The position numbers and the translations under genes were made by a program. From positions 1 through 64,000 of the forward strand of contig CAKZLY010000020.1 of the NCBI GenBank assembly GCA_937127445.1: a DNA stretch of 64,000 nucleotides. The letters run 5' to 3'. Below the pieces are notes generated by a model. That model was given only the letters and a program-made list of their open reading frames with translations, searched no databases and was not told the origin of the DNA. The stretch is from Eximiradius sp. GTDB taxonomy: Bacteria; Bacteroidota; Ignavibacteria; Kapaibacteriales; UBA2268. Positions 1-64,000 of the stretch are shown here, one piece after another (the stretch's first letter is position 1; each line of letters starts with the position of its first letter).

Positions 1-95
1 TTTATTAACAGAGATGATAACGTATTACAAAGAGAGCAAAACCATTCTAAACACAATTAACACATATTAAATTAACAATTTTTGGAGATAATGCA

Positions 96-608
96 ATGAA
101 AAAGGTTGGAATGGTTTGGCTTATTATATTTATTATTAGTTATTCAACTGTATTATCAGATATTAAAAGAAAAGAATATTATCCACCTGAAAACTATTGT
201 CGCGCTAAAGCAACCGTTGCTATAATTCTTGAAAAATTGGGACTCGGCCCAACAGGCGAATGTGAAGTTCGATGTCCCAAAGGTACTACAGCTCGATGTA
301 TAGCAGGTTTCTTTGAGGCTAGTTGTGAATGTCATAAAAACTCTGGATCCTCTGCACATTTTAGCATTCCAGGAGGTATTTCTGACCAACATATGCAAAT
401 CGCAAACGATTTCATTCATTTTTGCAACCAATCAACAAGTATAAATATTCAATCGCTTGGAACTTATGTTTTAAAAGCCAAAGAAGCAATAGAACAGAAT
501 GATCATATGGTGTTTACCGATTACGAAATGGCCTATGATGCACTTTTTGATCAACTATCAACCTCTGAAGTGATGGAAATAGAGAATTGGATAAATAACT
601 ACAAATAA
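96..608 (+). CDS. Small exported cysteine-rich protein, function unknown
   Basis: I do not recognise this 170-residue protein. It begins with a Lys-Lys followed by a hydrophobic stretch (about residues 5-21), which reads as a Sec signal peptide. The mature part has a dense cysteine cluster between residues 36 and 78 (YC, GEC, RCP, RC, CEC), one more Cys near 110, and then an acidic, helix-like, cysteine-free tail. That suggests a disulfide-bonded periplasmic or surface protein. A GGAG ribosome site lies 8 bases before the ATG. It is followed by a strong hairpin and then an exported TlpA-like gene, so the neighbour could be its redox partner (inference). Its opening residues (MKKxGMV) resemble those of the small exported protein at 2445. 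Confidence 0.6.
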   Translation: MKKVGMVWLIIFIISYSTVLSDIKRKEYYPPENYCRAKATVAIILEKLGLGPTGECEVRCPKGTTARCIAGFFEASCECHKNSGSSAHFSIPGGISDQHMQIANDFIHFCNQSTSINIQSLGTYVLKAKEAIEQNDHMVFTDYEMAYDALFDQLSTSEVMEIENWINNYK

Positions 609-623
609 TTATAATTTTTACAA

Positions 624-653
624 CACCTCGAACCTTTTGAAGGGTTCGAGGTG
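624..653 (+). terminator. Hairpin between the small exported gene and the TlpA-like gene
   Basis: An 11-bp perfect stem (CACCTCGAACC with its complement) closes an 8-base loop just after the stop at 608. Only a weak T/A-rich tail follows, so it could be a terminator or an mRNA-stabilising 3' hairpin. Confidence 0.6.
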
Positions 654-688
654 CAGTATTATTATAAAAATAAAAAGGGAGTAGAATT

Positions 689-2401
689 ATGAAAAGTTTT
701 TTTATTGGCTCAATCTACATTTTGCTCATTTTTTTAAACTGTTTAAATTTATTATCTTTTGATATTGTCGGTAAAGTATCAATTTCGTGTATACATACTC
801 CAACTGTAGCTAATATTAAAGTAACATCCTTGACAGATAGTATTTCCGAAAAAATTTATACTGTTGATGAAAAGGGGAATTTTCGATTGAACCTTCAGAA
901 ACCTGGATTTTATGAATTTAATGTAACAGGAATAAGCTCAGAACATCATAATTTTCTATATTATTGCAATGCAAATAAAGCAAATACATTTATTGACATT
1001 AGCTTACCACCAATAGTATTCCCAAATGATACTTTTTTTGTTTTAGGGAATTTTAATGATTTCGAGTTTGATTGCAAACACAAAATGAAAAAAATAAGTG
1101 CTGATGAGTATGAAATTAACATTTACTATCCGAAAGATACTTTAATTTACCAAATTTATTATTATGATCATATCAACGAATATTATCGTAGTTTCAATGG
1201 GAACCAAAAAAATGATAAGTATAAATTAGACAAAGCAGGTGATTACTATTCAATAATGGTTGACAATCGCCCCAATAAAACCATACGATTTAAAAAATGT
1301 TCATCCAATTATAATTTATCCAAACCGATAGTTGTCTTCAAAAGCGATTTACTTAACAAAGAATTTTACAATTTTCAAGAGAAAGTATCGAACCAAAAAG
1401 ACCTATTTAATTTTTCTAGTACAATAGAAGATAAGGAAAAGACTTTAGAGCAAAAAAATATGAAATTAAATGATTTTGCCCAAAAATTAGAAAATCATAT
1501 AAATTATTACAATGCTGTTTTTGATACGACCAAAAATATAGCTATAAAGAAATATATCGCGGCTTACATTCCCAACTATCTTTCAACCATTTACATGTTA
1601 AATAGAATCAATCTATTAGGAATAAAACTATTTCCTATTAAATATTCAAAAAGTTTTATGAAAGAAACATTTAGGCTAGTTGAAATTACTTCACCATTGA
1701 GGGAATATTTGAAATATTCAGATGGTGTTATATTTGCTTCGTGTCTATTATATGAAGATAATGTATATGATATTAACAAAACTTTTCTACATTACATTAA
1801 TTATTCCAAAAACACAAGATATAAAATGAAAGAGTTGGAAAAAGCTATATTATATTATAAGATGGATGATTATAATGAAAAACTTTTTAAGTATTATTCA
1901 GGATTATACATTACAATGTTTCCTGATGACACCTTTGTTAAATTCCTGAAAGAATATTTGAAAAGCACAGATTTACGTGGAAAAACATTACCAAAATTTC
2001 ATATTAGCAATCTTTTTGATTCAAAAAAAATAATTTCAAGCGATGAACTAAGAGGCAAATATACTCTAATAGATTTTTGGTCAACTTATTGTGGACCTTG
2101 TATAAAAGAAATACCTAAATTAATCGAAGCAAAAAGGAAATATCCTGAACTTAATATTCTAAGTATTAGTTTCGATAGCGACAGTCAAAGAGTACAGCAA
2201 TTTGTATCTAAACGTTTTACAGAGCCATGGATACATGGAATAGAGCCTAAAAGCTTTTTAAGTGATATTGCTCAAAGACTTGGAATTATAAGCATACCTT
2301 ATTTAATATTAGTAGATCCAGAAATGAACATAGTAGCTACAACTGGTGAATTGCGCGGCGATAGAATGTTTACAACCTTAGATAAAATATTAAAAAAATA
2401 A
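689..2401 (+). CDS. Exported TlpA-family thioredoxin-like protein with long N-terminal region
   Basis: 570 residues. A hydrophobic signal or anchor segment occupies residues 4-24. The C-terminal ~140 residues form a TlpA/ResA-type thioredoxin domain: the sequence runs 'LIDFWSTYCGPC' with the active-site pair Cys468/Cys471, and a cis-Pro-type 'SIPYLILVDP' follows about 80 residues later. The N-terminal ~430 residues contain a beta-rich part (an FVLGNFNDF stretch that faintly resembles an E-set carbohydrate-binding domain) and a long helical part, as in Bacteroidota 'DUF4369 plus thioredoxin' proteins. Likely role: disulfide exchange outside the cytoplasm, with the adjacent cysteine-rich exported protein as a candidate substrate (inference). 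Codon use is very AT-rich, like the rest of this segment. A GGGAG ribosome site precedes the ATG. Confidence 0.75.
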   Translation: MKSFFIGSIYILLIFLNCLNLLSFDIVGKVSISCIHTPTVANIKVTSLTDSISEKIYTVDEKGNFRLNLQKPGFYEFNVTGISSEHHNFLYYCNANKANTFIDISLPPIVFPNDTFFVLGNFNDFEFDCKHKMKKISADEYEINIYYPKDTLIYQIYYYDHINEYYRSFNGNQKNDKYKLDKAGDYYSIMVDNRPNKTIRFKKCSSNYNLSKPIVVFKSDLLNKEFYNFQEKVSNQKDLFNFSSTIEDKEKTLEQKNMKLNDFAQKLENHINYYNAVFDTTKNIAIKKYIAAYIPNYLSTIYMLNRINLLGIKLFPIKYSKSFMKETFRLVEITSPLREYLKYSDGVIFASCLLYEDNVYDINKTFLHYINYSKNTRYKMKELEKAILYYKMDDYNEKLFKYYSGLYITMFPDDTFVKFLKEYLKSTDLRGKTLPKFHISNLFDSKKIISSDELRGKYTLIDFWSTYCGPCIKEIPKLIEAKRKYPELNILSISFDSDSQRVQQFVSKRFTEPWIHGIEPKSFLSDIAQRLGIISIPYLILVDPEMNIVATTGELRGDRMFTTLDKILKK

Positions 2402-2444
2402 TTTGCAAATTTTTTTATCAACAAATACAATAAATTAAATAATA

Positions 2445-2813
2445 ATGAAAAAGCTTGGAATGGTTATCCTATTATTGTATTTCAGCAGTTCAGCACTTCA
2501 AGCAGGGACATTGTCGCCATATTGTCCGGAAGGACATGTCAATAAAAGACTTGATAGAGAATTATCAGTTCCAAAGAACGAAACAGGTAGTTGGGTTGAA
2601 ATTAATCATCGATACAAAGATGGAGAACCCGATTGGGGCAATAGCGCTTGTATTGACCCTGGCACTTCATGCCATTATGGTGATTGGTTTACTTGGTGGT
2701 TTGGAATGGTTCAGCCTCCGGTCAACGAAAACTGTAAACCGGAATTAATAGATTTTGTTCCTGGTGATTACAATCCAGATACAGGTGAGTATTTACCTGT
2801 GAAAGAAAAATAA
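2445..2813 (+). CDS. Small exported cysteine-containing protein, function unknown
   Basis: 122 residues, not recognised. The N-terminus (MKKLGMVILLLYFSSSALQA) is a clear signal peptide, with likely cleavage after ALQA. The mature protein has four cysteines (PYC, SAC, TSC, ENC), many aromatic residues (WFTWWFGM) and an acidic C-terminus. Its first codons are nearly identical at DNA level to those of the gene at 96, while the mature parts differ. This is a pattern seen in families of small secreted peptides that share an export leader. It is followed by a terminator and then a second, broken TlpA-like gene. It loosely recalls small NVEALA-type Bacteroidota exported peptides, but I see no NVEALA motif. 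Confidence 0.6.
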   Translation: MKKLGMVILLLYFSSSALQAGTLSPYCPEGHVNKRLDRELSVPKNETGSWVEINHRYKDGEPDWGNSACIDPGTSCHYGDWFTWWFGMVQPPVNENCKPELIDFVPGDYNPDTGEYLPVKEK

Positions 2814-2850
2814 TTGCAATTTGTGGAGTATCAACATTCGCGAGTTTTTG

Positions 2851-2889
2851 GGGAGATTGGATATTAAAATAACAATCTCCTCTTTTTTT
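2851..2889 (+). terminator. Rho-independent terminator after the small exported gene
   Basis: GGAGATTG at 2852-2859 pairs with CAATCTCC at 2873-2880 across a 13-base loop, and is followed at once by TCTTTTTTTG. The T-run makes this a convincing intrinsic terminator. Confidence 0.75.
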
Positions 2890-2926
2890 GATTTTCGATA
2901 TGTAATAAATAAAACGGGGTTACGCT

Positions 2927-4782
2927 ATGAAAAAAAATTTTTATATATTTATTTTACTCTTTGTTTCATTTATTCATTGTAACAAATCTTTTGCCGGGTT
3001 GACTATTTAAATAGTATCAGCAGAAAACAATGAAGAGGTTAAGAATACTGTTTTAGAAAATCACAAATATTATTTTAAAGTTTTTTCGAATTTTCCAGTA
3101 AATAATCATAGTCATTACTGTGCAATTTATGGTTGTTATTTTTACAACGATACAAGAATAAATAATAATTTTTCCAAAGCGCAATTAGTCTATAACAAAG
3201 AAAAAAAATGTTTACTTTCAGATAACTTCTCAATTCCTCAAAATAGTACGTTATTATTTGTGCGAGTATATGAAAATGACAAAATACTAATTAATATGGA
3301 ATATTATCCAGTTATCAATCAAAAAGGTGAATTTAACAAAGGGACCGCAGAATATTTCATTTCAAATGGTGAAACCGAAGAAGCATCTGATTTTTTTAAG
3401 TACGAAAGGGAAATGTACCCTGATAACGTAAATGTTTTTGCATTAAAATGGATTAATAAGATTGTAAATCAAGTTGATACAAAAGAAAATATTCAAAAAG
3501 AAATTAAATCAGATTTGCTGGAAATAGATAAAATCGAAACTGAATTATCCAATAAATCAATAATTTACTTTATTGGATATTATCTTATGGATGATACAAC
3601 TAATTATGAAAAAACGATATTAAATATTTCAAATTTCAAGAACATCCCAATATTGAATAATTACTTTATTGCGGACTTTTTTCAATCAATATTGACAATA
3701 AATAAAACACCTGAACAAATTGGTAAAGATAGCATATTTGTTAAAATTCTCGCCAATAATCCTGAATCTCGATTAGCTGAAATTGCTTTTAATAGCGGAC
3801 AAATCTTTGATTATTTCCTACCTAATTCAAAAAATGCTATAACAATAATTAATTTTATAGAAAATAAACAATAATATTCTTCTGAATATAAGTGAACAAC
3901 TTGCATATATTCTTTACTCTTCATTTTCGTCGGATACAATGCAAAGGAAAAGAGCTCTCAGCATTACGAATGGCTTACTGATGCTGCTCTATCAAGACAA
4001 CGATTTTTGTGAAAGAATTGCTTCGCCATTTACAATAGATCCTTTAAATCATTTTTCTTTAAAAATAAGTTCGTTGTATAATTTCGCAACAATATTATTT
4101 TTTAATACAAATAATATTGAAAAAGGTTTGGAATTACAAAACTATATTATGACAAAATCTCAACCTGGCGATGAGGATTATTTAGAAGCTGTATTGTATA
4201 AAGCACGATTTTTCCCAAAAGCTCAGATGTATGATCCTATGCTAATATAGTATGCGAAATCTTATCAACTTAATTCATCGAAAAAAAAATATAAAAAGAA
4301 TAAAAAAATACCTAAGTGAGATTATTAATTTAGAAGACGAAGAATATGTTGATCTTTTCAATACAATTACTATCACTAATCAAACTCCAGCATCATTTCA
4401 AATATACATTGGACCAGATATTATTACTCTTGATAATAGTATAGTAAATTTGAGAAGAGGGAAGTACTTACTTGAATTTTACTCAAAAAATTGCACATTT
4501 TGCAAAGCAAATCTAAAATCATTAAACAACTACTCTGAAGATTTTTTTCACTCAAACAGTTTGAAAGTGTTAATAGTAACAAATATTGAAAAATCTCAGT
4601 ATAAAAAAGAATTTTCAGCATATAATTTCCCCTATAAAATAGCATTAAACTCAAAAGAATTAATTTCATTTTTCAATGTTCAATTTTTTCCAGTAACAAT
4701 AATAATTGAGAACAATATTGTAAAAAGAAGAATTGACGGAGGGAGTAAAAATAGAATAATTTTAGAAGACATATTGAAATAA
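2927..4782 (+). pseudogene. Decayed exported TlpA/thioredoxin-like gene (two in-frame stops, two frameshifts)
   Basis: Reading from ATG 2927 gives a signal peptide (MKKNFYIFILLFVSFIHC), then a TAA at 3008-3010. The same frame then stays open and protein-like through to 3874. The reading continues in the +1 frame from about 3861 ('NILLNISEQLAYILYS') to a TAG at 4248-4250. It shifts again at an A9 run (4281-4289) into the frame ending at 4782. The final part is a thioredoxin-like domain with a CTFC active site and 'FFPVTIII' as the cis-Pro loop. Rejoined, it would be a roughly 618-codon exported protein with the same architecture as the intact gene at 689. Two nonsense codons plus two shifts argue for true decay rather than a single sequencing error. 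The frames at 3260-3874, 3939-4250 and 4252-4782 are its remnants. Confidence 0.75.
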
Positions 4783-4919
4783 ACAATAGAATAACCTATA
4801 CATCTATTTAATTTCACTATTTATAGAGTTTTTGTTAAAAATTTTAAATTTATTGCAGATTGAATTTGATAATGAATAAATATCAAAGATTGATTTTTGA
4901 ACAAAGTATTAATATTCAT

Positions 4920-4943
4920 AGAGGCGTATAAAAATATGCCTCT
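4920..4943. terminator. Hairpin in the convergent gap
   Basis: A 9-bp stem (AGAGGCGTA with its complement, one G-T pair) closes a 6-base A-rich loop between the decayed TlpA-like gene and the converging permease gene. It could serve either strand. T-tracts are weak on both sides. The rest of 4783-4991 shows nothing else. Confidence 0.45.
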
Positions 4944-4991
4944 AAAATATTTTGGATAGTTTTGTTCGCTCCAAATTATTATTGGAATTTT

Positions 4992-6299
4992 CTAAATAAA
5001 AAATTTAAGTATGAACAGAATTGCAACAATGATTGTAATTAAAGATACTTCTTTAAATTTACCACTCAGTATTTTAAGTAAAACATATGAAAGAACGCCA
5101 AAGACTATGCCATCAGAAATAGAGAAAGTAAGCGGCATCATTACGATTGTGAAAAAAACAGGGATAAGCTCTGTGTAATCGTCGAGTTCGATATTTTTTA
5201 TTGGGGTCATCATCATTGCTCCGACTAAAATCAGAGCAGATGCAGTAGCTGCTGATGGTATCATCAAGAAAACTGGCGAGAAAAGCAATGCCAACACAAA
5301 TAACAACCCAGTAGTGAGTGCTGTCAGACCTGTTCTGCCACCTTCTGCAACACCTGCTGCACTTTCGACGTAAGTTGTAACAGTAGAAGTTCCAAGCATA
5401 GCACCAGCTGTTGTTCCGATTGCGTCAGCCATAAGTGCTTGTTTCACACGGGGCACTCTACCTTTGCTATCTAAGAAATTCGCTTTTGATGAAACTCCAA
5501 TAAGTGTTCCCACAGTATCAAACATATCGACAAATAGAAAGGTAAAACAAACTATCACCATGTCCATTGAAAAAATTTCAGACCACTCAAACTTCATAAA
5601 AATTGGAGAAAGCGAAGGCGGAGCAACCTCAAAACTCGACGGAATAATCGTTAGGTTAAGCGGAATACCAATCAAAGTCCCGACCAAAATACCTATCAGT
5701 AATGCCCCTTTTATTCTTAGCGCAAGAAGTGTGCCAGCAACTAAGAGCGAGATAATCGTAATCATAGGAGCAGCGCTATGAGAAACATCCGTAATGTTGC
5801 CCAAGGCAACAAAAGTAGCATCGTTGCTAACAATAATTCCGGCATTTTTCAGCCCAATAAAGGCAATAAACAAACCAATGCCGACAGAAATAGCATGCTT
5901 TATATTGGTCGGGATAGAGTTCACAATTAATTCTCGAACATTGAAAATAGTGAGAAGAATAAAAATGATACCTTCAATAAAAACAGCAGTTAAAGCAAAT
6001 TGCCAGCTATGCCCCATTCCAAGAACAACTGTAAAAGCAAAGAAGGCGTTCAATCCCATTCCGGGTGCAAGAGCAAAAGGTAATTTTGCGTAAAACGCCA
6101 TTACCAAAGTTGCGATTGCCGAAGCAAGAGCAGTTGCAGTAAAAACTGCGCCTTTATCCATTCCAGCTGCGCTAAGAATTTGAGGATTTACAGCAAGGAT
6201 ATAAGCCATTGTCATAAAGGTTGTAAATCCAGCAATGAGCTCTGTTTTGAAGTCTGTTTGATTATCGGATAACTTAAAATAATTAACAAGAAATTTCAT
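4992..6299 (-). CDS. NCS2-family purine (adenine/guanine/hypoxanthine) permease
   Basis: 435 residues, the usual length for AzgA/PbuG-type permeases. It opens with the family's characteristic 'TELIAGFTTFMTMAYILAVNPQIL' region, has 'PFALAPGMGLNAFFAF' in the third transmembrane region, and a conserved 'GTSTVTTYVESAAGVAEGGRTGL' loop near residue 300. About 12-14 hydrophobic segments are visible. It should import purine bases by H+ symport across the inner membrane. Its start lies 7 bases after the stop of the DUF5020 gene, so the two are almost certainly co-transcribed. I cannot tell which purine is preferred. No purine riboswitch was recognised in the operon leader. Confidence 0.9.
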   Translation of the reverse strand: MKFLVNYFKLSDNQTDFKTELIAGFTTFMTMAYILAVNPQILSAAGMDKGAVFTATALASAIATLVMAFYAKLPFALAPGMGLNAFFAFTVVLGMGHSWQFALTAVFIEGIIFILLTIFNVRELIVNSIPTNIKHAISVGIGLFIAFIGLKNAGIIVSNDATFVALGNITDVSHSAAPMITIISLLVAGTLLALRIKGALLIGILVGTLIGIPLNLTIIPSSFEVAPPSLSPIFMKFEWSEIFSMDMVIVCFTFLFVDMFDTVGTLIGVSSKANFLDSKGRVPRVKQALMADAIGTTAGAMLGTSTVTTYVESAAGVAEGGRTGLTALTTGLLFVLALLFSPVFLMIPSAATASALILVGAMMMTPIKNIELDDYTELIPVFFTIVMMPLTFSISDGIVFGVLSYVLLKILSGKFKEVSLITIIVAILFILKFFI

Positions 6300-6306
6300 A
6301 AATCAC

Positions 6307-6990
6307 CTAAAAATTGTACTTAATTGCTACTGTTGGATTGACTTTGAAACCGCTCTTGCCTGCGAAATCGTTACTTAGCTCAATTTCGCTACCTATGGAA
6401 AATGTTTTATTAATGTTGTACCAAATTTGCGGTTCGCTTAGAAACACAAAGTTTGATTTTTTAATATGATTTTGGAAATTATCTTTCGAAACATAGTGCT
6501 TTTCTCTCCAAAAATCAGCGAATCCACTAAAAGTAAGCTTCCCATCCAACAAATGTAAATACCATACTCCAGTGAGTTGAAAATTATGTGGCTCTTCGTT
6601 TCTCTCTATATTCTTGTACATAGCTTGAAGGGTAAAGCCTTTTGTGAAATCAGGAGAATTCCAGCTATATGAAGCACCGACAAGGTAGCAATTATTAAAC
6701 TGAATTGCAGTATTAAAACCGCCATTATATTCAACGTGTGCAGCAATTGGGAAATCCCAGAATTTCAAGTCACGTGAAATTTCCCAGTATGCTTCTGTTG
6801 CACCTTTTTTGCTATGGTTAAAATCGACGAAGAAAAAAGTGCTGCCGTAACTATCTGGCTTGAATTGCTCTAAGGTAGTTGTAATATACTCGCGACCATT
6901 TCCAAGGTCATAGTGAACTTGCAGATTTTGCGAAATCAAGGATGAAAAAGGTATCAGAAAAATTGTCAATAACAGTAATTTTTTAAACAT
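6307..6990 (-). CDS. DUF5020-family outer-membrane protein (Tsx-like)
   Basis: 227 residues with a signal peptide (MFKKLLLLTIFLIPFSSLIS). The mature part alternates beta strands and ends in a C-terminal aromatic residue (YNF), as outer-membrane beta-barrels do. 'LQVHYDLGNGREYITTTLEQFKPDSYGSTFFFVDF' matches the DUF5020 family, which is distantly related to nucleoside-specific Tsx channels. As first gene of an operon with a purine permease, it probably passes nucleosides or purine bases across the outer membrane (inference from context and family). A good GGAGG ribosome site precedes the ATG. Confidence 0.8.
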   Translation of the reverse strand: MFKKLLLLTIFLIPFSSLISQNLQVHYDLGNGREYITTTLEQFKPDSYGSTFFFVDFNHSKKGATEAYWEISRDLKFWDFPIAAHVEYNGGFNTAIQFNNCYLVGASYSWNSPDFTKGFTLQAMYKNIERNEEPHNFQLTGVWYLHLLDGKLTFSGFADFWREKHYVSKDNFQNHIKKSNFVFLSEPQIWYNINKTFSIGSEIELSNDFAGKSGFKVNPTVAIKYNF

Positions 6991-7083
6991 AATACCTCCA
7001 TTAAAAAAGAAGTAAAGTTAATAAAAAAAATTGAAATTCGAGTTTATGAATTCTGTTTGATTTGTAAACGAATATACTTTCAT

Positions 7084-7112
7084 AAAAAAACGAGCCACCC
7101 AGAAGGGTGGCT
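7084..7112 (-). terminator. Rho-independent terminator downstream of the dksA-like gene
   Basis: On the minus strand AGCCACCC pairs with GGGTGGCT around a 4-base loop (positions 7112-7093), followed by CG and a run of seven T. It ends the ileS/dksA-like transcription unit 22 bases after its last stop codon. Confidence 0.85.
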
Positions 7113-7134
7113 ATAGTATATGTATCGCAATAAT

Positions 7135-8319
7135 TTACTCTTTAATAGGTTCAATTCTATCGATGCCGTCTTCGGGACATCTTTGATGAATTTTGTATGA
7201 AGCAGAAAGAGTGGTAATAGGCACAGCAAGAAGTCTTTCCTTAGCAATCAAGATACCGCAAACACGGCAAATACCGTAGGTTTTATCTTTAATTCTCAGT
7301 AGAGCTTCATCTAACTTCTTTATGTAGTCTTTTATTCTTTGAATTTGAGCGTAAGTTTTTTCTTTTTCCATAGCTTCGGAGCCTTGTTCCGCCATATGCA
7401 TAGAATAAATCATGCTTTCTTCTGCAAAATCGTAGTTAGTAAGGTCTTCGAGACGTTCATAAAGCATCTGAAGTTCGTCAAGAGCTTCGCTTCGAGCTTC
7501 TAAAATAATATTTTTGAACATTTCTAAGTCTTCATCGGAATAGCGGACGTCTGGCTTTGGAGCCTGTGGTTCGATAGGAGTAGGCTTCGACTCTTGTTTT
7601 TTAACAACTGATTTCGGAGGAACGGGCTTGGGTTCGGCTTTTGGTTTCTCAACAATTTTCTCAATAGGTTTTGTAACGGGTTTCGGTTCTTCCGCTTTAG
7701 GTTTTTCTTCATTTTCTGTTTTTTTACGAACAGTGCGTTTTTTTGAAGTCAGTTCTTCCTCGTATTTAATAGGTTCGAGCAAAGCATCATCTTTAATTAT
7801 TTTTGGCTTTGCATCTTGCTTTATTTCAGTTTTTGTCTCTTCGACCACTTTTGTTACTTTCTTTTTCTCGTCTTTGGGTTGCTCGACTTTTTCTTCGGCT
7901 TTGGCTGCTTTTTTAGCAGATTTTGTTTTTGGCATTGGTTCGGGTTCGGCGACTGCAACTACTTCAGCCTTTTTCTTTGCTGATTTTGACGAAGCGGGTT
8001 TTACTTCTTGCTTTATTTTTACTTCAGATTTTGCTTCGGCTTCCTTTTGAGCAGTTTTCTTGGTCTTTTTTTCGTCTTTGGGTTGCTCGACTTTTTCTTC
8101 GGCTTTGGTTGCTTTTTTAGCAGATTTTGTTTTTGCCGTTGGTTCGGGTTCGGCGACTGCAACTACTTCAGCCTTTTTCTTTGCTGATTTTGACGAAGTG
8201 GGCGCTGTCGCCTTTGACGAATTAATATCCTCAATAGGTTTTTCTACTTTTTTAGTAGATTTTGTAACCTTTTTTGGAGTAGTCTCGACTACTTCTTCTT
8301 TTTTCTTCTTTGTAGGCAT
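7135..8319 (-). CDS. DksA/TraR-like protein with long Lys/Ala-rich N-terminal repeats
   Basis: 394 residues, far longer than classical DksA (~150). Residues 1-260 are low-complexity, rich in Lys, Ala, Glu and Pro, resembling histone H1-like/AlgP tails. A 68-codon unit is present twice in tandem (DNA copies at about 7868-8000 and 8072-8204, offset exactly 204 bases). Residues ~265-345 form a charged coiled coil as in DksA. The C-terminus has the DksA/TraR signature 'YGICRVCG' (Cys351, Cys354) and 'ERLLAVPIT', but the second Cys pair is replaced by 'LSAS'; His378 and Cys381 follow. It lies downstream of ileS, an arrangement common in Bacteroidota (ileS-dksA). Likely a regulator acting at RNA polymerase, with a basic tail that could bind nucleic acid (inference). 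Confidence 0.8.
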   Translation of the reverse strand: MPTKKKKEEVVETTPKKVTKSTKKVEKPIEDINSSKATAPTSSKSAKKKAEVVAVAEPEPTAKTKSAKKATKAEEKVEQPKDEKKTKKTAQKEAEAKSEVKIKQEVKPASSKSAKKKAEVVAVAEPEPMPKTKSAKKAAKAEEKVEQPKDEKKKVTKVVEETKTEIKQDAKPKIIKDDALLEPIKYEEELTSKKRTVRKKTENEEKPKAEEPKPVTKPIEKIVEKPKAEPKPVPPKSVVKKQESKPTPIEPQAPKPDVRYSDEDLEMFKNIILEARSEALDELQMLYERLEDLTNYDFAEESMIYSMHMAEQGSEAMEKEKTYAQIQRIKDYIKKLDEALLRIKDKTYGICRVCGILIAKERLLAVPITTLSASYKIHQRCPEDGIDRIEPIKE

Positions 8320-8356
8320 AATTTATTCCTTAATATTGAAATTTCTTTCATTAATA

Positions 8357-8390
8357 ATCATTGCAGTTCTCAAAAGAAAACTGCAATGAT
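8357..8390 (-). other. Perfect 12-bp inverted repeat between ileS and the dksA-like gene
   Basis: ATCATTGCAGTT at 8357-8368 is matched by its exact complement at 8379-8390, with a 10-base loop. There is no T-run after it on the minus strand, so it is not a standard terminator. An mRNA processing or stability hairpin, or an intercistronic attenuator, is more likely. Confidence 0.6.
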
Positions 8391-8433
8391 ATTTACTTAT
8401 GTATAAGTTATAAATAAAATTTAAATTTTCAAA

Positions 8434-11400
8434 TTATTTTTTTAGAATTTTAACAAAAACGATAGCTTCTTCAATATCAATTTTTTCAAAATCATTTTGA
8501 TTAGAGACGAACTCTATATTTTCAGCAAGAGTTTCATTTTTAATATAATCAGATTTAGCAGAAAGAGCTTTTTGAATGTCATCATCAGCTGAAACGAATA
8601 TCTCAATTCTATCAGTAACTTCGAATCCGGATGATTTGCGAAGGTTTTGGATGCGGTTTATGAATTCTCGCGCAATACCTTCGCGAAGCAAATCTTCATC
8701 AAGTGCAGTATCCAAAGCAACTGTAATGCTATTTTCAGTAGCAACAAGCCAACCCTCAATATCTTCGCTGAAGATTTCAACATCTTCGAGTGAAATCAAG
8801 AATTCTTCGCCATCGATTTGCAATTTATACTGGTTATCTCCAATTAGTTTATTAACTTCTTTGTTTGGCAAATCCTTGATCGCGTTGGCAACTTTTTGGG
8901 TAGATTTGCCAAATTTTTTGCCGATGGACTTGAAGTTGGCTTTTGCTCTCTTACTTACGATAGAAGAAGTTTCGTCAGTTACAAATTCTATTTCCTTGAT
9001 GTTTATTTCTTCTTTTATAATATCGGCAACTGCTTGAATATCACGGCGTTCCTGAGGGTTATCGACAGGCAAAAGTATACGACGCAGCGGCTGGCGAACG
9101 CGGATCTTTGATTTTTCGCGAAGGAAACGAGCAAGAGATACAATTTGCTGAGCTTTTGCCATACGATTTTCGAGAGCAATATCAATTTTGTCGTTTTCAA
9201 CTTCTGGGAGACGGCATAAATGAACAGATTCAGGCTCACTCGGGAATCGCAAGAATTGATAGATTTGTTCTGATAAGAAAGGTGCTGCGGGCGCCATAAG
9301 CTGAACAATAGTTTTCAAGACATAACGAAGTGTTTGATAGGCAGCAATTTTCTCTTCATCTTTTTCACCTTTCCAGAAACGGCGACGATTGCGGCGAATA
9401 TACCAGTTTGAAAGTTCGTAAATGGTGAAATCCTGAATAGAGCGCATTGCTTTTGTAACTTCGTATTCGTTCATTAAACGGACAAAGTCGTTGATTAAAG
9501 AATTGGTACGGGAAACAATCCATCTATCAATTTCGGGCTTTTGAGCGTGTGGTACTTCAGGTTCGCTTCCATCGAAACCATCAATATTTGCATATAGAGC
9601 AAAGAAAGCATACGTATTAGTAAGCGAACGGAAGAAGTCGGAAATTACAGTTTTAACAATATCTTCTTCATTAAATAAAGTAGCTTTCCATGGTGGATTA
9701 TTAACAAATAAGTACCAACGGACTGCATCGGCACCGAGCCTATCCATAATATCGAATGGATCAATAACATTTCCTTTGGACTTGGACATTTTAATTCCGT
9801 GTTTGTCCAGGATAAGCTCATTGACAATGATATTTTTGAAAGCAGGACTATCGAACAAAGCGGTAGCAATATTATGAAGAGTGTAGAACCAACCGCGAGT
9901 TTGGTCGATACCTTCGGCGATAAAATCAGCAGGGAATTGACTGCGGAAAAGTTCCTGATTTTCGAAAGGATAATGGAATTGAGCAAACGGCATAGCACCA
10001 CTATCGAACCATACATCAATAACTTCGTGGACGCGGCGATATTTATTCCCATTGCGAATAAAAACAACTTTATCAACAAATGGTCTATGTAAATCGATTT
10101 CAAGGTCCGACTCTTTGAGTGGGATAAGACTTCCGTCCTCTTGCTCGTAGAAACCTTCCATCAGTTCAGCAATAGAACCAACGGCAAAGATATCATCTTT
10201 ATTGTTTTCATTGACCCACAATGGAAGAGGAGTTCCCCAGTAACGGTCGCGGGACAAATTCCAATCTTTTACTTCTTCGAGCCAGTTGCCGAAACGTCCT
10301 TCCCCTATTTCTTTTGGTTGCCAATTGATTTGCTTGTTCAGTTCAATCATTCTGTCTTTGTATTGAGGCGATTTAATGAACCAGCTTTCGCGTGCGTAGT
10401 AGATAATCGGATTTCCTGTACGCCAGCAATGTGGGTAGCTATGGAGATAATCGTTAGTAGCACGATATATTTTCCCGGCGTATTTTAGAGCAACGATAAT
10501 ATCTTTATCCGAACCTTCTTCAGTGTGGTCATCGTAGACAAATGTTTTAACAGCACGACCAGCAAATTCGCCCATGTCATCAGTAAAATGACCATCAAGA
10601 GTAACAGGCTGAACAAATGGAATACGGAACTTACGGCTCATTTCGTAGTCGTCCTCGCCGAAAGCAGGAGCGATATGGACAATGCCGGAACCGTCTTCGG
10701 TGGAAACAAAACTGCCTGGAAGAACGCTCAGCGCATCAGGGTACTTGTCATTGTTCCATTTGCAGTATGGGAAAATCTGCTCGTATTTTGTTCCAAGAAA
10801 ATCACGACCTTTGAATTCTTTAAGAATTTCATATTCACCATCAAGAGCAGATAGACGGGCTTTTGCAAGAACGAGTTCGTCCAGAAGTTCACCATCTTTT
10901 GTATTTCGTTTATTGCGGACAAGTACGTAATCGATATCCTCCCCCACAGCCGTAGCAACGTTGGCAAGGAGCGTCCAGGGAGTTGTCGTCCATACAAGTA
11001 GATATTTCCCAACAAGTTCAGTTATTGGAGAAGAGAGAATTTTCAATTTAATATAGCAATTTGGGTCGCGTACTTCTTTGTAGCCAAGAGAAAGCTCGTG
11101 GGAGCTGAGCGGAGTTCCGATTGTGGGAGATTGTGGAACAACTTTGAAACCACGATAGATAAGCCCTTTATCAAAGAAAGTTTTCAAAGCCCACCAAACT
11201 GACTCGATATAGTCATTGGTGCAGGTAATATAAGCTTTGGATAAATCGACCCAGTAGCCCATTCTTTCGGTGAGATATCCCCAACCTTCGTCCATTTCGA
11301 TGTTTTTATAAACTAATTCTTTGCATTTAGCATTGAATTTATCAATTCCGAAAACTTCAATTTGAGATTTATCTTTAATTCCGAGTTCTTTTTCGACTGC

Positions 11401-11682
11401 GATTTCCACAGGCAAACCGTGTGTGTCCCATCCAGCCTGGCGGCGTACATAATATCCCTGCATAGTTTTGAAGCGGCAAATAGTATCTTTTATGGTGCGA
11501 GCCATCATATGATGTATTCCGGGCTTGCCATTTACAGTGGGGGGACCTTCATAGAAGCTATACACTTTGCTTTTGTCAGCCTTTTCGAGTGTTTTGTCGA
11601 ATATTTTGTTTTCTTTCCAAAAGTTCAATACGGATTTTTCAATTTCGGGATACGAGATTTTTTCAGGTAATGATTTAAACAT
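8434..11682 (-). CDS. ileS: Isoleucyl-tRNA synthetase (long form)
   Basis: 1082 residues, charging tRNA-Ile with isoleucine in the cytoplasm. Class I signatures are present: the HIGH-type motif in 'NGKPGIHHMMAR' (residues 51-61), 'GWDTHGLPVE' just after it, the editing domain (roughly 200-400), and the KMSKS loop at residues 631-635 ('GIKMSKSKGNVIDP'). The length and the 'PGIHHMMARTIKD' form point to the type-2, eukaryote-like IleRS common in Bacteroidota; members of that class are often mupirocin-tolerant (family knowledge, not shown here). It heads a transcription unit with the dksA-like gene and is divergent from mraZ. Confidence 0.97.
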   Translation of the reverse strand: MFKSLPEKISYPEIEKSVLNFWKENKIFDKTLEKADKSKVYSFYEGPPTVNGKPGIHHMMARTIKDTICRFKTMQGYYVRRQAGWDTHGLPVEIAVEKELGIKDKSQIEVFGIDKFNAKCKELVYKNIEMDEGWGYLTERMGYWVDLSKAYITCTNDYIESVWWALKTFFDKGLIYRGFKVVPQSPTIGTPLSSHELSLGYKEVRDPNCYIKLKILSSPITELVGKYLLVWTTTPWTLLANVATAVGEDIDYVLVRNKRNTKDGELLDELVLAKARLSALDGEYEILKEFKGRDFLGTKYEQIFPYCKWNNDKYPDALSVLPGSFVSTEDGSGIVHIAPAFGEDDYEMSRKFRIPFVQPVTLDGHFTDDMGEFAGRAVKTFVYDDHTEEGSDKDIIVALKYAGKIYRATNDYLHSYPHCWRTGNPIIYYARESWFIKSPQYKDRMIELNKQINWQPKEIGEGRFGNWLEEVKDWNLSRDRYWGTPLPLWVNENNKDDIFAVGSIAELMEGFYEQEDGSLIPLKESDLEIDLHRPFVDKVVFIRNGNKYRRVHEVIDVWFDSGAMPFAQFHYPFENQELFRSQFPADFIAEGIDQTRGWFYTLHNIATALFDSPAFKNIIVNELILDKHGIKMSKSKGNVIDPFDIMDRLGADAVRWYLFVNNPPWKATLFNEEDIVKTVISDFFRSLTNTYAFFALYANIDGFDGSEPEVPHAQKPEIDRWIVSRTNSLINDFVRLMNEYEVTKAMRSIQDFTIYELSNWYIRRNRRRFWKGEKDEEKIAAYQTLRYVLKTIVQLMAPAAPFLSEQIYQFLRFPSEPESVHLCRLPEVENDKIDIALENRMAKAQQIVSLARFLREKSKIRVRQPLRRILLPVDNPQERRDIQAVADIIKEEINIKEIEFVTDETSSIVSKRAKANFKSIGKKFGKSTQKVANAIKDLPNKEVNKLIGDNQYKLQIDGEEFLISLEDVEIFSEDIEGWLVATENSITVALDTALDEDLLREGIAREFINRIQNLRKSSGFEVTDRIEIFVSADDDIQKALSAKSDYIKNETLAENIEFVSNQNDFEKIDIEEAIVFVKILKK

Positions 11683-11882
11683 TTTTCTTCACGGATAAGT
11701 ATTAAAACATACGAATATTTATATAAAATAAATTTCAATTTTACGACTTTTTTTTCATATAACAAAAAGAATTGTGAAATAAGTTATTAAGTTATTACGA
11801 AGAGCGAAATAATTGAAAAGACAGAAAGTTATCAACACAAGAAAAAAATATTTGTTATTTAGAAACGATTTGTTATATTGCG

Positions 11883-11912
11883 TGTGAAAAAGTGGGATAA
11901 AGTGGTAAAAAA
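11883..11912 (+). promoter_or_regulatory. Probable MraZ operator (three 10-bp direct repeats)
   Basis: Three consecutive decamers begin TGTGA, TGGGA and TGGTA and are spaced exactly 10 bases apart (11883, 11893, 11903), about 30-60 bases upstream of mraZ. MraZ proteins are known to bind TGGGN-type repeats with a 10-base period ahead of their own gene. A further TGGT at 11933 keeps the same phase. Autoregulation of mraZ-rsmH is inferred. Confidence 0.65.
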
Positions 11913-11941
11913 TCCCAAAAACGAGACCAAATTGGTAAAAA

Positions 11942-12394
11942 ATGGCATTCTTTAAAGGACAAGAGACATACTCGATAGATAACAAGGGTCGGGTAAATAT
12001 TCCAGCAAAGATGAGGAAATCACTTTCGCCGGAAGCAAATGATACTTTTGCCATTACACGAGGATTGGATAGATGTGTCACAGCGTATCCGATTGATGAG
12101 TGGAAGAAATACGAGGAAAAGTTTGCCAATTTAAATCAGTATGATGAGAAGAACAGGTATTTTTTGAGGATGTTGCTGATGTGGAGCGAAGAGGTGGTGC
12201 TCGATGCTCAACAAAGGATAACATTGCCACGTAAATTGCTTGAATTTGCAGGGATAGAAAGCAAAGTGATGATAGTTGGGATGGGAGACCACATAGAATT
12301 TTGGAATCCTGATGAATTTGAAAGTTACTTGAATAAATTCAACGAACCTTATGAAAAGGTCGCTGAACAAGTGTTCTCTGACAGTTTGAAGTGA
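11942..12394 (+). CDS. mraZ: Transcriptional regulator MraZ
   Basis: 150 residues, normal MraZ length. It contains the two tandem SpoVT/AbrB-like half-domains, each with a DxxxR motif: 'YSIDNKGRVNIPAKMR' near residues 12-27 and 'VLDAQQRITLPRKLLEFAG' near 84-102. MraZ forms ring-shaped oligomers and represses the division/cell-wall cluster promoter. Here decameric repeats directly upstream fit an autoregulatory operator. No obvious Shine-Dalgarno sequence precedes the ATG. rsmH follows immediately. Confidence 0.95.
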   Translation: MAFFKGQETYSIDNKGRVNIPAKMRKSLSPEANDTFAITRGLDRCVTAYPIDEWKKYEEKFANLNQYDEKNRYFLRMLLMWSEEVVLDAQQRITLPRKLLEFAGIESKVMIVGMGDHIEFWNPDEFESYLNKFNEPYEKVAEQVFSDSLK

Positions 12395-12470
12395 GACTGG
12401 CTGTGAAAAAAAAAAGCATAAGAAGCGACAGAAACCTATAAGCACAGATGCGGCAAATTATGATTATCAC

Positions 12471-13370
12471 TTGCCGGTGCTTGGCGAAAAGTCTGTCGAG
12501 TTGCTAATAAACAGGCAGGACGGAATATATATAGACGGCACTCTTGGAGGCGGTGGGCACGCGGCGTTAATCCTTCGAAAGCTCAGTTCTGGGGGGAATT
12601 TATGGGCTTTCGATAAAGATGAAAACTCTATTCGGCACTGCCGAATAAAATTTGAGGAAGAGTTAAACAAAAAGCCTCCAAGACTTGTGCTGTTCAATTG
12701 TGGTTTTGAAGAAGCCTTCGAGCAGCCCGCTCTGGCGGGCAATTTCTCTGGTCTTCTGCTTGATTTAGGCGTTTCCTCAATGCAGCTGGACACCGACTCA
12801 CGGGGGCTAAGCTATCGGGTTAATTCGAGCTTAGATATGAGGTTTGGTGGAAGCGGCATTTCGGCAGAAGACCTTATCAATTCTTTAACGGAAGAGCAAA
12901 TCTATAACATTCTGCGAAATTATGGCGAAGAGCCACGCTCGCGGGCAATCGCCCGTGCAATTCTAACTCGCAGAAAGTTTAGTCGACTACACACGACTTT
13001 CGAGCTTCGTGAAACAGTAGAAAGCTGCACACCAAGACCGCAACAGATAAGAACTCTCTCGCGTGTATTTCAGGCGTTTCGTATTGCTGTCAATCGAGAG
13101 CTAGAAGTGCTCGAATACTCACTCCGCAAAGCAATATCGATGCTTTCTCCTGCTGGAAGGATTGTTGTGATTTCTTATCACTCGCTCGAGGACAGAATTG
13201 TAAAGCACATTTTCAAAGAACATACGATAAAAAAAGGCACAGATGATACATCAAACACTGTGCCAAAAATGAAAATTCTCACTACAAAGCCTATTGTTCC
13301 TGATGAGGAGGAGCTTAGGATTAATCCTCGTTCAAGAAGCGCTAAATTGAGAGCCGCCGAAAAGATTTAA
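12471..13370 (+). CDS. rsmH: 16S rRNA (cytosine-1402-N4) methyltransferase RsmH; start uncertain
   Basis: The SAM-dependent methyltransferase core is intact ('YIDGTLGGGGHA', 'LLLDLGVSSMQLD', 'VFQAFRIAVNRELEVL', 'ISYHSLEDRIVK', 'NPRSRSAKLR'). It modifies C1402 in the ribosomal P site. The start is problematic. The coordinates given begin at a TTG inside the conserved 'YHLPVL' segment, which is too late for the family. In-frame codons upstream ('KKRQKPISTDAANYDYH') look genuine but contain no usable start. A GTG at 12403-12405 with a following A10 run would give a natural N-terminus (VKKKKHKKRQK...) if the run held 11 (or 8) A. This is either a homopolymer error or slippage. The 3' end overlaps the convergent DUF4139 gene by 4 bases. 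Confidence 0.88.
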   Translation: MPVLGEKSVELLINRQDGIYIDGTLGGGGHAALILRKLSSGGNLWAFDKDENSIRHCRIKFEEELNKKPPRLVLFNCGFEEAFEQPALAGNFSGLLLDLGVSSMQLDTDSRGLSYRVNSSLDMRFGGSGISAEDLINSLTEEQIYNILRNYGEEPRSRAIARAILTRRKFSRLHTTFELRETVESCTPRPQQIRTLSRVFQAFRIAVNRELEVLEYSLRKAISMLSPAGRIVVISYHSLEDRIVKHIFKEHTIKKGTDDTSNTVPKMKILTTKPIVPDEEELRINPRSRSAKLRAAEKI

Positions 13371-14746
13371 TACCTATTTTGCTTCCTTTGCGTTTTAATT
13401 ATTATTTGTTCTTCTGAATTTTTATTTAATTTGAAATCTATACGTAAAGTTCGCTTCCCTTCGAATTTATATTTGTGTGATGAAGAAAGGATTTTGGTGT
13501 TAGAGAAATCGCCAGAAATCAGCAACACAAGGTCCTCGCTATTATTGGCGTTGTTTGAGAAGGAATATTTGTAGGTTTCAATCTGGTCGATGCCATCAAA
13601 ATCCAAGTTTTCGATTTCCTCTCGACCGTTGATATTAAAGGCTCGGGAAAGTTTTAGAGCTTCGGTATTATTTATGTTTATGCCATTAGTTTGAATTTCA
13701 CCGATAAATTCAATGTTTTCCTTATTCATCGAATAAATTGAGAAAATACCCTTCGGAATTGCAAAACCTAATCCATTTTCCTTGGAATTCACCAATTCAA
13801 TTACATTAAAAGCATCAACTTTGCCTTTTGTATTTTGCCAGGGTTCAAAGCTTGAAAAAGCATATTTTTTCTTTTGAATTTTGATATTGTCTGCACTTTT
13901 GTAAGAGATTTTTTTGAATTGTTGGTTCAAAATTGAGAAATCATCTTTAAGGTCGTAGATGAAAAGACCTGTTAATTCTTCTTCGGAAGTATTTGTAATA
14001 TTCATTTTAGAAGCTTCTGGGGAAAATCTCATCAAACCATAGTCTTGTTGTTCAGAAATGTTGTTAAATCCAGTTGGTTTTTGGACGTCTCCGTAGATGA
14101 GTTTCAGTTTAGTATTTTTGAAATCTTTGCCTGAATTGTTATAAATCTGGAAGTGTGAAGAAAGAGAAGCAGTATTTGTCTGGTCGTTGATAATTAAAAA
14201 ATGTTGAGCGTCCCAGGAAACATCATTAATTTGATAAGTAAGGTTAATGTTTTGCACGCCTGATTTATTGGGCTCTACTTCAAAACTATATTTGTTGTTC
14301 AAAGTAATATTCTCGGGAAGTTCTTTAATTTCTATATCATATTCGAGCAGGTTTGATAGAAGAACGATGGAATTATCTTGTTTTTTAATAATTAATCTTG
14401 GGTTATCATTCGGAAAGAAGGAAAGAATTTTGCCAGTTAGTTTTTCATTGCTGAATTTGTGGTAAACAGTAACATCTTTGTTGATTGAATTTGATAATAT
14501 TTCATTGAATAATGATTTTCGGAAAAAGGAATAAGAATAGACATTCCCATTTAATTTTATCATAAGAGAATTAGGAATAACGTTATCAGATAGATTATCA
14601 ATAAGGAATTGCTGGCGACCGCTTTTTAGATTAGCTTGGATGGTTTCCTCGACAACAGCAAATCCATTGTTATAGATTGTTAGTTTCGCTTCTTGTGCAA
14701 CCAGAAAATTGCACGCAAGAAGAAACATAAAAAAATTCATTTTCAT
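13367..14746 (-). CDS. Exported DUF4139-type protein
   Basis: 459 residues with a signal peptide (MKMNFFMFLLACNFLVAQ). The opening 'AKLTIYNNGFAVVEETIQANLKSGRQQFLIDNLSDNVIPNSL' is typical of the DUF4139/mucoidy-inhibitor-A-like family. A second part (about 170-230, 'INLTYQINDVSWDAQHFLI') matches the beta-rich C-terminal DUF4139 domain. The function of the family is not established; the protein is probably periplasmic. It starts 3 bases after the mrpG stop, so it may be the last gene of the uppP-mrp transcription unit. Confidence 0.7.
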   Translation of the reverse strand: MKMNFFMFLLACNFLVAQEAKLTIYNNGFAVVEETIQANLKSGRQQFLIDNLSDNVIPNSLMIKLNGNVYSYSFFRKSLFNEILSNSINKDVTVYHKFSNEKLTGKILSFFPNDNPRLIIKKQDNSIVLLSNLLEYDIEIKELPENITLNNKYSFEVEPNKSGVQNINLTYQINDVSWDAQHFLIINDQTNTASLSSHFQIYNNSGKDFKNTKLKLIYGDVQKPTGFNNISEQQDYGLMRFSPEASKMNITNTSEEELTGLFIYDLKDDFSILNQQFKKISYKSADNIKIQKKKYAFSSFEPWQNTKGKVDAFNVIELVNSKENGLGFAIPKGIFSIYSMNKENIEFIGEIQTNGININNTEALKLSRAFNINGREEIENLDFDGIDQIETYKYSFSNNANNSEDLVLLISGDFSNTKILSSSHKYKFEGKRTLRIDFKLNKNSEEQIIIKTQRKQNRY

Positions 14747-14749
14747 AGT

Positions 14750-15127
14750 TTATTCCTTATTTTCATAATAATTTTTGAGAGACTTGTTTTTTAAATCGTA
14801 TTGTCCTTCGAGGTGGTTGGCTTTTGTTTTTTCCCAGAGAACAGCACCATCGAGATATCCGGCTCGACCTATCATATGAGAGGAAACAGGTGAGGTCATA
14901 AACACAAATATTACAATAAGGATAGAGCGAGAATAAACAGCAAGATCGTGAAAGAATACAGCAGTTCCGACGATAACCAAACCAACCCCGAGGGTACTGG
15001 CTTTGGTAGTAACAGAAACACGAGTGTAAAGGTCAGGCATTTTAACTAAACCGATAGCAGTAAGAAAAATAAAAATACTGCCAGAAACAATTAAAACACC
15101 AGCAATAATTTCGAGAATAGTATTCAT
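14750..15127 (-). CDS. mrpG: Mrp Na+/H+ antiporter subunit G
   Basis: 125 residues with three transmembrane helices and the family core 'ILIVSGSIFIFLTAIGLVKMPDLYTRVSVTTKASTLG' (MnhG/PhaG). The last ~25 residues are a hydrophilic tail. It is the final antiporter subunit in a complete A-G operon and overlaps mrpF by 4 bases, which suggests translational coupling. Confidence 0.9.
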   Translation of the reverse strand: MNTILEIIAGVLIVSGSIFIFLTAIGLVKMPDLYTRVSVTTKASTLGVGLVIVGTAVFFHDLAVYSRSILIVIFVFMTSPVSSHMIGRAGYLDGAVLWEKTKANHLEGQYDLKNKSLKNYYENKE

Positions 15128-15396
15128 TGCAGGTTTCTCCTTTCAAGGTAATAAGCGAAAGAAACAGTTCCGAGGAAGGAAATAAGAGCTAATATTAATG
15201 CAACATCCAGAGCCATTGTCTTTTTCATATAAACGCCGAAAGCAGCCATAAAAGCGATGCCAATTGAAGTCATAGTGTCGAGAGCGACAATACGATCAGC
15301 GATATCTGGCCCGGCAATAAGTCGGAACAAAGAAATAAGCACAGAAAGAATAATCAATGGCAACGAAATATATAAGCAAATATCGAGGAAACTCAT
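15124..15396 (-). CDS. mrpF: Mrp Na+/H+ antiporter subunit F
   Basis: 90 residues, three transmembrane helices, with the MnhF signature 'RLIAGPDIADRIVALDTMTSIGIA' around residues 25-48. It is a small membrane subunit of the multi-subunit Na+/H+ antiporter. It overlaps both neighbours by 4 bases. Confidence 0.93.
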   Translation of the reverse strand: MSFLDICLYISLPLIILSVLISLFRLIAGPDIADRIVALDTMTSIGIAFMAAFGVYMKKTMALDVALILALISFLGTVSFAYYLERRNLQ

Positions 15397-15866
15397 CTCA
15401 TAACCTCCAAAAGTTTTCTTTCAAGACCATTTTTTAAATCTTTGATAAAAGTATCGACATCATCAACATACATAGCGTGTATATATAGAGTTTTTCTATC
15501 GTCCGAAACATCAATACTCCAGGTGCCCGGTGTCATAGTAATCATATTAGCAAACAAAGTAATTTCTAAATCAGTTTTGCAATCGAGTGGGATTGCCAAA
15601 ATTGCTGGTTTCATAAAATATCCGGGAGTAGCAACATCGTAGGCAACTTTCAAATTGGAAACAATAATTTCTTTTATAAAATAAAGAATAAACCAAATGA
15701 CTTTGAAAAAACGGGTAAAATATGGTGTTGGTTCGGTTGATTTACGAGTAATAAAAAGGAAGATAAAACCAAGAAAAAAGCCTTCGAAAAAGGCGTATAG
15801 ATGCATATTTCCTTGAAGAAACATCCAGATAAAAGCAAACATAATATTAACCATCAGTCTATTCAT
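15393..15866 (-). CDS. mrpE: Mrp Na+/H+ antiporter subunit E
   Basis: 157 residues. Two N-terminal transmembrane segments precede a soluble domain containing 'SNLKVAYDVATPGYFMKPAILAIPLDCKTDLEITLFANMITMTPGTWSIDVSDD', the hallmark MnhE region. It overlaps mrpD and mrpF by 4 bases each. Required for assembly and activity of Mrp in characterised systems. Confidence 0.93.
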   Translation of the reverse strand: MNRLMVNIMFAFIWMFLQGNMHLYAFFEGFFLGFIFLFITRKSTEPTPYFTRFFKVIWFILYFIKEIIVSNLKVAYDVATPGYFMKPAILAIPLDCKTDLEITLFANMITMTPGTWSIDVSDDRKTLYIHAMYVDDVDTFIKDLKNGLERKLLEVMR

Positions 15867-17374
15867 TGGGCACCTCCAAGAACAGCGTTAATGTAGATAG
15901 AAGGATTGAGAAGCTGGTGAGCAGCTTCATTAGCATAATTGAGGAAAGGCTCTGGATTTAGTCCAATAAATAAAGTAATTGCTGCAAGAAAAATAATTGG
16001 AGCAAACATCATAGCGATTTTGAATTTTGGCAGTTGGCGAAGTGTTTGCTGTTCAGCTGCAAATTCAGCTTTTTGCTCTTTCCAGAAAACTTCGTTCCAA
16101 ATTTTTATCATAGAAAACAAAGTAAGCAATCCGACGAACAAAGATACAGCAAGCGCAAGGTATTCTCCTTTTTCGACGGCAGCAACAGCAACTGTGTATT
16201 TTGCCCAGAAGCCAGAGAGTGGTGGCACACCACCGAGCGAAAGAGCCGGTATTAAAAATAACAAGCCAAGAAGTGGATATAATTTAAGTACACCACCGAG
16301 CTTTTTCAGCAGGTAAGTACCTTTTAGTTCATTGACAACGCCTGAAACAAAGAATAGATTAGTTTTTACAATGATGTGATGAAAAATATAGAAAACACCG
16401 CCAGCAATACCAAGTGGGGTCATAAGTCCCAATCCCAAAATCATATAACCAATCTGGCTGATTATATGAAATGATAAAATTCTGCGGAATTCCATCTGAG
16501 AGGCAGCACCAAGCACACCCGAGAGCATAGTAAGCATTGCGATGATAATAATTATTGTGTGAGTGAAGGCAACATCAGTAACAAATATTAGTGTAAAAAC
16601 TCTGAAAAGTGCGTAGACACCTACTTTGGTAAGCATACCAGCAAAAATTGCCGACACAGCTGCTGGTGGCGTATGATACGAAGCAGGAAGCCAGAAAAAT
16701 AGTGGGAATATGGCGGCTTTGATACCGAACGAAACTAAAAAGAACATTGCCATAACATTGACAATACCTTTATTAGGGAGCATAGGGATTTTTCGGGCTA
16801 AATCTGCCATATTTAATCCGCCAGTAATCCCATAGAGAATCCCTACTCCAACAACAAAAAGAGATGATGAGAGCAGATTTAAAATTACATATTTTATAGC
16901 ACCTTCCAGTTGCGAACGTTTGCCACCCAAAGCAACAAGAGAAAAAGATGAGATAAGCAGCACCTCGAACCAGACGAACATATTGAACAAGTCGCCCGTC
17001 ATAAAAGAGCCGTTTATACCCATAATCATAATTTGTAACAGAGGGTAGTATCCGAAATGCTCTCGAGTTTCGTCCATTGTCCCAAGGGAATATATTGAGG
17101 TTGCAAATCCAATGATAGCTGAAACAAGTATCATAGTCATTGTAAGCAAATCGGCAGTAAAGATAATACCAAATGGTGCTTTCCAGGCACCAATGTAAAG
17201 ACATTGTATTCCACTTGTTTTAACATACCACGTAAGATATATAGCAAGGACTAAAGTAATTGTCGAGCCCAAAGCATTAATGATTCTTTGAATTGAACGA
17301 TGTTTCCAGAAAAACAGCATAATAATTCCGATAAATAGCGGAAAAACAACAGGCATAGCTAAAATTGAGTTCAT
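15863..17374 (-). CDS. mrpD: Mrp Na+/H+ antiporter subunit D
   Basis: 503 residues and about 14 transmembrane helices. It is a proton-pumping-type subunit homologous to complex I NuoM/NuoN. The channel-forming core 'AAIFPLFFWLPASYHTPPAAVSAIFAGMLTKVGVYAL' (around residues 220-255) has the conserved Lys, and 'MFVWFEVLLISSF' carries the conserved Glu of helix 5. It abuts mrpC with no gap and overlaps mrpE. Confidence 0.95.
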   Translation of the reverse strand: MNSILAMPVVFPLFIGIIMLFFWKHRSIQRIINALGSTITLVLAIYLTWYVKTSGIQCLYIGAWKAPFGIIFTADLLTMTMILVSAIIGFATSIYSLGTMDETREHFGYYPLLQIMIMGINGSFMTGDLFNMFVWFEVLLISSFSLVALGGKRSQLEGAIKYVILNLLSSSLFVVGVGILYGITGGLNMADLARKIPMLPNKGIVNVMAMFFLVSFGIKAAIFPLFFWLPASYHTPPAAVSAIFAGMLTKVGVYALFRVFTLIFVTDVAFTHTIIIIIAMLTMLSGVLGAASQMEFRRILSFHIISQIGYMILGLGLMTPLGIAGGVFYIFHHIIVKTNLFFVSGVVNELKGTYLLKKLGGVLKLYPLLGLLFLIPALSLGGVPPLSGFWAKYTVAVAAVEKGEYLALAVSLFVGLLTLFSMIKIWNEVFWKEQKAEFAAEQQTLRQLPKFKIAMMFAPIIFLAAITLFIGLNPEPFLNYANEAAHQLLNPSIYINAVLGGAQ

Positions 17375-17752
17375 CTACTTGTCCCCCGGAATATCTTCGT
17401 TACACATAATGTCGGTAGAATTCATTTTATCTAAGTCGTCATCGCCAACTTTTTGGAAAGCCTTACGGAAAAGAGCGATTGCGAAGGCTTGAGTGCCGAA
17501 ACCTATAACAATTGCAGTTAAAATCAAAGCTTGTGGAAGTGGGTCGGCATAAGTGCCTTCGAGAGTGCTTGCGTTTTCGGGGATAAATGCAGCCAAGCCT
17601 TTTGTAACGCGAGCAACTGAAAAGATGGTCAGATTAACTGCATTGCCAAGGAAGACCATACCTAAAATTACTTTCACAAGGCTCCTTCGCAACATTAAGT
17701 AGAATGCTGATGTGGCTAATATCCCAACAATTATTGCTAATACAAATTCCAT
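17375..17752 (-). CDS. mrpC: Mrp Na+/H+ antiporter subunit C
   Basis: 125 residues, three transmembrane helices, homologous to NuoK. It shows 'GMVFLGNAVNLTIFSVA' and 'DPLPQALILTAIVIGFGTQAFAIALFRKAF', the usual MnhC signature. The acidic C-terminal tail (GDDDLDKMNSTD) is cytoplasmic. It lies 3 bases downstream of mrpB. Confidence 0.94.
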   Translation of the reverse strand: MEFVLAIIVGILATSAFYLMLRRSLVKVILGMVFLGNAVNLTIFSVARVTKGLAAFIPENASTLEGTYADPLPQALILTAIVIGFGTQAFAIALFRKAFQKVGDDDLDKMNSTDIMCNEDIPGDK

Positions 17753-17755
17753 ACA

Positions 17756-18169
17756 TTACTCCTTATCTTCGAACAAAGTGAAAATGATGTTGAGAGTAAC
17801 ACCCAAAACGGTGAAATAAACACCAGTATCGAAAACTGTTGGGGTTCCTAAACTCCCGACGATAGGTAATTTATGCTCGTACCAAACACCTGTCATCAGT
17901 GGCTTCCCAAATAATATAGGGAAAACAGTACTACTTGCAGCAAGGAACAATCCAAACGCTAATACTTTTATTGGTTGTAGTCGGAATATAGTTTTAACTT
18001 TGTCAATACCAAAACCCAGAAGGTAGAGCGAATAAGCAGCAGAAGCGACAAGGCCGCCAACGAAGCCACCTCCGGGATGATTATGCCCACGAAAGAGCAA
18101 AAAAACGGAAAAAATAAGCAACAGTGGTAACAAATACATTGTCATTGTTCTTAGAATAATTGATCTCAT
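17756..18169 (-). CDS. mrpB: Mrp Na+/H+ antiporter subunit B
   Basis: 137 residues with four transmembrane segments. It contains '[31 protein letters not shown]' (MnhB signature) and '[20 protein letters not shown]' near the end. It overlaps the mrpA stop by 4 bases. A separate B subunit shows this is the seven-gene (group 1) type of Mrp. Confidence 0.94.
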
Positions 18170-20496
18170 TGCTCGCCTCCTTGCTTTCTCAGACGAAGTA
18201 AAGAATAAACACCAACAGCAGCAATCGAAAGCACAGTAATTTCGCCCATAGTATCAAATCCACGGAAATCTACAAGAATTACATTGACAATGTTTTTCCC
18301 ATGTCCGATTAAATAACTTGTTTGAGCAAAGTATTCGCTAAGCCCAGTGTCGAATTTACCATATGCACTAACGAAAATAATTATCATTGTGAAAATTGAA
18401 CCGAATGCTAATGCAATAACTAAATCGCGAATTCTTGTTTTTAGTTTTGAATAAGTGAAAAAACGAGGCAATTTGTATAAAACGAGCACAAACAAAATAA
18501 CAGAAAGGGTTTCGATGGAAAGTTGTGTCATTGCTAAATCAGGTGCGCCGTAAATAATATAAATCAATGAAATTAGCGCCCCAACAATGCCCATAGATGC
18601 AATAGCAGAAAGACGCCCCTGGGAAAGAAGAGCAAAAACACTTGCAATTAGGACAGTTATCAACATCGAAATATCGTATATATCTATGCCTGCAATACTT
18701 CTTTCAATCGAAATTGCAAAGGCATTTAGAATGCTTCCCGAGGTGTTGAAACCAAAAAACGAACCACCAACTAACAAAATGAACAGGGCTAAAATTGTAA
18801 ATATATAATAGCGAAGATGACCATTTTGCAAAAATTTAGTTTGAATTTCGGCAAAACTTAAAGTTCCATTGAAAATATAATCGTACCATTTTGAGGGGAA
18901 AAAGTATTCCGGTATTCTAATTTTCTCGATAAATTCAACAAGCGACTTGCGATTAAGAACAAAAATAAGCCCAACGACAATTGTCAGAGCGCTTAGCAGC
19001 AACGGTAAATTAAATCCGTGGAACAGCGCAAGATGATGCGAAGCCGAAGGAAAAATTGATTGCAAAGCTTTGTTAGTAAGTCCGTCCACAGTGGAACCAG
19101 CAAAAAGACCGGACACCAAGCCCAACAATGCAAAAGCAACGGGTCCACTTGTCATCTGAAATGGGGCTTCGTGAACGTGTTCGGAAGGAGATTTGTATTC
19201 GCCGAAGAATGGCAGAATGCCGCTATACGCCATAACAGCAAAAATGTTTACAGCAGAAATCACAGAAATTGTAATAAATAAGGTGCTATATTGACCAGAA
19301 AGCAAAGCTGTTTCGTAAAGCATTTCTTTGCCGATGAAGCCAATAAAAGGAATAATACCCATACCCGAAAGAGCGGCTAAAACACCAATTAATGCGGTAA
19401 TAGGTAAATATTTACGTAGCCCACTGATATTACGGATATCGCGAGTTCCAGTTTCGTGGTCAATAATCCCAGCAGTAAGGAATAGCGCACCTTTGTAGAG
19501 GGAATGAGCGAACAAATATATTATCATTGCAGAAATAGCTTTTTCACCACCGAGTCCGATTAGCATAGTAAGAGTGCCAAGCACAGAAACAGTAGAGTAA
19601 GCGAGAAGGCGTTTTAAATCTGTTTGCTTCAAAGCCATGGTCGATGCCATAAGCATTGTCCAACCACCGAAGCCACCAAGCAGCCACATCCAGAGTTCAG
19701 TCCCACCAAGAATAGGCAAAAACTTAATCATAAGAAAAACACCAGCTTTGACCATTGTAGCAGAATGTAAATATGCGCTAACCGGAGTTGGTGCTTCCAT
19801 TGCGTTCGGCAACCAAAAATGGAATGGGAATTGAGCCGACTTTGTAAATGTACCGATCAAAAAAAGAATCAATATTGAAGGATAGAGAGCGTTATTTATC
19901 AAATTGCTATGAAAAGCAGACATTTGAGAAATTTCATATGTGCCAGCAATTTGTCCAATAATGATAACACTTGCAAGAAGTGCCAATCCCCCACCGGCTG
20001 TAACCAGCAATGACTGCAAAGCAGCATAACGCGAGCGTTCCTGTTCGTGATTAAATCCGATTAGCAAAAATGAGCTAATTGATGTGAGTTCCCAGAAAAC
20101 GAAAAGAGCAAGCGTATTATTGCAAGTTACTACACCAAGCATAGAAGCCATAAAAATGCTTATGTAGATGTAGAATGGCACAATCTTTTCGCTTTTTGCT
20201 AAATAGGCAGAAGCGTAAAGATACACTACAAAACCAATCCCGCTAATGATAAGAGCAAATAGAAGATTAAGTCCATCAATCATAAAATTAAGATTGATTT
20301 TAAGGGAAGGAATCCAGTAGAACGTCGTTAAGATTTTTTCGCCTGCCAATACATTAGGTAAAAATTGCAAATAGAAGATAAATAGCGAAAGCGGCAAAAT
20401 CGAAAGCAGTGCTCCCGCTACTTTCCTATTTAACTTGAAGATAAGCGGCACTATGCAGGCAACAATAAATCCTGATAATACAGCAATAAGCATCAA
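18166..20496 (-). CDS. mrpA: Mrp Na+/H+ antiporter subunit A
   Basis: 776 residues, full-length MrpA. The N-terminal two-thirds is a NuoL-like antiporter module ('[35 protein letters not shown]', '[18 protein letters not shown]'). The C-terminal third carries the MrpA-specific helices ('[44 protein letters not shown]' and '[26 protein letters not shown]'). It uses the proton gradient to expel Na+, and contributes to alkali and salt tolerance. It is the first mrp gene, 27 bases after uppP, so uppP probably shares its promoter. Confidence 0.95.
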
Positions 20497-20523
20497 AAAT
20501 ACTCCAAAATATTTATTTATCTG

Positions 20524-21363
20524 TTAGTTAGCATAAATAAAAATTAAAATAGCAATACCAATAATTATTCTGTAAACAATAAAAATATAAGTTGAGTGTT
20601 GCTTTAGATATTTTATGAGAAAATCAATAGTAAAATATCCACTAATAGCGGAGACCGCTGTTGCCACAAGAATATTTAACCAATCGCCAGCAGAAACAAA
20701 AGATAAAGCCTGATAGAACTGGAGCAAACCGCTAGCAAAAATTGCAGGTATGCTAAGCAAAAAAGAGAATCTTGCGGCAGTTTCGCGCTTCATTCCTAAT
20801 AACAAACCTGCTGTAATTGTTGTGCCCGAACGAGATGAACCCGGAATAAGTGCAACGCATTGAGCAAACCCAACCGAAAGAGCATCCCAAAAATTCAAAT
20901 CTTTTTCGGACTTGCGAAGCTTAGCTATTTTCTCGGCAAAAAGCAAAATCAAAGCCAAGGCAATAAGACTTATGGCAATAACTGTAAGACTTTTAGTGAA
21001 ATCGCCTTCAATAATCTTTTTAAGAGCAAGGCCGATTGTCATTATAGGCAAACTTCCAACGATAACAAACCAACCGAGACGGCTATTCAGACTTTGTTGT
21101 GGAAAAGAAAGTCGATTTTTCCCAAGATTTTCGCGTAAAAATGCTGTTGGAATGTCGTAAATTTCGCGACGAAAATACCAGAGAACAGAAAACAGAGTGC
21201 CAAGCTGGATAATTGCAATAAAAGCAGTCCATTGCTCTGGGTGAGTGTGGTCGATAGTTCCAAAAAGTTCGCCGAAAATTGTAAGATGAGCAGTAGAACT
21301 AATAGGAATGAATTCTGTAAGACCCTGGATTAATCCTAAAATAATAGCAACAAACAAACTCAT
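20524..21363 (-). CDS. uppP: Undecaprenyl-diphosphatase
   Basis: 279 residues, a polytopic membrane enzyme that recycles undecaprenyl pyrophosphate to the monophosphate carrier for peptidoglycan and polysaccharide synthesis. The two family motifs are clear: 'GLIQGLTEFIPISSTAHL' at residues 10-27 (acidic site) and 'LIPGSSRSGTTITAGLLLGM' near residues 172-191 (PGxSRSG phosphatase loop). It is the first gene of the minus-strand block running into mrpA-G. Confidence 0.95.
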   Translation of the reverse strand: MSLFVAIILGLIQGLTEFIPISSTAHLTIFGELFGTIDHTHPEQWTAFIAIIQLGTLFSVLWYFRREIYDIPTAFLRENLGKNRLSFPQQSLNSRLGWFVIVGSLPIMTIGLALKKIIEGDFTKSLTVIAISLIALALILLFAEKIAKLRKSEKDLNFWDALSVGFAQCVALIPGSSRSGTTITAGLLLGMKRETAARFSFLLSIPAIFASGLLQFYQALSFVSAGDWLNILVATAVSAISGYFTIDFLIKYLKQHSTYIFIVYRIIIGIAILIFIYAN

Positions 21364-21466
21364 TATGAAAACTTATAGTTTAAAATATTAATTGAAACAT
21401 AATGCACTTAAAAAAACAAATTAACAAGAATTATTGAAATTTGGAAAAGTGATAAGTTTTTTTTCT

Positions 21467-21474
21467 TATTTTTG
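21467..21474 (+). promoter_or_regulatory. Bacteroidota-type -7 element upstream of pdxJ
   Basis: TATTTTTG matches the TAnnTTTG -7 consensus of Bacteroidota. A TTG at 21441 lies 26 bases upstream, the expected -33 position. The start codon of pdxJ is about 30 bases downstream. Confidence 0.45.
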
Positions 21475-21505
21475 TAAATATTTTTTTATTTGGGGAGTCC
21501 AATTG

Positions 21506-22249
21506 ATGATACGGCTTAATGTAAATATCGACCATATTGCAACAATACGCAATGCACGTGGTGGGAACGAGCCTGATCCGGTTGTTGCAGCATCGTTAGC
21601 TGAGTTGGCAGGAGCAAGTGGAATAGTATGTCATTTACGAGAAGACCGCCGCCATATAAACGATAGGGATTTGCGACTTTTGCGGGAAACAGTGCAAACC
21701 AAATTAGATCTTGAAATGGCGGCAAATGAAGAAATAATTCAAATTGCGTTACAAACACGACCAGAATTAGTTACAATTGTTCCTGAAAAGCGTCAAGAGC
21801 TTACAACTGAAGGTGGGTTAGATGTTTTTTCGCAAAAAGATAAGATTAAATCTCTATGCGAGAGAATGCATGAGCGAGGAATAGAAGTAAGTTTGTTTGT
21901 CGAACCAGAAGAAAAGCAAATAGTAGCTGCCAAAGAAGTTGGTGCAGATATGGTCGAACTTCACACAGGGGCTTACGCTCATGCCAAAACTCCCGAACGT
22001 TTCAAATTCGAGCTAAATAGGATTATTAATGCCGCCGCTTATGCTGGCAATCTTGAATTGAAAGTAGCAGCAGGACACGGACTAAACTACTACAACACAA
22101 AGCATGTTTGTTACATTTATGAAATTGAGGAATTAAGTATTGGCCATTCAATTATATCGCGTGCTGCATTTGTAGGAATTGAACGAGCAGTAAAAGAAAT
22201 GATTGAACTCATAAATAACTCAACATTACACAGGAACATAGATATTTAA
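21506..22249 (+). CDS. pdxJ: Pyridoxine 5'-phosphate synthase
   Basis: 247 residues from this start. It condenses 1-deoxyxylulose 5-phosphate with 3-amino-2-oxopropyl phosphate to form pyridoxine phosphate in the DXP-dependent vitamin B6 pathway. Family motifs: 'RLNVNIDHIATIRNARGG' at the very N-terminus, 'CHLREDRRHINDRDL', 'LEMAANEEI', and 'AAGHGLNYYNT' near the C-terminus. I chose ATG 21506 because PdxJ proteins begin at this motif and a GGGGAG ribosome site sits 8 bases upstream. An in-frame extension to 21434 adds only non-conserved residues and would include the promoter. asnB follows 10 bases after the stop. Confidence 0.95.
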   Translation: MIRLNVNIDHIATIRNARGGNEPDPVVAASLAELAGASGIVCHLREDRRHINDRDLRLLRETVQTKLDLEMAANEEIIQIALQTRPELVTIVPEKRQELTTEGGLDVFSQKDKIKSLCERMHERGIEVSLFVEPEEKQIVAAKEVGADMVELHTGAYAHAKTPERFKFELNRIINAAAYAGNLELKVAAGHGLNYYNTKHVCYIYEIEELSIGHSIISRAAFVGIERAVKEMIELINNSTLHRNIDI

Positions 22250-22259
22250 TTTAATTTGT

Positions 22260-24182
22260 ATGTGTGGAATAGCAGGAATATTCAACTACTCTGGACAGCA
22301 AAACGCTATAAGCCAAGAAATTTTAAAAAAAATGTCTGATTGTATCGTTGAGCGAGGTCCTGATTCAGATGGCACTTATATTTCCAATGATGAACTATGC
22401 GGAATGTCTTTTCGTCGATTGGCAATAGTAGATCTTTCTTCGAATGGCAATCAGCCAATGCAAACTGCCGATTGGCAATTCTCGATTGTGTTCAATGGTG
22501 AGATATATAATCATCTTGATGTTCGCAAGCAATTGATTGAATTAGGGTTTAATTACCGCTCCAAAACTGATACAGAAACAATTTTATATGGATATGTAAG
22601 ATGGGGAAAGGAAGTTTTGCAAAAATTGCTTGGGATGTGGGCAATCGCAATTTACGATAACAGCAGACAGGAACTTTTTTTATCACGGGATAGAATTGGA
22701 ATCAAGCCTTTATATTTTTACAACAAAAATGGGATTCTACTATTTGCCTCGGAGATAAAATCAATTTTGGCTCATCCGCTGGTAGAAAAAGAGTTCAATT
22801 TCGATGAATTACCTAATTATTTAAATTACGGATTGTCTTCCACCCGTGGAACATTATTTAAACATATATACAAAATTCCTGCTGGGCACTATTTAATAAT
22901 CAATAAGAAAGGCGAGATAAAATTACAACGGTTTTGGAGCCCGTTCAACGGGGAAAAGGAAAAAGAGTTAGAACACTTGAATGACAAAGAAATTCAAGTT
23001 CAGTTGCTTGATTTGTTGCGGCAGTCAATCAAAGCACGAATGATGAGCGATGTTCCATTCGGGGTGTTTCTAAGTGGTGGAATAGATTCGAGTGTGAACG
23101 TTGCACTAATGGCAGAGCTCATGAATCGCCCGGTAGATACCTTCACGGTTGGTTTTCGAGAACTTGAAAAATACAATGAACTTGAATATGCGAGAAAAAT
23201 AGCAAAAATTTTCAAAACGAATCATCACGAAATATTAATTAATGAGAATGATGCAATTGGCATATTAGAAAAGCTCGCCTATCGTGAAGACGAACCGAAT
23301 GCCGATCCAGTTTGTATTCCTTTATATTTTTTATCGAAATTGACACGTGAAAGCGGCACAATAGTTGTGCAAGTAGGCGAAGGAAGCGACGAACAATTTG
23401 CAGGTTACCCGTGGATTGTTCAGCATTACAATGTGTATGAAAAATACTGGAAGCATTACATAAAATTACCGCAACTGATTAGAAAATCGGCTTATTTTGC
23501 TGCAAAGCCTATTTTGAATGCAACAGGTCAAATTTTGGCACTTGATTATATTCGGCGAGCTGCTTACGGTGAGCAGTTTTATTGGAGTGGTATGCCGATT
23601 TTTTCTGTTTGCCACTTGCAAAAACTCTTCGGAGCGAATTTTGAGCATTTAGTAACGAAGCCAGCGGAATATTCTGACTACTTACACAGGCAAGCACTTG
23701 AACTATCGCCGAACGCTGATTACTATCAGCGAATGGCGTATTTGGAGCTTACTCAGCGGCTTGCTGAACTCTTGCTAATGCGAGTTGATAAAGTTACAAT
23801 GTCGCATAGCATTGAAGCACGCGTCCCGTTTTTAGACCACAGAATAGTTGAATTTTCAACAGCGTTAAAAGCAAATCGCAAGATGCCAGATGGCAAAACA
23901 ACCAAATACATCTTGAAAAAAGCAGTCGAAAACATTCTTCCAACTGATATTATTTACAGACGGAAGCAAGGTTTTGCCGCACCTGTTGAAGAATGGCTAC
24001 GCAAGGAATGGCGCCAGTACGCTCAAAATGAAATTATGAATTCCTATTTTGTTCAAAATAGCATTTTCAATAAAAAATACGTTGAAAAACTCATAGCAGA
24101 ACATCATTCACATAAATCAAATAACTCAAAACAAATTTTTGCACTTCTGATGTTATCGCTTTGGTGGAAAAAGTATTTTTAA
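22260..24182 (+). CDS. asnB: Asparagine synthase (glutamine-hydrolysing) family protein
   Basis: 640 residues. N-terminal class II glutamine amidotransferase domain with nucleophile Cys2 ('MCGIAGIF'), 'RGPDSDG' and 'FNGEIYNH'; C-terminal ATP-pyrophosphatase synthase domain with the PP-loop 'LSGGIDSS' and 'VGEGSDEQFAGYPW'. It makes asparagine from aspartate, glutamine and ATP. This ~630-residue asnB form is also often found in surface-polysaccharide loci amidating sugars, so the exact substrate is not certain. It lies 10 bases after pdxJ, probably in the same transcript. Confidence 0.88.
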   Translation: MCGIAGIFNYSGQQNAISQEILKKMSDCIVERGPDSDGTYISNDELCGMSFRRLAIVDLSSNGNQPMQTADWQFSIVFNGEIYNHLDVRKQLIELGFNYRSKTDTETILYGYVRWGKEVLQKLLGMWAIAIYDNSRQELFLSRDRIGIKPLYFYNKNGILLFASEIKSILAHPLVEKEFNFDELPNYLNYGLSSTRGTLFKHIYKIPAGHYLIINKKGEIKLQRFWSPFNGEKEKELEHLNDKEIQVQLLDLLRQSIKARMMSDVPFGVFLSGGIDSSVNVALMAELMNRPVDTFTVGFRELEKYNELEYARKIAKIFKTNHHEILINENDAIGILEKLAYREDEPNADPVCIPLYFLSKLTRESGTIVVQVGEGSDEQFAGYPWIVQHYNVYEKYWKHYIKLPQLIRKSAYFAAKPILNATGQILALDYIRRAAYGEQFYWSGMPIFSVCHLQKLFGANFEHLVTKPAEYSDYLHRQALELSPNADYYQRMAYLELTQRLAELLLMRVDKVTMSHSIEARVPFLDHRIVEFSTALKANRKMPDGKTTKYILKKAVENILPTDIIYRRKQGFAAPVEEWLRKEWRQYAQNEIMNSYFVQNSIFNKKYVEKLIAEHHSHKSNNSKQIFALLMLSLWWKKYF

Positions 24183-24257
24183 TTGTGGCATATTTCTTGC
24201 GTAATTAAAAAAACTTTTGAATTTCAACCAAAGTTGGTAATTTTGGAACGGGCAATT

Positions 24258-25178
24258 ATGATTAAGAAATCAAAAAATATAATTTTGCCATTGATATTGG
24301 CAGTGATTGTGTTTATTAGCTCAACTCAGGATAAAGCTAATAAAATTTCACAGATTGCATTGCCCGACGAAGAGGAATTAAGCAAACGCACACCAATTCC
24401 ACTGATTTTTTCCCCCGTTAAGGATACTATTTATGTGTTGGGCGATGAATATGTAGAAATCTGCTTGACAACTCAGACAGCAAAATTAGTTAAAAGAAAT
24501 GGCGAAATCTTCGAGTATAAAATTAGCTCGGGTAACCCATATATTTCTCAGGGAATGGAGACAACAACGGGTGTTTTTACGGTGCAATCGAAATCACCGA
24601 AAGCAATATCCAAGCAGTTCGATAATGCAGAGCTCTTTTGGTGGATTGGATTTAACGGTAATATTGGTTTTCACGGGCTTGCGGGAAATGGGTACTACCA
24701 TCATTTAGGCGTTAGGTCGTCCTCACACGGATGCGTGAGAATAAGCCGTGAGGACGGTAAAGATTTGTATGAGAAAGTGCGAATAGGCACTCCGGTAATG
24801 GTTTATAAAACCGAGCCAGCAAGAATATTTGCTTTTGCAGATTTTGATTTTTATGTAAAATCGCCTTCCGCAATATTATTAAACGATGATGCAAGTATAA
24901 GAAGACTATTGAGTAGTCGGCTTGATAATCTATATCAAGGTAAAGCACACACAAAAAATAAAATGAGATTGTTTATTGATGGAGCCACCAAATTGAGACA
25001 ACTGAAAATTTCGGAAGGAGATTTTGCAAAAGTTTCTATAATACAGGAAGTACCTATGGGTGAAATTCCACTTCAAGCAGTTGCCAAAGACAGATTGAAT
25101 AGGAATCAAATCTTGATTGCCCGTGCAAGTAAGCAAAAAGATGAATTATCGGAAAATAAAGAGAAAAAGACAAATTAA
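24258..25178 (+). CDS. Exported L,D-transpeptidase (YkuD domain)
   Basis: 306 residues from ATG 24258. The N-terminus has Lys residues and a hydrophobic segment (NIILPLILAVIVFISS), a signal peptide or anchor. The YkuD catalytic motif is 'HHLGVRSSSHGCVRIS', with His157 and catalytic Cys159 in SHGCVR; upstream 'GNIGFHGLAGNG' supplies the second His. These enzymes cross-link peptidoglycan or attach proteins to it. The C-terminal ~90 residues are an extra basic region of unknown role. An in-frame extension to 24183 is unlikely because it would put 25 non-signal residues before the membrane segment. Confidence 0.88.
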   Translation: MIKKSKNIILPLILAVIVFISSTQDKANKISQIALPDEEELSKRTPIPLIFSPVKDTIYVLGDEYVEICLTTQTAKLVKRNGEIFEYKISSGNPYISQGMETTTGVFTVQSKSPKAISKQFDNAELFWWIGFNGNIGFHGLAGNGYYHHLGVRSSSHGCVRISREDGKDLYEKVRIGTPVMVYKTEPARIFAFADFDFYVKSPSAILLNDDASIRRLLSSRLDNLYQGKAHTKNKMRLFIDGATKLRQLKISEGDFAKVSIIQEVPMGEIPLQAVAKDRLNRNQILIARASKQKDELSENKEKKTN

Positions 25179-25196
25179 AAATCGTTGAGTAAAATA

Positions 25197-25228
25197 AAAA
25201 TCCCCAGCTTTGACGAGCCGGGGATTAT
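25197..25228. terminator. Bidirectional terminator between ldt-type gene and purC
   Basis: AATCCCC pairs with GGGGATT, with a short inner stem (AGC/GCC region) and small loop. It is flanked by A-rich sequence on the left and TATTTTT on the right, so it can terminate both converging genes. Confidence 0.8.
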
Positions 25229-25233
25229 TATTT

Positions 25234-26109
25234 TTAAGAATTAATTATCATTTCAAGAGCCATTTGATATTTGTCGAGGGTCCCGCTGATGATTTCAGGA
25301 GGCAGATCTGGAGGTGGAGGCTGCTTGTTCCAACCGGTGCTTTCGAGCCAATCGCGAAGAATTTGCTTATCGAAGTTTGTTTGAGGAACACCTGGAGCAT
25401 AGTTTGCCTTCAACCAGAAGCGAGATGAGTCAGGAGTAAGAGCTTCATCGATTAGTATTATTTTGTCGTCGATTGTTCCAAATTCGAACTTGGTATCGGC
25501 AAGTATAATTCCGCGTTCTGCAAGGTAGTTTGCAGCAAATTTGTATAATTCTATTGAATCTTTCTCAATGATACTGTAAACGCTCTTACCAAGAATATCT
25601 TTTGCTTTTTCGGGAGAGATATTTTCGTCGTGTCCTGCTTCTGCTTTGGTAGAAGGCGTAAAAATGGGTTCGGGAAGTTGCTCGAATTCTTTAAGTCCTG
25701 TTGGCAATGGAATACCGCAAATAGTTTGTGATTTCTGATATTCTTTCCAGCCGCTACCGGCAATATAGCCACGGACAATACATTCGACAGGGAGTGGTGA
25801 GCATTTTTTCACCATCATCGAGCGGCCATCGAGGACATCTCTGTATTTGTGGCAAATATCGGGATAATCATCAACATTTGATGAAATGAAATGGTTGTCG
25901 ATTATGTGTTTAGTATTTTTGAACCAGAATTCAGAAATTTTGTTAAGGATAATTCCTTTGCCGGGAATAGGTTCATTCATTATCACGTCGAAAGCAGAGA
26001 TGCGGTCGGTAGCAACAAACAAAAGGCATTCGCCGAGGTCATATACATCTCGGACTTTACCTCGGCGAATGAGAGGAATATCTTGAAAGTTTGTTTCGAA
26101 AACGTTCAT
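25234..26109 (-). CDS. purC: Phosphoribosylaminoimidazole-succinocarboxamide synthase
   Basis: 291 residues, the longer SAICAR synthase form. It joins CAIR and aspartate with ATP in de novo purine synthesis. Diagnostic segments: 'RRGKVRDVYDLGECLLFVATDRISAFDV' (residues 15-42), 'VECIVRGYIAGSGWKEYQKSQTICGIPLPTGLKE', 'STKAEAGHDENIS', 'ADTKFEFG' and 'LIDEALTPDSSRFW'. Its ATG directly abuts the hppA stop codon, implying co-transcription with the pyrophosphatase. Confidence 0.96.
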   Translation of the reverse strand: MNVFETNFQDIPLIRRGKVRDVYDLGECLLFVATDRISAFDVIMNEPIPGKGIILNKISEFWFKNTKHIIDNHFISSNVDDYPDICHKYRDVLDGRSMMVKKCSPLPVECIVRGYIAGSGWKEYQKSQTICGIPLPTGLKEFEQLPEPIFTPSTKAEAGHDENISPEKAKDILGKSVYSIIEKDSIELYKFAANYLAERGIILADTKFEFGTIDDKIILIDEALTPDSSRFWLKANYAPGVPQTNFDKQILRDWLESTGWNKQPPPPDLPPEIISGTLDKYQMALEMIINS

Positions 26110-28302
26110 TTAGAGCATTCCTGCAATAACAAGAGAAACAACAGCCATTAACTTTATAAGGATATTGAGCGATGGGCCGGAAGTATCTTTGAATGGGTCA
26201 CCAACTGTGTCGCCAGTAACGGCTGCTTTGTGTGGGTCTGAACCTTTGTAGTAACGTTTGCCGTCGATTTCGACACCTTCTTCGAACATTTTTTTAGCAT
26301 TATCCCAAGCACCACCAGCATTAGCTTGGAAAACAGCAAGCAGAACACCAACAACAGTAACACCAGCGAGCAAACCACCTAATGTTTCAGCACCGAAAGC
26401 AAATCCAACAAAAAGCGGAACAATCACAGCAAGAAGGCCAGGAGCAATCATCTCACGAATAGCAGCTTTTGTGGAGATGGCGACGCATTTGGTATATTCG
26501 GCAGCGTCTTGCGCTTGGTGCAAAGCGTCTAAATCTTCTTTGCTCCATTCTTTTTTATCTTTATCTCCATATTTTTTCATTAATTCGAGGGCTTTAACCA
26601 TCGAAGGGATTTCAGTAAATTGGCGACGCACTTCTTTGACCATACTCATAGCAGCGCGTCCAACAGCCCCCATAGATAAAGCACTAAAAACAAAAGGAAG
26701 CACTCCACCGATAAACAATCCAGCCATTACGTTTGCTTTGGAAATATCGATGGATTTAATATGAGCAGCAGTCATAAACGCACCAAAAAGTCCCAATGCA
26801 GTTAAAGCAGCGGAACCGATAGCAAAGCCTTTTCCAATAGCAGCAGTAGAATTACCGACAGCATCGAGTTTATCGGTGCGAGAGCGAACTTCTTTTTCGA
26901 GTTCGCTCATTTCTGAGATACCGCCCGAGTTGTCTGCAATAGGACCGTATGCGTCAACTGCGAGCTGAATTCCGGTTGTAGCAAGCATACCGACAGCAGC
27001 AATTGCTATTCCATAGAGACCAGCATAATAGAAAGAACCAACAATAGCAATAGCGATAAGAATAACAGGAATTGCTGTAGAAAGCATACCTGTTCCAATT
27101 CCAGCAATAATGTTGGTAGCGTGTCCAGTTAGAGATTGCATAGCAATTTTGCGAACGGGAGGTTTGCCCAAGCCAGTGTAATATTCAGTGATAAAGCCAA
27201 TACCAACACCAGCTAAAAGCCCAACTATTGTTGCAAGGAAAACGCCAAGAGAAGTGATAGTAAATACTTGATTATACAGTGGGTCTTCGTATAGCCATTG
27301 TTCGGGGAGAATCCAGTGAATAATCAAGTAAGAAACGATAATCATAAGTACGGCTGCAATACTTGTCCCGACATTAAGTGCAGCTTGCGGATTGCCGCCT
27401 TCACGAACTTTTACGAAAAACGTTCCGATGATAGAAACAATTATACCAGCACCTGCAAGGAAAAGAGGTAGAACAACAGCTGAGAGACCTTTGAACAAGG
27501 TTGCTTGAAATTCAGGCACAGCAAAGAATGATGCACCAAGAACCATCGCGGCTACAATAGAACCAACATAGGATTCGAACAAGTCAGCCCCCATACCAGC
27601 TACGTCGCCTACGTTATCGCCAACGTTGTCGGCAATAGTTGCAGGATTAAGCGGATGGTCTTCGGGGATTCCGGCTTCGACTTTACCAACGAGGTCAGCG
27701 CCGACGTCTGCTGCTTTTGTATAAATACCGCCACCAACTCTTGCAAAAAGTGCAATTGACGAAGCACCGAACGAAAAGCCCGTTACAACATTTACCACTT
27801 TCAATATAGCTTCGCTTGAACTTAGACCATCAAAAGTGTTATTATATAAAAGGAATAGTATGCTTAAGCCTGTAACACCGAGGCCAACAACGCCCATACC
27901 CATAACAGAGCCCCCAGTAAATGCAACACGCAAAGCACTGTTTAGCCCTGTGCGAGCAGCACTAGTTGTGCGAACATTTGCTTTTGTTGCAACTCGCATC
28001 CCAATAAAACCAGCTAAGCCTGAACAAAAGGCTCCAACTATAAAGGAAAGCCCGACAAGTGGATGTGTGTTCTCTGTATTTGCACCCTGAATAGTAAGCA
28101 GAATTGCAACAAGAACAACGAAAATCGCAATCATTTGATACTCAGCTTTGATAAATGCCATAGCACCGTCTGCGATTGAACGGGAAATTCGCTGCATCCT
28201 TTCGTCGCCGGCATCCTGACGGCTAATCCACTTTGCCCTTATGTAAGTAAAGAGCAATGCAATTAAACCAGCAATAGGAATTAAAAATAGTAGTGAATCC
28301 AT
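26110..28302 (-). CDS. hppA: Membrane-bound pyrophosphatase, K+-dependent type
   Basis: 730 residues, about 16 transmembrane helices. It hydrolyses cytoplasmic pyrophosphate and pumps H+ and/or Na+ outward. Substrate-binding signatures: '[56 protein letters not shown]', '[17 protein letters not shown]' and '[26 protein letters not shown]'. At the cation determinant the sequence is '[10 protein letters not shown]' (residues 483-492), with Ala rather than Lys after the Thr, the form found in K+-dependent members. I cannot decide between Na+ and H+ transport from sequence alone. purC follows with no gap; folC lies upstream with a 108-base gap. Confidence 0.96.
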
Positions 28303-28410
28303 CTAAAACCCCTTAAATTAGTAAATATTAATTGTTTAGTGATGCACAGAAATATTTGTTATTTAGTTCAAAATTAATCACAAATAAGATAAATAAAAAA
28401 TAAAAAAACA

Positions 28411-29673
28411 TTAATAATCAATGTCTGCAAGTAAATAGAAAGAACCGGTAACAATAAAAGGTTCATTTCTTGATTTAGCGAATTCAAAAGCTTGCTGTGG
28501 ATTTTGAACTACTATATTTGTAATTTCTAATTTATCTGCTATTTGTTTGATGAAATCCGAGGGCATAGCACGCTTGGTAAATGGTTGAGTAATAATAAGT
28601 AAATTAGTTATATGTTTTATTTTATCCAGCATTTCTGAAACGTTTTTATCCGACATAACACCAAATACTATATTGAATTTTACATTTGGAAAGATTAATT
28701 GTGATGTTTCGGCAAGTTTTTCGAACGCGGCAGGATTGTGAGCAGTATCGAGAATTACCATTGGACAACGAGATATAATCTGGAACCGACCGAAAAGACC
28801 GGTATTTTCAACAACATTTTTCACGCCATCAGAAATTGACTGCTGCAAAACACTGAAATAATGATTTATATTTTCCAGTGCTAATATAGCAAGCGAATGA
28901 TTAATAGTCTGGTGGTTACCCAGAAGAGGAGAATTGATTAAATAAGTATTTGAATTAGTTTTTATTTGAAATTGCATTGTATAATCAGGATTTATACCAA
29001 TAATTTTTGTTATTGCACCATCGGATTGAATTAGACGGCTATTTCGTTCAACGCAAATATTTTCGATTACTTTATATGCGTTAAAAGGCAATTCACCTAA
29101 AAGAGTTGGCGTATTTTGCTTTATTATGCCGCCTTTTTCGAAAGCAATTTGTTCGATAGTATTGCCTAAATAATCTGTATGTTCGATAGCAATGCTTGTA
29201 ATAATACTTAAAAGCGGTGCCAAAACATTAGTTGCATCAAGACGCCCACCTAAACCTGTTTCAACAATGGCAATTTCTACATTGTTGCGAGCAAAATAGT
29301 CGAAAGCAATTGCAGTCGTAATTTCGAAAAAAGTGGCATCAACGCTCTTCCCTATTTGCATATACTTTATTGCGAGTTGCACCAATTCATCATCAGGAAT
29401 TATTTTGCCACTTATGCGAATACGTTCATTGAATTGTTTTATGTGGGGTGAAGTATAAAGCCCAGTTCGATAACCTGCTTCTGTCAGTATTGAGGCAATA
29501 AGTGAGGCGGTTGAACCTTTGCCGTTTGTTCCTGCAATATGAATAGATGGAAATCTGTTGTGTGGGTTCCCGTTTTTTTCGAGCAGGTAGGAAATTCTAT
29601 CAAGTCCGGGATTAATACCTTTGCGTTCGAGCGAGAACAATTTTTCAAGTATTTTTTCTTTTGTATCAAACAT
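28411..29673 (-). CDS. folC: Bifunctional folylpolyglutamate/dihydrofolate synthase
   Basis: 420 residues. Mur-ligase-like ATP-dependent enzyme adding glutamate to folates. The P-loop 'IAGTNGKGSTASLIASIL' is at residues 43-60, followed by 'AGYRTGLYTSPHIKQFNERIRI' and 'ETGLGGRLDATNVL'. A 'DTAHNPAAFEKL' motif marks the C-terminal domain. It is divergent from the SDR gene at 29753; the 79-base gap probably carries both promoters. Confidence 0.94.
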   Translation of the reverse strand: MFDTKEKILEKLFSLERKGINPGLDRISYLLEKNGNPHNRFPSIHIAGTNGKGSTASLIASILTEAGYRTGLYTSPHIKQFNERIRISGKIIPDDELVQLAIKYMQIGKSVDATFFEITTAIAFDYFARNNVEIAIVETGLGGRLDATNVLAPLLSIITSIAIEHTDYLGNTIEQIAFEKGGIIKQNTPTLLGELPFNAYKVIENICVERNSRLIQSDGAITKIIGINPDYTMQFQIKTNSNTYLINSPLLGNHQTINHSLAILALENINHYFSVLQQSISDGVKNVVENTGLFGRFQIISRCPMVILDTAHNPAAFEKLAETSQLIFPNVKFNIVFGVMSDKNVSEMLDKIKHITNLLIITQPFTKRAMPSDFIKQIADKLEITNIVVQNPQQAFEFAKSRNEPFIVTGSFYLLADIDY

Positions 29674-29752
29674 ATCAGACCTTTTAATACAAATAAAAAT
29701 CAGTAAAAAACGTAAATAAGTTAATTACAATAATAACTATTTTGGAGATTTT

Positions 29753-30472
29753 ATGTCTAATAATTCTTTGCAAGGTAAAACAATATTAGTTACAGGAGCA
29801 AGCAAGGGGATTGGGAAAAGTATTGTGGAAGTGCTTGCCCGTTATGATTGTCGAGTAATTGCAACTGCAACAAAAAATGATAGTTTCACAAATTTTGAAA
29901 TTAAGAGTGATAAGATTGTATTTGAGGCATTTGATTTGAACAACGAAAGCGAACTTATTGCAGGAATTGAGAGACTAAAATCAAACAATCAAATTCCTGA
30001 TATAGTAATCAATAATGCGGGCGTTGGAATTTTCAAAAATTTTGTGGATTTTTCGGCCATTGAGATAGATAAATTGATAAATGTAAATTTCAGAGCACCT
30101 GTTTTGCTTTCAAAATCTTTTTTGCCGGGAATGCTTGAGAAACAATTCGGTATGTTTGTCAATATTATTTCAGTAGCGGCAGTGGAGAGTTTCCATCGTT
30201 CTTCGCTCTATGGGGCAACAAAAGCTGCGTTGCTCGAAACTATGAAAACAATTCGCAAAGAGTACAGGCACCAAGGTATCAAAGTGCTGAATATATTGCC
30301 TGGAGCAACAAGGACGCCAATTTGGTCGGCGAAGGTCGTTCAGCAATATGGCGATAGAATGATGTCTCCGAAAGCACTTGCAGAATTAATAGTAGCAAAT
30401 GTTGCTCTTGCTATTGAGCAGGACATAATGCCTGAAGAAATAGTTGTTCGTCCGCATTATGGAGATTTATAG
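29753..30472 (+). CDS. Short-chain dehydrogenase/reductase
   Basis: 239 residues. Classical SDR: NAD(P)-binding 'VTGASKGIGKSIVEVLA' near the N-terminus, 'VINNAGVGIF', catalytic Ser in 'NIISVAA' and the Tyr-Lys pair in 'YGATKAALLE'. The substrate is unknown. A TTTTGGAG ribosome site precedes the ATG. It lies 3 bases before rfbB, so it may belong to the same sugar-nucleotide or cell-envelope transcript. Confidence 0.85.
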   Translation: MSNNSLQGKTILVTGASKGIGKSIVEVLARYDCRVIATATKNDSFTNFEIKSDKIVFEAFDLNNESELIAGIERLKSNNQIPDIVINNAGVGIFKNFVDFSAIEIDKLINVNFRAPVLLSKSFLPGMLEKQFGMFVNIISVAAVESFHRSSLYGATKAALLETMKTIRKEYRHQGIKVLNILPGATRTPIWSAKVVQQYGDRMMSPKALAELIVANVALAIEQDIMPEEIVVRPHYGDL

Positions 30473-30475
30473 AAG

Positions 30476-31468
30476 ATGAAAATATTAATCACAGGCGGTG
30501 CAGGATTTATTTTTTCACGAGTTGCAGAATTTTGCTTGAATGCGGGTTATGAGGTTGTAATCGTTGATAAGCTCACATATGCAGGAGATTTAGCACGGAT
30601 AAATCATATTTTTGATAAAATAAAATTTTATCAAATTGATGTTTGTAATCAAAAAGATGTGTTCGAAGTATTTGAGCGTGAAAAACCTGAAATAGTAATA
30701 CATTCCGCCGCTGAAACACACGTTGATAGGAGTATATTAGATGGCAAGCCTTTTCTGGAAAGCAATGTTATTGGAACTTATGTATTGTTGGAAGCAGCTC
30801 GAAAATTTAATACAGAAAAATTCCTAAATATTACTACTGATGAAGTTTATGGAGAACTTGGCAATGAAGGGCATTTTTACGAGACAAGCCCGCTGCAACC
30901 GAACTCGCCTTATGCAGTGAGCAAAACATCAGCAGATATGTTAGGACGCTCATATTTGCGGACATATCAATTGCCGGTGATAACTGTTCGCCCATCGAAC
31001 AATTATGGAATGTTTCAGTACCCAGAAAAGTTAATTCCGGTAGTTTTTCTGAAAGCATACAATAATGAGAAAATACCGGTTTACGGGAAGGGCGAAAACA
31101 TTCGCGAGTGGTTATTTGTTGATGACACAGCCCGAGCTATGCTACGAATCATTGAAAATGGAGTAGTTGGAGAAGTCTATAATGTTGGTAGTTCCGAAGA
31201 ACGAAGAAATATAGATGTGGTTAGGAATATTTTGGAAATAATGGGCAAGACGAACGAACTAATTGAATTTGTCAAGGATCGTCCGGGACACGATTTTCGT
31301 TATTCACTTTCGTGCGAAAAAATAAAACAAGAATTGGGATGGCAGCCAGAGATAGGTTTTGAAGAAGGCTTACGAAGAACTATTGAATGGTATTTTAAGA
31401 ATATTGATTGGCTACTAAAAAAAATTGAGCAATTAAGAAAATATTGGGAAGTAGCTTACAAGCAATGA
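30476..31468 (+). CDS. rfbB: dTDP-glucose 4,6-dehydratase
   Basis: 330 residues, extended SDR. It converts dTDP-glucose to dTDP-4-keto-6-deoxyglucose, the second step to dTDP-L-rhamnose. Catalytic 'TTDEVYGEL' and 'YAVSKTSADMLGRSY' are intact, as are 'RPSNNYG' and 'REWLFVDD'. The Rossmann loop reads 'GGAGFIFSRV', where the third glycine of the usual GGAGFIGS is Phe. That is unusual but need not abolish NAD binding. rfbD overlaps its stop by 4 bases. Confidence 0.9.
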   Translation: MKILITGGAGFIFSRVAEFCLNAGYEVVIVDKLTYAGDLARINHIFDKIKFYQIDVCNQKDVFEVFEREKPEIVIHSAAETHVDRSILDGKPFLESNVIGTYVLLEAARKFNTEKFLNITTDEVYGELGNEGHFYETSPLQPNSPYAVSKTSADMLGRSYLRTYQLPVITVRPSNNYGMFQYPEKLIPVVFLKAYNNEKIPVYGKGENIREWLFVDDTARAMLRIIENGVVGEVYNVGSSEERRNIDVVRNILEIMGKTNELIEFVKDRPGHDFRYSLSCEKIKQELGWQPEIGFEEGLRRTIEWYFKNIDWLLKKIEQLRKYWEVAYKQ

Positions 31469-32328
31469 AAAATATATCAAAGGCAAAATTTATTATAACA
31501 GGCGGTGCGGGTCAGCTTGCACGTGAGTTTTGCAATTTGCTGAATAAGGCAAATGCTAAATACATTGCATTAGATATAGACAAGCTTGATATTTCGAATA
31601 TTGATAAATTAAGCAAAATATGCAAAGAATATAAGCCGGATTTTCTTATTAATTGTGCTGCATATAATAATGTTGATGCTGCTGAAAGTGAATTCGAGAC
31701 TGCATTGAAGGTAAATTTTACGGGTTCGAAGAATATTGCAACATTGAGCACTGAACTCAAATTCAAAGCAATTCATTTTAGCACTGACTACGTTTTTGGT
31801 GGGCGCGAGCAATTCATTCCGTTCAAAGAGCAAGATGAAACTGCACCACTTAACAAATATGGGATTTCGAAGCTCAAAGGTGAGCAGATATTTTTAGAAA
31901 TTTCACCAAAAAACCTGGTGTTTAGGGTGAGCTGGCTTTATGGAGAAGGTCGGCAGAATTTTATTTATAAGTTGCTGCAATGGACGGAAACCAGAAACGA
32001 GATATTAATTGCAAATGATGAAATTTCAGTGCCGACAAGCACGTATTTTGTAGCGAAGAACGTATTAGAAGCACTTGATTCAAACGGTTTATTTCATCTT
32101 GTGCCCGATGGGTATGTGTCGAGGTACGATTATGCAAAGTTTGTGTTGAACAAATTAAAAATAGATGCACTGGTTAAGCCAATATCAGCTGAATATTTCA
32201 AATTACCCGCTCGAAGACCAAATTTTTCAGCAATGGATAGTGCGTTATTTTTCAGTTTGTTTAATCTGGGGAAGAAGCATTGGAGCGAGTATTTAGAAGA
32301 ATTTCTGGTTAAGAACAAATTTGAATAG
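31465..32328 (+). CDS. rfbD: dTDP-4-dehydrorhamnose reductase
   Basis: 287 residues. It reduces dTDP-4-keto-L-rhamnose to dTDP-L-rhamnose. Motifs: 'TGGAGQLAREF' for NADPH, 'INCAAYNNVDAAE', 'FSTDYVFGG', and 'YGISKLKGEQ' with the catalytic Tyr/Lys. I chose the ATG that overlaps the rfbB stop (ATGA) because homologues begin there; an upstream in-frame start at 31444 adds seven residues. The rfbA and rfbC genes needed for the full pathway are not in this window. Confidence 0.9.
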   Translation: MKNISKAKFIITGGAGQLAREFCNLLNKANAKYIALDIDKLDISNIDKLSKICKEYKPDFLINCAAYNNVDAAESEFETALKVNFTGSKNIATLSTELKFKAIHFSTDYVFGGREQFIPFKEQDETAPLNKYGISKLKGEQIFLEISPKNLVFRVSWLYGEGRQNFIYKLLQWTETRNEILIANDEISVPTSTYFVAKNVLEALDSNGLFHLVPDGYVSRYDYAKFVLNKLKIDALVKPISAEYFKLPARRPNFSAMDSALFFSLFNLGKKHWSEYLEEFLVKNKFE

Positions 32329-32646
32329 AAATTAATATTACTCCTTCCCTATTTTTTCACGTAAAGCGTTTTATACAAAATTCTGTTACCAATTTATAAA
32401 TTTGTATTTTAAAAAATCAAAGTTTACAAAACCCATATCATTAAAAAAAATTAATTGATTTTTATTACCATAAAAAGAAAATTTAGCCGTTATAACAACT
32501 GTAAATTATTCTAAATTAATCAAAATCAGAGATTTTTTTTATTTAAAAATAATTTTTCTTGATTAAAAAGTAAGATAATTGTAACTTATTTTTAGAAATC
32601 AGATACAGAAAAACCAAACAAGTTCGCAATAAATATATAGGTTCAA
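32329..32646. other. AT-rich leader region before the act operon
   Basis: 318 bases without a gene, very AT-rich. It must contain the promoter of the large respiratory operon that starts at 32647, but I cannot point to a convincing -33/-7 pair. An imperfect inverted repeat (GTAAG/CTTAT) surrounds position 32577. No tRNA, riboswitch or ORF was recognised. Confidence 0.4.
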
Positions 32647-33219
32647 ATGAAAAAAGTTTTTTTTGACTACGTTTTAAAAGTTCGGCTACCGGTAACATTA
32701 TTTGTAATATTTGGTGCATTTGCAGTTACATATTATGTGGCGCGCCCCGAGCGGGACGGAATAGGATATGAACCAGAGCAACCTATTGCGTTTTCGCATC
32801 GGCTGCACGCAGGAGAAATGCAGATTGACTGTCAGTATTGCCACACAAGCGTCGAAAAATCGCGTCACGCAAGCATTCCGGCAGCGAACATTTGTATGAA
32901 TTGCCACTCTGTGGCGCGCAAGGACAAGCCAGAAATTATAAAGCTCACGAAGTATTATGAGCAAAACAAGCCTATTCCATGGAAGCGTATCCACAAAGTT
33001 CCGCACTATGCTTATTTTAGCCATCAAGCACACGTCACACAAGGTATTCCTTGCCAATCCTGCCACGGAGCAGTAGAGAATATGGATGTTGTTATGCAGG
33101 TGAACTCATTTACGATGGGAAGCTGTATCGAGTGCCACAGAAATCCAAACAGTCGGCTCCCAAAAGATTTCCCGAAAATGAAAACTGCCTACGTTCATTG
33201 TAACGCTTGCCACAGATAA
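32647..33219 (+). CDS. actA: Alternative complex III subunit ActA, pentahaem cytochrome c
   Basis: 190 residues. An N-terminal transmembrane segment (about residues 14-32) anchors a periplasmic domain with five CxxCH haem sites: Cys62-His66, Cys83-His87, Cys136-His140, Cys160-His164 and Cys185-His189. Five haems and this position ahead of actB identify ActA of alternative complex III, a quinol:electron-acceptor oxidoreductase that replaces cytochrome bc1. It is the first gene of the respiratory locus. Confidence 0.93.
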   Translation: MKKVFFDYVLKVRLPVTLFVIFGAFAVTYYVARPERDGIGYEPEQPIAFSHRLHAGEMQIDCQYCHTSVEKSRHASIPAANICMNCHSVARKDKPEIIKLTKYYEQNKPIPWKRIHKVPHYAYFSHQAHVTQGIPCQSCHGAVENMDVVMQVNSFTMGSCIECHRNPNSRLPKDFPKMKTAYVHCNACHR

Positions 33220-33228
33220 GGAGGAACT

Positions 33229-33402
33229 ATGAAAGAGAATAAGCGAAATTTTATCAAGAAAGCCGCCCTTGGTGTGCTTTCCTTTCCACTGATTAGCAAC
33301 ATTTCTATTGAAAGCCTTGTAAAAAAAGTATCCATACCTAAAAAGCCAAAAACGAAAGTCAAAATCCACTCCCATGCTGTAAAAAGAAATACAGGAGAAT
33401 AA
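33229..33402 (+). CDS. 57-residue Tat-signal-like small protein in the act operon
   Basis: An AGGAGG ribosome site sits ahead of ATG 33229; the ORF ends at TAA 33400-33402, four bases before actB. The protein starts MKENKRNFIKKAALGVLSFP, resembling a twin-arginine signal (xRxFxK) with one Arg replaced by Lys, then a basic tail. Small Tat-signal peptides of about 60 residues are also encoded ahead of the Fe-S subunit in formate dehydrogenase operons, a similar context. Function is unknown; a role in maturation or export of ActB is only inference. Confidence 0.6.
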   Translation: MKENKRNFIKKAALGVLSFPLISNISIESLVKKVSIPKKPKTKVKIHSHAVKRNTGE

Positions 33403-33406
33403 GCGA

Positions 33407-36400
33407 ATGAAGTATTTTTTCAACTTATTTAAGAATAAATCTGAATTTAGCAGAAAATCAAAGGCAGCACCTAAATTTGAGAAAATGTCCGCAGAAAGTC
33501 GAAGACGTTTTCTTGCTTTGATGGGTGCAACAACTGCAATTACCGCAACTGCCTGCAAAGATTATCGCGACAAGGGTGAAATTATCTCTTACAATAAAAA
33601 GCCACAAGATGTAACTTACGGGAAAGCAAACTATTACGCATCGACTTATCGCGATGGCTCGCCCATTCTGATAAAAACCCGCGAAGGACGACCAATAGGG
33701 ATTGCGGGCAATGACATTCACCCGATAAGCAAAGGCAAAGTGTCAATTCAGGCAGAAGCAAGCGTCTTAGAGCTATACGATCCTCAAAGATTAAAATACC
33801 CACTCAAAAATAGTAACAAAACTGAATGGAAAACTGTAAATAAGGATATTATCCAGCGCTTTCAAGATATTTCATCAAAAGGCAAAGAAATTGCTATAAT
33901 TACAGGAAAAATTAATTCACCAACTTATGCAAAACTATTAGAAGATTTTGCAAGTAATTACCCAAATATAAAGATTTATCCGATAGAACTATTTAGCGAT
34001 AGGAATAGAAGATTAGCATGGGCTACATGCTACGAAAGCAATGAATATCCAGCAATTGATTGGAGCCAAGCTAATATCGTTGTATCTCTGGAAGCCGATT
34101 TATATGCAACAGATGGTGTCCCCTATGAACAAATAAACGAATTAACTAAACGCAGAAGTGGAGAGAAAGCCGAAAATTTCAATAGAATTTATGCAATTGA
34201 AGCAAGTATGTCTTTGCTTGGGGCAAATGCTGATTATCATTTAAGGTTACACCCGACTGTGTATTATCCATTATTGTTGGCAATCTACAATGATTTGGTG
34301 GAAAAATTAGCTCCGTTCGGACATACTACAATAGGCGATTTTTCGCTCGAAAAAGTAATCAGAGAACATAATTTAAATCAAAAGCATATTAATTTACTCG
34401 TTAATGATTTGCTCAATAATCAAGGTAAGTCAATTATTTATGTAGGTGATAATTTACCTGTTCAACTACATATAATAGCAAATTTCATTAATGATATTCT
34501 TTCTGCTTATGAACTATATGACTATAATTCAAGTTATGTTGAATTCTACAAGATTTTAGAGCCTGCTGAAATTGAAGAATTAATTATAAAAATGAAGCAA
34601 GGCAAAATTGGAGCAGCAATTTTTGCAGACATTAATCCAGCATATTTATTGCCCCCAGATTTTGACCTACAAGGTGCATTAAAAAATGTCGATTTCAAAA
34701 TTTCACTAACAGAAAAAGCAAATGAAACTTCTAAACTTTGCGATTATGTTTTGCCAATCAATCATCCCTTCGAATGTTGGGGCGATTACCAAGCAAGAAA
34801 AAACATAATTAATTTGCAGCAACCAGTTATAGAACCTATATTTGATACACGTCAAAAAGAAGCAATATTGCTTAGTTGGATAAATGGGAAAAATGAAGAA
34901 TACTCATTTGATTTGTACCATAAATATCTAAAAAATAGATATATAGAAATTTCAAAACAATTTAATACACTCGACTTTGAAAGTTTCTGGTATAGTGCAT
35001 TGCACGACGGCTTTATCCAATTGAAGAGCAACGAAAAATCAACAAAGAAACTTAATTTAATAATTTTACGACAAACTAAAAAACCGATTGAAGATAGCGG
35101 AATTTCGATAGTTCTGAAAAAAAGCCCGTTAATTGGAGACGGCAGATATGCTTCGAATGGTTGGTTGCAAGAAATTCCTCATCCAGTATCTAAAATTGTT
35201 TGGGATAATTATGCTGCAATTTCCCCAATTACTGCAAAACGTTATGGGCTTGATTACAAAGATTTCAAAAGTTCTATGATTAAAATATCTATTGGCAGCA
35301 AACAAATTACAATGCCGATACTTTTGCAACCGGGCGTTGCCGAAGATACTCTTGTAATTGAAGTTGGTTACGGAAGAAAAGATGCAGGAACAATTGGAAC
35401 TGGAATTGGATTTGATGCAATACCATTGATGGATAAGACACTTTCGGTAATTTTATCCGGTGCAAGAATTGAGAAAACAGGCAAGAAATACAAATTATTT
35501 GCTACTCAAGAATTTCATAAGCTCGAAGATAAGTATTTGAAGGACCTTCACAGAAAACGACAACTAATTCAAGACGGAACGGTTGCGATGTATTTAAGCA
35601 ATCCGGATTTCATACAAGAACAAAGAATAATGAGCGAAGAAGAAATTGAAAAACACAGTGTAAATCCACCGCACGAATATCCCGAAGCGAAATGGGCAAT
35701 GGCTGTTGATTTGAGTCGCTGTGTTGGATGTTCTAATTGCGTAGCTGCATGCAATGTTGAAAACAATATACCAATTGTCGGAAAAGAAGAATGCGGGAAC
35801 GGTCGAGAAATGCACTGGATTAGAATAGACAGATATTATAGCGGAACGAGCGAAGAACCTATTGTTAGTTACTTGCCTGTAATGTGTCAGCATTGCGATA
35901 TGGCACCATGTGAAAATGTTTGTCCGGTGGTGGCAACGACCCACAGCACAGACGGACTAAACCAGATGACATATAACCGCTGTGTAGGAACCCGCTATTG
36001 TGCAAATAACTGTCCTTATAAAGTTAGGCGTTTCAATTTTTACGATTTCCGACATCGTTTTGCAGATGGTTACTATGAGCAAGACAGTTTAGAATTGTTG
36101 CATAATCCTGAAGTTACTGTACGTTCGCGTGGAGTGATGGAAAAATGCACATTTTGCGTTCAGCGAATAGCAGAGGCAAGACAAGATGCAAAATCGAAAG
36201 GCAAAAATTTCACAGGGGCGGAAGTTCGCACAGCTTGCCAAGAAGCTTGCCCAGCAAGTGCAATAGTATTTGGAAACATAAATGACCCGAATTCAGAAAT
36301 ATCGCAATTAATGAAGAGCAAACTTGGATATAAACTAATCGAGATACTGGGAATAAAGCCCAATGTAACTTACCTTGCTAAATTAAGGAACACAAATTCG

Positions 36401-36415
36401 GAGGACTTGACGTGA
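33407..36415 (+). CDS. actB: Alternative complex III subunit ActB, fused molybdopterin-like/Fe-S protein
   Basis: 1002 residues. The N-terminus carries a Tat motif '[10 protein letters not shown]' (residues 31-40) and a Cys50 in a lipobox-like 'TATAC'. Residues ~70-730 resemble the molybdopterin oxidoreductase fold, which holds no Mo cofactor in ActB. The C-terminal part is a ferredoxin-like Fe-S domain with four Cys clusters: 772/775/778/782, 827/830/835/839, 859/865/869 and 914/917/944/948. That matches the usual three [4Fe-4S] plus one [3Fe-4S] set. It lies on the periplasmic face and passes electrons from the quinol-oxidising ActC to the haems of ActA/ActE. Its stop overlaps the actC start by 4 bases. 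Confidence 0.95.
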
Positions 36416-37794
36416 GCATAGAAGTATTAAAAGAGCCTTCGGTCATAGAAGGTAAGCCAACTTTTGTAGAAATAGATGAGCAAATATCTGCTCCAATTGA
36501 TAAATTGCCGAATATTAAATATTTGATAGCGTTGGGTATTACTTCCACGATGTTGCTTATCGGTATAATCTGTATTGGTGCAACTTTTTTCTATGGAATA
36601 GGCCTTTGGGGAAATAATAACCCTGTCGGATGGGCTTTTGATATTATCAACTTCGTGTTCTGGGTAGGAATTGGTCACGCTGGGACATTGATTTCGGCAA
36701 TATTGTTTCTATTCAGGCAGAAATGGAGAACAGGCATTGCAAGATTTGCCGAGGGTATGACAATATTTGCAGTTATGACAGCTGCACTGTTCCCACTGAT
36801 TCATGTTGGACGTCCATGGCTTGCGGGATATTTATTCCCATATCCAAATCAACATCATTTATGGGTGAATTTTACTTCGCCTTTGTTGTGGGATGTGTTT
36901 GCTGTATCTACCTATTTTACTGTTTCGTTTGTGTTCTGGTATATTGGGTTAATACCAGATTTTGCGACATTACGAGATAGGACTAAAAGCACGATAAAAA
37001 AGATAATATATTCAATATTAAGTTTAGGTTGGCGTTTTTCGAACCGTCATTGGCATAATTACGAGATGATTTATTTAATTCTTGCAGGGTTTGCAACGCC
37101 GCTTGTGCTATCGGTGCATACTATTGTTAGTTTCGATTTTGCTGTATCGATTATGCCCGGCTGGCATACTACAATTTTCCCACCGTATTTTGTTGCCGGA
37201 GCAGTTTTTTCTGGTTTTGCAATGGTGCAAAATGTATTGATAATAATTCGCAAAATATTCAATTTTGAACATATAATTACGCTTGATACACTCGAGAAGA
37301 TGAATAAAATTATGCTTGCAACAGGAACAATGGTAGGTTATGCTTATGGAATGGAGTTTTTCATAGCTTGGTATAGCGGAAGTCAATTTGAAAGTTTTGT
37401 TTTCATCAATCGTGCTTTCGGACCTTATGCTTGGGCTTATTGGATAATGGTGTCCTGCAATGTTGTATTCCCTCAACTATTTTGGTTTAGGAAAATACGT
37501 CGAAATATCCCAATAATGTTTGTAATAGCAGTTCTGGTAAATGTAGGAATGTGGTTTGAACGATTTGTGATAATAGTAACTTCACTTGCACATGATTTTA
37601 TGCCATCGAGTTGGGCGTATTACAAACCAACGCTTGTAGATTTCGGGATATTGGTTGGTAGTTTTGGCTTGTTCTTTACTCTGCTTTTGCTATTTATAAA
37701 GGCAATGCCTGTTATATCAATAGCAGAAGTCAAAGCAGTGCTTGATGGAGCTCAACCTCACCACACTCACAATGGAGGTCATAATGGAAAATAA
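36412..37794 (+). CDS. actC: Alternative complex III subunit ActC (NrfD-like)
   Basis: 460 residues and about ten transmembrane helices. NrfD/PsrC-like quinol-binding subunit: '[32 protein letters not shown]', '[16 protein letters not shown]', '[33 protein letters not shown]'. The start is a GTG overlapping the actB stop. Its end overlaps the actDE start by 11 bases. It is the likely quinol oxidation site in the inner membrane. Confidence 0.95.
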
Positions 37795-38926
37795 GATAAT
37801 ATATGGAGTAACGGGAATTTTCGATACACCCGACGAAATCATTTCTGCCGTAAAACAAGTAAAATCAAGCGGTTTCGAACGATTTGATGTCCACACACCA
37901 TATCCAATTCACGGGATGCCGAAAGCGATGAAGTTGGGCACATCGCCGCTTGGTTATTTTGCTTTGGTATTTGGGCTGACTGGTGCATTTGCTGCATTTG
38001 CTCTAATGACTTATCTTATGGGCTATAATTATCCCTTGATAATTAGTGGTAAGCCATTTATTCCAATTCCTGCTTTTATTCCTGTTACTTTCGAAGTTAC
38101 TGTGTTGCTTGCATCAGTAGGGACGGTACTTGCTATGCTATTTTTGCTATTTAAGTTTCCTAACAATAGCCACCCGCTGCACGACACAAATTATATGAAA
38201 AAAGTTTCCTCTAATAAGTTTGGTATTTGCATTGAAGCAAAAGATGAAAAATTCAGCAAGATGGAAGTTATTGAGTTCTTAAAAAAAATAGGTGCAAAAG
38301 ACATTGAGGTTATCTATTACGACAATGATGCTTTGAACTTCAAAATAAATATTTTTGAGTGGAAGTTTGTTGCTTTTCTGGTTGTCTCTGCTCTGGTGGT
38401 ATCGGGTGCAACATACATTGTATTGAATAAGCTAATGTTTGCACCGCCATTCAATTGGATGATGGGACAACATCGAATAGATGCACAGGTTGAAAGTAAA
38501 TTTTTCGGCAAAGACAATTTTTCTATGAGAGTAGCCCCAGCGGGAACAGTAGCGCGAAACACAAATCAATTTAAATTTTCGGGACAACCTGAGCTTGCCG
38601 AGGCGAAGCTAATCAATCCATTAATTCCGACGGAGGAAAATTTACGTAAAGGTATGAAAAAATATGACATTTATTGCAGCCCTTGCCACGGTTATCACGG
38701 GATTGGAGATGCGCGACTAAATGGGCAGTTCCCAAATCCACCGAGCCTACATTCAGAGAAAGTGCGTAATTGGGGCGATGGACATATTTTTTATGTGATT
38801 ACGGAAGGGCAGAACTCTATGCCATCATATTCATCTCAATTAACTAATGAAGAGAAATGGGCAATAGTTTTGTATGTACGTGCTTTACAAAGAGCTATGA
38901 ATGCAAAAGAGGAGGATTTGAAATGA
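37784..38926 (+). CDS. actDE: Fused alternative complex III subunits ActD and ActE
   Basis: 380 residues from ATG 37784 (GGAGG just upstream). Residues 1-~175 are a DUF3341/ActD unit: '[44 protein letters not shown]', two transmembrane helices, and a cytoplasmic ferredoxin-like tail. A third helix (about 195-218) then leads into an ActE-type cytochrome c domain with 'APAGTVARN' and the haem site Cys298-x-x-Cys301-His302. ActE is normally a separate lipoprotein; here a membrane helix replaces the lipid anchor. Topology is consistent: ActD ends are cytoplasmic and the extra helix places the haem in the periplasm. The upstream in-frame ATG at 37742 lies inside actC and is less likely. Confidence 0.88.
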
Positions 38927-40101
38927 TAGCAATAAATTATCAGAGGAAAGAATTATCATCGAAATTATTGAAAATTGGTGTTTTGCTATTAGCTTTAGGA
39001 TTTATCATTGCTTTGCTTGGTTACGTAATAGATCATGAAAGAGCAGCCTTCAACGGAATAATATTACTAATGTTTGTGATGAGCGTTGGGCTGGGTAGTT
39101 TGTTCCTAATTGGCTTAGAGTATTTAGTAGGAGCTGATTGGAGTGTGCCATTTCGAAGGATAATGGAAATTTTGGCTATTGTAGTATTTGCAATTCCGGT
39201 GTTTTCTCTTCCGCTTTTTGCTAATTTGCATACTCTGTTTCATTGGACGCACATAGAAGATGTAATGAAAGACCCAATATTGAGAAACAAGATGCCATAT
39301 TTGAACGAGATGTTCTTTTCAATTCGATCGACTGCGGCATTTGTGCTGATGTTTATTTTCTGGTGGTTGCTTGCGGGGCGTTCATTCGGACAGGATAGCA
39401 CACCGACGAAAAATTTCAGAAAGATAACAGTGAGGATTTCGGCACTTTTTATGCCAATTTTCGCTATTGTGCTAACATTTATGGCGGTTGACTGGCTAAT
39501 GAGCTTGGAGCCTCATTGGTTTTCGACAATTTTCGGAGTTTATTATTTTGCTGGAACATTTTCGGTTGCACTGGCAGTAGTTACATTGTTTGCAATATAT
39601 TTGAATGAAAATGGGTATTTGGGCGAAGGCATTGAAGGCGACCATTATTATAATTTTGGTGCTTTATTATTTGCATTTACAAATTTCTGGGCTTATATAG
39701 CGTTTAGCCAGTTTTTGCTGATTTGGTATGCCAATTTGCCAGAAGAGACGTTCTGGTATCTTCATCGATGGGAAGGTAGCTGGGCTGTGATTTCGGTTGG
39801 AATAATCATTATTCATTTTATAGTTCCTTATGCTGTGTTGCTTCCACAACCAGCGAAGAGTGATCCGAAACGGCTAAAATTCATAGCGTGGTGGCTTGTG
39901 TTCGCTCATTTTTACGATCTGTATTGGTTGGTAATACCGACATATTCGCATAGTGGTGCAGTGTTTGGCTGGATGGAGTTATACCCCGTCTTGATTGCAT
40001 TGGGAACTATTTTAATATTATTCTACTTTTTTGCAAAAAATAAAAATTTATTGCCAATTGGCGACCCGAAGTTGCCTAAAGGTATAAATTTCCATTTGTA
40101 A
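38923..40101 (+). CDS. actF: Alternative complex III subunit ActF
   Basis: 392 residues and about ten transmembrane helices, the quinol:cytochrome c oxidoreductase membrane subunit related to ActC. Features: 'ANLHTLFHWTHIEDVMKDPILRNKMPYLNEMFFSIR', 'MAVDWLMSLEPHWFSTIFGVYYFAGTF', 'FTNFWAYIAFSQFLLIWYANLPEETFWYLHR'. ATG 38923 overlaps the actDE stop (ATGA) and follows GGAGG; an in-frame start at 38857 would extend into actDE with non-conserved residues. Confidence 0.94.
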   Translation: MIAINYQRKELSSKLLKIGVLLLALGFIIALLGYVIDHERAAFNGIILLMFVMSVGLGSLFLIGLEYLVGADWSVPFRRIMEILAIVVFAIPVFSLPLFANLHTLFHWTHIEDVMKDPILRNKMPYLNEMFFSIRSTAAFVLMFIFWWLLAGRSFGQDSTPTKNFRKITVRISALFMPIFAIVLTFMAVDWLMSLEPHWFSTIFGVYYFAGTFSVALAVVTLFAIYLNENGYLGEGIEGDHYYNFGALLFAFTNFWAYIAFSQFLLIWYANLPEETFWYLHRWEGSWAVISVGIIIIHFIVPYAVLLPQPAKSDPKRLKFIAWWLVFAHFYDLYWLVIPTYSHSGAVFGWMELYPVLIALGTILILFYFFAKNKNLLPIGDPKLPKGINFHL

Positions 40102-40120
40102 TTTATTAAATGGTGAAGAT

Positions 40121-41056
40121 ATGGAAGAACTTAACAATAAAAAAATCGAGGAAGAAATAAATTTCAAGAATGTACTCCAAACTCCAATCCGCTGGTTTGG
40201 TGTAATATATCCTTACTTTATATTTCTAATTGTTACTGGAGGATTATATTACGTTTCTAACTTAAATAGCATAAATGAGAATAAAATAAAGCCATTGATT
40301 ATTGATAGCACTCGGCTTAAATCGGAACTGCCCGTTCGTATGGCTGTTAGGATTGAAGGCGTGAACGTTAAAGAAATTGCGGAACCAACGGCTGAGTTGA
40401 TTACGAAAGGGCGTGAGCTGTATCTTGCAAGCTGTGCGTCTTGCCACGGGAACGAAGGGCGAGGCGATGGAGTTGCAGGCTCTGGGCTTGTTCCTCCGCC
40501 AAGGAATTTTCTGAATAAAGACGGCTGGACTAACGGTATGACGTTGGCAGATATATTCAAAACTCTTGAAGAAGGTATCTCGGGAACTGGAATGGCGGCT
40601 TACGAGTATATGCCTGTGGCTGATAGGTTTGCAATTATTCACTTTATTCACTCGCTTATGGGCGATTATCCAGAGAATACAGTTGAAGAGCTTGAACAAC
40701 TAAATATGAAATACAAGTTAGCCGAGGGACGTATTCTTCCAAATCAAATTCCAGTGGAAAAAGCCGTAAAGATAATTACTGAGGAAAACTTGCCAAATTT
40801 GAATAAAGCAATTGCTCACGGAAAGGTAATTAGTATTAATCAAAATAAAATAGAAAGTATAACAAAAGCAATTACTAATGAAGATGTTGCAGCATATTAC
40901 CTTTCAAAATCTGATTTATGGCGGCGAAGTAATAACGATTTCAAAGAATATGTTTCGATTGGGTTACCGGCTAATGGGTTTAAAGCTGGATTTTACCTTC
41001 TATCGGAAGACGAAATAACCCAATTGAGAACTTTTCTTGCAGATGTAATCAAATAA
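40121..41056 (+). CDS. Membrane-anchored monohaem cytochrome c
   Basis: 311 residues. One transmembrane segment (about residues 28-47) precedes a periplasmic cytochrome c domain with a single haem site Cys105-x-x-Cys108-His109 ('CASCHGNEGRGDG') and a plausible Met axial ligand in 'GTGMAAYEYMP'. The C-terminal ~130 residues have no haem site and are not recognised. Lying between actF and SCO1, it is a good candidate for the carrier linking alternative complex III to the oxidase (inference). Confidence 0.85.
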   Translation: MEELNNKKIEEEINFKNVLQTPIRWFGVIYPYFIFLIVTGGLYYVSNLNSINENKIKPLIIDSTRLKSELPVRMAVRIEGVNVKEIAEPTAELITKGRELYLASCASCHGNEGRGDGVAGSGLVPPPRNFLNKDGWTNGMTLADIFKTLEEGISGTGMAAYEYMPVADRFAIIHFIHSLMGDYPENTVEELEQLNMKYKLAEGRILPNQIPVEKAVKIITEENLPNLNKAIAHGKVISINQNKIESITKAITNEDVAAYYLSKSDLWRRSNNDFKEYVSIGLPANGFKAGFYLLSEDEITQLRTFLADVIK

Positions 41057-41069
41057 ATTGGAGAAATAA

Positions 41070-41864
41070 ATGAAAAAACTAACTTTATTTGTTGTAATGG
41101 TTGTGGCTTTTGTTCAAATATCTTATTCTGAGAAACCACCAGAAGTTGGGATAGTTGAAAAATTAGGCAATCAAATCCCACTTGAACTTGAATTCACAAG
41201 TTCAGACGGGACAAAGAAAAAGTTAAGCGACGTGATTAACAAGCCTACTATTCTATCACTTGTTTATTATAATTGCCCGGGAATATGCAGCCCATTACTT
41301 ACTAATATGAGCGAAGTAATGGATAAAGTAAAGCTTGAACCGGGAAAACACTTTAAGGCACTCACAATAAGTTTTGACCATCGTGAAGGTGCAGATAAAG
41401 CAAAACGCTGGAAGGAAAACTATCTTGCTTCGATGAAGCGGCCATTTGGTGAAGAAAATTGGGAATTTATGGTTGGCGATAGTATATCTATAAGAAAACT
41501 TACAGATGCAGTTGGTTTTTATTTCAAACCTGAAGGAAACGATTATGTTCATCCGGGTTCATTATTTATTCTAACACCAGACGGAAAAGTGTCGCGATAC
41601 TTATTAGGTATAGAATATAACCCATTCGATTTGCAAATGAGCATAAGCGAAGCAGCAAAAGGCAAATCAATGCCTACGGTAACCAAAATACTTCAATATT
41701 GTTTTAGTTACGACCCAGAAGGGAAAAAATATGTTTTGAATGTTACAAAAGTTGCGGGTACAGTTATTTTTCTTGCTGCTGGTATTTTCTTCATAACATT
41801 AGTTTTGATGGGTAAATCAAAAAGAAAAAAGAAAAATATGGAGGATAGTAATAATGAGCAATAG
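41070..41864 (+). CDS. SCO1/SenC copper chaperone for cytochrome oxidase
   Basis: 264 residues. Signal peptide at the N-terminus; thioredoxin-fold domain with the Cu-binding 'YYNCPGICSPLL' (Cys69, Cys73) and the conserved His in 'DYVHPGSLFILTPDG'. A C-terminal transmembrane helix (about 228-248) and a Lys-rich tail are also present. It delivers copper to the CuA site of subunit II, encoded three genes downstream. Its stop overlaps the ctaD start by 11 bases. Confidence 0.93.
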   Translation: MKKLTLFVVMVVAFVQISYSEKPPEVGIVEKLGNQIPLELEFTSSDGTKKKLSDVINKPTILSLVYYNCPGICSPLLTNMSEVMDKVKLEPGKHFKALTISFDHREGADKAKRWKENYLASMKRPFGEENWEFMVGDSISIRKLTDAVGFYFKPEGNDYVHPGSLFILTPDGKVSRYLLGIEYNPFDLQMSISEAAKGKSMPTVTKILQYCFSYDPEGKKYVLNVTKVAGTVIFLAAGIFFITLVLMGKSKRKKKNMEDSNNEQ

Positions 41865-43494
41865 CATTTCAACTTCAATAAAAAGTTTTTACGAATATGA
41901 GGGAAAACATAGAGGAATTTTAGGTTGGATACTATCAACCGACCATAAGCGAATAGGTTTGTTATATCTGTGGTCCATGGTAGGCTTTTTTCTTGTAGGA
42001 GTGTTTCTTGGTTTCTTGATGCGTTTAGAAATGTTGAGTATGGGAAAAACGATAATGGGACCACAGACTTATAACGCAATTTTCACTCTTCACGGAATAA
42101 TAATGATATTTTTGTTTATTGTCCCGGGAATACCTGCAGCATTTGGGAATTTTTTTCTTCCAATTATGATAGGAGCGGAAGATGTTCAATTCCCGCGTTT
42201 GAATTTACTTTCGTGGTGGCTATATGTTACGGGAGGATTATTTGCAATAATATCATTATTTTTAAGTGGCGGACCGATAGATACAGGCTGGACATTTTAC
42301 GTCCCGTATAGTATTCGAACAACCACGCAAGTGATATTACCATTGATTGCTGCATTTATTTTAGGTTTTTCTTCAATATTGACAGGGATTAATTTTATTA
42401 CAACTGTCCATCGGATGCGTGCGAAAGGAATGACTTTTTTCAAACTCCCATTATTTGTATGGGCATTGTATGCAACGGGCTGGATACAAATCATTGGTAC
42501 ACCTGTAATTGGAATAACCATACTGCTTGTTATAATTGAGCGTGTGTTTAGCGTAGGACTATTTGACCCGGCATTGGGTGGCGACCCAATTTTGTTTCAG
42601 CATTTGTTCTGGATATATTCTCACCCAGCGGTATATATAATGATATTACCGGCAATGGGAGTTGTTTCGGAAATAATTCCAACTTTTGCCCGAAAACACA
42701 TATTTGGATATAAGGCTATAGCTTTTTCGTCATTAGCGATTGCATTTATCGGAACACTTGTCTGGGGACACCATATGTTCACAAGCGGAATGAGTGACAC
42801 TGCCCGTTGGGTTTATTCATTCCTGACGTATATTGTAGCGTTGCCGAGTGCAGTCAAAGTGTTCAATTGGGTTGCAACGATGTATAAAGGTTCAATTAGG
42901 ATGAGCGCTCCATTTGTATTCGTGATGGCTTTCATTGTATTATTTTCAATCGGTGGGCTAACAGGTTTAATACTTGGTTCGGTTGCAACAAATGTGCACG
43001 TTCACGATACATATTTTGTTGTAGCGCACTTTCATTTTGTAATGTTTGGCGGAACTGGGTTTATATTTTTCGCCGCACTTCATTACTGGTTCCCGAAAAT
43101 GTTTGGAAAGATGTATAACGAAAAAATAGCAATGACAGCGGTTGGGATATTAACAATTGGTTTTTTAATGCTATATTTCACTATGTTTATTCTTGGATAC
43201 GAAGGTATGCCGCGTCGATATTATGATTATCTGCCACAATTTCAGTTTCTGCATATTTTGGCAACAGTCGGCTCGTGGGTATTGATTTCTGGACTATTGC
43301 TGATGTTTGGTAATTTACTATATTCTCTAAGGAAAGGAGCATCTGCAAAGGCAAATCCTTGGAACGGTATGACACTCGAATGGATGACTTCTTCGCCACC
43401 ACCGTTCGAGAATTTCAATTATCATCCTGAAATAAAATTCGGTCCTTATGAATATGAACATTATGAAGAGGCTGTGAAAGATGAGTACAAATAG
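41854..43494 (+). CDS. ctaD: Cytochrome c oxidase subunit I (A2-type)
   Basis: 546 residues and 12-13 transmembrane helices. Haem-copper oxidase catalytic subunit: 'STDHKRIGLLYL', 'ILTLHG'-type haem a ligand in 'IFTLHGIIMIFL', the CuB/Tyr region 'YSHPAVYIMILPAMGVVSE', 'WGHHMFTSG', and 'HDTYFVVAHFHFVMFGG' with both haem ligands. The Glu of GHPEVY is replaced by YSHPAVY, which assigns it to the A2 family (Rhodothermus/Thermus-like proton channel). It reduces O2 to water and pumps protons. Confidence 0.97.
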   Translation: MSNSISTSIKSFYEYEGKHRGILGWILSTDHKRIGLLYLWSMVGFFLVGVFLGFLMRLEMLSMGKTIMGPQTYNAIFTLHGIIMIFLFIVPGIPAAFGNFFLPIMIGAEDVQFPRLNLLSWWLYVTGGLFAIISLFLSGGPIDTGWTFYVPYSIRTTTQVILPLIAAFILGFSSILTGINFITTVHRMRAKGMTFFKLPLFVWALYATGWIQIIGTPVIGITILLVIIERVFSVGLFDPALGGDPILFQHLFWIYSHPAVYIMILPAMGVVSEIIPTFARKHIFGYKAIAFSSLAIAFIGTLVWGHHMFTSGMSDTARWVYSFLTYIVALPSAVKVFNWVATMYKGSIRMSAPFVFVMAFIVLFSIGGLTGLILGSVATNVHVHDTYFVVAHFHFVMFGGTGFIFFAALHYWFPKMFGKMYNEKIAMTAVGILTIGFLMLYFTMFILGYEGMPRRYYDYLPQFQFLHILATVGSWVLISGLLLMFGNLLYSLRKGASAKANPWNGMTLEWMTSSPPPFENFNYHPEIKFGPYEYEHYEEAVKDEYK

Positions 43495-44098
43495 TCATAA
43501 TATAGCTCACCATCGCGATGACTTCGGTTCGAAAATGGGAATGTGGTTATTTCTCTTTACCGAACTCATTTTATTCGGTGGATTATTCATTATGTATATG
43601 GTCTATCGCGTGGAATATTCGGAGCAATTCCATCTTGCGGCTAAGGAGTTGAACTTGGCGCTCGGCACTATAAATACTTTGATATTACTTACAAGTTCAC
43701 TTACAATGGTACTTTCGATAGTTGCAATTGGACGAGGCTCGAAAAAAATTTCCATTTTCTATTTGATTTCGACAATACTATTAGCATTAGGATTTATGGT
43801 TATCAAAGCCTTTGAGTGGGGAGCCAAATTTTCGCATGGGTTATATCCGGGTGGGACGGAGTTGGCTAACTTATCCAATGGTGAGGTGATTTTCTTCGGA
43901 ATGTATTTTGTAATGACTGGACTTCATGCCCTGCACGTTCTCATAGGGATAGTGATATTATCTTTTATGCTTGTTTTCCTTTTGAGAGATAAGATCAACA
44001 AGGATAATTATATAAAGCTCGAAGCAGGTGGGCTTTACTGGCACTTGGTGGATTTAATCTGGATTTACCTTTTTCCACTATTTTACTTATTACATTAA
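43481..44098 (+). CDS. ctaE: Cytochrome c oxidase subunit III
   Basis: 205 residues with five transmembrane helices, the short subunit III form. Signatures: 'KMGMWLFLFTELILFGGLFIMYMVYR', 'GLHALHVLIGIVILSFML', 'EAGGLYWHLVDLIWIYLFPLFYL'. It overlaps the 3' end of ctaD by 14 bases, so the two are translationally coupled. Confidence 0.95.
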   Translation: MSTNSHNIAHHRDDFGSKMGMWLFLFTELILFGGLFIMYMVYRVEYSEQFHLAAKELNLALGTINTLILLTSSLTMVLSIVAIGRGSKKISIFYLISTILLALGFMVIKAFEWGAKFSHGLYPGGTELANLSNGEVIFFGMYFVMTGLHALHVLIGIVILSFMLVFLLRDKINKDNYIKLEAGGLYWHLVDLIWIYLFPLFYLLH

Positions 44099-44110
44099 TG
44101 GAGGGCAGCG

Positions 44111-44410
44111 ATGGAAGAAAAACCCGTTCATCAGGAACACAAGAATTCACCGGGATACGGCTATAATATATTAATTTGGCTCACATTGATTTCGCTAACC
44201 TGCGTATCTGTGGCAGTGGCGGGACTTGATTTGGGAGCATATATATTGCTTACAGCTTTGGTAATTGCAACTATTAAATCAACATTAGTTATTAATATTT
44301 TTATGCATATAAAATTCGACGACCCGATATTCAAGTTGTTCTTTTCGCTAATAATATTTACACTATTTGTGCTTTTTGTATTAACGGCTTTTGATATATT
44401 ATATCGATGA
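44111..44410 (+). CDS. ctaF: Cytochrome c oxidase subunit IV
   Basis: 99 residues, three transmembrane helices, prokaryotic COX4-type: 'NILIWLTLISLTCVSVAVAGLDLGAYILLTALVIATIKSTLVINIFMHIKFDD'. A small accessory subunit of the oxidase. A GGAGGG ribosome site precedes the ATG. Confidence 0.9.
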   Translation: MEEKPVHQEHKNSPGYGYNILIWLTLISLTCVSVAVAGLDLGAYILLTALVIATIKSTLVINIFMHIKFDDPIFKLFFSLIIFTLFVLFVLTAFDILYR

Positions 44411-44417
44411 GGAAATT

Positions 44418-45401
44418 ATGTTCGAAGGTGCTTCATATTATGCTGATAAAGTAGATACCACGATGCTGATTATCGTAGGTATATCTGTATTCTTTCTCAT
44501 AGGTATTGTTGCGGCAATGATTTATTTTGTTGTGCGATATAATCATAAAAGGAATCCAGTAGCTTCTCAAATCAAAGGGAATAATTTGTTAGAGGCTATT
44601 TGGATTATTATTCCTCTGTTTATCGTTATAGGTATGTTTTGGCTTGGATGGAAGGACTTCAGTAGACTGCGTAAAATCACAGATTACGCAATGAAAATCG
44701 AAGTTACTGGAAGAATGTGGAAATGGGACTTCAAATATCCAAATGGTAAGATGTCCGATACGCTATATGTTCCAGTTGGGAAGACAATAAAACTCGAAAT
44801 GAGGTCCGCTGATGTTAATCACGCTTTCTTTATTCCAGCCTTGAGAATGAAAGAAGATGTAATTGCCAGCAGAAATACTTATATGATAATTGAACCGCAA
44901 AAACTTGGAGAATATGATATTGCTTGTGCTGAATATTGTGGGCTGAACCACGCTTATATGTATACTAAACTTATAGTTGTTCCAGAAGATGTATTCGAAG
45001 CTTGGCTCGCGGGCGATTCAGCAAACCCATCGGCAGCTTTATCACCTGCAACAATTGCAAAATTAGAACCTAAAAATGAAAATGAATATGCGAAATTCAT
45101 TCGAAACCATAAAAATTTCGAGTTACTGGTGAAATACGCCTGTGTAAGCTGCCATACTGTTGATGGCGCTAATCATATTGGACCGTCGTTTGTAAAGCTT
45201 TCCTCTGGAAAAACAGAAGTCGTGCGAGACGGAAAGAAAATAACAGTTGAAATTGATGAAAAATATCTTCGCACTGCACTGCTCGAACCAGATTATGAAA
45301 TAGTTGCAGGATATAGTCCATATACTATGCCTACTTTGCGAGGAAGAGTATCAGAAAATGATTTGCGAACAATAATTGAACTACTTTTAGGAAAAAATTA
45401 G
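44418..45401 (+). CDS. ctaC: Cytochrome c oxidase subunit II with C-terminal cytochrome c (caa3 type)
   Basis: 327 residues. Two transmembrane helices (about 14-38 and 60-78), then the CuA cupredoxin domain with 'ADVNHAFF' (His135) and 'CAEYCGLNHAYM' (Cys170, Cys174, His178, Met181). A C-terminal cytochrome c follows, with haem site Cys242-x-x-Cys245-His246 ('CVSCH'). The fused haem makes this a caa3-type oxidase able to accept electrons from a membrane-bound donor. ATG 44418 follows a GAGGAAA ribosome site; an in-frame start at 44391 lies inside ctaF. Subunit II coming after I, III and IV differs from the common II-I-III-IV order. Confidence 0.95.
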   Translation: MFEGASYYADKVDTTMLIIVGISVFFLIGIVAAMIYFVVRYNHKRNPVASQIKGNNLLEAIWIIIPLFIVIGMFWLGWKDFSRLRKITDYAMKIEVTGRMWKWDFKYPNGKMSDTLYVPVGKTIKLEMRSADVNHAFFIPALRMKEDVIASRNTYMIIEPQKLGEYDIACAEYCGLNHAYMYTKLIVVPEDVFEAWLAGDSANPSAALSPATIAKLEPKNENEYAKFIRNHKNFELLVKYACVSCHTVDGANHIGPSFVKLSSGKTEVVRDGKKITVEIDEKYLRTALLEPDYEIVAGYSPYTMPTLRGRVSENDLRTIIELLLGKN

Positions 45402-45403
45402 TA

Positions 45404-46321
45404 ATGGAAAAAGTATCATTCGAAATAAAAGAAAAGATAGAAATAATCGAACGTGGTCATTTGCTCTCAGGATTTATTCTGTTAGCAAAGTTGAGAGTTA
45501 CATTTTTTGTTGCTTTATCCTCTTTTTTCGGATATATTTTTTTCGATGAGTTTTCTTGGCAGTCGTTGCTTGTTGTATTCGGTGTATTTCTAACGGCAGT
45601 ATCTTCTTCTGCGATAAATCAATATCAGGAACGTAAATTTGATAAGTTAATGACAAGGACTCGCAACCGCCCTCTGCCATCAAACAAATTGCGAAAAGAA
45701 GAGGCACTAATATTTATCATTTTTACAGGGTTATTGGGTATATTTTTGCTCGGACTGACTTTTAACATTATTGCTGTTGCGCTTGCTGTTTTTTCGATGA
45801 TATGGTATAATCTCGTATATACACCACTGAAAAGAAAAACAGCATTTGCCGTATTGCCGGGAGCATTGCTTGGAGCAATACCACCTGTGATTGGCTGGTC
45901 GGTTGCTGGCGGTGATTTATTTTCGCCTAAGATATTATTTATTTCAATTCTATTTTTTTTGTTTCAAATTCCACATTTTTGGTTTCTATTTTTAATTTAT
46001 AATGATGATTATAAGCAGGCTGGTTATCCTACTTTGAAAGATGTTCTGACAATTACTCAAATTGGGAGAATTTCATTTGTCTGGATAGTATGCCTTGCAA
46101 CTGTGGCAGTGGCTGAACCTTTTTTCTTTGTGAATAATCCTTTGTTTTTAGCAATAATTTTTGTGATGTCGGTTATATTAATATGGAAGAACAAATTTTT
46201 GCTAACTCTCGAAAAAACAAACGAAAATAATAGTTATAGGGTTGCATTTCGAACACTTAATATTTATGTGCTTCTGGTAGTAGTTTTGCTCACAATTGAA
46301 AAAATTATTAGTAATAAATAA
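45404..46321 (+). CDS. ctaB: Protoheme IX farnesyltransferase (haem O synthase)
   Basis: 305 residues, polytopic UbiA-family prenyltransferase. The first Asp-rich motif region is 'SSAINQYQERKFDKLMTRTRNRPLPSNKL', with 'PLKRKTAFAVLPGALLGAIPPVIGWSVAGG' and 'QIPHFWFLFLIYNDDYKQAGYPTL'. It converts haem B to haem O, the precursor of haem A for the oxidase encoded just upstream. No ctaA is visible in this window. Confidence 0.95.
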   Translation: MEKVSFEIKEKIEIIERGHLLSGFILLAKLRVTFFVALSSFFGYIFFDEFSWQSLLVVFGVFLTAVSSSAINQYQERKFDKLMTRTRNRPLPSNKLRKEEALIFIIFTGLLGIFLLGLTFNIIAVALAVFSMIWYNLVYTPLKRKTAFAVLPGALLGAIPPVIGWSVAGGDLFSPKILFISILFFLFQIPHFWFLFLIYNDDYKQAGYPTLKDVLTITQIGRISFVWIVCLATVAVAEPFFFVNNPLFLAIIFVMSVILIWKNKFLLTLEKTNENNSYRVAFRTLNIYVLLVVVLLTIEKIISNK

Positions 46322-46332
46322 ATGGTTCAATT

Positions 46333-47685
46333 ATGGAATTACTTTACAAACTCGTTATACCGCAGTCGGGAACAAATCTGCTGTTGCTCAATCTGTTGCA
46401 GATGATTTCGCTTTCGGCGCTTATGATTTATTCCGGGATATTGCTTGGAAGTATATCACTTTCGATATGGTTTTACAGGAAATCGATAAAGGAAAATTCA
46501 CTCAGATATGCGGAGTTGGCAAAAGCGTTGGCAGATTTGATAGCAAGCGGAAAAATATTTGCTTTTGGGCTTGGGATTGTGCCATTTTTGGCAATCATTA
46601 TGGTTTATATCCAGCTGCTAAATTTCTCGGGTTCTTATGTCCCGAAATTTTTAATTCTGGCATTTGTTCTTTGGATCATTTCTATCGCACTAATATTTAT
46701 TTACCATCATTCAACTGAACTCAATTATTATTTTGAGTATATTAAGTCAAAAATTAGTTCAGAACGAAAAGACGATGATTTTTTGTCGTTTCAGGAAAAA
46801 GCAGAACGTTACAGATCAAGGACAGGTTTTTGGGGAATATTGTTGCTTGTAATTTCGCTTTATATATTCATTGCGGCACTAAATCTGGCGGTGGAGAATT
46901 GGCGATGGAGGTCGGTGCATAATACATTTGAGTTGATATTAAGTTTTTCTGCTTTTTTCAAATATATGAGTTTTATCACTTCGGCATTTGCAATAACTGG
47001 GATTGCTTTTCTATACAAGAAATATAAATGGATGGAAGAGCCACCTTTTACCGATGCAGAACTGAACGATTACGCAAAACGTTTCAATTTGTCTGTGGCA
47101 CTTATTGCAACAATGTGTATGCCTTTGTTTTACGTGTTGAATTTGCTGATTACTCCAAAAACCGCAATAAACGACTTTTTGTTTGGATTTGCATTGCTGG
47201 GACTTGTTCTGCTATTTGTGTTGCTTCATTTTCTCTATGAAATGGTGCGAAATAGCAAGTTTATATATATTTCCGCAGCATTTTATTTGTTAATTGCTAT
47301 AATTGGAATTTCGCAGGTAAAAGAGCAACTTGTCTTCAAATATGCTAATGCTGAATTAACCGAACGTCTTTCAAAAAATTATGATGTATTTTATCAAGAT
47401 TTGCTTGCCAAAGCAGGACGTGGCGGAATGGAAATTAGCGGTGAAGAAATATACAAAGGGAAATGCGTTGCTTGTCACGATTTTGAGCAGAAAGTTGTTG
47501 GTCCTCCTCATAAATTAGTGCTGCCTAAATATATTGATGCTCCCGAAGCTCTTGCAAAATTTATCTTGAACCCAGTAAAAATTGACCCTGCTTATCCACC
47601 TATGCCTTCACAGGGATTGCGACCGAAGGAAGCCGAAGCAGTTGCAAAATATATGATTGAATATTACGGACCGAAAATAAAGTAG
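46333..47685 (+). CDS. Polytopic membrane protein with C-terminal cytochrome c domain
   Basis: 450 residues. About nine hydrophobic helices span residues 1-~340. They are followed by a periplasmic cytochrome c domain with haem site Cys378-x-x-Cys381-His382 ('CVACHDFEQKVVGPPHKL') and a Met ligand candidate in 'PPMPSQGLRPKEAEAVAKYM'. I do not recognise the membrane part as a named family. Last gene of the respiratory locus, 11 bases after ctaB and followed by a terminator, so it most likely serves the same electron chain. Confidence 0.8.
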   Translation: MELLYKLVIPQSGTNLLLLNLLQMISLSALMIYSGILLGSISLSIWFYRKSIKENSLRYAELAKALADLIASGKIFAFGLGIVPFLAIIMVYIQLLNFSGSYVPKFLILAFVLWIISIALIFIYHHSTELNYYFEYIKSKISSERKDDDFLSFQEKAERYRSRTGFWGILLLVISLYIFIAALNLAVENWRWRSVHNTFELILSFSAFFKYMSFITSAFAITGIAFLYKKYKWMEEPPFTDAELNDYAKRFNLSVALIATMCMPLFYVLNLLITPKTAINDFLFGFALLGLVLLFVLLHFLYEMVRNSKFIYISAAFYLLIAIIGISQVKEQLVFKYANAELTERLSKNYDVFYQDLLAKAGRGGMEISGEEIYKGKCVACHDFEQKVVGPPHKLVLPKYIDAPEALAKFILNPVKIDPAYPPMPSQGLRPKEAEAVAKYMIEYYGPKIK

Positions 47686-47707
47686 CAATGATCAATATAA
47701 AAAAGTT

Positions 47708-47733
47708 AAGGACGTATTATTAAATACGCCCTT
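47708..47733 (+). terminator. Terminator of the respiratory locus
   Basis: AAGG-CGTATT pairs with AATACG-CCTT (one internal mismatch) around a 4-base loop, followed by ATTAGTTTTATTATTTTT. It lies 22 bases after the last stop of the act-cta cluster. Confidence 0.75.
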
Positions 47734-47825
47734 ATTAGTTTTATTATTTTTCGTAGTTAGTGCGCTGAAAACATAAAAAAAATCATTAAAAAGAAAAATA
47801 GAAGAATATCACTGTAATAATTAAA

Positions 47826-48623
47826 TTAGCGTTTTTTCCATTTCATCCAGACTGTTTTATTGAGGTCTGTAACTTCTGCTCCCATATCCCATTTACCGAC
47901 ATCTAAACGGTCGAGCCAATCCAGAAGCTTTGTAACATTTTCTCCACGGAAGATAGCACCGTGTTGTGGACATATCATTTTAGGATTAATCATCCGAACG
48001 CGTTTGACCCAATTTTTGAGAGCATTAGTCGAAGGCATCCAGCGAAGATGGAATTTTTCCATAAGCTTAGTATGGCGGTCGAAGTCATCGACGAACATAG
48101 GATAATCTGGTGGAATTAATGCAGCGCCAATATCTCCCGAAAAAAGTATTTCAGATTTTGGATCATAAGTCGAGAAATTGCCTGACGAATGGCAATAATG
48201 TGCGGGGACCAAATATATATTAGAACGAGAAGCGCCAATTGGAATTTCCATACCTTCGTCAGGAACACCAATAAGCGAAAGCTTTGTTCCCATACCGAAA
48301 TGAGCAATAAAACCAGTCCAAATCCACGAACAATAGACTTTCACATTTGGGCACAAGTCTGTCCACATAGCAAGCGAAGATGAAATATCTGGGTCTTGGT
48401 GTGAAGAAATAATACAAGCAATATTATCAGTAGAGATGTGGCGTGTAATTTCGGTAAGCACTTGGGGAAAAATTTCAATCCCGCCAGGATCAAGCAGGCA
48501 CGCCTGCCCATCAGAAACAATAATATATTCGTTAGTATCAATTACTTCTTCGGATTTTTCAGGGTCGCGACCTAAAACAATCCATTTGTGGTTATCACCA
48601 TCAAAAATAATTTCACTTTTCAT
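47826..48623 (-). CDS. Metallo-beta-lactamase-fold diiron protein (ODP-like)
   Basis: 265 residues, a stand-alone metallo-beta-lactamase domain without flavodoxin. The ligand set expected of flavodiiron proteins can be read as His75, Asp77 and Asp79 ('SSHQDPDISS', with Asp in place of the usual Glu), His145 ('HYCHSSGNF'), Asp164 ('FSGDIG') and His221 ('CPQHGAIF'). The His145-Asp164 spacing matches flavodiiron enzymes. Lacking flavin, it cannot reduce O2 as they do. It resembles oxygen-binding diiron proteins (ODP) that act as sensors for chemoreceptors. The MCP-hairpin-like gene upstream, 9 bases away, supports that reading (inference). Confidence 0.75.
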   Translation of the reverse strand: MKSEIIFDGDNHKWIVLGRDPEKSEEVIDTNEYIIVSDGQACLLDPGGIEIFPQVLTEITRHISTDNIACIISSHQDPDISSSLAMWTDLCPNVKVYCSWIWTGFIAHFGMGTKLSLIGVPDEGMEIPIGASRSNIYLVPAHYCHSSGNFSTYDPKSEILFSGDIGAALIPPDYPMFVDDFDRHTKLMEKFHLRWMPSTNALKNWVKRVRMINPKMICPQHGAIFRGENVTKLLDWLDRLDVGKWDMGAEVTDLNKTVWMKWKKR

Positions 48624-48632
48624 AGAGCACCT

Positions 48633-49412
48633 TTATTTTGATTTTAACTTAATTAACGTAGTAATAACACTATCGCCATAAGACAAATCTTCCGAAATTT
48701 TCATTAGTTGTTCGTCTAAGATTTTAACGATATTTTTAATATTTTCTACAAGTCCCGAGAAACTTTTTTGGTCGGAAGAAAGATAGGACGACTCGATTAA
48801 AATATTAGAGCCCATATAATTAGCAATGAAGCCATTGCGCTTGATAGAATCCAACTTTTTCGAAGCTTTGTTCATAAGAGTATGAGCATCATAAAGCAAA
48901 TCATTAATTAATTCGATAACTTTTTGGTTTTTCGAAGCAAAACGGATAATATTTTCTCTATCGTTTTGGGTAACATTTTTAAAAGCTGGGTGATTAGCAA
49001 GTTTGGCTAATACTTTTGGGTCAAGCAAGTTGAAATCGTCGGCAGTATAGGCAGTTCGGGAATATTTTAGAACCCGGGCAATTAAATTTCTCAGTGCTTC
49101 TGAATAATTCAAATAGCGACGCACAGCGATAGAGCAAAGAGTAAGCTGACGGGCAAATTGAGCAGAGACCTGCTCTAATTCTTCGAGTTCAGGCGCAATT
49201 TGAACAGGCAAATCCGAAAGGAATCCCGAGAGAGTAATAAGCGATTGCCCTTGATTTGTCCCGATTTTAGCAGCCTGAACAATACCGTTAATAGCCAGCA
49301 GCTTCAAGTCCAAACTAATATTTTTCAACGAACGAGTTCCGTTAAGCACATCCACACCAATAGCGAAGACTTTGGAAATCTCGTTCATATAATTGTTTGT
49401 AATCAAACTCAT
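48633..49412 (-). CDS. Soluble protein with chemoreceptor (MCP)-like signalling hairpin
   Basis: 259 residues, almost entirely helical, with no transmembrane segment or signal peptide. Residues ~34-64 ('LKLLAINGIVQAAKIG', 'GQSLITLSGFLSDL') align by eye with the MCP tip 'LLALNAAIEAARAGE...GRGFAVVADEVRKLA', though key CheW-contact residues differ. The rest has no recognised input domain. It is the first gene of a two-gene operon with the diiron metallo-beta-lactamase-fold protein, a candidate partner. No cheA/cheW is in this window. Fold assignment is moderate, function speculative. Confidence 0.6.
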   Translation of the reverse strand: MSLITNNYMNEISKVFAIGVDVLNGTRSLKNISLDLKLLAINGIVQAAKIGTNQGQSLITLSGFLSDLPVQIAPELEELEQVSAQFARQLTLCSIAVRRYLNYSEALRNLIARVLKYSRTAYTADDFNLLDPKVLAKLANHPAFKNVTQNDRENIIRFASKNQKVIELINDLLYDAHTLMNKASKKLDSIKRNGFIANYMGSNILIESSYLSSDQKSFSGLVENIKNIVKILDEQLMKISEDLSYGDSVITTLIKLKSK

Positions 49413-49494
49413 ATTTTTGGCTTCTTATAGTGGGTTTTACCAATAGTAATTTTCGGTAAAATACGAATAAACTTAAATATAATTATAAAAAAAT

Positions 49495-50343
49495 TTACTT
49501 AATAAGTTTAGCACTTTCAACTTGAAGGACTTCATAATCAAGCGATTTAGAATAAACATAGGCTATAATATGAATATTTTTGGGTTTCCAGTCCTTCGAT
49601 TGAGGAATTATGTATGAATGATTGAGATTGAATTTATTGCCAGCAGTAATTCCGCTGGACGAAATACGTTCGCCCCAAGCGGAATTAATACTACCACGCA
49701 AAACGTGATTATGAACGTAATCTAAAATGTTCTGATTTTCGCCAAGCCTGTAATCTTTCTGAAATTGAATGATGCTATCTTCCACTATTAGCAGAACTAA
49801 ATAATCTTGCGATGTAGAATTTTTTAAATAATGCAAATTAGTGGAAACATCTATTTTTCTGGTATTTTCGTTATATGAAACGTTCAATTTAATAGATAAA
49901 AAAGGTTCATTCTGAAGTTCAGCACTAACAAGCGAAGCCCACTTTGTGTGGCGAGTAATATAAGAATTGCTGAATTTTTTTCTGTTAATCATACCATTTG
50001 GCAGTCCAGCTTTGCTATTGCCAAAAAACTCATCGTAAGAATTACCTTCGGGGGTTCGAAAATCATAAGGATGTTCTGGATATGGTTCAGCAAAGGATCC
50101 GACGTGGATAGCAATCGGAATAAGACGCTCACCATAAGTTTTTTCAAGCTGCTTAATAACATCGTGAGCAGCTGGGCAATTCCCACAGGTATATCCCGTA
50201 AAATCTTCTAACAAGACTTTTTGAACAACGTTGGTCGAAGAAGTGTCGATATTTGGAATTTCGTTAACATCGCCAGTAATCTGGTCGCAAGATATAGCGA
50301 ATAGCAACAAAAAGGCTGATAATATAATATTTATTGTTTTCAT
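49495..50343 (-). CDS. Omp28-related outer-membrane lipoprotein
   Basis: 282 residues from ATG 50343, which has an AAGGAGA ribosome site; an upstream in-frame start at 50418 would bury the signal. Signal peptide with lipobox 'LLFAISC'. A thioredoxin-like section follows: 'VLLEDFTGYTCGNCPAAHDVIKQLEKTYGERLIPIAIHVGSF', with CGNC. Then a beta-rich C-terminal half. This is the Omp28 family typical of Bacteroidota; its function is unclear. It lies 10 bases after the DUF6029 gene, in the same operon. Confidence 0.85.
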   Translation of the reverse strand: MKTINIILSAFLLLFAISCDQITGDVNEIPNIDTSSTNVVQKVLLEDFTGYTCGNCPAAHDVIKQLEKTYGERLIPIAIHVGSFAEPYPEHPYDFRTPEGNSYDEFFGNSKAGLPNGMINRKKFSNSYITRHTKWASLVSAELQNEPFLSIKLNVSYNENTRKIDVSTNLHYLKNSTSQDYLVLLIVEDSIIQFQKDYRLGENQNILDYVHNHVLRGSINSAWGERISSSGITAGNKFNLNHSYIIPQSKDWKPKNIHIIAYVYSKSLDYEVLQVESAKLIK

Positions 50344-50353
50344 AGCAATCTCC

Positions 50354-51985
50354 TTAAAAAGATGAACTAATCGAAAGATACAAGCCATTTGAGGCAGGCA
50401 CTGTACGACAAACACCACCTACACAAATGATACCTTGGTTTTGCTTACCGTATGAAAGTTGAATTCTATTTGAGCCAACTACATAAGTGAAAGCAGCAGA
50501 ATAGTAGTGAATTTTTAAATCGTCAAATTCATTCCCATAGTTATAATCATCGCTTATTGAGAAATAGAACGAAGGAGAAATCGAATATTCGAGCAAGACA
50601 GTAAGCCAATTACCATTACGGGTATCACCAATATGAGCCGATGAATCCTGATTTGCCCATAGATGCTGTAATTCGAAACGGAGAGCGTTTTTGTCGTCGA
50701 TTTTATAAGTGCCGTCCATAATTAAAAAATTCCCTTTGATTTTCCCATATTTTGGGGCTCCTTCGTTTTCTAATATGTCTTTGTCGTAAATCATATTCAC
50801 ATAGCTTAGGCTACCTTTAAATTTTGATGAGAATTTTTTAGAAATGTTAATAGTAAAATCTTGATAGTATAACCTATCACCAATTGCAAAGAAATCAGAA
50901 TTATATTTGTATTGGCTTGTGTGAGTTGTATCAATTGATTGAATCCGAGAGAAATTAATATTAATATTTGTTCCATATTTGCCGCCAAGGACCGAAGCAG
51001 CAGGCAAAACATAGTTCATTTCAGCCTGAACACCGGCTTCTCCATTTAATTTAGTTGCAAAAGGAAACATATTGGGAAGTTTATAAGGGCTTTGTTTGTT
51101 GATTGGAGGAATGTAGCTTAAAGTAAGATTATTTCCAGCCGCCGATCTATCTGAGCGAAAATCCATATTATCAAGTTTATGAGCAGATAAAGCGAAGCTA
51201 AACCCTTTCGTAAAATAAGAGCCATTAAGCGATACGCCATAACCGTTATTGTAGGAATTTTTATTTGTAGTATTCGGGTCGTTGTATTTATAGCCAAATT
51301 CAGCATCGAATAGAAAACTGCTTCCGGAAAGCCCCAATCGCGTTGAATAGGCAAGCACATTTTCCGGCAAACGTAGGAATGGATCGTCGTCTTTCTGATA
51401 GCGGCTAACTACACTACTGCCAAGTTTAATATCAAAAGGAAGTTTTAAATTGGCAAATTCATTAAGAGTAAGATTAACGTCTCCACCGCGGACAATACCA
51501 TCGCTCTTGCCCCAAAAAATTCTCTGTTTTCCGATAAGCCCTGTTATCTCTAAACCTTCGGCTGGGCGAAGTTTTACACGAAAACCTTCGACAGCGTTGT
51601 CAATTCCCAATGCACGCTCTTCGTAAGCACGGAAAATCATTCCGCTACCGAATTGCTCATAGAAATCTCCGACAGTAGCAGAAAGGAAGTCGTTGCTCCA
51701 CGAAGCATAACGGTAGGAAACGCCATAACCCTTATATTGCGGGTCGTAGCCCAAAATTGGATTTAGATAAGATTCGTAACGTAAACCAGCGTTAAAATTA
51801 TCAAGTGTGTAATTCAGATTGAGAAAACCATTAGAAAGGATTTTTTCTTTGACATTGGGCGCACCGATGAGACTATCTTTTTTATAAGTTTGAGCTTCGA
51901 GTTGAAAATTTCCACTAATTTTGCCAATATTCTGAGAAAACAAAACAGAAGGCACTAAAAAAAGCAAGTAAATTAACCTTTTCAT
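50354..51985 (-). CDS. DUF6029-family outer-membrane protein
   Basis: 543 residues with signal peptide (MKRLIYLLFLVPSVLFSQ). The mature part is beta-strand rich and ends in Phe (SISSSF), as expected of a large outer-membrane barrel. 'GYGVSYRYASWSNDFLSATVGDFYEQFGSGMIFRAYEERALGIDNAVEGFRVKL' is characteristic of DUF6029. Function unknown. Paired with an Omp28 lipoprotein, an association seen repeatedly in Bacteroidota, so they may form one envelope complex (inference). Confidence 0.8.
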   Translation of the reverse strand: MKRLIYLLFLVPSVLFSQNIGKISGNFQLEAQTYKKDSLIGAPNVKEKILSNGFLNLNYTLDNFNAGLRYESYLNPILGYDPQYKGYGVSYRYASWSNDFLSATVGDFYEQFGSGMIFRAYEERALGIDNAVEGFRVKLRPAEGLEITGLIGKQRIFWGKSDGIVRGGDVNLTLNEFANLKLPFDIKLGSSVVSRYQKDDDPFLRLPENVLAYSTRLGLSGSSFLFDAEFGYKYNDPNTTNKNSYNNGYGVSLNGSYFTKGFSFALSAHKLDNMDFRSDRSAAGNNLTLSYIPPINKQSPYKLPNMFPFATKLNGEAGVQAEMNYVLPAASVLGGKYGTNININFSRIQSIDTTHTSQYKYNSDFFAIGDRLYYQDFTINISKKFSSKFKGSLSYVNMIYDKDILENEGAPKYGKIKGNFLIMDGTYKIDDKNALRFELQHLWANQDSSAHIGDTRNGNWLTVLLEYSISPSFYFSISDDYNYGNEFDDLKIHYYSAAFTYVVGSNRIQLSYGKQNQGIICVGGVCRTVPASNGLYLSISSSF

Positions 51986-52025
51986 AACACTTCAACAATT
52001 AATTAAACAAACAATGATTAGCAAA

Positions 52026-52847
52026 TCACCTAACCGCTTCCCATTCCTTGGTAATAGACTTATTGAAAAGCATAACAGTTACAGCATTTAGCCCCCAATA
52101 AAGCAAAGTTTTTAAATATCCATATTTTCTGAATCGGCGAGTAGATTCGAGGACGACAATATTGCGGCAAAATTTAACTTTCGCTATTTTATTAATTCGA
52201 CGGTATAAATCGAAATCCTCGCCCGCAACAATTTCACTATTGTAGCCACCAACTTGTTCGAAAATGTTTCGTCGAACAATTTGGCACTCGCCGCGTCCCA
52301 TTCCAAGCCCGATAAAATTGAGAAAGGCAACGTATTGATTATGAAGGAAGTAGAAGACCTTATCTTTGAAACGAATTTCCGACGGGAAGCCACTCACATA
52401 GCAGGCAATAGCCCCGAAATTATCCGAAAAGTCATTAGACCAAGCCAGAATTTCAGAGAAAAATTTGTCTAAATCGGCAGGATAAGAATCAGCATTAAGA
52501 AAAACCAAAACATCACCGCAGGCAACCGATGTGCCATTATTTCGCCCGGCAGCAATAGTTTGACGTTTGCCGCTATCGTGTAATACAATTTTATCAGCGT
52601 ATTTTCTGGCAATTTCGACTGTTCTATCGGTGGAACCGCCATCGGAAACAATAAGCTCGAAATTGTATTTTTTTCGTATCTCTGGCGAAAACCTCTTTAA
52701 TTGCTCTTCTATCAATTTTTCTTCCTGAAAAGTAGGGATAATCAAGCTAAGTTTTAAATGAAGTTGATTATTTATAGGAACGCTATCAATTTGCTTAGCT
52801 TTTAGAGCTATTTTTTCGTGTTGTTCATATGATAATCTATAATGCAA
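52026..52847 (-). CDS. Family 2 glycosyltransferase
   Basis: 273 residues, GT-A fold: 'LSLIIPTFQEEKLIEEQL' at residues ~31-48, 'LIVSDGGSTDRTVEIARKYADKIV' for nucleotide-sugar binding, 'LVFLNADSYP' as the DxD-like site, and 'VAGEDFDLYRRI' near residue 210. A hydrophobic C-terminal segment probably associates it with the membrane. The acceptor and donor sugars cannot be told; lipid- or envelope-linked glycan synthesis is likely. Confidence 0.85.
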   Translation of the reverse strand: MHYRLSYEQHEKIALKAKQIDSVPINNQLHLKLSLIIPTFQEEKLIEEQLKRFSPEIRKKYNFELIVSDGGSTDRTVEIARKYADKIVLHDSGKRQTIAAGRNNGTSVACGDVLVFLNADSYPADLDKFFSEILAWSNDFSDNFGAIACYVSGFPSEIRFKDKVFYFLHNQYVAFLNFIGLGMGRGECQIVRRNIFEQVGGYNSEIVAGEDFDLYRRINKIAKVKFCRNIVVLESTRRFRKYGYLKTLLYWGLNAVTVMLFNKSITKEWEAVR

Positions 52848-53068
52848 CTTTTCCCTTTAAATGATATATAAATTATAAAATTAAATATTTTTTCGCTCTT
52901 ATTCAACTTAAATATAATTTCAATAATTATTATCGAAAAAATCAAAGAGATGAGAAGAAATTTATTTTCGAATAATCAACATTAATAAAATTGATGCCTT
53001 GATAGAAAAGCAATGAAATTATGCAAGTACTATTTGTAAATAACTTATATAAAATCAAGAAAAAATAA

Positions 53069-53100
53069 TTTGGGAAAATTTTGAAAAAATTGTATTTTTG
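53069..53100 (+). promoter_or_regulatory. Bacteroidota-type promoter upstream of rpmB
   Basis: TTTG at 53069-53072 and TATTTTTG at 53093-53100 fit the -33 TTTG / -7 TAnnTTTG promoter pattern of Bacteroidota, 40 bases before the rpmB ATG. The rest of the 292-base gap 52848-53139 is AT-rich with nothing else recognised. Confidence 0.5.
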
Positions 53101-53139
53101 TTTTTTATTGAAAATGAAATTACTTATTTGGAGATAAAA

Positions 53140-53361
53140 ATGGCAAGAAGATGTGAGCTTACAGGTGTTGGTCCAATGACAGGCAACAACGTTTCGCACG
53201 CAAACAATAAGACACGTAGACGTTTTCTCCCAAATTTGCAGAAAAAGAGAATTTGGTTGCCTGAGGAAAAGCGTTGGATAACAATTAAAGCTACTGCTCG
53301 TGCTTTAAAAACTTTGGATAAGAAAGGCTACGCAGCAATGATTAAAGAATTAGCAAAGTAA
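53140..53361 (+). CDS. rpmB: 50S ribosomal protein L28
   Basis: 73 residues, full L28: '[39 protein letters not shown]' and '[20 protein letters not shown]'-type C-terminus. ATG 53140 is preceded by TTTGGAGAT; an in-frame ATG at 53098 would include promoter sequence and is rejected. rpmG does not follow as it does in many bacteria; a terminator comes next. Confidence 0.97.
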
Positions 53362-53390
53362 TAGCTAAGGACAAAAATTATTTGATATGA

Positions 53391-53427
53391 GCGAAAACGC
53401 GGGGGTTTTCGCTTTTTTTTTTTTTTT
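53391..53427 (+). terminator. Strong rho-independent terminator after rpmB
   Basis: GCGAAAAC (53391-53398) pairs with GTTTTCGC (53405-53412) around a 6-base G-rich loop and is followed by 15 consecutive T. Confidence 0.95.
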
Positions 53428-53437
53428 AGGAGAACTT

Positions 53438-54325
53438 ATGTATTGGGGTGAAATAGCAGCATTAACAGCAGCATTTTTATGGGCAGCAGGTTCATTTTTA
53501 TTTACTTCGGCAGTCAAGCGAATTGGCAGCATTCAGCTAAATATTGATAGGATGTCGCTGGCAGCAATCTTTATTGCAATTACAATGGCGGCGACAGGAA
53601 TTTCTTTTAGATGTTCGATAAATCAATTACTTTATCTTGTAGGTAGTGGAATAGTAGGATTGATTATCGGCGATACGGCGTTATTTAGAGCCTTTCGTGA
53701 AATGGGCCCCAGAATAAGCTTACTAATATATTCATTTAATCCGGCATTTGCAGCAATATTAGCTTTTATTTTATTTGATGAAAAACTTCCATTTATAAGC
53801 ATTATAGGAATATTTCTAACACTTTTTGGTATCATACTTGTTGTAACCGAGAAGCCCAGAAAAGATAATCCAATGAATTTTAAAGTTACATTACCTGGAA
53901 TAATTTTTGCATTTATTTCGGCATTGGGGCAAGCTGGCGGATTAATTTTTGCTAAATATGCTTTTAATGATAGTTATATACATAGTTTTACAGCAACTTT
54001 TTACAGAATATCTACTTCCGTTTTATTGTTTCTTCCGCTTGGAATTCTTCTGAAAAGATACGTAAATCCTTTCAAATTATACACGAGCGACAAAAAATCC
54101 TTCAAACACATATCAATTGCATCTATTATTGGACCTTATCTTGGAATAACTCTTAGTTTTTTTGCAATTTCGCACACCAAACTCGGGGTAGCATCTACAC
54201 TGCTTGCAACCGTTCCAGTAATGATTCTTCCAATGACAAGAATTGTTTATAAGGAAAAACTGACGTTAGTTTCGGTGTCAGGTGCAGTTGTTGCTTTTGT
54301 TGGAATAGCGTTATTGTTTGCTTGA
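53438..54325 (+). CDS. EamA-family (DMT superfamily) membrane transporter
   Basis: 295 residues from ATG 53438, which has an AGGAGA ribosome site; a longer in-frame start at 53387 would run through the terminator. Two repeats of five helices: first 'EIAALTAAFLWAAGSFLFTSAVKRIGS', second 'GIIFAFISALGQAGGLIFAKYAF'. Helices end with 'PRISLLIYSFNPAFAAILAFILFDEKLP' and 'TKLGVASTLLATVPVMILPMTRIVYKEKLT', the typical EamA glycerol-3P-like endings. Substrate unknown. Confidence 0.88.
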   Translation: MYWGEIAALTAAFLWAAGSFLFTSAVKRIGSIQLNIDRMSLAAIFIAITMAATGISFRCSINQLLYLVGSGIVGLIIGDTALFRAFREMGPRISLLIYSFNPAFAAILAFILFDEKLPFISIIGIFLTLFGIILVVTEKPRKDNPMNFKVTLPGIIFAFISALGQAGGLIFAKYAFNDSYIHSFTATFYRISTSVLLFLPLGILLKRYVNPFKLYTSDKKSFKHISIASIIGPYLGITLSFFAISHTKLGVASTLLATVPVMILPMTRIVYKEKLTLVSVSGAVVAFVGIALLFA

Positions 54326-54370
54326 AAACAGCAATTTTTAAATTGGGCGAATATATATTTTAGTCTGAAA

Positions 54371-55789
54371 TCACAATTTCATTATTTTGACAACATTTTC
54401 CGGAAGAGATGTTTTTTCTGATGTCCCCGTAACAAAAATAATCTTTTCACTCTTTTCGAAAATATTGTTTTCAACTAAGAAATTACAGATTGTTTTAACA
54501 ATATCGTCAGAATTATTGAGTTCTTCGAGCCAGAAAGAACGCACCCCCCAAATAAGAGCGAGCTTTCTCTGAGTGTCTTTAAGTTCAGTGAAAGCAATAA
54601 TTTCCTGGCGGGGTCTATATTTAGCAATATTGATAGAAGTGAAGCCGCTGGTAGTCATAGCGATAATGGCGGAGGCATTCACCTGAGAAGCAACCTCGCA
54701 TGAAGCCTTCGATAGTGCATCGGAAAAATTATGGCGTTCGTCGCTTGGGACAATACGCGGTTCGAGCATACGATGGAAATTTTTCTCAGTAGTGCGAATA
54801 ATTCTATCCATATAATTAACTGCTTCGCAAGGATAATTTCCCGTGCTGGTCTCACCGCTAAGCATAACGCAGTCTGTTCCGTCAATAACGGCGTTTGCTA
54901 CATCGCTAGCTTCGGCTCGGGTTGGTCGAGGATTAGTTATCATTGATTCAAGCATCTGAGTGGCAACTATTACAGGCTTGCCATAGTAATTACATTTTTT
55001 TATAATGTTTTTTTGTAGAACAGGTACTTCTTCGGCAGGTGTTTCAAGCCCTAAATCACCACGAGCAACCATTATTCCGTCGGATTCTTCGATAATTTCG
55101 TCGATTCGCTCGCAGGCTTCGTAGCGTTCAATTTTCGAGATAATTCCAACACTTTTTTTGAAGATTTTCATTGCAGTTTTCAGTTCGATTACATCTTTGG
55201 CAGAACGAACAAATGACAAAGCAACATAATCAACGCCTAACTCTAATCCAAATTTCAAGTCTTCAATATCTTTTTCCGATAGCGAAGGGGCGAAAGATTT
55301 TACACCCGGAGCAATAATTCCTTTGTTGTTCTTTAAGTTTCCGCCTTTTATTACTTCGGTAATAATGTCGTTGCCTATCACCTGTTTTACATTCAGAATT
55401 AAATAGCCATCATCGAGAAGAAGGGTGTCGCCTGCTGAAACTTCTTTAACAAGGTTTTTGTATGTGGTAGAAACGCGATGTTCGTCGCCTTCGTGCAAAT
55501 CGTCGGCAGTAATGACAAATTCGCTTCCCGGCGAAAGAAATACTATGCCATTACGCACGTTTCGAGTGCGAATTTTTGGACCCTGCAAATCCTGAATAAT
55601 GGCAATAGGTTTTCCGGTAATTTCTTCGGCACGACGAATATTTGCAAACATTTCCTGATGCTGCTCGTGGGTGCCGTGAGAAAAATTAAGTCGAGCAATA
55701 TCCATCCCATTTTGAATAAGCTCGATAAGTTTTTCAACATCTGCGGTAGCAGGGCCAATAGTACAGATGATTTTTGTTCTTCTTCTCAT
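54371..55789 (-). CDS. pyk: Pyruvate kinase
   Basis: 472 residues. Converts phosphoenolpyruvate and ADP to pyruvate and ATP, the last glycolytic step. Motifs: 'TKIICTIGPATADVEKLIELIQNGMDIARLNFSHG', 'ISKIERYEACERIDEIIEESDGIMVARGDLGLE', 'KPVIVATQMLESMI', 'TRAEASDVANAVIDGTDCVMLSGETSTGNYPCEAV'. Both the catalytic barrel and the C-terminal allosteric domain are present. It is 8 bases downstream of purM, in the same transcription unit. Confidence 0.97.
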   Translation of the reverse strand: MRRRTKIICTIGPATADVEKLIELIQNGMDIARLNFSHGTHEQHQEMFANIRRAEEITGKPIAIIQDLQGPKIRTRNVRNGIVFLSPGSEFVITADDLHEGDEHRVSTTYKNLVKEVSAGDTLLLDDGYLILNVKQVIGNDIITEVIKGGNLKNNKGIIAPGVKSFAPSLSEKDIEDLKFGLELGVDYVALSFVRSAKDVIELKTAMKIFKKSVGIISKIERYEACERIDEIIEESDGIMVARGDLGLETPAEEVPVLQKNIIKKCNYYGKPVIVATQMLESMITNPRPTRAEASDVANAVIDGTDCVMLSGETSTGNYPCEAVNYMDRIIRTTEKNFHRMLEPRIVPSDERHNFSDALSKASCEVASQVNASAIIAMTTSGFTSINIAKYRPRQEIIAFTELKDTQRKLALIWGVRSFWLEELNNSDDIVKTICNFLVENNIFEKSEKIIFVTGTSEKTSLPENVVKIMKL

Positions 55790-55797
55790 TAAGTTCT

Positions 55798-56787
55798 CTA
55801 TTTAATTCTACCAATAAAAACAGGTTTTTCGTTTTTCAGATTATCCATAATGCTATAAGCATTTTGTTCGGTTGTAATTAAAACCATACCGATACCTAAA
55901 TTGAATACTTGCCGCATTTCATCTTCTGGGACATTCCCAACTTTTTGAATTAGTTCAAAAATTGGTAGTCTCTGCCAGCTATCCCAAAAAATTTCTAATT
56001 CGAGAGGTTTGCGGACAACACGAGAAGTATTACCAACAATGCCACCGCCAGTAATATGAGAAATTCCGCTTAAAAGCCCTTTTTCAGCCATTGGATGGAC
56101 AAGGTGCAAATATGAGCGATGGATTTTGAGGAGTTCTTCACCCAAGGAACAACCTAATTCATCAATATAATCATCAACTTGATATTTAGAGAAAAGCACT
56201 TTGCGTGCAAGAGAATATCCATTAGTATGAAGTCCGTCAGATGGCAATCCAATCAAAACATCACCTGACTTAACGGCACTACCATTCAATATTTTCGATT
56301 TATCGACAACTCCAACAATGGTTCCGCTAACGTCGTACTCGCCATCAGCATAAATCGAAGGCATTTCAGCAGTTTCGCCACCAATTAGAGCAGTCGAATT
56401 TTCACGGCAAGCTTTGACAAATCCAGAAATTACTTGCTCGGCAACGTCTGGCTCAAGCCGACCGGTAGCGAAATAATCAAGGAAGAACAATGGCTTAGCT
56501 CCGCAGGAAAGGATATCATTTACGCAATGATTTACAAGGCACTGACCAACAGTATCGTGCTTGTTCGCAGCAAAAGCAACTTTCAACTTTGTTCCAACCC
56601 CGTCAGTGCTGGCAACAAGCACTGGCTCGGAATACCCGTCGAATTTTGCTTCGTAAAGTCCGCCGAAAAGTCCAATTTCAGAAAGAACTTTTTCATTGAA
56701 AGTTGTTTTTACAAGTGGTTTTATTCTACTGACTAATTCTTCGCCTGCTTCTATATTAACTCCTGAAGCTTTGTAAGTTTCGTTCAT
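55798..56787 (-). CDS. purM: Phosphoribosylformylglycinamidine cyclo-ligase
   Basis: 329 residues. AIR synthetase of de novo purine synthesis (ATP-dependent ring closure of FGAM). Motifs: 'YKASGVNIEAGEELVSRIKPLVK', 'LVASTDGVGTKLKVAF', 'NDILSCGAKPLFFLDYFATG', 'LIGGETAEMPSIY', 'LIGLPSDGLHTNGYSLAR' and 'ITGGGIVGNTSRV'. A GGGAG ribosome site lies before the ATG. It is divergent from mtnA. Confidence 0.97.
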   Translation of the reverse strand: MNETYKASGVNIEAGEELVSRIKPLVKTTFNEKVLSEIGLFGGLYEAKFDGYSEPVLVASTDGVGTKLKVAFAANKHDTVGQCLVNHCVNDILSCGAKPLFFLDYFATGRLEPDVAEQVISGFVKACRENSTALIGGETAEMPSIYADGEYDVSGTIVGVVDKSKILNGSAVKSGDVLIGLPSDGLHTNGYSLARKVLFSKYQVDDYIDELGCSLGEELLKIHRSYLHLVHPMAEKGLLSGISHITGGGIVGNTSRVVRKPLELEIFWDSWQRLPIFELIQKVGNVPEDEMRQVFNLGIGMVLITTEQNAYSIMDNLKNEKPVFIGRIK

Positions 56788-56900
56788 TTTTTCTCCCTAA
56801 TCAAAAAAGCAAAATTACGATTAAATACAATAAGTTAAAAATAAGAGTTGAACGTTTTTTGATAATTAACAATAATTTATTTGAAATTAATATAATTTGC

Positions 56901-57986
56901 ATGAAAATAAACGGTATTGATTATTGTTCGCTTTGGGAAGAAAACAGTAAAAAGCTTGCGATAAATGCGATTGATCAAAGATTATTGCCGTTCGAGTTAA
57001 AAATCGCTAAAATTACCACTTATCGAGAAATGATTTTAGCAATAAAAGACATGGCTATCCGCGGGGCACCTCTTATTGGAATAGCTGGTGCTTATGCAAT
57101 TGTGCTTGCAATACAAGAATTAATTCAAAATAAGCAAACATTAGATAGAATAATCGAAATTATTCCAGAAATTCGAATGGCACGTCCAACTGCTGTAAAT
57201 TTGATGTGGGCAGTTGATAGAGTTGTTTCGAAAATTGATTTTTCGCTTTCGATTGAGAAAAACTTCGAACGAGTGCTTTTGATGGCACGTCAAATTTATT
57301 ATGATGAAGTGAATTCCTGCAAACAGATTGCGAAATTTGGTTTTGAACTAATAGAGAATCTATATTCTAAATATCGTCGACCTATAAATATACTTACGCA
57401 CTGTAATGCGGGGTGGTTAGCAACAGTTGATTGGGGAACGGCACTTGCTCCAATTTACTACGCACACAGAGAAGGAATACCATTGCTCATTTGGGTTGAT
57501 GAAACTCGTCCACGAAATCAAGGATCGAAGCTTACATCATTTGAATTGCTGGGCGAAGGAATTCCCCACACAATTATTGCTGATAATACAGGTGGCTTGC
57601 TTATGCAGATGGGCAAGGTAGATGCCGTAATTGTTGGTGCCGATAGAGTTACAGGCGAAGGCGATGTTTGCAACAAGGTCGGAACTTATCTGAAAGCGTT
57701 AGCCGCAAAAGAACATAATGTTCCGTTCTGGGTAGCATTGCCAACAAGCACAATTGATTGGGAAATCCCAGATTTCAGAAAGATTCCCATAGAAGAGCGC
57801 TCTCCCGATGAGATAGACTTTCTCGAAGGCATTCATCAGGATAAAATTTGTAAAGTTAGAATTACTCCAATTGGTTCTAATTCGCTGAATTATGCATTTG
57901 ATATTACCCCGAACCAATTTGTTTCGAAGTATATAACCGAAAAAGGTGTGTTCGATAGCATTCAAGATTTAAGAAAAAGTACTTAG
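56901..57986 (+). CDS. mtnA: Methylthioribose-1-phosphate isomerase
   Basis: 361 residues. Methionine-salvage enzyme related to eIF2B. Catalytic region 'NILTHCNAGWLATVDWGTALAPIYYAHREG' (Cys) and 'VGADRVTGEGDVCNKVGTYLKALAAKEHNVPFWVALPTSTID' (Asp of GADR). Also 'IRGAPLIGIAGAYAIVLA' and 'VDETRPRNQGSKLTSFEL'. I chose ATG 56901 because homologues begin a few residues before 'EENSKKLAINAIDQRLLP'; the upstream in-frame ATG at 56859 adds 14 non-conserved residues. No other salvage gene is adjacent. Confidence 0.93.
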   Translation: MKINGIDYCSLWEENSKKLAINAIDQRLLPFELKIAKITTYREMILAIKDMAIRGAPLIGIAGAYAIVLAIQELIQNKQTLDRIIEIIPEIRMARPTAVNLMWAVDRVVSKIDFSLSIEKNFERVLLMARQIYYDEVNSCKQIAKFGFELIENLYSKYRRPINILTHCNAGWLATVDWGTALAPIYYAHREGIPLLIWVDETRPRNQGSKLTSFELLGEGIPHTIIADNTGGLLMQMGKVDAVIVGADRVTGEGDVCNKVGTYLKALAAKEHNVPFWVALPTSTIDWEIPDFRKIPIEERSPDEIDFLEGIHQDKICKVRITPIGSNSLNYAFDITPNQFVSKYITEKGVFDSIQDLRKST

Positions 57987-57995
57987 GCAAACAAA

Positions 57996-58019
57996 AATGG
58001 CGGGTTCTGACCCGCCATT
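57996..58019. terminator. Terminator between mtnA and the DUF1573 gene
   Basis: AATGGCGGGT pairs perfectly with ACCCGCCATT around a TCTG loop. The left flank (ACAAAA) gives a T-run on the minus strand, so it is strongest for the DUF1573 gene but can also end mtnA. Confidence 0.85.
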
Positions 58020-58054
58020 AATAATATAAGATTCAGAAAGACTAATTTATTCAA

Positions 58055-58759
58055 TTAATTTTTGTTCTGCTTTGGGTCAACTGCGCTACCCCAGCCATTA
58101 ATATCAATAGTTTTAGATTCTTCGTTGTCTGTTGTGATGGAGACACGAATTGAATTAACACCAATTTGAGTTGGGGTAAATTTTACTTCCAACGGGATTT
58201 CCGATTTTGGTTTTAATACATCATTTGCTTTTAGATTAATTTTTAATGATTCAGGGTTAGTTTTAATATCAAGAATTTTAATCGGAGCATCAGTGTTGTT
58301 TTTTAGCATAACTTTCGAAGTTGCTTCTTGCATATAATAGAGTTCGTTGAAAGGGATATATTGAGGGACAACGACAATCGGTCGGAATACATTTGCTTTG
58401 ATATAGTAGTAGAAAGATTTTTTCTCGGGGTCGGTCGATTCAATCATAATGCTTTTGACAACATTGTCGGAATAACCGGTAATATTTAAAGTGATGTCTA
58501 AATTAGCGGAGTCGCCGGGAGTAAGAATTTTTTTATCAAGCGGAGCAGTAGTGCAACCGCAGCCAGGCTTAACATTTAGAATATGTAGTTCTTCGTTCCC
58601 TTTGTTGTAGATTTTTACAGTAGCTTTAAGTGGGTTGTCGGATGATTTCACCTTTCCCCAATTGTATTCATTCGGTGGGTAAATCTCAAGTTTTGGTTGA
58701 GAATATGCAGCAACACTCAAACCGATGAGAGCCAAGAACAAACCCAATAATCTTTTCAT
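58055..58759 (-). CDS. Exported DUF1573 protein
   Basis: 234 residues with a signal peptide (MKRLLGLFLALIGLSVAAYS). Two immunoglobulin-like DUF1573 units: the first holds 'NKGNEELHILNVKPGCGCTTAPLDKKILTPGDSANLDITLN', the family hallmark CGC motif. The second repeats the fold at residues ~130-225 ('MLKNNTDAPIKILDIKTNPESL'). Function unknown; common as exported proteins in Bacteroidota. Confidence 0.88.
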   Translation of the reverse strand: MKRLLGLFLALIGLSVAAYSQPKLEIYPPNEYNWGKVKSSDNPLKATVKIYNKGNEELHILNVKPGCGCTTAPLDKKILTPGDSANLDITLNITGYSDNVVKSIMIESTDPEKKSFYYYIKANVFRPIVVVPQYIPFNELYYMQEATSKVMLKNNTDAPIKILDIKTNPESLKINLKANDVLKPKSEIPLEVKFTPTQIGVNSIRVSITTDNEESKTIDINGWGSAVDPKQNKN

Positions 58760-58826
58760 AGCAAACCTTTAAACAAAATTGATGAAACTAACAAGCAAAC
58801 TTAAAAAAAAAAATAATATTATCAAA

Positions 58827-59675
58827 TTATGGTTGATTTTTCAGCAACATAAAGGTATCACGAATTGCATAAGCCGAACCGACAACCCCGATGCCACCTT
58901 CGACACTACCAAGCAAAGGATTGACAGAATTTACTCCAACGTTTTGAAGATACCAGCGGACTAAATTCCAGTCTGCTGCCATAATAGCAACTTCGTGCTT
59001 GCCAAACCATTTGAAAGCCGACCACACAACACGAGTTTTTGTAGCAGGGATCAATCCTGAAACTGATTGTTCTTTATATCTATTTTCATTAATGAAAGGA
59101 TTATATACTCTTCTATTTTTTTCATTAGTTGGTGAATCAAGATATTTACCATATTCAAGTGTATCTAAACAGGTTTCGGCAATAATATAATAATCGAAAC
59201 CGGGAGCGCGTGTCCAAGAAATTGAATCACTTTGAGGCAAATTAATAGTATCCTTTGGGTATTGAATAATCTTATTAATACGGGTTTGCCAGGAAATTTC
59301 CGTTGGAGTAGTAGTTTTACCACTCAGAATTGTCCCATCGGGGAGTTTAACTTCAATTGAGTATTCAGTGTTTGGTTTCACTTTATAATTAACATCGGGG
59401 TAGTAATAGCCGGGCTTTAAAGTATCGTAATTGAACAAAAGTGGGAAAACTTGACCATCGCCTTTGACAAGAACTTCTGCATTTTTGATAAAAGCTTGAT
59501 AATGATTATATTTTGTCGATATTGGCTGAGTTTTCAATACAGCAATGTTTTGGATTGGTTCGCCGACAAGCAATATGGCTTCTAAAACGTTTTCAGGTTT
59601 GTAGTCAGTTGGGACATCATCACCACAAGCAGCAAGAAACACCAACGAAATCAATATATATTTGAGCAGTTTCAT
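58827..59675 (-). CDS. DUF4249 outer-membrane lipoprotein
   Basis: 282 residues. Signal peptide with lipobox 'LVFLAAC' (Cys17). The mature part starts with 'NVLEAILLVGEPIQNIAVLKTQPIS', continues with a beta-rich region 'AEVLVKGDGQVFPLLF...YSIEVKLPDGTILSGKTTTPTEI', and so matches DUF4249, a partner of TonB receptors in Bacteroidota. It lies 8 bases after the TonB-receptor stop, so the two act together, perhaps as a lid or accessory lipoprotein. The imported substrate is unknown. Confidence 0.82.
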   Translation of the reverse strand: MKLLKYILISLVFLAACGDDVPTDYKPENVLEAILLVGEPIQNIAVLKTQPISTKYNHYQAFIKNAEVLVKGDGQVFPLLFNYDTLKPGYYYPDVNYKVKPNTEYSIEVKLPDGTILSGKTTTPTEISWQTRINKIIQYPKDTINLPQSDSISWTRAPGFDYYIIAETCLDTLEYGKYLDSPTNEKNRRVYNPFINENRYKEQSVSGLIPATKTRVVWSAFKWFGKHEVAIMAADWNLVRWYLQNVGVNSVNPLLGSVEGGIGVVGSAYAIRDTFMLLKNQP

Positions 59676-59683
59676 TTTTCCTC

Positions 59684-61954
59684 CTAAAATTTAATTTCAT
59701 AAGAAATAGTTGGTAAAATCGGGATTAAACGCACATCTTCGACTTTTGTTTCTTCTTCTTGCAGATTATAATATCTGAACCAGATATCGCGTCGATTATA
59801 AACGTTGTAGATATCAAAAATAAGTTTGGAATCAAGACCAAATGATTTAAAAGAATAAGTAGCATTGAGATTAAGCTGATGAGATGGCGGAAGTCGCAAC
59901 CCATATCTTTGAGATGGGACGATTTTGCCACGACCATAGGTTTGAGTAGGCAGATAGGATTGAAATCTTGAAGTTGCACCAGTATAGGATTGCCCAGATT
60001 GGAAAGTAAAAGTAGCACCAATATCCCATTTTTCTGATAAATTATATTGCAAGACAACTTTAAAATCGTGCAATCGATCATATTTAGGTCTGAATTCTCG
60101 CCCATAATTGATACTATCGAATTTGGCACGAATATACCCTAAAGCATAACCAGCCCATCCGGTGAGCCTACCAACTCGCTTTTGCAAAAATACTTCGAAG
60201 CCATAAGAATAAGCATTTCCAATATAAAATACATCTCGAACATTAGAACCTTGAAGAGCATTTTGATTAAGTTCGCTAACATTTCTGTATTGTTTGTAGT
60301 ATATATCAAAGTTCAAATCATAATCATGGAATGGCTTTGTTTCGACACTAAAAATGTAATGAGTAGCACGACTTGCGGGAACCGTGGAATCAGTAGGTAA
60401 CCAGGTATCGAAGAATGAGAAATCAGGTTGAGTAGCAAGACGAAGATTTTGGCTGAATACTCCCCAGGCAGCTTTCAAAGAAATTTTATCGGTCAAACTG
60501 TATCGTAAAGCTAAACGTGGATCAATCAAAATTATGTTTCTCATCTCCCAATAATTAGCTCTTAATCCGGCTTGAACAGCAAATAATTCAATCGGAGAAT
60601 AGCTAATTTGAGCATATGCCGAATAATTATAGTCCTTTACTTTTAAGTTTGTGGTTCCGGCAGAGGAACCTACCTGAGTACTATCGGTTTCGCCAGTGAA
60701 ATTTTGCAAGAACTGAAAATTGTAATTGTTTATTTCTAAACCGAAATTATGAGTAATTTTTTCATTAGTAAACCATTCGAAATTAAGTTTTGCAGAATAA
60801 TCAGTAATTGAATTTTCAATCAAAAATTCGTATCCTGTCTGATCACCACTAAAATTATTGAAATAATGGCTTGCACTAAGGTTTAAATTAGCAAAAAGAG
60901 AATTAGAAAATATATGTGTCCAATTTAGAGAAGCAAGCCTATTACCAATAGACAAATCCATTCCTATCCCGAAAGTGTTAACATCAAGGTTATCTTTACT
61001 CATAAATCCACTTAAAGATAATTTATCATTGTTTCCGATATCTTGCGTAACTTTTGCATTAACATCGTAGAAATTGAAATCTGGGATTGGTTGTTCAGGA
61101 TCATTGTCGATGAAACTTTTGACGACTTCGAAGTAAGTGCGGCGCCCACCAATGAACCAGGAACCTTGTCCAAGAGGACCTTCCAAAGTAGCACGCGATG
61201 AAATTGCGCCAATAGATGCTAATCCTTGAGTTTGGCTTCTATCACCATCTTTTTGCGTAATATTGAGAACCGCTGAAAGCCGTCCACCGTATTGCGATTC
61301 AAAACCGCCCTTTATCAATTCAACATCTTTGATAGCATCAGTATTAAAAGTTGAAATAAATCCAAACAAATGAGTAGGATTATATACTGTAGAACCATCA
61401 AGAAGAACTAAATTTTGGTCTGGCGAACCACCACGAACAAATAAACCACTTGAAATTTGTGATGAAGTAAGCACGCCCGGCAAATATTGCAAAGAGCGGA
61501 AAACATCTGATTCACCGCCTATACGAATTTCCTTAATTGTTTCCACTGGAACGTTTACTTTGCTAATCATTACTTGCTTTTGTTCGATTTCTCGTTCGGC
61601 TTCGACAATTACGTCTTCCTTTCTAACGGCAGTTTGTTTCAACGAAATATCAAGGCGAAGTTCCTCATTTGCTTTTAAAGTAATTTTTTTCTCAAAGCGT
61701 TCATATCCCAAAAATGACACTACAAGGGTATAGTTGCCCGGAGTAATGCTTGATATACTGTAGAATCCGTTTTTGTTTGTTCTTGTTCCAAGCTTTGTGT
61801 CTTTGAGCATAACAGTTGCAGAGATAAGCGTTTCCTTGCTTTTTTCATCGCGAACAAAACCAGCGACAGAGGATGTATTCGGAGCATTTAAATTCGCGCT
61901 GAGATTAAAGAAAATAAACACGCTAAACAAACAGATAAAAATGATAAGTTTCAT
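59684..61954 (-). CDS. TonB-dependent outer-membrane receptor
   Basis: 756 residues. Signal peptide, then a carboxypeptidase-regulatory-like domain (about 30-110: 'SVAGFVRDEKSKETLISATVMLKDTKLGTRTNKNGFYSI'). Next is a plug domain ('GGESDVFRSLQYLPGVLTSSQISSGLFVRGGSPDQNLVLLDGSTVYNP') and a 22-strand-type barrel ending in Phe (ISYEIKF). It should import a large or scarce solute energised by TonB. It is the first gene of an operon with the DUF4249 lipoprotein; a SusD-like protein is absent, so this is not a classical SusCD pair. Confidence 0.93.
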   Translation of the reverse strand: MKLIIFICLFSVFIFFNLSANLNAPNTSSVAGFVRDEKSKETLISATVMLKDTKLGTRTNKNGFYSISSITPGNYTLVVSFLGYERFEKKITLKANEELRLDISLKQTAVRKEDVIVEAEREIEQKQVMISKVNVPVETIKEIRIGGESDVFRSLQYLPGVLTSSQISSGLFVRGGSPDQNLVLLDGSTVYNPTHLFGFISTFNTDAIKDVELIKGGFESQYGGRLSAVLNITQKDGDRSQTQGLASIGAISSRATLEGPLGQGSWFIGGRRTYFEVVKSFIDNDPEQPIPDFNFYDVNAKVTQDIGNNDKLSLSGFMSKDNLDVNTFGIGMDLSIGNRLASLNWTHIFSNSLFANLNLSASHYFNNFSGDQTGYEFLIENSITDYSAKLNFEWFTNEKITHNFGLEINNYNFQFLQNFTGETDSTQVGSSAGTTNLKVKDYNYSAYAQISYSPIELFAVQAGLRANYWEMRNIILIDPRLALRYSLTDKISLKAAWGVFSQNLRLATQPDFSFFDTWLPTDSTVPASRATHYIFSVETKPFHDYDLNFDIYYKQYRNVSELNQNALQGSNVRDVFYIGNAYSYGFEVFLQKRVGRLTGWAGYALGYIRAKFDSINYGREFRPKYDRLHDFKVVLQYNLSEKWDIGATFTFQSGQSYTGATSRFQSYLPTQTYGRGKIVPSQRYGLRLPPSHQLNLNATYSFKSFGLDSKLIFDIYNVYNRRDIWFRYYNLQEEETKVEDVRLIPILPTISYEIKF

Positions 61955-62119
61955 AATTCCTTTAAGTTATTGAATAACCACAGAACAAAAAACGTAAAAA
62001 ATACTTAATAGTTTCAAAAAATTTTACAGCATACAATAATTAACGTATTTAACAGTGTATTATTAATTTCTAATTAACAATTATAGATTTGGATTGAGTA
62101 TATAAATTTTGGTGAGAGT

Positions 62120-62914
62120 ATGAAAAAATATCTGTTTATGCTATTAGTTGTTTTTTCTGTAAATAATCTGTTTGCAATTGAACCATTGCTGTTTAAGCCA
62201 CTTGTAGGGAACACATTTGAGCCGCGGGTTGGAACCATATACAATATAGATGATGAAAAATTGCGTCTCGACATAGGCACTTCGATTGATTTAAGTACAC
62301 TGCATAAATCTGATTCATCAGAAGTAAGATTAGGTGGTGATTTTTTCACATATACACGATTGCGTTCAGTTGGGCATTTTAAATTTCCGGTAGAGGCAAG
62401 CGATTACTTTTTTGGAGCAAATATTTCAGGAAAGACCTATTTAATGGAGCAACCATTTGAATGGCGTGTGAGGCTAGCCCATATATCAGCGCATTTGGTA
62501 GATGGCTATGCAAGCGACAGTGTTTTTCTGCAACGCCCGTTCAGTTATAGTCGTGAATTTGTCGAGGCGATTGGTGCAGTGCGTTATAAAAATGTAAGAT
62601 TTTATGGCGGTACAACTTTTATTTTTTCAACGCTACCGAAGAATCTGGGTAAATGGGTGCCGCAATTTGGGTTTGATGGAGAGTATAAATTCTGGCGGAA
62701 TCTATATTTATCTTATGGTTACGACTATAAAATTAGCAGAATAAAGAAAATCTCAAAACTCAATGCCACAGGTCAGTTAGGTGTAATATTTAAATCTACA
62801 ATGAAAACAGGGATCGGGTTTTATCTGTACAATCACAATGGCTGGAACGAACACGGAATGTTTTATGATAAAAAATTAAATTATACAGGCATAGGATTTC
62901 AATTAATATTTTGA
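62120..62914 (+). CDS. DUF1207-family exported protein
   Basis: 264 residues with signal peptide (MKKYLFMLLVVFSVNNLFA). 'EPLLFKPLVGNTFEPRVGTIYNIDDEKLRLDIGTSIDL' and 'EWRVRLAHISAHLVDGYA' fit DUF1207, a family of predicted outer-membrane barrels; the chain ends 'GFQLIF' with a terminal Phe. Function unknown. Divergent from the TonB receptor, with a 165-base gap between them. A GGTGAG-type ribosome site precedes the ATG. Confidence 0.75.
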   Translation: MKKYLFMLLVVFSVNNLFAIEPLLFKPLVGNTFEPRVGTIYNIDDEKLRLDIGTSIDLSTLHKSDSSEVRLGGDFFTYTRLRSVGHFKFPVEASDYFFGANISGKTYLMEQPFEWRVRLAHISAHLVDGYASDSVFLQRPFSYSREFVEAIGAVRYKNVRFYGGTTFIFSTLPKNLGKWVPQFGFDGEYKFWRNLYLSYGYDYKISRIKKISKLNATGQLGVIFKSTMKTGIGFYLYNHNGWNEHGMFYDKKLNYTGIGFQLIF

Positions 62915-62982
62915 AATTACAAAAAAATTTCGTTGATTTGAAAATTGTGTTTTTATTATCTTTTTAGAATAAGGTTAGATAT

Positions 62983-63399
62983 ATGGCAAGAAGTGTTAAC
63001 CGTGCCACATTAGTTGGCAATATTGGGCAAGACCCAGAATTACGCTCCACTCCTGGTGGAAGGAACGTATGCAGTTTCCGTATGGCAACATCCGAAGCTT
63101 ATAAGGACAGCAACGGAGAATGGAAAGAAATCACCGATTGGCATACTGTTGTGTGTTGGGATAATTTGGCAGTGCAGGTTGCTGAGAACTTCCGCAAAGG
63201 CACAAAAGTATATGTCGAAGGGAAAATTAAGCACCGCAGCTACGAAGGCAAAGACGGTGTTACTCGCCACGTAACAGAAGTTATTGCTAACACCGTTATT
63301 TCTCTTGGTAGTCGTAAAACTAACGATAATCAGGAAAAAGAAACCTACGACGAACCTGAGTTCGACGAAGGCACACCTGACGATGACGTGCCATTTTAG
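62983..63399 (+). CDS. ssb: Single-stranded DNA-binding protein
   Basis: 138 residues. OB-fold domain: 'RATLVGNIGQDPELRSTPGGRNVCSFRMATSEAY', 'EWKEITDWHTVVCWDNLAVQVAENFRKGTKVYVEGKI'. It is followed by a short acidic linker and the conserved C-terminal tip 'DDDVPF' that binds replication and repair partners. The linker is short compared with E. coli SSB, as usual outside Proteobacteria. Confidence 0.96.
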   Translation: MARSVNRATLVGNIGQDPELRSTPGGRNVCSFRMATSEAYKDSNGEWKEITDWHTVVCWDNLAVQVAENFRKGTKVYVEGKIKHRSYEGKDGVTRHVTEVIANTVISLGSRKTNDNQEKETYDEPEFDEGTPDDDVPF

Positions 63400-63404
63400 G
63401 TTCA

Positions 63405-64000
63405 ATGAAAAAAATTGTACTTTTTGATATAGATGGTACTATTTTAAATGTCGAAAGTTCACTCGCCAGAAGTATTTTTATTGATGCTTTTGGCGAGATG
63501 TTTAGTATAGATATTTCTCAAAATATCCCATCGTTTCACGGGAAAACTGATTTGCAAATAATTGCCGATATTGCTGATTTATATAGTATTGATTATAGCA
63601 GCAATATTGAGCAAATCTGGGAAAATATTTTCGATAAATTCAAGCAAAGAATTTCAAGAGATAGCATAACGATTTTGCCAGGGGCAGCGGAATTAATCGA
63701 CGAGATTGCCAAAGCAGATAATTTTGAATTGGGATTGGTAACGGGCAATTTTCAGAAGAATGCTTATTTGAAGTTATCGCTGGTTGGTCTAGATAGTTAT
63801 TTTCTTTTCGGTGGGTTTGGGGATGATTGTCCGGATCGCAATAAGCTACCTTTAATAGCGATTGACCGAGCAAAAAACAGCAAAATTATTGATGAGAATT
63901 TCTCGATTTCTAATTCAGTGATTATCGGAGACACGTTTCGTGATATTCAGGCGGCAAAGAGCAACTTGTTCAAATCTGTAGCGGTAGCCACTGGCAAAGC
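63405..64000 (+). CDS. HAD-family hydrolase (truncated by window end)
   Basis: ATG 63405 opens a frame that stays open to the end of the window (198 codons visible). HAD motif I 'VLFDIDGTILN', motif II 'LGLVTGNF' and motif IV 'VIIGDTFRDIQAAKSN' are all visible, with a helical cap between I and II. It looks like a phosphoglycolate-phosphatase/beta-phosphoglucomutase-like enzyme; the substrate cannot be told. It lies 5 bases after ssb, probably in the same transcript. The C-terminal end is outside the window. Confidence 0.85.
   Translation, partial: MKKIVLFDIDGTILNVESSLARSIFIDAFGEMFSIDISQNIPSFHGKTDLQIIADIADLYSIDYSSNIEQIWENIFDKFKQRISRDSITILPGAAELIDEIAKADNFELGLVTGNFQKNAYLKLSLVGLDSYFLFGGFGDDCPDRNKLPLIAIDRAKNSKIIDENFSISNSVIIGDTFRDIQAAKSNLFKSVAVATGK

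Follow-up and report, generated by a model that had tools for sequence, protein, structure and literature searches.

Genes and features at the left end of the contig

The window, by which we mean the whole stretch of 64,000 nucleotides that was analysed, starts at base 1 of contig C20 in a genome of 2.45 Mb (G000). It opens with two pairs of genes, each coding for a small exported cysteine protein (small1 and small2) and a larger exported partner (Table 1). These two pairs of small protein and thioredoxin-type partner within 4.7 kb had been described in the original prediction, and our analysis confirmed their coordinates and open reading frames, the CGPC and CTFC motifs and the broken frame of the second partner.

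Table 1. Features of the two cassettes in the window.
Feature	Position	Strand	Remarks
Leader of cassette 1	1..95	+	includes the 31-107 repeat and the 28-36 and 43-52 structure arms
small1, 170-aa exported protein	96..608	+	Cys-rich N-terminal part, helical C-terminal part
11-bp hairpin between small1 and TlpA	624..653	+	read directly in the sequence
TlpA-type exported partner, 570 aa	689..2401	+	thioredoxin domain about 1979-2341, CGPC
Leader repeat	2439..2482	+	80% identity with 88-131; point of exchange in relatives
small2, 122-aa exported protein	2445..2813	+	homologues in G003, G086, G070, G042
Broken partner of small2, TlpA2 type	2927..4782	+	CTFC at 4492-4503

Small1 starts with MKKVGM and carries a signal peptide followed by seven cysteines, and small2 starts with MKKLGM and has four cysteines beyond its leader; both N-termini were called signal-peptide-like by inspection. 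Neither protein matched a Pfam or NCBIfam family, and no PDB entry matched the small proteins. The AlphaFold model of small1, made from three sequences (mean pLDDT 75.5), has a Cys-rich beta part at the N-terminus and four helices at the C-terminus, and a fold search with this model against the PDB gave no match (best E 0.3). An inverted repeat was detected at 609-667 around the hairpin that follows small1. This hairpin is a possible attenuator or terminator, and could raise the output of small1 above that of its partner.

The product of the first partner gene is, on its domain matches, a TlpA-type thioredoxin protein with a thioredoxin fold and a CxxC motif: the Pfam search matched PF13905 (Thioredoxin_8; E 1.3e-14) and PF00578 (4.3e-9). 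Its export signal, a hydrophobic N-terminus (MKSFFIGSIYILLIFLNCLNLLS), was judged by inspection and not with a dedicated predictor. The domain and the CGPC motif are shared with exported thioredoxins of the TlpA/ResA type, from which this protein differs by its long N-terminal region. The AlphaFold model of the partner, from only three sequences, was unusable (pLDDT 43.5). In the second partner a stop at 3008 and frame changes near 3870 and 4250 interrupt the reading frame, and the thioredoxin match at its end, where the CTFC motif is found, is weak.

Comparison of cassettes 1 and 2 by blastn and tblastx gave no similarity beyond the leader, their sole likeness being a 44-bp segment (88-131 and its repeat in Table 1). 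This agrees with the earlier remark that the mature small proteins are dissimilar. The original prediction had also taken the arrangement for a module that had been duplicated, and local duplication of one cassette could be ruled out, because the similarity is confined to the leader and the pair of cassette 2 has its own relatives in other genera (G086, G070 and G042). Judged by these alignments, the window pairs are a tandem of two different cassettes. What stands of the module is the recurrence of a small protein with a thioredoxin-type partner, as found for the families of small1, small2 and a third protein, small3, described below.

The closest named relatives are the congeners 'Ignavibacteria bacterium' SKW44 (G002; L037) and 'Bacteroidetes bacterium' UR.bin29 (G003; L038). 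UR.bin29 has all four genes in this order and, behind them, the same AzgA-type permease; its TlpA is 72% identical to that of the window. Comparing the window genome with its congeners, dN/dS was 0.26 for small1 (0.19 in the mature part), 0.16 for small2 (0.11), 0.13 for small3 (0.08) and 0.24 for TlpA. These low values show purifying selection, and small1, small2 and small3 are accordingly real genes. Furthermore, small2 and small3 are intact and constrained in the window genome though both of their partners are broken there, which suggests that the small proteins may do without their cognate partner or use another in its place. The broken partner of small3, of a 553-aa type, lies on the reverse strand of another contig of this genome (C1; L050, about 6100-7670), beside an intact small3.

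Cognate pairs and the putative barrel gene R

Since no contig sequence precedes the window, the upstream side was taken from relatives. In the congeners, a gene coding for a 292-aa protein, R, lies directly upstream of small1; it is missing from the assembly of the window genome. The original prediction had advised a search for transport or regulator genes just upstream, and in addition to R this search yielded regulators, sigma-70-like or AraC-like, that are often adjacent to the modules (ten open reading frames matching sigma-70 region 4 or AraC-type HTH domains, some of them weakly).

Homologues of R were present in 37 of the 123 genomes of the order and fall into two kinds by tree, the deep forks of which are weak. 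Clade 2 is the generic DUF3078 type, found next to mscL and similar genes, whereas clade-1 R adjoins two genes, one for a small exported Cys protein and the next for its large exported partner, in which a CxxC thioredoxin domain is usually present. A small protein and partner were adjacent to R at 22/24 evaluable clade-1 loci and at 0/11 clade-2 loci (Fisher p 2e-7; gene tables scored by eye with the aid of a script, three loci cut by contig ends being excluded). At two clade-1 loci the R gene is on its own (L103 and L105). The arrangement small-partner-R recurs in a second order of the class (L191, and L190 and L192 with a Cys-rich small protein). PF11276 (DUF3078) matched 16/19 R sequences (best 2.1e-8), and the congener R scores under the curated threshold of this family (14.5 vs 25 bits). 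The family resemblance suggests that R is an outer-membrane barrel. A PDB sequence search with profiles of R and of the partners returned nothing meaningful. We know of no function for the barrels of the DUF3078 superfamily, of which clade-1 R is linked to cassettes and the generic clade is not.

Families built with profiles seeded with each small protein showed that the pairing is cognate. Small2 travels with TlpA2-type partners in five genomes of four genera (G000, G003, G086, G070, G042), small3 with the 553-aa partner (G000, G002, G007, G089) and small1 with TlpA (G000, G002, G003, G040). Members of the small1 family also have other neighbours, in G098 a TlpA-type protein of shorter length and in G022 a partner of a different kind, and additional small families pair with other partners. 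Partners of the 553 type have a common N-terminal thioredoxin-like stretch in which CxxC is invariant. At some other loci a separate large partner is followed by a CxxC protein, and at L130 a single protein matches both of these profiles; partners at L090, L098 and L106 have no CxxC. The possibility that the large partners are beta-propellers was dropped, with no support from Pfam, PDB or hhalign. In the phylum sample, neither small1 nor a full-length 553-type partner turned up outside the order, and the barrel-linked cassettes from another order of the class belong to other small families. Another family of small proteins has 16-19 cysteines and an exported partner of ~780 aa behind it; this family was observed in two orders of the class (L096 9742-12891, in reversed coordinates, L190 and L192).

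Among the order's ordinary long TlpA genes, 0/13 had a convincing small neighbour, two flags raised by the script being set aside (a phosphatase downstream of one gene and a lipoprotein of one genus). A generic TlpA neighbourhood is thereby ruled out as an explanation, and the window TlpA stands apart from these ordinary genes by its small exported neighbour and by its link with R in relatives. The original expectation of small neighbours beside TlpA genes elsewhere is thus borne out next to clade-1 R and fails at ordinary long TlpA genes. A chance adjacency of unrelated exported genes could be proposed because a small exported Cys ORF lies upstream of a long exported ORF in 29/115 loci, but most of these 29 are the modules themselves. 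The contrast between the two clades of R, the conservation of cognate pairing across genera and the purifying selection also contradict chance, which we regard as extremely improbable. As gene order in these genomes attests, the small-partner pairing recurs across genera and the adjacency is not chance. This connects several unannotated families of small secreted proteins with dedicated partners of thioredoxin type and with a single DUF3078-superfamily clade.

Exchange of cassettes and mobility of the block

In three genera, an unrelated pair has taken the place of the small protein and its partner together, within constant surroundings, with breakpoints at or near the start of the small gene. 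Between G090 and G089, which belong to one genus, the flank is ~79% identical and its last 100 bases are nearly identical, ending in the ATGAAAA of the small gene; the small gene and partner are unalignable throughout, and homology returns at the start of R (78%). Similarly, G023 and G098, also of one genus, share flanks (71-76% identical) and R (76%), and their small proteins and partners are unrelated. The congeners G002 and G003 are 99.7% identical across 3.6 kb containing R, small1 and TlpA, and diverge inside the leader that precedes the next small gene; beyond this point, small3 and its 553-type partner follow in one and small2 and TlpA2 in the other. As the flanking regions of this block are only about 81-94% alike, the block moved recently between the two species.

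The insertion sites of the R-cassette block are consistent with mobility. In G002 the block is bordered by a U32-type gene and purL, a site that is empty in G003 and G001; in G003 it is bordered by an LRR gene and the permease, a site that is empty in G002 and G001. At the occupied U32-purL site (L037:6150 and 12060) the insert lies between AATAGTTGTAGC and AATACTTGTAGC, 12-bp imperfect direct repeats that are present as a single copy at the empty site of G003 (C45, L051, about 5137). These repeats are a possible target-site duplication without transposase. Unlike a transposon or integron cassette, the blocks of G002 and G003 contain no transposase or integrase, their open reading frames being R, small proteins and partners only. 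In the window genome, contigs C29 and C5 have an identical terminal stretch of 77 bases, the start of the region upstream of R, and the ends of C20 (window 31-107) and C1 share another exact 77-nt stretch, up to ATGAAAAAGGTT, that is followed by small1 or small3. This pattern of contig ends fits two islands whose identical R copies were collapsed in the assembly.

One explanation of these exchanges is polymorphic antagonism or self-recognition, in which the small protein would be secreted and act as a bacteriocin-like effector or as a ligand for recognition, the partner would provide its cognate maturation or protection, and a swap would alter strain specificity. Polymorphic effector-immunity loci, of the bacteriocin or CDI type, consist of a cognate two-gene unit, and whole-pair replacement is a pattern that resembles them. 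The likeness extends to the wholesale replacement of cognate pairs in a constant locus, as found in the three genera, and to recent horizontal transfer, as indicated by the nearly identical 3.6-kb block in diverged flanks and by the empty sites in relatives. However, the small proteins resemble no known family of toxins or immunity proteins, the partner is of thioredoxin type, and the intact small2 and small3 beside broken partners speak against the partner as an essential protector. We consider this explanation unlikely.

Some of the leaders upstream of the small genes also have a predicted structure, in which an outer stem is combined with a long hairpin and a pseudoknot of 8-9 bp, with one architecture in unrelated sequences. 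The pseudoknot pairs the hairpin loop with the segment that precedes the 3' arm of the outer stem, and this arm ends 39-51 nt ahead of the start codon. The structure was predicted upstream of the small gene at L037 (about 7130-7258), L100, L101, L117 and L130, that is in 5/21 leaders, compared with 19/840 shuffles and 6/250 control ORFs, and the allied leaders of G089 and G090 gave it no clear support. In the window only the 3' arms are present (28-36 and 43-52), the 5' half lying beyond the contig end. No Rfam family matched the leader.

A putative envelope system with interchangeable cargo

Our tentative reading, to which we give slightly less than an even chance, is that the two cassettes of the window are exchangeable parts of an envelope system composed of cargo, cognate partner and barrel. 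The small protein would be a variable, Sec-exported cargo, active at or beyond the cell surface, the thioredoxin domain of the partner would form or isomerise its disulfides, and the family-specific part of the partner would recognise it. R could anchor the small protein in the outer membrane or pass it through, and a swap of the pair would change the cargo and retain the shared promoter, leader and barrel. The cognate pairing, the association with R, the invariant CxxC of the 553-type partners and the swaps as units support this envelope-cargo reading, as do the low dN/dS of the mature small proteins (0.08-0.19), the PF11276 matches of R and the adjacent sigma-70 and AraC regulators. In contrast, the partners without CxxC, the lone R genes and the broken partners argue against it. 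Taken as a family, the cassettes suggest a system at the surface or for secretion, the cargo of which can be exchanged. With greater reservation, we propose an undescribed polymorphic envelope system of the class, in which barrel, promoter and leader may act as a socket, and cognate pairs of disulfide protein and oxidoreductase may be swapped through recombination at the leader, which would equip lineages with differing surface or secreted proteins for use in recognition or competition.

The CxxC partners and conserved cysteines could also be explained by periplasmic redox or metal handling, with the small Cys proteins as carriers or substrates reduced by the thioredoxin partners and R as a porin-like ligand barrel. 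The diversity and swapping of the small proteins would be unusual for a housekeeping carrier, and no known metal-binding family was matched, which makes this alternative quite improbable. As to the envelope-cargo reading, the three genera in which the same locus and surroundings contain different pairs represent natural swap experiments, by which the specificity for cargo and the job of the barrel are testable.

The cassette family is previously uncharacterised, and its barrel, regulators and swapping had been missed by the original prediction. The nearest known arrangement that we tested is found in clusters of NVEALA (PF14055), TolB_like lipoprotein (PF15869) and CTSC/DUF1573 genes in the same phylum (G341 and G442). 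In both cases a small exported Cys peptide is followed by a large exported protein and several dissimilar cassettes occur in tandem; in two of the NVEALA clusters a third protein with a CTSC motif follows. However, small1 and small2 have no PF14055 match, nor does any protein in the window genome, and membership of the small proteins in NVEALA was accordingly rejected. Unlike the TolB_like propellers, the partners do not match PF15869 and have no profile similarity to TolB_like, and their thioredoxin-domain resemblance to the NVEALA clusters is weak (hhalign prob 60). We found no description of a system like ours in the literature on NVEALA, DUF3078 and BF3164, and no paper describing the NVEALA-TolB_like-CTSC/DUF1573 clusters either. 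Lastly, the NVEALA clusters have no R barrel and instead have a signal peptidase gene (PF10502) nearby; signal peptidase I (S26) genes were observed among the NVEALA-TolB_like clusters at L156, L158 and L159 (G341, G442), and are possibly dedicated to those peptides.
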